From IMG/VR virus record IMGVR_UViG_3300006735_000221, positions 1 through 25,367 of that record: a stretch of DNA of 25,367 nt; one strand, 5' to 3'. The notes beneath the pieces were generated by a model. It made no database searches. It had not been told where the DNA came from and saw only the letters and a program-made list of their open reading frames with translations. Positions 1-25,367 of the stretch are shown piece after piece (within the stretch, counting starts at the first letter, position 1; each line of letters starts with the position of its first letter). This stretch comes from a virus. The position numbers and the translations under genes are program-made.

Positions 1-87
1 AGTTAGATTCTCAATAGGATATAATACATCCTCATGTGTTGGTAAGTAGAATGATTCAACATACTCAACGAATTCTGGTCTAGTCAT
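1..87 (-). CDS. Partial hypothetical protein (5' end only)
   Basis: A minus-strand reading frame opens with ATG at 87-85 and runs off the left edge without a stop, giving 29 residues that begin MTRPEFVEYVESFYLP. The start is supported by a Shine-Dalgarno-like AAGGAA about 5 nt upstream and by an in-frame TAA shortly before it. The visible peptide is acidic and aromatic (E, F, Y) and matches no family I can name. It is preceded by a 79-nt non-coding gap with a sigma70-like promoter, so it may be a separate transcription unit from the small genes upstream. The function is unknown and most of the gene lies outside the window. Confidence 0.7.
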   Translation of the reverse strand, partial: MTRPEFVEYVESFYLPTHEDVLYPIENLT

Positions 88-112
88 GTGTTCCTTTGTT
101 TGTTATGTACTT

Positions 113-140
113 ATTATAATGCATATTGATGACTTGTCTG
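113..140 (-). promoter_or_regulatory. Putative sigma70-like promoter
   Basis: In the gap between the 63-aa gene and the partial gene, the minus strand has an exact TATAAT (118-113) with CAGACA (140-135, 4 of 6 matches to TTGACA) 16 nt upstream. The site lies about 25 nt before the start codon at 87. The rest of the gap holds a direct repeat ACCACTTT (about 151-158 and 177-184, plus strand) and a short inverted repeat GTAC-N5-GTAC near 140-153. No terminator is visible there. Confidence 0.45.
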
Positions 141-166
141 TACATGCTGTACCACTTTGTATAGTG

Positions 167-358
167 TCACAGTCGCACCACTTTATCCCAATATGAACGA
201 TATATTAATACATTGCATTGACTTACACCATGCATCTTACCCTTATCTTCCCATTCCTTTACGCATAGCGTGAAGTAGGCGGTATCTATGAATGTGATGA
301 AGCCTTGGTCATCGCCAATTCTAACACGATCACCCACATTAAATGGGAACTTGCTCAT
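167..358 (-). CDS. 63-aa SH3/KOW-like hypothetical protein
   Basis: This is a small protein with the pattern VGDRVRI near residues 8-14, then G-F-I-T-F-I-D, and a C-terminal YWDKVVRL. A VGD+V+I strand followed by a G and alternating hydrophobic strands is typical of small SH3-like or KOW-like beta barrels, and such proteins are frequent among uncharacterised small genes of T4-like cyanophages. The start ATG shares ATGA with the stop of the 115-aa gene upstream (4-nt overlap). There is no clear Shine-Dalgarno, so translation is probably coupled. The fold is an inference from the pattern, and no ligand or partner can be named. Confidence 0.75.
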   Translation of the reverse strand: MSKFPFNVGDRVRIGDDQGFITFIDTAYFTLCVKEWEDKGKMHGVSQCNVLIYRSYWDKVVRL

Positions 359-702
359 AGCGAATTGCCACGTTGGAATCTTGCTATATCTGACAACGTG
401 ATATCAGCAGCATACTCATATGATTTTGATTCAACAAATGATTCAGTTGCTACTGGATGCTCTGGTAATGTAGGAATAGATTTTCCTTCATCAATAAACT
501 TACGAGGATTAGTCATCCCCTGTACGTAATCAACTATCTGATCACGTATTTGTACTAAGTCCTCATAACAATGTTGGTTATGAGCACATGATCTCAGGTG
601 ATGATCAGGTTTCAAGAGTGATTCTAGTAGTATACTCTTGGCACGATCCCACTTCTCATATGATGTTGGTTCATCAATTGAGCGTTGGTCTTTGGATGGC
701 AT
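355..702 (-). CDS. 115-aa hypothetical protein
   Basis: I do not recognise this protein. It is polar and probably mostly helical (SYEKWDRAKSILLESLL and EDLVQIRDQIVDYVQGM read as amphipathic helices), with a Cys/His-rich patch between them (HHLRSCAHNQHC, about residues 34-45) that could bind a metal. The C-terminal third is low in predicted structure. It begins 2 nt after the stop of the nuclease-like gene and ends in an ATGA overlap with the 63-aa gene, so it belongs to the same small-gene cluster. No Shine-Dalgarno precedes the ATG, which suggests coupled initiation. Confidence 0.75.
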   Translation of the reverse strand: MPSKDQRSIDEPTSYEKWDRAKSILLESLLKPDHHLRSCAHNQHCYEDLVQIRDQIVDYVQGMTNPRKFIDEGKSIPTLPEHPVATESFVESKSYEYAADITLSDIARFQRGNSL

Positions 703-704
703 TG

Positions 705-1298
705 TTATAAAGAGATTAGTTTTTTATATAATGGACCTACCACAACACCTTCACCATACTGGTAATGTTCTTTGAGTAGTTCTTTGTTTATGTAGTGTAC
801 TACAAGGTCTGGATTATCAATCCAATTAGTATAAGTCCAAGAGCAAGAACGGACATATCTGTTCCCTTGCTCCTCACATATACGTATAATTTGATCATTG
901 AGTCTATTTGCGATTGATTCAAACTTAAACTCTACAACATATACTAGCATACCTTCCGCAAATAATGAGGAAATGATGGGTAGATTCACATCAAGATCTC
1001 TCTCGTATCTCTTACGAGTGTAATCATTGAAGCATCCACCACCATTAGTACGCTTGCCTGTATAGTTCTTAGGTTTAATTTCTTTTTCATTACCATCTAT
1101 ATCAATGGCATCTCTACCTAATTTACCTGGTATACTCTTGCAACCAGCAACAGCAGCAGTTATCTGCTCACGCAAAGATGAACTGTTTGAGTCAGACATG
1201 TACTCATTGTACAGTTCTTCAAACAGTTCACCTTGGTTCTTGGTTGGTTTACCAAGAGCTCTGTCAACAGCAAGTTTAAGGAGTTTCGTGGAGAACAT
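705..1298 (-). CDS. 197-aa putative PD-(D/E)XK nuclease-like protein
   Basis: The frame is open upstream to 1388, but I place the start at the ATG at 1298 (MFSTKLLKLAVDRALG). The 68-aa gene occupies the upstream stretch, and AGGA lies just before this ATG; an ATG at 1307 (MRKMFST) is the alternative. Counted from 1298, residues 61-77 read GRDAIDIDGNEKEIKPK: an acidic strand, a turn and a strand ending E-I-K, the arrangement of the PD-(D/E)XK nuclease core (candidate D63, E73, K75). A helix carrying E44 precedes it. A conserved-looking TNGGGCFNDYT follows, then a hydrophobic strand-rich half (MLVYVVEFKFESIANRL). The catalytic assignment is an inference from this motif alone. A phage-encoded restriction-like or DNA-processing nuclease would be the reading. 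Confidence 0.55.
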   Translation of the reverse strand: MFSTKLLKLAVDRALGKPTKNQGELFEELYNEYMSDSNSSSLREQITAAVAGCKSIPGKLGRDAIDIDGNEKEIKPKNYTGKRTNGGGCFNDYTRKRYERDLDVNLPIISSLFAEGMLVYVVEFKFESIANRLNDQIIRICEEQGNRYVRSCSWTYTNWIDNPDLVVHYINKELLKEHYQYGEGVVVGPLYKKLISL

Positions 1299-1482
1299 CT
1301 TCCTCATGTTGATAAACTTCTGGATAGATCCTCTTATCATCATGCTCATACAATGTGATAAGTGGCACAATGTCTGGTGAAATCTCACCAGTTCTCATGG
1401 TATGGTTGAGAGCAATAGCAGCAAATGCTATCATTACTGCAACACCTGCTGTCTCAAGATATTTAAAGAGACTAGCAATCAT
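1276..1482 (-). CDS. 68-aa small membrane protein
   Basis: The longest frame begins at 1548, but the ATG at 1482 is preceded by a strong Shine-Dalgarno GGAGGT (1493-1488) with 5 nt spacing, so I use that start. The protein then has a short N-terminus, one hydrophobic helix (about residues 11-27, AGVAVMIAFAAIALNH), and an acidic soluble tail rich in E, D and H (HEEDVLHETP). The topology suggests a single-pass inner-membrane protein. It overlaps the 82-aa gene by 11 nt and the nuclease-like gene by 23 nt, which indicates tight translational coupling. The function is unknown. A holin-like or host-membrane-modifying role is possible but nothing specific supports it. Confidence 0.75.
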   Translation of the reverse strand: MIASLFKYLETAGVAVMIAFAAIALNHTMRTGEISPDIVPLITLYEHDDKRIYPEVYQHEEDVLHETP

Positions 1483-1720
1483 CTTCCACCTCCTCAAAAT
1501 AAATGCCATGATACGCATTGAATGCGTCAAGATCAATAAAGTCCTCACGCTGATACTTCAATGCATTTTCGCCATCAGGTGCAACAATGAATTCTTCACA
1601 GAAGTATTCTACGTTGAGACCTAGGTTAGTGGCAGCACCGATGAGTTCATCAGTCTGCTCTGAGTTGCATCCTAGCACACGTGTGCAATATGCAATGTCT
1701 TCATTTAACTGAGAGAGCAT
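1472..1720 (-). CDS. 82-aa acidic hypothetical protein
   Basis: I do not recognise this small, strongly acidic protein. It has an N-terminal helical part (MLSQLNEDIAYCTRVLGCNSEQTDELIGAATNLGL) and ends EEVEDDC. It is the first gene after the operon terminator and the structured intergenic element. No Shine-Dalgarno is visible: the 5' flank is three TATAC units (TATACTATACTATACAGTC) directly before the ATG. Codons 2-4 (CTC TCT CAG) are complementary to the 5' strand of the upstream inverted repeat, so initiation may be controlled by leader structure. It overlaps the 68-aa gene by 11 nt. Confidence 0.75.
   Translation of the reverse strand: MLSQLNEDIAYCTRVLGCNSEQTDELIGAATNLGLNVEYFCEEFIVAPDGENALKYQREDFIDLDAFNAYHGIYFEEVEDDC
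1488..1493 (-). promoter_or_regulatory. Ribosome binding site that fixes the start of the 68-aa gene
   Basis: GGAGGT on the minus strand lies 5 nt before the ATG at 1482, inside the last codons of the 82-aa gene. It is one of the two best Shine-Dalgarno matches in the window and argues against the longer upstream start at 1548. Confidence 0.75.
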
Positions 1721-1740
1721 GACTGTATAGTATAGTATAG

Positions 1741-1854
1741 ATGCTGAGAGGAGTAAGTCCTTTTAAACTCACGTCATGTGTCTGCTTCTTGATACGCAAC
1801 AGCATACGCTTCGGGCGGTTTACTCGTGTCAGACTAGTGAGTTCCTCTCAACAT
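1741..1854 (-). promoter_or_regulatory. Structured intergenic RNA element or leader
   Basis: About 115 nt with nested complementarity. The outer arms 1741-1752 and 1843-1854 match as a 12-nt inverted repeat with one difference. In minus-strand RNA that position is a G-U wobble, so 12 continuous pairs form; in plus-strand RNA it is a C-A mismatch, which favours minus-strand transcription. Inside lie AACTCAC/GTGAGTT (1766-1772 with 1837-1843, the last base shared with the outer stem) and GTCTG/CAGAC (1780-1784 with 1830-1834). A further 6-nt complementarity (1751-1756 with 1820-1825) crosses these stems and could form a pseudoknot. ATACGC is directly repeated (1792-1797, 1804-1809). No family was recognised; it may be a structured 5' leader of the 82-aa gene or a separate small RNA. 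Confidence 0.5.
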
Positions 1855-1859
1855 TTATA
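1852..1859 (-). promoter_or_regulatory. T4-late-like promoter element
   Basis: TATAAATG on the minus strand matches 7 of 8 positions of the T4-type late promoter TATAAATA. It lies 8 nt past the U-tract of the terminator and upstream of the small-gene cluster, a natural place for a late promoter. If T4 spacing holds, transcription would start near 1846, inside the 5' arm of the inverted repeat, and would remove most of the outer stem. The promoter and the full stem are therefore not easily used by the same transcript. Confidence 0.4.
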
Positions 1860-1866
1860 TAATAGC

Positions 1867-1893
1867 ATAAAAAAGCACCCTGTGTGGGTGCTT
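1867..1893 (-). terminator. Rho-independent terminator of the fibre operon
   Basis: On the minus strand an 8-bp stem AAGCACCC/GGGTGCTT (1886-1893 with 1873-1880) with a 5-nt loop runs into six T residues (1874-1869). It starts 28 nt after the stop codon of the 119-aa gene. The opposite strand lacks a T-run, so it acts on minus-strand transcripts. Confidence 0.85.
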
Positions 1894-1920
1894 GTGACAG
1901 TTTGTAATAGTGGCACAGTG

Positions 1921-2280
1921 TTATGCTGATTTATCTGGTATTAGGTTAGTGTATGGTATAGATCCAGATGGAGTGATAACATAACATTCAATAAAATGAT
2001 CAGCATCAACAGTTTGATTTGACAGTGGGAACCAATCATGTGCTGTATCAACTGCTACTCCCTGACCATCAAAGTCATAGAATGTATAGTGTTCAGCAAA
2101 TACCTCACCAATCTCATCTTCTGGGATACTATCCTCATAGAATGTCTTTACTGTTGCTTGCTTAGTAGCATCAAGAGTAAACCATTTGACATTATTAATA
2201 ACGAGTACATATTTATTTGTTGTTGAAGCATACTGTTTGACAATCTCATACAGTCGCTGTGCTCCTAATGATACTAGCAT
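1921..2280 (-). CDS. 119-aa hypothetical protein, last gene of fibre operon
   Basis: I do not recognise this protein. It is small, mixed alpha/beta, acidic and rich in aromatic residues (AEHYTFYDFDGQG, HDWFPL). It has no signal peptide or membrane segment, and its C-terminus is short and polar (TNLIPDKSA). Its ATG overlaps the stop of the 311-aa gene by 1 nt (TAATG), with AAGGAG 7 nt upstream inside that gene. Its position directly after the putative fibre assembly chaperone suggests a role as an assembly factor or minor virion protein. That is an inference from context only. Confidence 0.75.
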   Translation of the reverse strand: MLVSLGAQRLYEIVKQYASTTNKYVLVINNVKWFTLDATKQATVKTFYEDSIPEDEIGEVFAEHYTFYDFDGQGVAVDTAHDWFPLSNQTVDADHFIECYVITPSGSIPYTNLIPDKSA

Positions 2281-3215
2281 TACATTTCTCCTTTTTCAAT
2301 AGCATCTAATAATGCTTCAATATAATCTTTATTTACCTTATCATCATTGGCTTTCAATTCTAAAGCTTTATCTCTATAAGTTTTATCCTCTTGGAATGGA
2401 CTGACCATAACACGATATGGATTATTAGTAAATCCTCCAGTAGCATCCTCAACTGTTGATGTTCTAGCAGCAATATAGAATGACATTCTTTGTGCAAATG
2501 ATGATAGTGTATTCTCTTTCATCTTCCAAAAATGATATGAACTATTGAGATACTCAGTATCAGTACCCTGATCACCAAGAATCTCAGTCATACTATTATC
2601 AATGTCTAATGTCTTTCTTCTATTATACTCATCAGGAGTAATAGGAAATACAACATCAAATGGTGTTGAAGCATTCTGTAATGTAGGAATATCTCTTATA
2701 TACGCTCTGTACTTCTTCCATAATAATTTGTCAGCAGCAGATACTGGTGCATCTTCACACATTATATAATCACTATCTTGCAACAAGAACTTTCTTACAA
2801 TCTTAATCTTATTCCATGTTAATGAATTTGTACGAGCATATTCTAATTGAATTGCTTTCTCATAACTATTATCTTCAACTCCTTTATACTCAATAAACTT
2901 CTTCTTTATACTTTCACCAAGTGCATCCACATCATATTCAGCAGCTCCAGCAGGATCAAAATCATATGATACCCATGAATGAGTATTATCTTTAAAATTC
3001 TTCTTATACTTATTTCTTGTTATAAAATAAGTACCATCTGCTTTAATAGAAAAGATCTCAAGTTTATCCTTAGCACTATCCCATAAAGGATATAAAAGTG
3101 GACTAACATCGCTTTCCCAATAACTATCACTTATTTCTTTACGAATGCCTTTATATTGAATACTCCTTTCTAAGGCATTTAAATATACGTCAGTATTTTG
3201 AATTGCTGTGCTCAT
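2280..3215 (-). CDS. Putative tail-fibre assembly chaperone-like protein (311 aa)
   Basis: Residues about 141-197 resemble the phage tail assembly chaperone family (Phage_tail_APC type): R-x-x-L-L-x-x-S-D at 141-149, then S-A-A-D-K-L-L-W-K-K-Y-R at 159-170, then R-D-I-P at 174-177, and a closing F-P-I-T-P near 190-194. Proteins of this type help fold or assemble fibres and usually lie directly downstream of a fibre gene, as here, where the gene starts 1 nt after the stop of the 1,908-aa fibre. The N-terminal half (YDFDPAGAAEYDVDALGESIKKKF) and the C-terminal 110 residues are unrecognised, and the protein is longer than typical members. It could alternatively be a minor structural protein carrying this domain. 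Confidence 0.65.
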   Translation of the reverse strand: MSTAIQNTDVYLNALERSIQYKGIRKEISDSYWESDVSPLLYPLWDSAKDKLEIFSIKADGTYFITRNKYKKNFKDNTHSWVSYDFDPAGAAEYDVDALGESIKKKFIEYKGVEDNSYEKAIQLEYARTNSLTWNKIKIVRKFLLQDSDYIMCEDAPVSAADKLLWKKYRAYIRDIPTLQNASTPFDVVFPITPDEYNRRKTLDIDNSMTEILGDQGTDTEYLNSSYHFWKMKENTLSSFAQRMSFYIAARTSTVEDATGGFTNNPYRVMVSPFQEDKTYRDKALELKANDDKVNKDYIEALLDAIEKGEM

Positions 3216-3216
3216 T

Positions 3217-6200
3217 TTAAAATGCTTTTATTAGATATTTAGCACGATGGTATCTAGTAATTAGAGGTATCGTTTCTTGTGGTTTAGCCTCAACAGAGAC
3301 TGATATGGGTGTTGCTGATGATAATGTAAATGTGCCATCTGTAAATCTTATGTTTGTTTCATTAGCAGTAATAGTCTTACGAATCACATCTACTCCTGAA
3401 TCTGGACCACATGTTCCTGTGTTACTAGGTAAATATGCACTAATTGATGGTACAAATACTCTTTCAGTAACTTCACCATAAACAATACCAAATGATCCTA
3501 ATCCCCAAGTATCTTCACTAGCAGTGTCATTATCACCAGCTCCAGATGGTCTTGATTGAAGTATATACAAATATATTCCATTTTTTCTAGCTGGATGATT
3601 AGCATCAAAATTAACTTCACTGTTAAACCACTGACCATTTGTACCATCAGATGCCGTTGCTATTTGTTGTATATCTGTGTAGGCTTCACTTTCTACACTT
3701 GTACTAAACTTCAACTCCAAAGCTTCCTCTGGTGGTTGTCCACCATTACTACCTGTTCCTCTGATAATACTAAACACCAACTTATTTGCTGACGATAAAT
3801 CTAATGGTCCCATTTTTAACCATCTATTACCTGTACCATAGAATCTAAAATAATTATTTGTTGGATGACCAGCTGGTACAGTTGAATGATTTGCTAATGC
3901 AGGAAATGTACCTGTAGCAGGAGTAATCATTTTAATATCATCACTTGCAGAATGCCATATATCTGCTTTAACTCCTGTTGAACCAGTACCAGCATCAGAC
4001 CAATCTTCATTAGTGTTAGTAAATCCAGGAACTTCATACACCCGACCTGCTGGTGTTGTTGTACCAAGTATTCTTCTCCCACCTTCTTGTAATGGAAGTG
4101 CGGATGCACTAATCCATGAATTACCGCCATTTTCAGCAGCAACTGGAGCTCCACCTTGTCCAGCACCACCACCATTATTTCCTTTAGTAATACTAATAGC
4201 AGTGTCTATAGTACCAGGATCTCCAGAAATACTGAATTGTACAAAAGCACCTGCTCCACCAGCACCACCTGATTCTGCGGCAGAGTCTCCAGTATAATAT
4301 GCTCTGAATTTAACATATCCGTCTCCTTCTCCACCTTCACTTGGTTGACGTGATTCAAAATATGTTGTTGAAATAGCAGATCTTCCAGCACGTCCACCTA
4401 ATCCAGATCCTGTGTTTGAGTGACCTGCTCCACCTTCTCCTCCTACACCACCATCACCAGATCCTCCTACTCCAAATCCACCGCCTCCACCGCCACCGCC
4501 TCCTGCGGTGCAACCTGTCTGTCCTCCAGCTCCACCCGCCTGAGATCCTGGTGAAATAGCAGGATTTTCATACAAACCTTGTGCTGGTCCTAATGCACTT
4601 CCACCAGTCCAACAAGCATCAACATAACTACCACCATTCCAACCACCACCTGATCCACCAGCTCCACCGCCGCCACCAGCTCCCATTATCCAAGCATTGT
4701 TATCAGCATTTTTAATACCAGTTGAACCACCACCAGCACCACCCGATGCACCATTTCCCCAATATCCATATCCACCTGATCCACCATTAGTAACACCAGT
4801 ACCACCAGCAGTGTTTGCTTCTCCTACAGAATTGCCAGCACTTCCTGGAACTCCTGCACCATTTTCATTACGTCCGTCTTGTCCAGCAGTTCCTATTACC
4901 CATGAGAAATTACTTACGAATGTATAACTACTACTAACATTATATGTACCACCTTGTTTTCCACTTATACCAAATACTTGTCTACCTCTACCACGATCAC
5001 CACCTAGTCCACTCTGACCACCAGAATCAACTACACCTGGCACTGGTTTCTGTATCCTATTAGCATTTGTTCCTGGTGGTGCTGATGCTGCTGGATATGT
5101 AGGACAAAGACCTGCTCCTGCTTGTTTTGAACCATCACCACCAGCACCACCAACGGCTGTTACTTCAATATAATCAAGAGTTGCGGCAGATGGCATTCTG
5201 GAATCATTACGTGCATTCCATGATCCATTAGTAGTCATTACACCTGTTGCAGGATAATCCATAAAACCTGAAGCTGGATTGGTACTGTAAGAACCATTTC
5301 CACCTTTACCAGCAAGAGGTTCATTTAAACCATTTCCACCAGAACCACCAACAGGTTGACTATTATCTAAAGCTCCACCACTTGCTCCTGCGTTTCCTGT
5401 TGCATTTGTACTAAAATTTACACGATCATCATTTAACAATGCACCAGGATTACCATCAGTAGAGGTAATAGTAACTGTACCTCCAGCTCCACCAGTTCCT
5501 CCACTGGTCCCCTTCTGTCCTCCTTTACCCCCTTCAAGTGTTACAGTATACTGAACAGAAGATCCATTAACATCTAAACTAAAAGTAACACTACTATTAC
5601 CACCATCAACACCATCATAATTAGATGATGCTCCACCACCACCTTGTGCTCTCATTGAAAAAACATATATTGCAACATCTTGATTATCAGAAGCAGATGC
5701 TGATTTAGTGAAGAGAGAGTCAGAGTTGCCCATTTCTACTTCCCATAAGGCATCTCCATACTGATCAGGATCAGTAGAATATATTGGTTTGTTACCTATT
5801 GTAGTTGGCAAAGAATCAACTGACCAAACAGCAGGATCTGGTGTAGTGGTAACATTCTCATAATAACCTGCTGCTTGCCTTAACGTAACATCACCACCAG
5901 GAGTAGTACCAGAAGCAGGAGCTCCATCAACAGGAGTGTATTTTATTGTATTATTATTAAACCCTGCTGTTATTACTTCATGCTCTCCATTATATTTCGC
6001 TGCTTCACCAACTGTACCAGAACCTCTAACCTTAACCCAATCACCAATACTTAATCCATGATCATCAGTAGTAATTACTGTAACATTAGTACCATCACTA
6101 GTCATACTGGTGATACCTATAGTAGCTGGTTCTGTTATTCTATACTTACTACACCCACTAGGGACTTGCTTAACTTCTATCTCACTACCACCACTGAGTG

Positions 6201-8943
6201 TAAGCTTAAGATCATATAAACGAACAGATCCATCACCAGTACCACTAAGAGGATTACCACTAGTTACAAAATACAAGTTATTAAGAGTGATGGCAGTGCT
6301 ATTATCATACAAGGTAAGATCTTTTCTTGTACCATTTGAATTAGATCCATCTGATAGATTTCCTGTATTATATCCAAACTTACCTTCACCATCATATCCA
6401 ATAACAATTTTGATAACCTGACCAATAGGAACACCAAAAGTTAACATACTCCATTTCTGATCAGCAACAGTCATATCACAATAATTTCCAGATGCACCAT
6501 CAAAAGCATTTTGTACTGGATAATATGCATCTTGTGCTGGTGTAGGTTCACCATTTTGATCAGAATATGTTGGTGCATTAGGATTGTTAAAATCATCCTC
6601 TAATGTTCCACCAGAATATTCTTGAACCTTATCACCAATACCTACACTGTTACCATAAGTTGCCATTGCAGAACTAGCTGGTCTAGTATCCATTAAACCA
6701 TGAGAGTGTCCTAAAGCACTACCATCAGTCGTATCTGGCTCAAAGTCCATTACACGACCTTTTATATTTCTGTAACTGGTAGTAAATGAATCAACACCAC
6801 CAATATTATCTTCAGTAGCATCATCAGCAACACTATGCAATAATTGATGTGAATGTTCTGAAGTTCTATTAAAAGTATAGTCCTGAATTGGACCAACAAC
6901 AAATTCTTTCTCTCCAGTCAAATATGGTTGTATCAAAGTATTAACATCACTATAACCAGTAGTTACAACATCACTAATTTCAAAGAACTCACCTGCATCA
7001 TCAATAATATCTTTTGATATTGTCCATTTACCACCAACATTACCAACCTCAATAGATGATCTTCCTTCAACCAATGGTGTTCCACTACCACTAACACCTT
7101 CACCCATACCAATAATCTTTCTATCTCTATAATCTGGTACTTTAAATTTTCCTAATATTTGAGGGAAATCAGATTGAACATATGCTTTTCTTATTCTGAC
7201 CAACGGATGTCCTGTTACTGTACCAGCAGTATTAGTATATGCTGGTAAAGATGTCCAATCAATATTCCATATTGCACCAGGATTAACTCCACTATTAGAA
7301 CCCTCTACTACTAAGTTATTAATAAAATGTGGAGAGTCTTGTAATGGTTCGTTCTCACCGTCAATAAATCTAAAGTCACCATCAATTCTGATAGCAGAGA
7401 ATCCTGCATCACCAGCAGCATTAGAATAATTCTCAAATTCTATCTTATAGATATTACCTTGGTTCATTGAACCATCACTATTCTCACTAACCTCATGTAT
7501 AGTTGTCCATCCAGTACCATGATTTACCCAAGGTTTTGCAGAAGAAGGACTAGTACTAGACCATACTCTTGATCTAGTGTTGCCATTTCCACTAGGATCA
7601 TATATTTCTAACTTAAAATTATATTGTACGTTTTCTGGTGGAGTAAATGTTAAACCACCAGCACCAACAGATCTCGTTGAAGTTAACTTCTCTTCAAATC
7701 CATTTGTTGCACCTGTTACTGCACCAGCAGATGTAAGAGCATCGCTCCAATCACGTGTAACACCTTCTCTAACATTAATAAGTGGTCCAGAACCAGCAGT
7801 AAAATCTAAATTCTCAATTAGTTCTTGACCATTGGTTAAATGACATATAACATTAAATCTATAAGTTACCTTTGTGTTTGTTTCTGGTTGTGGTCCACTA
7901 TATCCATTATCTCGTATCCAAGTAGCAATATTACCGACTCCTGGACGTGGCAGTGGAGCTCTATCAACAGTGTTCTTTACAAAAGAAGCACCAGTTGGTA
8001 ATATTTGATTTCCATTAAATGATGTAGTAGCAGCAGGTATACCAGTCACATGCCATAATATTTCATTAGGAGTACACATGTCTTGCAAGTATATCTCCCA
8101 AAAATCTATAGTAACATCCGTAGGTAATCCCTGCATTCCACCCCAAGAAAGTTGTGGACTCCAATTTAAAGCATTGGTATATTGTGTAGCACCAGTTGGT
8201 TGTTGAACACCACCAGTAGGATCATACTCTGGAATAGTACCATAATAAGATTCAGGAAGTACAGGAAGTGGATCAGAACCTTGAATTAATGTACTAGATG
8301 TAATATTCCAAATAATATCAGCAGTCTCAGTTGATGCTCCAACCATAAATTTATGAACTGAAACATTTGGATCAGTTGCTTTATCCTGATAATCAGAAGC
8401 ATACTCTAAAACTACATCAGTGTCTTCTTCAAAGATTGGATCACCATTAGCATCAGTACCAGCAGGAAAATCTCCTAACCCACCAACAAATGATATCTCT
8501 GCTTTATTTGGTACAACACGTGTTGAAAATACATTATTATTAATAGTTTCTACTTTATTCTTTATCTCACAAAATAAATCACCATCATCAACAAATGTCC
8601 TACGTATTGATCCAGGTTGAATACTAGATGAAAAAAGAATAGAATTATTATTAGTCGGATTAGTTAAACTATCAGGTTCAGTTGAATCATTGTAATCATT
8701 TCTTATTTTTTCATATAATGATGGATATAGACTTATATCATATTCCTCTCCATCACAATATAAAAACCCTCGTTGACAATAATGAGAATTTTGAATAACA
8801 TTATTAGGTGGTGCAGTATATCCCGATTCAGTTGAATTTGTAGTATGTTTATTAGCAAGCACAGGAACAATTGCTCCTATAGCAACATAAGATCCTTGCT
8901 TGTCTGTGTAAAAATTCTGATATGTATTTCTATATGATGCCAT
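3217..8943 (-). CDS. Giant collar-domain tail fibre/adhesin with PEBP-like and glycine-rich parts (1,908 aa)
   Basis: This is a multidomain fibre or adhesin. Residues about 17-80 carry the first half of a phage tail collar domain (GAIVPVL, then GFLYCDGEEYDISLYPSLY). The second half (KFKVPDYRDRKIIGMG) appears only at about 593-608, so roughly 500 residues are inserted between the halves. The insertion includes a PEBP/YbhB-like segment (258-382). HxH motifs typical of collar fibres follow at about 694 (EHSH) and 744 (GHSH). Near 958-972 is an HGLSIGDWVKVRG module of the FCCH-like beta type. Residues about 1095-1605 are extremely glycine-rich. A jelly-roll-like stretch (WLKMGPLDLSSANKLVFSI) follows, then a C-terminus YLIKAF like its neighbours. 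The start overlaps the upstream stop by 1 nt (TGATG). It probably forms the receptor-contacting tip of a fibre; that role is inferred. Confidence 0.85.
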   Translation of the reverse strand: MASYRNTYQNFYTDKQGSYVAIGAIVPVLANKHTTNSTESGYTAPPNNVIQNSHYCQRGFLYCDGEEYDISLYPSLYEKIRNDYNDSTEPDSLTNPTNNNSILFSSSIQPGSIRRTFVDDGDLFCEIKNKVETINNNVFSTRVVPNKAEISFVGGLGDFPAGTDANGDPIFEEDTDVVLEYASDYQDKATDPNVSVHKFMVGASTETADIIWNITSSTLIQGSDPLPVLPESYYGTIPEYDPTGGVQQPTGATQYTNALNWSPQLSWGGMQGLPTDVTIDFWEIYLQDMCTPNEILWHVTGIPAATTSFNGNQILPTGASFVKNTVDRAPLPRPGVGNIATWIRDNGYSGPQPETNTKVTYRFNVICHLTNGQELIENLDFTAGSGPLINVREGVTRDWSDALTSAGAVTGATNGFEEKLTSTRSVGAGGLTFTPPENVQYNFKLEIYDPSGNGNTRSRVWSSTSPSSAKPWVNHGTGWTTIHEVSENSDGSMNQGNIYKIEFENYSNAAGDAGFSAIRIDGDFRFIDGENEPLQDSPHFINNLVVEGSNSGVNPGAIWNIDWTSLPAYTNTAGTVTGHPLVRIRKAYVQSDFPQILGKFKVPDYRDRKIIGMGEGVSGSGTPLVEGRSSIEVGNVGGKWTISKDIIDDAGEFFEISDVVTTGYSDVNTLIQPYLTGEKEFVVGPIQDYTFNRTSEHSHQLLHSVADDATEDNIGGVDSFTTSYRNIKGRVMDFEPDTTDGSALGHSHGLMDTRPASSAMATYGNSVGIGDKVQEYSGGTLEDDFNNPNAPTYSDQNGEPTPAQDAYYPVQNAFDGASGNYCDMTVADQKWSMLTFGVPIGQVIKIVIGYDGEGKFGYNTGNLSDGSNSNGTRKDLTLYDNSTAITLNNLYFVTSGNPLSGTGDGSVRLYDLKLTLSGGSEIEVKQVPSGCSKYRITEPATIGITSMTSDGTNVTVITTDDHGLSIGDWVKVRGSGTVGEAAKYNGEHEVITAGFNNNTIKYTPVDGAPASGTTPGGDVTLRQAAGYYENVTTTPDPAVWSVDSLPTTIGNKPIYSTDPDQYGDALWEVEMGNSDSLFTKSASASDNQDVAIYVFSMRAQGGGGASSNYDGVDGGNSSVTFSLDVNGSSVQYTVTLEGGKGGQKGTSGGTGGAGGTVTITSTDGNPGALLNDDRVNFSTNATGNAGASGGALDNSQPVGGSGGNGLNEPLAGKGGNGSYSTNPASGFMDYPATGVMTTNGSWNARNDSRMPSAATLDYIEVTAVGGAGGDGSKQAGAGLCPTYPAASAPPGTNANRIQKPVPGVVDSGGQSGLGGDRGRGRQVFGISGKQGGTYNVSSSYTFVSNFSWVIGTAGQDGRNENGAGVPGSAGNSVGEANTAGGTGVTNGGSGGYGYWGNGASGGAGGGSTGIKNADNNAWIMGAGGGGGAGGSGGGWNGGSYVDACWTGGSALGPAQGLYENPAISPGSQAGGAGGQTGCTAGGGGGGGGGFGVGGSGDGGVGGEGGAGHSNTGSGLGGRAGRSAISTTYFESRQPSEGGEGDGYVKFRAYYTGDSAAESGGAGGAGAFVQFSISGDPGTIDTAISITKGNNGGGAGQGGAPVAAENGGNSWISASALPLQEGGRRILGTTTPAGRVYEVPGFTNTNEDWSDAGTGSTGVKADIWHSASDDIKMITPATGTFPALANHSTVPAGHPTNNYFRFYGTGNRWLKMGPLDLSSANKLVFSIIRGTGSNGGQPPEEALELKFSTSVESEAYTDIQQIATASDGTNGQWFNSEVNFDANHPARKNGIYLYILQSRPSGAGDNDTASEDTWGLGSFGIVYGEVTERVFVPSISAYLPSNTGTCGPDSGVDVIRKTITANETNIRFTDGTFTLSSATPISVSVEAKPQETIPLITRYHRAKYLIKAF
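4130..5655 (-). repeat. Glycine-rich low-complexity region of the 1,908-aa fibre
   Basis: This encodes about 500 residues dominated by G with A, S, N and T, including runs such as GGGGGGGGGF and many GGAGG or GGSGG units. It reads as CCACC/TCCACC-rich DNA on the plus strand. Glycine-rich motifs of this kind form the polyglycine-II sandwich in gp38-type adhesins of T-even phages; here the region is far longer. It is a likely hot spot for replication slippage and domain exchange. Confidence 0.85.
7798..8172 (-). other. PEBP/YbhB-like segment inside the 1,908-aa fibre
   Basis: Residues about 258-382 carry three landmarks of the phosphatidylethanolamine-binding protein family in the right order: SPQLSW at 262-267 (family SPxLxW), LWHVTGIP at 296-303 (family HWxxxNIP), and GYSGPQP at 347-353 followed by TYRFNV at 360-365 (family GYxGPxPPxxxHRYxF). 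Some usual ligand-site residues differ (for example HRY becomes TYR), so binding activity cannot be assumed. A carbohydrate- or lipid-binding receptor module is a plausible reading. Confidence 0.6.
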
Positions 8944-10343
8944 CAGATCTTAATAAGGTATTCTGTTACAATATAAGGCTGTATGTATTTATCTGCTTTT
9001 GGTGAAGTGTTTGTACTAAAACTAACTTTAGACACCAATCCACTATCAGCTCTAGCGGTGGCAGCTCTTGTTACCATTTTATAAGTATGTTCTTTATCAT
9101 CTGGATTTATATCTAATCTATGTCTATGTGTTGCATCATTACCATCCGTTCCTGTTTCAGTAGTTACATTATTAACACCAGTAAATCCTGTTGAGTATAC
9201 AGTATCTATACCATATCCAACAGGCAAATTTTTATTTCCATTCAAATCAACTTCCAACACTTTTGATTTCTCAGCAGGATATTCATGATTTGTTCCATTA
9301 TATCCACCCAAACACCAATCTGTTAATGGTAATTCTACATCACAATTACATTCCATTGTCCAAGTAGGAAAATATTCAATATTACCTTTGAATGTACTAG
9401 GACCTGCTCCAATCTTACTATTATTACAATCTTGCGATACAGACAATCTTACATTCCAATGAGCAGCATTTTCTGCTACCATGTTAGGACATGTTACTTC
9501 ATCTGGCCACAAACAATATCCTTGTCCAACAAATCTTTCACAACCAGTGTAACATGCACCCCAAGATTCTATATGACTGGTATCAAAATCAACACGACCA
9601 AATTCTTCTCTTGTATTACCAGATCCTGAATTCCAAAACTTATTGTAATCAGTGTAAGCCCAATAACATAACATTTGGTTAGTATTTTCCCACCATTGAC
9701 ATACATTAAGACTAGTATCTGAAATCAAATGGTTCATCTGTCTACCACCAAATTCATTTCCATTTCTATCTTTCTGTCTGGCTCTAAACGTTTCCGATCT
9801 ATGCATATGTGGTTGAAAACCATCAGCAGGAACTTCTTGAGTAAATGTATATGATCCTGTCTCTAAACTAAACCTTGGTTCTCCTCTCAAGTCTGTTGTT
9901 TGAGGTGGAATATAGAATGAACCAGTAAAATCAATTTGATATGGGCTCTCAATATTTGCAATAACATCAAGACCAGCACCAGATTTCTCTACTAATTGAT
10001 CAGCATCATTAAGTACTTCTAACTCATTATATACTCCTATATTTGAAGAAGTAGTTGCTCTGATATGTTTACTTCTTAGATCAGGAATCTGAAATTGAGA
10101 ATCGGATAATGGTTGGTCATCTTTTTGATACTTACACGCACTACCTACACCCAAGACAATAGCAAGCATAGGAAATTCAGTTGCAGATAATACTCTACCA
10201 TCACATCTCATATATCCTGCTGGTATTAACTGTTTGTTCAAAGAGGAACTTGGATCATTATCCCTAATTTCAACTGGGAATGATATAATACTACCAGTTA
10301 AAGACCCATGACTACCTTTTATTTCGTTGTAATATACAGCCAT
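8943..10343 (-). CDS. Collar-domain tail fibre protein with Cys-rich insert (466 aa)
   Basis: The N-terminus is a phage tail collar domain: GSIISFP at 17-23, then IPAGYMRCDGRVLSATEFPML at 40-60, and FQIPDLRSKHIRA at 84-96 (the usual F-x-x-P-D-L-R strand). HxH motifs occur at 179-181 and 406-408; in T4 gp12 and gp37 such motifs bind metal along the trimer axis. Residues 215-344 hold ten cysteines and many tryptophans, unusual for a phage fibre. The C-terminus QPYIVTEYLIKI matches the end motif of collar fibres. It starts in a TAATG overlap with the 502-aa gene, with GAGGG about 8 nt upstream, and ends in TGATG with the 1,908-aa gene. It is likely a short-fibre or receptor-binding protein of the baseplate or fibre tip; the exact virion position is unknown. 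Confidence 0.85.
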   Translation of the reverse strand: MAVYYNEIKGSHGSLTGSIISFPVEIRDNDPSSSLNKQLIPAGYMRCDGRVLSATEFPMLAIVLGVGSACKYQKDDQPLSDSQFQIPDLRSKHIRATTSSNIGVYNELEVLNDADQLVEKSGAGLDVIANIESPYQIDFTGSFYIPPQTTDLRGEPRFSLETGSYTFTQEVPADGFQPHMHRSETFRARQKDRNGNEFGGRQMNHLISDTSLNVCQWWENTNQMLCYWAYTDYNKFWNSGSGNTREEFGRVDFDTSHIESWGACYTGCERFVGQGYCLWPDEVTCPNMVAENAAHWNVRLSVSQDCNNSKIGAGPSTFKGNIEYFPTWTMECNCDVELPLTDWCLGGYNGTNHEYPAEKSKVLEVDLNGNKNLPVGYGIDTVYSTGFTGVNNVTTETGTDGNDATHRHRLDINPDDKEHTYKMVTRAATARADSGLVSKVSFSTNTSPKADKYIQPYIVTEYLIKI

Positions 10344-11851
10344 TAAAATGCCCTCATAATATACATCATCGTAACAGATGGTGTATTTGGATTTAAAGTT
10401 ACTGTCAATGCAGTTTCCTGAGTTCTTGGATTTGTTGTGCCAGTAGAGACATCATTAACAAGAACCGTTGATGATATAGAAAGTCCACTACCCATGCTTA
10501 TCTCCATAGCATCATGAGCATGAGATCTTAAAGTACCAGCCCATCTTTCTCTATGATGATTTAATGTCGTTGAGAATGTATTACCAGTAGTTTCTGGAAC
10601 ATTAGTGTTAATAGGTTGAGAACCAGTATATGTCATATCATTGACATATTCAGATGGCATACCACTTCCTCTATGTACTGGTGGTATATCTGGAGAAGCA
10701 TAGTAATTTCTTCGTCCACCATAATTTCCTGGTGGTGGAAATGCACCAGTATGAGCATCTGCTGCTATTGCTGCCACTCCACTATAATCATCAGCATAAG
10801 AATATGTTATTCCACCTTCTGCTGGAATATTTCTTGTTGTAGCAGGAGTACCAGGATAAACATCAGTATCAGGAATTTTTTTCTTAGTATCTATATCACC
10901 ATCACCATCTGTATCAGATCCAATATTCTTTTGAGTATCAGTTAATACCATAGAGTTACCACTATCTTGAGGGTCATACCATGTAATCTGAGCCTTTGCA
11001 TTTTTATAACTTTGAGCAGGTAATGTAGGAGATCTTTGACTTGATGGTAAAACAGTCTCTGTTTTTGAAGCACTATTTGCTAATTGATCATTTCCTGGTA
11101 TAAAGTGTAAAACTGGTGAACCTGATGGCATTGCACCCCAAAACTGTTCATCATTACTTGTTCCAGAAGGTCTGTGTGTATGTCTTGGAGTATGATCAAT
11201 TCCTAATTTTCTAGGTAAAACATAAACAGTATCAAACCACACTGGATCTTCCATAACAATACCACGTATCCTACCAGCAAGGTTAGTTGATGCTTCCACA
11301 CCAAACACTAGATCAATATTACTCTTAAGATTTGTTTGTGCTTGTATGCCAGAGCTTCCATTCGGACTAATATATTCACCTATTATAGAGAGATTATCAT
11401 ACCTATGATCTGCTCTTATAGGTGGAGTAGCAGTTGGATTACCAGGAGTATATTCTTGAACATTTGAAATTCTAGTTCCTTCAAGATCAACTAATGCTAT
11501 TTGATTTAAATTAGGCAAAGTAAATTTATCAACAGGTTTAGATGGATCATGACCTGAATTTCCTGGACTTGGATTGTATGGAAATCCTCTTCCACCATTA
11601 GATTCAAATATAATACCAATATTCAATCCAATTTCTTCCTGTGCAGTAGAAGGGAAAGGACCATATAAATTTCCAATCATACTTGCAAGTAAAGGATAAT
11701 CAGCAGCATCTATCTCTTGATTACCAGCATTCAAAATTATCCAACCAGGTGGAATACCATCAGTATCATTTGAACCAGAAGCACCAGCATAAGGCATTAT
11801 TGTACCTATGGGTGCTTGCTGCGTAGCTTTTATACGGTTATAACTTGCCAT
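10343..11851 (-). CDS. Collar-domain tail fibre protein (502 aa)
   Basis: This is a phage tail collar-type protein: APIGTIMPYAG at 13-23, PPGWIILNAGNQEIDAADYPLL at 34-55, and KFTLPNLNQIAL at 109-120. HxH motifs at 224-226 and 444-446 suggest metal binding in the trimeric stem, as in T4 gp12/gp37. DTDGDGDID at 313-321 looks like a calcium-binding loop of the kind found in thrombospondin type-3 repeats. The C-terminus (SVTMMYIMRAF) resembles those of the two downstream fibres. It lies 3 nt after the giant gene, with a strong Shine-Dalgarno AGGAGG at 11865-11860. It is probably one of several receptor-binding fibres made from this operon. Confidence 0.85.
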   Translation of the reverse strand: MASYNRIKATQQAPIGTIMPYAGASGSNDTDGIPPGWIILNAGNQEIDAADYPLLASMIGNLYGPFPSTAQEEIGLNIGIIFESNGGRGFPYNPSPGNSGHDPSKPVDKFTLPNLNQIALVDLEGTRISNVQEYTPGNPTATPPIRADHRYDNLSIIGEYISPNGSSGIQAQTNLKSNIDLVFGVEASTNLAGRIRGIVMEDPVWFDTVYVLPRKLGIDHTPRHTHRPSGTSNDEQFWGAMPSGSPVLHFIPGNDQLANSASKTETVLPSSQRSPTLPAQSYKNAKAQITWYDPQDSGNSMVLTDTQKNIGSDTDGDGDIDTKKKIPDTDVYPGTPATTRNIPAEGGITYSYADDYSGVAAIAADAHTGAFPPPGNYGGRRNYYASPDIPPVHRGSGMPSEYVNDMTYTGSQPINTNVPETTGNTFSTTLNHHRERWAGTLRSHAHDAMEISMGSGLSISSTVLVNDVSTGTTNPRTQETALTVTLNPNTPSVTMMYIMRAF

Positions 11852-11854
11852 TAA

Positions 11855-14800
11855 TTAAACCTCCTTGAGCCACCAACCACTAAATCCACCACCAACAGTA
11901 TTTCCTAGTGAATCAACACCACCAAGATAAATTAATGTTAATCCAGCATGAGGTGTCTGAACAATCATTTCACCAGATTGATATGGTGTAGATCCAGCCA
12001 ATCCTAATGTAGTACCACTAGAATCTCCCTGAACTTTAGTTCCAGTTCCTTGTGCTCTGATAACAAGTGATGTGTTATATGTTAGATTACCTCCAACATC
12101 AACTATACTTACAGTATCACCACTGATAGGATTATCTGGTAGATAAACAACAAAAGTATCTCCTACTGATACATTAGCAAAGTATTGAACGTTCGCTGTT
12201 AAATATTTATCACTATCATCAGCACCAGTTGCAATATACCTTGCATGGCGACCACCAGTTTTAGTATAGAAGTTCTCAATGCCAAATGAATCAATTGACA
12301 TATCATGGTTAATGTTGTATGTATTACCACCATTAACACCAAGTCTATTAATACTAAACTTAGCAGAATTAGTAGGAAGTTCAGAAACAGTACCAAGAAC
12401 TGTTAATGTATGACCAACAGTTACATTAGATTGTCCATCAACCTTAAATGATTCCTCACAAGTACCCTGAATAGTTTCAGGACATGATAGTGGATATATT
12501 GTAACATTACCTCTACCAATAACACCTGCTTCAAAGCTTATACTACCAGCATGATCTGCATGATAGTCATCATTTCCTACAGATAGTATTGTACTACTAT
12601 CAACAGAGTCAGTGATAGAGAAACCACCACCAAGTACCTTAAGATCTTTATTGATCTGTAGTGTACCAGTATCATCATTACCAAGAGTTCCTCTAGAACG
12701 GAAATCATCCATATTGACTTGATGATTTGTTCCTAACATTATGTCAGGTACAATAAAGTACTGATCATCTACTGGATTTGTATCACTACTATCTGTAATC
12801 CTGATCAGTTGCATGAAGTCCATCTTAGTCTGGACAATCTGACCTTGCTCAATGATAAGAGATACGTAATCAGTTGTCGCACCACTTATGGTTCTATCTC
12901 TTAAGGCAATATCAACTACATCAGAAGTCTTCTTATATTTCTTAAATCTAATTACATGAGTACCATTAATATCACTAAGATCACTTCCTGGTTGATAATC
13001 AGTCAGAGCTCTAGCAGTAGTTCCTTCTTGTGCAGGAATACATCTAAGAACCTTCTGAGCAATATCTATAGCTTCAATTCTCATGAATTCCCACTTAGGT
13101 GTAGCAGGTGTTCCAGCAGGAGCCTGCCATGAAGTATCAGATGAACCTAAAGAGTTGATAAGACCCTTGTTACCAACAAAGACTAACTCACCTACTGCAT
13201 ATGCTCCCTCATTTACTCCTAAAGCAGAAACAGTTAAGTATACAGATCCAGGAACAGTTCCTGTTGCTGCAACTGCTGTTAAGTAGTTACAACATCCATT
13301 AGTATCCAACCAAAGAGGATCCATCCAATAAGAATAGACTCTTAGATTTTCTACAATACTATCATAAGTATTAACAGTATCTGAAGCAGATTCTGGTTGT
13401 GGTGTAATTCTCTCAATTTCTATTCTTTTTCTCTTGCTACCAATTTCAAGAATACCTGTACATGTATCAAGATTGAAAGCATTCTTTCCATTACCATCAG
13501 TAATCTGGAATGTCTCATTTCTTATTGCCCTAAATCCTACACCAGTAGCATTTGCTTGGAAAGCAATATTATCACTTAAATTAATACTAGTATCATCAAT
13601 AGAGATAATCTTAGTACCTGCAATTACAGAGACAGGATGATCTTCTTGAGTTTCATTGAGTTTAATAATATCTCCAACTTGGAGTTTGGCAATATCAGCA
13701 GCAGCAATGTTATGAATAGCAAATGCATTGGTAGATATAAGAGATCCAGTAAATACCTCTCTACCATTACTATCAAACTCTCTCTTAGTACTTTCACATC
13801 CACCATTGATAGAGATAGAGTTTTCAATGGTAAGTTTACCACCGATATAAGTATCACCATTTGTGGAGTTAACTTCAAACCATGTGGTATCTGTAGGATC
13901 ACCACAATCAGAAATCTTAAACTTCTGATCTACCTTATTACCTAGAACATCAACCTTAATAACCTCACCGTATGATGGGTTAGATGGATCACGACCAATA
14001 ATGACATAATCATCTGTTGTTAGATTTCCACCAAACTCTGCAAGGTCCACATTATCTTGTGGTCCCGAATTATCCAAACGTGTCTCAGTCCATGTAGAAT
14101 CAAACTGAACATTACACTTGAATATAGGAGTAAGATCTGGATGGTTTGTATTTACAGCAGTAAATGTACCAAGTGGTTGACGCTTAACCTTAAGATAGAA
14201 TGGTGAACTAACTACACTTGTTAACTCAACAATCTGAACTATTTCAGGATGTCTTAATGGAGAAGCATTTATACCACTATTGATAATGATATAATCATTC
14301 TCTGCAAAGTATCCATTTGGATCAGCATCTCTGATTGGTAGATAGTATTCATCACCAGTTAGAGCTGGTAGATTTGGAGTTACGTTAGTTCTAGCATTCT
14401 GATACTCAGTACCACCCCAAGGATCTGTACCTTCAGTGTTAACCTCATTGTAATCAGAATCACTGCTAGGTTTAACAAGAACATTTACTATATCAATATT
14501 CTTGTTAGGCTCAGTATCAGAATATGGATTCTCAATACCAGTCTTCCAGAAGTCATTACCACCATTTGATGATGATGGTAGCACAGATCCCAACTGTGCT
14601 CTATTACCAGTAAATTCAAATGATGTTGTACCACCACATAACCATATATCAGAATGGAACTTAGCAGAAGCAATAACCTCAAGTTGGTTATTGATCGTAG
14701 TTGTACCACCCTGACCAGCAATATTAACTTCAGATGCATTAGTAGCAAAGTTAATTACTGATGGACCACCAGAGTTAGAGAAGAAACTAATAGTCTGTGA

Positions 14801-17800
14801 TTGACTGGATAGACTGGTTACATCACCGAATCCTCTTCTAAATCCTAACCAAGCATCACCATCAATCTTGAGTGATTTAGTCTCAATCTGAGTATACGAT
14901 AGAGACTCATTACTTGCGAAAGCACCACCAACAACAACCTTAGAAACATTAGTTCCTGAACCATCAGCAGTAGTACCAAGACTTATATTACTATCAGCAG
15001 ATAATACACCAGCAGTAATAATCTGTTTGGAAACCTGTGCATCACCAATGCTTATCTTCTGAGCAGATCCAGCAAGTGCTAATCCACCAGTTGCAGCAGT
15101 AGAACTAACTAATCCTGTGAATGTAGTATCCATGAATACATTCAACAGTCCAGTTGTCTTAGTAGTTGTTATACTACCAGTACCATCAACAGCTCCACCA
15201 TTGATAGCGACATCCTTCTGGAATATAGCATTGTCAGTAACTTCAGCAGTTCCAGTGACAGTTAAGGCACTATCCATATCTGCTAGAGTTGTATTAATAC
15301 CAACCCTACCACTGTTTGTAGTAGAAACTCTAAATGTTGCAGCATTTTGAGGAGTTACACTGTCGCCACCAACCATAAAGGCATGTGCCTCGGCAGTTTC
15401 TGTTCTAGTACTATATGCTGTGTTACCAAGGAAATCACCAATAGTCTTACCACTAATCCATGCAGTACCAACAACATCTAAGTTAGCACGTGGGTCAGTA
15501 GCAAGGGAAACAAATGCATTAGCATAATCACCATGAGCAGCACGTGCAACAGTGTTAATACCAACCTTGTAATCACCAATATCTTGAGTAGCAGTTCTTA
15601 TTGATTCAGATCCAACAACTCCAAACTCTTTCCATGTAGAGTTAGAATACATCATTGATACAGTAGAATCTGCTTGATACTCAGTATCCCAAAGTCTTGG
15701 ATTATCTCCACTTACATCTGCTTTTACTGTAAGTATAGTAAATTTAACTGTTGATTCAGTGCTATTGAACCCATTAGGATTAACAAACCATGTACCATTA
15801 AATGCAGTATCACTATAATTAGAGATTTGAATCTGAGAACCAGCTGTTATACCAATGTCATCATTTGTAATTTGAATTGAAGCACCAGTATTTGCATCAG
15901 TTGTAGTACCCCACTGAATAGTAATACTCGTAGTACCATCAAATGCAAAATGCTGAATATTATTATTAGGAATTTCAGCAAAGAAGTTAGCATTTATCCA
16001 TCCAAGAGATCCAGAGTAACCTACCTCAAATCCTTTGAGTAACATGTCACCAGCTTTTGGAGCTCCAGCATTACCATACTGAACATTCTGTGTCGCACTA
16101 ATAGAAGTACCACCAGTACCTTGTGCATTCCATACATCAGTTTGATTTGGTGTAATATTAGATCCAAGTCCAGCAACAGCATGGTTTTGAATCTTATATC
16201 CTTGAGCAGCACCATTAGAACCACGAGGATTAAACTGGAATACTGACGCAGAAATTTTATTTCTAGCAAGTACTATATCACCACCAGTTTCTGTGTTAAG
16301 TGTCTGAGCACCTCTAGAAAGAAGGGCATCATCCTTATCAGCAGCATTGGTACTAATGAATGATGATATACTTAAAGCATCCTTTCTAACTCTACCAAGA
16401 ACATTAATCTTAACAGGAGAGTTGAATGTATTATCCTCATCGTTTGCATCACCACCATTAACAGTAATGTATCTGTTAAATGTTACAGGAGTATCAAACG
16501 TAGTAACTAGACTTCCAATTGCATCTTCAGAATCTTCTGAATCTTGAAGTGATGCTCTTTCTAGGAATACTTCCTCACCAGTGATAGCATCAATCTTACG
16601 GTTACCAATGTATAGATCACCATTAGAGTTAAGACCAGTGTAGAATACTAAACCACCATCTTGCTTCTTAGACTGTGCATAGAAGTCTTGAGTAGGAGTA
16701 AGTAATACTTCCTGTCTTGCAGGTAGACCAGTTGAGTAGTTACCTGGACCAAAACCAAGGTATTCAAACGTATGGTTACCAGCACGAGCAATAGATGGTC
16801 GTCTAAGTTCAACATACAATCTATAACCAGATAGAACTGTATTGTCACCAGAGATAGGAATTAATCTATCTTCAGAACCAGATGAAGCATTACCTTTCTT
16901 TGCTATAATTCTATTATCAACTTGTGATGATACTTGAGTATAAGTATTATGCTTTAAAGATTCTGTAGCAATAATATCACTAACAGTTTCCTTAGTCATT
17001 GATCCCTTGAAGTCATTAACTCTTACAAGACCATGAACATAGTTATCAGCAGCAGAATATGTTGCAGGTGGATCAACAAGAGTTGCATCTAAATTCTTAT
17101 ACCAGAGAGGATCATTCTTATAGTTAAGAGGATATAACTTACTGATCGGTTGAGAGAACTTAAAGTTTCTAAAGTTACCTAAATTACCAGCACCAGTTGG
17201 GTATGGTGAAACATTACCACGAACAGCAGTTAGATAGTAAATACCATCTTGCTGACCATAGATACGTTTCTGAATCTCTTGTGTGTTAAAGATATAGAAT
17301 GTATCATCTAATTCACCAACATCAGTTACAGACTCAACATAATATGTGACGTTAGCATCATCCTTAATTTCATCACCAGGTGTTATAGTATATACTTTTG
17401 CACCTTTTTGCTTGTAATAATACTGGGGTAAATTTTTTCCAATTAGATCTTTTGTATCTAATGATTTACCGAAGTTTGGATCAGATTCCAAATCACAGAA
17501 TACAGTACCCTGAGACAATCTAATATTATCAGTCTCTGAATATATTAGTTTAGCAGTTGGAGTACTATTATCAATTGTAATATCTTTAAGAATTAAATGC
17601 CATGTAGTAGTATTAGGAATTTGAAGTGCAGCATGTAAATACGCACTTCCTTTTGCTGGTTGATTACCTTCGTTAAATCCTTCCCACTCTATCTTATTAG
17701 AAGCAGTAGATTGAGATTTATCTACTGTAAACCCACCATTAGGTCCACTACCACCTTGAGGTGCAGAAACCTTAACAGTTGTTAGAGTTTCATTTAATAG

Positions 17801-20800
17801 AGCATTATTAGTAATACCTTGATCAAATACTGTTACCTCTAGATATTCATCAGTAGTTGCTTTATTAAAATACTTAGCAGATTGAATTGACATAGAAACA
17901 AAGTTTTCTGTCTCTATCTTCTTAACAAACTGTGTATTTCCAACAAGATCTCTCTTATAAGGATCATACTGTGCATCTCTATTAAGATTTAGATTAACAT
18001 CTGCAAATTCAGTCTCAGTAAATCCAATCTTTTCATTTGTTTGTACTGGGTTGTAGAATATTGCTGATGATTGTCCTGTCTTAGGTTTCAATACTAACTT
18101 TTGTGGTAAAAGTTTTCTTGTATCATCCTTACGTACCTTAATACTAAATCCATTAAGAGGATCACGAACTGTGCTTAAGTACTGAGGAATAACATAACGT
18201 AAACGATATATACGATCATCTGCATTTCTATCATCCTTAATTCTTTCATACCAAGAATCATTTGTCTTATCCTGACCTGAAGCATCATTATATGCTACAT
18301 CATGGAATCTTGCTAATATTTCTTTAGAGTTAGCTGGAGCTCCATTTGAATTAGGTTCTACATTCAAATACCACTTACCATATATTATTGGTGTAGTATC
18401 TGGATTTGGATATGATGGATCAAATCTCATTGGAGATTGACGCTTATCTGCAAATACAGAGAAGTCATATGTTCCTGTCTGGAAATCAATTTCATTTATA
18501 TTTGCAATCGCATCAGTCTTTGTAGCATGAATAGTGAATACTTTCTCGTTCTGATAACGTGCAAAGAATAACTTATCAGTTCTTATTCTACCACCAGCAT
18601 CAGCAAAGTTTTGATTACCCTGATAGTTCTGTCCTAGTATAGGTACATTTCCACCTTCATTTGCTCTAAAGAATACTTCATGTGCTATGGTATTAGAAGT
18701 TGTAACATCAAATATATGTGGAACGCTTGTTCTAATACCAGCATTGATATCTCCATCAAGTTTGCACTCATACTGGTGTAGGTCATACTTATCATCAAGA
18801 ACAAATTGATAGACATCAATCTCAATATCTGGATGAATTGCTTCTACTTCAGCAGAGTGAATGTATATACCAGCAGCAGCATTCTCTTTGCTGTTTGCTA
18901 ACATAAAGTATACTCCAGAAGATGAAGTTCCATTGAAGTTAGTTACACTACTATAATTCTCTGGTTTTGTATTTCTACCAGGAGCAATTATATAATATTT
19001 CTCGTTAGTATCAAATCCATTAGGTAATCTTACATTACGCTTATCAACATCAACATAAGAATTTGTATTAGTATCGTATCTTGGACGTGGTACAAGACGT
19101 ACAGCAGTACCTGTCTCTAAGTTATGAGGATTTGTTCCTGCAATCTTCCACAATGTAGATCTAGAAGATAGTGAAGCTGTTGTTGTAGTTGGTTGAGTTC
19201 TAGGAACTGCACCTAAACCAGTTTGAATGATTGTACTAATATTAGCAAAGTACTGACGTACAGTAGTTGCTTGAGTATTACACTGAGGATATCCTGTATC
19301 CTGTGTGATACTATCATCAACCTTAGGTGTAAACTGTGATGTATAAACTCCAGTTGGTAATGTGAAGTATAGATATGAATTTGTAGTTGATGAGTTAGCA
19401 TTAACAGAAGGACCAAAAGCAATACCAAGCTCAGGTGTAACTCTGTCAAGATTACTTAAATATCCAGGATTATTAATAGTCTGAGTAATAACACCATACA
19501 AAGTAGTAATTGTGGATGCTACATTCTGACAAGAACCATTAGAAATAGTTCTCATAATACTGTCAAGAGAAGTACCATCTAATACAGTAGAAGTAACAAT
19601 ACCAAATAAAGTATCAATACTTGATCTTACATCATGACACTTACCATCAGATCTAGTTCTTGCTACAGAAGATAAAGAAGAAGGATCTGTGATAGAATTA
19701 ATAACAATAGTAACTAATGTATTAAGAATAGATTCAGCATTAGCACATCTAAAGGTAGCAGCAGTACGAACAACAGAGTATAATGAAGATGGTGAAACAA
19801 TCGCATTTGTAAGAATCTGTATCAAAGATGTAACAGTTGCTAGAGCATCATCACAATCACCATTAGCAACACCATTAGTAATTGTTCTAGTTACTTGAGC
19901 AATTCCAGTATGTCCACCAATAGTAACTGCTTCATTAATAATTACTTGTCTGATAATGTCACGTGCTGCATTAAATGCAAATATAGTTTCATTTTCAGAT
20001 CCAACAGCATGAGCACCAGCATTATACATCAACGCTGCATCCCATACACGATCATTACCACCATAAGCTAGGTTGTGTGATATAACATCTACAACATCCT
20101 TAAGATCATCAAGACAATCAGTTTCAGTATAAGGAGCAGTCCATGTATAAGCTGGATACTGAGCCTTCATCCTTCCTAACGCAATTTCTGCAATGAAATT
20201 TTTATTATCATCAATTAGATCACGAGCATCAGCAACTTTATTATCAAGTGGTGTCACTGGATCTTGTGTAATAGGATCATTGGAAGTAGTGTAATCCTGT
20301 GTTAGACCATGAGAACCAATAACAAGAATCTTTTCCTTTCTCATTGCTTGGATCATCAACTCTTTAGCATCTGTAAATGCCATGAGTGTCTGTTCTTCTT
20401 CGCCAGCAACATGAGCACCTGTGACATATAAATTTGCCATGTCCCAAGTTCTATCATTACCACCATACCCTAAATTATAGCTAACCTCAATAACAAAGTC
20501 TTTAATATCATCAATACAATCTTGTGGGTTTCCAGTTGGAGGTAAGAAATTAGGATTCTGAAGAAGCATTCTTGCATAAGCTTCCTCTGCAATCAAATTA
20601 ATATTAGATTGAATTAAATTATATGCATCAGCATTAGCGTCAACTGGGAATACATCATCAGTATCAACTGTAATAGTAGTGTCATATACCTGTGTTAAAC
20701 CATGTGATCCTATAGGTAAAATCTTTTGATTTCTAGTTACCTGAACTGCCATCTCTTTGGCATAGTTAAAGACTACATTAGTCTCTGCTTCTTCACCAGC

Positions 20801-23800
20801 AACGTGAGCTCCTGTCTTATAAGAATAAGCAGCATCCCATGTCTTATCGTTACCACCAAATGCTACGTTATCTGCAATTGCTTCCAATAGATCGTTGACA
20901 TCATCAATACAATCTTGATTGTGATATGATTGATTGCCAGCAACAGAGAATACTTTATGCACTCCATTAGTTTTAGATTCAACCCAAGTATGAGTATACT
21001 GACCACCACTAGTTACAGCACCAACTGCTGTTCCACCAGTCCATTCATGTGTATACTGTTGTCCAGCAGCAGCAATACCAACATTAACAGTAATTGATCC
21101 ACCTTGCTTCTCAATACCACTAGCAGCAGCTCTCTTAAATGTATGAGCAGATTGAGGAAGATGCTTAATGCCATCAGTTACACTACTGTCCCATGTATGT
21201 GGAGACTGTGGCTCATACTCAATAGCATCAGCAAGAGTATCTAATGCCACAAATGTATGTGCATATTGATTATTAGCATCAGAATCATAACCTACATTGA
21301 ATGTAATAGTTCCATCTTGATGTGCAATTCCATCAGGAGTAGCATCTTGATATTCATGTACAGAAGTATCTTGAGAAATACCTACATTAACTTCAAATGC
21401 ATTGGTTACAACATTAGATATTTTTAACCAACGTCCACTTGCAGAATCATATCCTGTACGTGGATATGTCTTTGGTTGCACTTTACCATCAAGTTCACAC
21501 TTGAATGTAAATGAATTATCAGCAATCTTGATGTAATCACCATTCTGATATCCATGACCAGCAACTGAAATTAACAATGCTCCAGTAGAAGGATTGTAAG
21601 AAGCACCAGTTGCTGTCTTGGTTGTTGAACCAACTGCTGTTACACTGATTGATTTACCAGCAAAAGGATCAGTTCCAGGACGAGGATACTTAGTAACTGC
21701 TGTGTTACCATCTCTATCACATGTGAAAGCTAATGAGTTATCTTTAAGAGTAATATCAGAACCAACTGCAAGACCATGTTGTCCTATTGTTGCAGTAAAT
21801 ACACCAGTAGCAGCATCATAAGTTGCTGCTGTTGGAGTGAATGTCTTATTATCTCCAGCATTACCAACATTAACTGTAACAGTTGTTGATCCTATGGCAG
21901 TAATTGGAATAGATCTTCCAGAAGCTCTATCTTTACCTGCACGTGGATATGCTTGAGCAACTTGGTTGCCATCCATTGTACACTTAAATGATACAGCACC
22001 ATTTTCAATAAGTAATCCTTCACCAACTGAAAGTCCATGTCCAGATCCAACTTCCAATACCAAATCACCACTAGCAGGATCATATGTGGTAGCAGATCCA
22101 GCAGTGAATGACTGGTTAGCACCTGCTGCTCCAACATTAACTGTAAACTTATCTCCATTTAAAATAGAAACTTCCAACCACTTATCACTAGAAGGATCAC
22201 TTAATCTTGGATAAGGATGCTCTGTAGCATTATTATCAAACGAACATGTGAAGGTCAAAGACCCCTCGGAAATTTTTATGGAATCGCCGTTAGTAAAGCC
22301 GTGATTTGGTGAAGTTATTTCAAGAATACCAGTTGCAGGATCATAATCAGCATCAGTTGCTGTCTTATATGATGATCCAACATCTTTAACTTTTAAAGAA
22401 TTATGCCAAGCAAAGTCTTTCTTCTTAGTAATACCACCTGGAGCAGCACCCGAATACTGATGAACAGTAGTATTTGTAGGTGTTACACCTCTTAAGATAT
22501 CAATATCAAATGTATTTGTTGTTATGTTATATGGATTCAACCACTGACCACTTGCAGGATCACTTGGTCTTGGATAAGGATGATCTGACTGAAGATTGTC
22601 TTGCTGACATTTGAATATCAATGCACCATCAGCGAGCTTAATTTGATCTCCATCAACCAAACCATGACCAGTAATAGTTACAGTAACAATACCTGTGTTT
22701 GGATTATAATCAGCACCAGTTGCATCAGAAAGAGTTACTATATCTGTCCTAGGATATGAGTGGACAGATCCATAAGAGTCCTGAGCACACTTGAAGGTCA
22801 ATGATCCATCTGCTATCTTAATAGCATCACCATTAGATAGATCGTGACCATCAATACTCAATACTAGATCACCAGTAGCAGGATCATAAGTTGCAGTACT
22901 GACATCGTGTGATTTAGAAGCTGTCTTACCAACATCAAGAGTTATATCATTTCCACTAACAGAAGCAATTGGAAGTAATGCACCACCAGCAGGGTCACTT
23001 GCACGAGGATATACGTGCTCACTAGCATTCTCATCCATATCACATGTAAATGTTAATGCACCGTAGTCAAGTCTAACAGCATCAACTTCTCTCTTAATTC
23101 CACCACCAACAGCAGTTACATAACTATGAACATAGTCACCACCAGTGATTACAGCATCATCAAGAGCACTTACAAATGTATGAACATCTACGTTAGTAGA
23201 AGGTTGAGATGATAGAACCTGTAATGTAATTGTAGTTGTAGTTACAGACTCAATATTAATTGCTTTATCATAAAATGGGTCTGAAGCTCTAGGATATGAT
23301 TTCTCAGCAGCAGTACCAGTAGCACCACCAAATCCACAACTAAACTTCAATGACTCTGCAAGAAGTTTAATACTTGTACCAGCACTCAATCCGTGATTAC
23401 CAATCGTCAAGGTCATCAAACCTGTTGTTGGATTGTAATCAGCAGCAGTAGGAGTAAACTTAACTAAAGGTGACTTACCTACATGAACATCAAATTGATC
23501 TCCCTGCTTATTAGAAATCTTTAACCACTTACCACTAACAGGATCAGAAGCTCTTGGATATTGCTTATTACCAGTATCCATTGAACAAGTCATTGTCAAT
23601 GAATCATCTTCAATCTTTATCTTATCACCATTAACAAATGTATTACCAGTAACTGTAAGCGTCAAGACTCCAGTTGTGGCATTATATTGAGCATCAGAAG
23701 CAGTATGAGAAGTTGCTCCAGTTAAACCAGTAGTACTAGGTAAAGTAAGAACTAACTGACCAGTAGTAGGAGTATAAACTGCATTAGTAGGAGTATATTG

Positions 23801-25367
23801 TGCTGTTGATGATTGCAACAACATTCTCTCAACTGACTCAGCAGAGATTAACTGTTTGTTAGCAAGAATTAAAGCACGTGCATCACCAGCTCTATCATTA
23901 ACTGCGTCTGGTGTCTTGTATGTAATTGAAGTATCTTTAGTCTGTGTTAAACCATGTGAACCGAAGATGAATACATCCTCATTACGCATAGCTTGGATAG
24001 ACATATCCCTAGCGTATTCAATAGCACGAATAGTCTCTTCTTTCTTCTGATCAATATATTGAACTGCACCACTCTCATAATGATAAGCAGCATCCCATAC
24101 ATCAGCATTACCACCATAACCTGTGTTCTCAGCAATTGCCTCAACAATATCAACTAAGTCATCTCTACAATCTTGTGGACCGTATCCTGTTGGTGAAGTA
24201 TAGGATGGGAAATCCAATACCATTCTATCAAATGCTTCAGCAGCAATGAATAATTTATTTGATTCTAATAGATTTCTAGCATCTCCATGACGATCAGAGA
24301 ATACTTTCTTCTCAGATGAAGTTGCCTTCTGACCTAACTCAATAGTAGCAGAGTCAACAACACGTTTAACAAATGTATTGTCTGGGATAACAGGAGTAGT
24401 AGGTCTTGTAGCACCACCAATCAACTTATTGTCAGAAGTAAACTGTGAAGGATCATAGTCAGCAACTGTCATACCTTGTACAACACCACTAGTATCACCT
24501 ATATTGACTAATGATTCACCACTAGTTGTTTCTGTACCTGTACGAAGATAAGTGAAGTTACGTGTTGCAGCGATAGCAAGATCTCTAGCATAATCATAAC
24601 CTTCTAGAGTTTCATTTAATTCTCCTGTAATGTAAGATAGTTGACTAGCAACAAAATATGATTCAGCAGCTTGAATAGTATTGATGTTTCCACCAAGTCT
24701 TAAATCTTGTACAGTAGCATCAATTAAATATCCAATGTCTCTACGACATTTCTCAATTGTGATTCCTTCTTTAATTAATAGATTAGGATACTTACCAGTA
24801 ATATAACCATATGCTTCATAAGCAATAAATTCTTTATTATCCTCAATTCTATCAGCAGCGTCTAAATCTTTATTATCAACTGATATACCACTTGGGTTAA
24901 GAACATCAGCAGTGACAGTAAATTTTGAAAATCCAGTTGGAGATAGTGTAGCATTAAATACGTTATCTGATCCTACAGTTCTTGGTGTAAGCTTTACATA
25001 TACTTTCTCGTCAGACCTAGAACCAATACGATAACCATCTATAGTTGCAGCAGGTCTTGCTTTAGGATCATATCCTAAATCATCACCTAAGAACAACTTA
25101 GTATCGTTTGCTTGATCATTTGATGCCTGTACATCTAATGTATAATAAGAAACTTTCTTTGTATTACCAGTAGTTTCAGGTACAATCTGAGGTGGAACAA
25201 TGTCAGTAATATATCCACCCTTGTCTTGGTTAAAGGAGAAACCTTTATGACCGATAGCATGTAGTGATGTATTACCAAAGTTACTGTTAGAGTTGGTGAT
25301 ACTCATATCACCACCACTTTCCATTAGGAAGTGATCAGCAAAACCAACAGCGAAGATACTAACACAC
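11855..25367 (-). CDS. Giant structural/tail fibre protein, 5' partial (at least 4,503 aa)
   Basis: The frame is open to the right edge: before the first visible Met (25324) it reads VSIFAVGFADHFL without a stop, so the true start lies outside. Counted from that Met, the N-terminus (SITNSNSNFGNTSLHAIG, GGYITDIVPP) resembles cyanophage giant structural proteins. Residues about 151-1810 hold five helical GGN/WDAA modules, with a nine-copy beta-module block (505-1460) inside the third. Four 36-residue Cys-led helical repeats follow (1820-1963). Then comes a long beta-rich part, two VGINT...V-G-T-A fibre repeats (about 3255-3360), and a C-terminal domain ending GWWLKEV. No membrane segment or protease motif was seen. 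It is probably a very long virion fibre or baseplate-attached adhesin; the virion position is inferred. It leads the operon. Confidence 0.85.
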   Translation of the reverse strand, partial: CVSIFAVGFADHFLMESGGDMSITNSNSNFGNTSLHAIGHKGFSFNQDKGGYITDIVPPQIVPETTGNTKKVSYYTLDVQASNDQANDTKLFLGDDLGYDPKARPAATIDGYRIGSRSDEKVYVKLTPRTVGSDNVFNATLSPTGFSKFTVTADVLNPSGISVDNKDLDAADRIEDNKEFIAYEAYGYITGKYPNLLIKEGITIEKCRRDIGYLIDATVQDLRLGGNINTIQAAESYFVASQLSYITGELNETLEGYDYARDLAIAATRNFTYLRTGTETTSGESLVNIGDTSGVVQGMTVADYDPSQFTSDNKLIGGATRPTTPVIPDNTFVKRVVDSATIELGQKATSSEKKVFSDRHGDARNLLESNKLFIAAEAFDRMVLDFPSYTSPTGYGPQDCRDDLVDIVEAIAENTGYGGNADVWDAAYHYESGAVQYIDQKKEETIRAIEYARDMSIQAMRNEDVFIFGSHGLTQTKDTSITYKTPDAVNDRAGDARALILANKQLISAESVERMLLQSSTAQYTPTNAVYTPTTGQLVLTLPSTTGLTGATSHTASDAQYNATTGVLTLTVTGNTFVNGDKIKIEDDSLTMTCSMDTGNKQYPRASDPVSGKWLKISNKQGDQFDVHVGKSPLVKFTPTAADYNPTTGLMTLTIGNHGLSAGTSIKLLAESLKFSCGFGGATGTAAEKSYPRASDPFYDKAINIESVTTTTITLQVLSSQPSTNVDVHTFVSALDDAVITGGDYVHSYVTAVGGGIKREVDAVRLDYGALTFTCDMDENASEHVYPRASDPAGGALLPIASVSGNDITLDVGKTASKSHDVSTATYDPATGDLVLSIDGHDLSNGDAIKIADGSLTFKCAQDSYGSVHSYPRTDIVTLSDATGADYNPNTGIVTVTITGHGLVDGDQIKLADGALIFKCQQDNLQSDHPYPRPSDPASGQWLNPYNITTNTFDIDILRGVTPTNTTVHQYSGAAPGGITKKKDFAWHNSLKVKDVGSSYKTATDADYDPATGILEITSPNHGFTNGDSIKISEGSLTFTCSFDNNATEHPYPRLSDPSSDKWLEVSILNGDKFTVNVGAAGANQSFTAGSATTYDPASGDLVLEVGSGHGLSVGEGLLIENGAVSFKCTMDGNQVAQAYPRAGKDRASGRSIPITAIGSTTVTVNVGNAGDNKTFTPTAATYDAATGVFTATIGQHGLAVGSDITLKDNSLAFTCDRDGNTAVTKYPRPGTDPFAGKSISVTAVGSTTKTATGASYNPSTGALLISVAGHGYQNGDYIKIADNSFTFKCELDGKVQPKTYPRTGYDSASGRWLKISNVVTNAFEVNVGISQDTSVHEYQDATPDGIAHQDGTITFNVGYDSDANNQYAHTFVALDTLADAIEYEPQSPHTWDSSVTDGIKHLPQSAHTFKRAAASGIEKQGGSITVNVGIAAAGQQYTHEWTGGTAVGAVTSGGQYTHTWVESKTNGVHKVFSVAGNQSYHNQDCIDDVNDLLEAIADNVAFGGNDKTWDAAYSYKTGAHVAGEEAETNVVFNYAKEMAVQVTRNQKILPIGSHGLTQVYDTTITVDTDDVFPVDANADAYNLIQSNINLIAEEAYARMLLQNPNFLPPTGNPQDCIDDIKDFVIEVSYNLGYGGNDRTWDMANLYVTGAHVAGEEEQTLMAFTDAKELMIQAMRKEKILVIGSHGLTQDYTTSNDPITQDPVTPLDNKVADARDLIDDNKNFIAEIALGRMKAQYPAYTWTAPYTETDCLDDLKDVVDVISHNLAYGGNDRVWDAALMYNAGAHAVGSENETIFAFNAARDIIRQVIINEAVTIGGHTGIAQVTRTITNGVANGDCDDALATVTSLIQILTNAIVSPSSLYSVVRTAATFRCANAESILNTLVTIVINSITDPSSLSSVARTRSDGKCHDVRSSIDTLFGIVTSTVLDGTSLDSIMRTISNGSCQNVASTITTLYGVITQTINNPGYLSNLDRVTPELGIAFGPSVNANSSTTNSYLYFTLPTGVYTSQFTPKVDDSITQDTGYPQCNTQATTVRQYFANISTIIQTGLGAVPRTQPTTTTASLSSRSTLWKIAGTNPHNLETGTAVRLVPRPRYDTNTNSYVDVDKRNVRLPNGFDTNEKYYIIAPGRNTKPENYSSVTNFNGTSSSGVYFMLANSKENAAAGIYIHSAEVEAIHPDIEIDVYQFVLDDKYDLHQYECKLDGDINAGIRTSVPHIFDVTTSNTIAHEVFFRANEGGNVPILGQNYQGNQNFADAGGRIRTDKLFFARYQNEKVFTIHATKTDAIANINEIDFQTGTYDFSVFADKRQSPMRFDPSYPNPDTTPIIYGKWYLNVEPNSNGAPANSKEILARFHDVAYNDASGQDKTNDSWYERIKDDRNADDRIYRLRYVIPQYLSTVRDPLNGFSIKVRKDDTRKLLPQKLVLKPKTGQSSAIFYNPVQTNEKIGFTETEFADVNLNLNRDAQYDPYKRDLVGNTQFVKKIETENFVSMSIQSAKYFNKATTDEYLEVTVFDQGITNNALLNETLTTVKVSAPQGGSGPNGGFTVDKSQSTASNKIEWEGFNEGNQPAKGSAYLHAALQIPNTTTWHLILKDITIDNSTPTAKLIYSETDNIRLSQGTVFCDLESDPNFGKSLDTKDLIGKNLPQYYYKQKGAKVYTITPGDEIKDDANVTYYVESVTDVGELDDTFYIFNTQEIQKRIYGQQDGIYYLTAVRGNVSPYPTGAGNLGNFRNFKFSQPISKLYPLNYKNDPLWYKNLDATLVDPPATYSAADNYVHGLVRVNDFKGSMTKETVSDIIATESLKHNTYTQVSSQVDNRIIAKKGNASSGSEDRLIPISGDNTVLSGYRLYVELRRPSIARAGNHTFEYLGFGPGNYSTGLPARQEVLLTPTQDFYAQSKKQDGGLVFYTGLNSNGDLYIGNRKIDAITGEEVFLERASLQDSEDSEDAIGSLVTTFDTPVTFNRYITVNGGDANDEDNTFNSPVKINVLGRVRKDALSISSFISTNAADKDDALLSRGAQTLNTETGGDIVLARNKISASVFQFNPRGSNGAAQGYKIQNHAVAGLGSNITPNQTDVWNAQGTGGTSISATQNVQYGNAGAPKAGDMLLKGFEVGYSGSLGWINANFFAEIPNNNIQHFAFDGTTSITIQWGTTTDANTGASIQITNDDIGITAGSQIQISNYSDTAFNGTWFVNPNGFNSTESTVKFTILTVKADVSGDNPRLWDTEYQADSTVSMMYSNSTWKEFGVVGSESIRTATQDIGDYKVGINTVARAAHGDYANAFVSLATDPRANLDVVGTAWISGKTIGDFLGNTAYSTRTETAEAHAFMVGGDSVTPQNAATFRVSTTNSGRVGINTTLADMDSALTVTGTAEVTDNAIFQKDVAINGGAVDGTGSITTTKTTGLLNVFMDTTFTGLVSSTAATGGLALAGSAQKISIGDAQVSKQIITAGVLSADSNISLGTTADGSGTNVSKVVVGGAFASNESLSYTQIETKSLKIDGDAWLGFRRGFGDVTSLSSQSQTISFFSNSGGPSVINFATNASEVNIAGQGGTTTINNQLEVIASAKFHSDIWLCGGTTSFEFTGNRAQLGSVLPSSSNGGNDFWKTGIENPYSDTEPNKNIDIVNVLVKPSSDSDYNEVNTEGTDPWGGTEYQNARTNVTPNLPALTGDEYYLPIRDADPNGYFAENDYIIINSGINASPLRHPEIVQIVELTSVVSSPFYLKVKRQPLGTFTAVNTNHPDLTPIFKCNVQFDSTWTETRLDNSGPQDNVDLAEFGGNLTTDDYVIIGRDPSNPSYGEVIKVDVLGNKVDQKFKISDCGDPTDTTWFEVNSTNGDTYIGGKLTIENSISINGGCESTKREFDSNGREVFTGSLISTNAFAIHNIAAADIAKLQVGDIIKLNETQEDHPVSVIAGTKIISIDDTSINLSDNIAFQANATGVGFRAIRNETFQITDGNGKNAFNLDTCTGILEIGSKRKRIEIERITPQPESASDTVNTYDSIVENLRVYSYWMDPLWLDTNGCCNYLTAVAATGTVPGSVYLTVSALGVNEGAYAVGELVFVGNKGLINSLGSSDTSWQAPAGTPATPKWEFMRIEAIDIAQKVLRCIPAQEGTTARALTDYQPGSDLSDINGTHVIRFKKYKKTSDVVDIALRDRTISGATTDYVSLIIEQGQIVQTKMDFMQLIRITDSSDTNPVDDQYFIVPDIMLGTNHQVNMDDFRSRGTLGNDDTGTLQINKDLKVLGGGFSITDSVDSSTILSVGNDDYHADHAGSISFEAGVIGRGNVTIYPLSCPETIQGTCEESFKVDGQSNVTVGHTLTVLGTVSELPTNSAKFSINRLGVNGGNTYNINHDMSIDSFGIENFYTKTGGRHARYIATGADDSDKYLTANVQYFANVSVGDTFVVYLPDNPISGDTVSIVDVGGNLTYNTSLVIRAQGTGTKVQGDSSGTTLGLAGSTPYQSGEMIVQTPHAGLTLIYLGGVDSLGNTVGGGFSGWWLKEV
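11860..11865 (-). promoter_or_regulatory. Strong ribosome binding site of the 502-aa fibre gene
   Basis: AGGAGG on the minus strand lies 8 nt before the ATG at 11851 and overlaps the last sense codons of the giant gene. It fixes this start and suggests that the 502-aa fibre is initiated independently as well as by coupling. Confidence 0.8.
15245..15560 (-). repeat. VGINT fibre repeats in the giant protein
   Basis: Two units show a VGINT motif followed by a spacer and an L-x-V-x-G-T-A strand (VGINTVARA...LDVVGTAWISG and VGINTTLAD...ALTVTGTAEVTDNA). This resembles the VGIGTxxPxxxLDVxG repeat common in phage long tail fibres and supports a fibre role for the C-terminal third. Confidence 0.6.
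19435..19865 (-). repeat. Four 36-residue Cys-led helical repeats
   Basis: Four tandem units begin (D/R/K/S)C and run through an amphipathic helix pair to P-x-S-L or T-S-L and then R-T. The starts read DCDDALATV, RCANAESIL, KCHDVRSSI and SCQNVASTI. The DNA period is about 107-110 nt. The single Cys at the same place in every unit suggests packing or metal ligation along a solenoid. Confidence 0.75.
19895..24870 (-). repeat. Five helical GGN/WDAA modules (one split)
   Basis: A module of about 120 residues recurs: an N-terminal helix (L-x-x-N-K-x-F-I-A-x-E-A), then C-x-x-D, then a G-Y-G-G-N loop, W-D-A-A-x-x-Y-x-x-G-A, and G-S-H-G-L-T-Q. Copies lie at about 24560-24870 (divergent), 23930-24300, 23810-23890 plus 20680-20930 (split), 20280-20650 and 19895-20245. 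I recognise this module style from marine phage structural proteins; its function is not established from sequence. Confidence 0.75.
20945..23810 (-). repeat. Nine-copy beta-module array
   Basis: Nine units share Y-(D/N)-P-x-T-G strands, H-G-L-x-x-G-D-x-I-K, S-L-x-F-x-C-x-x-D, and Y-P-R followed by D-P-x-S-G. The YPR codons lie near 21459, 21679, 21940, 22206, 22567, 22749, 23011, 23291 and 23557. One copy (near 23011) lacks its first half. Short H-T-F/H-T-W hairpin units are interspersed and cluster at the C-terminal end (20950-21270). The copies differ clearly at DNA level, so this is an old, diverged array. Confidence 0.8.

Follow-up and report, generated by a model that had tools for sequence, protein, structure and literature searches.

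The locus considered here raises the question of whether the collar of a phage tail fibre harbours a genuine member of the PEBP/YbhB family and, if so, what such a domain does on a virion. The PEBP fold is best known from proteins of cell signalling and flowering. The window, that is, the whole stretch of 25,367 nucleotides analysed, represents the tail-fibre portion of a genome fragment from a T4-like phage with relatives among marine cyanophages; among the records listed, the DNA shared with Synechococcus and Prochlorococcus phages amounts to one short stretch of 74–79% identity. Its genes follow the order short tail fibre (502 aa), collar protein (466 aa), large fibre and tail-fibre assembly chaperone, which is also the order in the isolate S-WAM2 and, with one added gene, in S-RSM4 (Kyanoviridae). 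The large fibre, P0001, in which the features discussed below are located (Table 1), occupies a gene position common to 34 PEBP-bearing contigs and these two isolates, in both of which its orthologue is annotated as a virion structural protein. Searches for psbA and psbD gave no match in 23 related contigs, which are fragments, so that this result is uninformative on the host. Elsewhere in the window (positions 11855–25324), a 4,489-aa open reading frame contains numerous imperfect repeats centred on a YPRxSDP motif.

Table 1. Features of the large fibre gene, in window positions and fibre residues.
Feature	Positions	Strand	Fibre residues	Basis
Tail-fibre/collar protein P0001, 1,908 aa	3217..8943	(-)		Open frame; conserved gene position
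Collar N-terminal half	8692..8778	(-)	56-84	Pfam in L002; motif conserved in family
First insertion domain, beta-rich, unnamed	8275..8691	(-)	85-223	Profile
PEBP-like domain	7777..8274	(-)	224-389	Pfam, PDB profile, HHalign, Foldseek
Pfam-matched PEBP core	7837-8166	(-)	260-369	
Second insertion domain	7300..7776	(-)	390-548	Only window's sub-clade
Collar C-terminal half LGKFKVPDYRDRKIIG	7024..7167	(-)	593-640	Conserved in all rows of alignment A5
Glycine-rich distal region	4108..5652	(-)	1098-1612	Composition, 29% Gly
Conserved C-terminal 115 residues ending TRYHRAKYLIKAF	3220..3564	(-)		Alignment A6

The original prediction started from four short motifs, SPQLSW, LWHVTGIP, GYSGPQP and TYRF, occurring in PEBP order between positions 7798 and 8172 of the window (fibre residues 258–382). 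All four are in frame, at residues 262–267, 296–303, 347–353 and 360–363, respectively, and their agreement with the family goes beyond chance, as judged by Pfam and by an HHalign score of 55.8 against a shuffled maximum of 24.0. The profile search proposed as a check likewise returned PEBP-specific matches, from Pfam, HHalign and a PDB profile. Against Pfam PBP (PF01161), for which the curated cut-off is 24 bits, the window segment scored 18.1 bits (E = 0.0036), below that cut-off, and the match was absent when the whole 1,908-aa protein was scanned with Pfam. Taken alone, the sequence of the window copy is therefore suggestive of a PEBP, and the assignment becomes firm once relatives are added. 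A homologue sharing 60% identity (L002) reached 32.5 bits (E = 1.3e-7), PBP was matched by 19 of the 19 members of the first domain alignment (A4), and six further segments scored 28.4–45.6 bits, all above the cut-off, with divergent members down to E = 1.2e-11. The Pfam matches end at profile position 100–107 of 135, leaving the C-terminal quarter of the model missing; this truncation alone is no ground to deny homology, and the C-terminal part of the phage domain differs. More members were gathered by DNA-pattern scans and by a scan of viral contigs for the fibre C-terminus. Candidates L009–L013 were set aside as spurious, being 77-aa frames whose similarity hardly extends beyond a KNDPTSFN stretch, as were four from the DNA-pattern scan (L027, L030, L032 and L034), where short frames had matched by chance.

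A profile of the phage domain, run against 177,635 PDB sequences, gave four matches at E ≤ 10, all of them PEBPs (YbcL at E = 0.0012, HP0218, Rv2140c and YbhB); with a broader profile, PEBPs made up five of the six matches at this threshold (YbcL, 2.0e-4; HP0218, 2.3e-4). The HHalign score quoted above was obtained against a four-sequence PEBP profile and corresponds to 95% probability, the 300 column shuffles used as a control having a mean of 13.0. By tblastn, the domains of the window, L002 and L022 gave no convincing match in the phage collection. A divergent member searched against 50,697 phage records (2.3 Gb) gave six weak matches at E ≤ 10 (best 0.04), all stand-alone YbhB/YbcL-type genes lying within the eight records that YbhB itself finds. 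The window domain is a true relative of PEBP/YbhB proteins.

Structure prediction, also suggested at the outset, yielded a model with the PEBP fold. The AlphaFold model comprises 642 residues and was built from 20 sequences; its pLDDT is mostly about 70–92 over the PEBP domain, with a poor loop around residues 321–340. When this model was compared with the PDB by Foldseek, ranks 1–7 were all PEBP chains, namely, YbcL, Rv2140c, YbhB (two entries), CT736 and HP0218 (two chains), with E-values from 9.9e-8 (YbcL) to 1.3e-4 and TM-scores (target) of 0.55–0.68. The domain is thus shown, at the level of a predicted fold, to be a PEBP/YbhB-family beta-sandwich that is shortened at its C-terminus. A viral fold library returned no named PEBP match for the long multi-domain query, with low TM-scores. 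Foldseek of the multi-domain model also gave CBM32/APC10-like folds, the query range of those matches not being shown.

The segment had further been placed inside an insertion that splits the collar domain, a location that sequence profiles, the predicted structure and another 33 members of the family uphold. The split collar sequence consists of RGFLYCDGEEYDISLYPSLY at residues 58–77 and LGKFKVPDYRDRKIIGMGEG at 597–616, the C-terminal half including FKVPDYRDRKIIG at about residues 600–612. Pfam Collar (PF07484) was matched in L002 at residues 56–89 (E = 2.8e-7), as well as in the S-WAM2 and S-RSM4 orthologues; the window collar falls below the Pfam threshold, yet aligns with the collars of all three. 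Only a couple of dozen residues lie between the collar halves of S-RSM4. The profile of the first insertion domain matched all PEBP-bearing fibres (34/34), the PEBP-less L087 (E = 1.3e-5) and, weakly, L091 and L093. L087 carries this domain without PEBP, and its frame runs straight into the second collar half; these three fibres represent a near-empty site for the PEBP insertion, clear in L087 and weak in the others. The second insertion domain, present in 8 of the 20 rows of alignment A5, matched no Pfam or PDB sequence family and carries WVNHGTGWT and YDPSGNGNTRSR motifs. Collars of this family form a graded series, from the bare collar to collars with domain 1, with domain 1 and PEBP, and finally with a third domain. 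Other variations were noticed along the fibre. In L059, L060, L063 and L069, about 115–140 extra residues split the first insertion domain ahead of the PEBP domain. Ahead of its second collar half, L002 has an insert of 62 residues of the GSGYAVGNIITVTGG type that the window does not have; in orthologues without PEBP, L095 and L099 for example, the collar is filled by similar glycine-rich stretches. At about 2,975 aa, the fibres of L025 and L033 exceed those of the other members by roughly 1,000 residues.

With regard to distribution, orthologues with and without PEBP were collected by means of the conserved C-terminal 115 residues. The domain is present in 34 of 52 dereplicated complete fibres and absent from the other 18, among them S-WAM2 and S-RSM4. 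On a tree built on the C-terminal 330 residues, with the insertion excluded, the 34 PEBP-plus fibres all fall in one clade of uncultured T4-like contigs, and the PEBP label needs one change; this branch, with a support of 84/92 and a presence in 86% of bootstrap trees, is only moderately supported, and the outgroup branches are long. In all 34 PEBP-plus contigs, the fibre lies next to the upstream collar gene, and in 33 of them next to the chaperone (not found in L023); PEBP-plus and PEBP-minus fibres are flanked by the same neighbours. Since the tree needs a single change, the flanking genes are the same and L087 has domain 1 without PEBP, these data fit a single gain of the PEBP domain. No annotated phage isolate of the searched collection was found to carry the fibre-borne domain. 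One match in a prokaryote genome set, on a 13-kb contig assigned to a Euryarchaeota MAG (L122, NZDA01000001.1), is a PEBP domain sharing 91% identity with the L052 domain; the contig is probably a mis-binned virus contig, which is the simplest reading.

The rate of evolution differs along the fibre. In 13 close pairs, the N-terminus has the highest mean identity (92.4%), followed by the C-terminus (89.8%), the second collar half together with the next 200 residues (87.1%), the PEBP domain (86.7%) and the distal region (82.2%), the distal part being the fastest-evolving one. In the same pairs, the median dN is 0.078 for PEBP versus 0.116 for the distal region; PEBP dS is mostly 0.2–0.35, a quantity that is uncertain for short segments, and dN/dS is about 0.3. 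According to these comparisons, purifying selection acts on the PEBP domain, whose sequence changes less rapidly than that of the distal fibre. The glycine-rich region contains runs such as CTAGGGGGGGGGFGVGG. Poly-glycine II receptor-binding domains are known in gp38 adhesins (PMC12892980), and the distal region of the window fibre recalls those of T2/S16 gp38, a likeness to be taken as a lead only.

Five charged residues, corresponding to D71, D73, H87, H118 and R119 of Arabidopsis FT, are near-invariant in PEBPs, and multiple replacements among them are described in only two groups (Tsoy and Mushegian, PMC8793217). Mapped via the HHalign alignment, these positions are occupied in the window by L286, D288, L296, V359 and T360, so that one of the five (D73) is kept. 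Over the 34 members, D73 is found in 20 (Asn in the 14 others), H87 in 12, H118 in 24, and D71 and R119 in none; L052, L054, L056, L079 and L085 are the five that keep D73, H87 and H118 together. GYxGPxP and the framework motifs are retained across the phage domains, with N260, W267, E283, W297, N312, G347, Y348, G350 and PQP invariant in 34/34. The newly conserved residues are E283, W297, N312, W342 and Q352, all invariant, and H298, present in 26 of the 34. Judged from its residues, the window domain is classed as a PEBP-fold homologue and not as a canonical ligand-binding PEBP, and binding of lipid or phosphate via the canonical pocket looks unlikely for this copy. Outside it, some pocket chemistry may remain, as most members keep H118 and an Asp or Asn at D73. 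A lipid head-group, nucleotide or phospho-glycan ligand had originally been envisaged; with L, D, L, V and T at the five positions, it is unsupported for the window copy, and inspection of the pocket, proposed as a further check, also speaks against it through the absence of D71 and R119 from all members.

The explanation that we favour, with a probability of roughly 0.6, is that a PEBP beta-sandwich was captured and put to new use on the fibre collar, as a structural or contact module, a function that we infer. The source would have been a PEBP of a cell or of a phage, and the domain would have entered one ancestral phage at the end of a collar insertion that was already there; what was then preserved would be the shape of the fold, with the charged ligand pocket left to decay. 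The resulting outward-facing module may stiffen or cap the collar, or make protein or glycan contacts via the newly conserved residues, primary host recognition more likely residing in the distal glycine-rich part. A more tentative proposal, to which we give about half as much weight, is that marine T4-like phages captured PEBP once from cells and that its pocket was replaced by E283, W297-H298, N312 and Q352, giving rise to a new host-surface binding module carried by the collar.

It is rather unlikely that the domain acts as a receptor-binding module through the PEBP pocket itself, binding with altered chemistry a host phospho-glycan, lipid A/LPS phosphate or another head group. PEBPs bind anions and nucleotides in the canonical pocket (PMC3338619), collar-type fibre insertions are plausible places for receptor binding, and the retention of H118 and D/N73 in many members, together with H87 in five, would be consistent with such a role, while H298, E283 and Q352 could make another site. 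However, D71 and R119 are missing throughout, the window keeps D73 alone, and the domain evolves more slowly than the distal fibre, unlike typical host-range determinants. The domain does not belong to the fast-evolving part of the fibre, and a role in receptor binding, as first suggested, is a possibility that might involve a new site. The loss of the canonical charged residues could also mean that the domain is what is left of a captured PEBP gene, without function and in decay, a very improbable reading for a domain that is kept in 34/34 fibres over deep divergence, with many invariant positions and the dN/dS given above. Ig/FN3-type beta-sandwiches are common in phage tails. That the domain is an unrelated sandwich of this type resembling PEBP only in short motifs, as a shallow model from two sequences (pLDDT 55; YbhB at rank 1, then many FN3 domains) and the superficially immunoglobulin-like aspect of PEBP (PMC8793217) might suggest, is strongly disfavoured by the profiles and by the deeper 20-sequence model with PEBPs at its first seven ranks, no Pfam FN3 family being matched in 19 members at E ≤ 0.1 and HHalign to human FN3-10 scoring 12.9, the shuffled level, versus 55.8 for PEBPs.

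The PEBP fold and fibres of this type are each known already; their combination was not found in the open-access literature searched, where no paper linked PEBP or Raf kinase inhibitor with a phage tail fibre or a cyanophage. For the YbhB homologues of bacteria and archaea, the charged pocket is regarded as the mark of a common function, and groups without it are few (PMC8793217); a clade of phage virions with the fold and without the pocket offers a natural test of what the pocket-less fold can do. The domain also provides a recognisable fibre module for uncultured ocean phages, and the graded, nested collar insertions show how fibres acquire domains.

Among known systems, the S-WAM2 and S-RSM4 fibres resemble the window fibre in gene neighbours, collar and C-terminus, but have no PEBP and a collar insert that is short or glycine-rich. 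T4 gp12 and other PF07484 proteins share with it the collar sequence and the position in the tail-fibre gene cluster; to our knowledge, gp12 has no PEBP domain. The collar domain of gp12 corresponds to residues 342–397 (PMC3004832), whereas the window fibre has its collar in the N-terminal part, with about 1,300 further residues behind it. Stand-alone phage PEBPs of PHROG 5139 belong to the same family (E = 0.0028 for the L002 domain by profile), but are encoded by small genes of their own in a few phage records and are not fibre parts. PHROG 5139 itself, of unknown function in PHROGs, is of the PEBP family (E = 4.3e-84 with YbhB and 3e-95 with YbcL). E. coli YbcL (1FUX), located in the cryptic prophage DLP12, and YbhB (1FJJ, 1VI3) match the phage domain in fold, with YbcL as the best Foldseek hit, and in the order and spacing of NxSPxLxW, W-xxxx-IP and GYxGxxPxxGExHxY. 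These two proteins stand alone and have a charged pocket of DPDAP and HRY, whereas in the phage domain D71 and R119 are missing and the last quarter of the Pfam model has no counterpart; bacterial and archaeal YbhB homologues in general are mostly stand-alone and infrequently fused (PMC8793217). The PEBP of mitochondrial ribosomal L35/L38, an animal and fungal ribosomal protein, is comparable, going by its published description, in that it likewise sits in a large assembly, with several of the five conserved polar residues replaced and, by necessity, a newly acquired function (PMC8793217).
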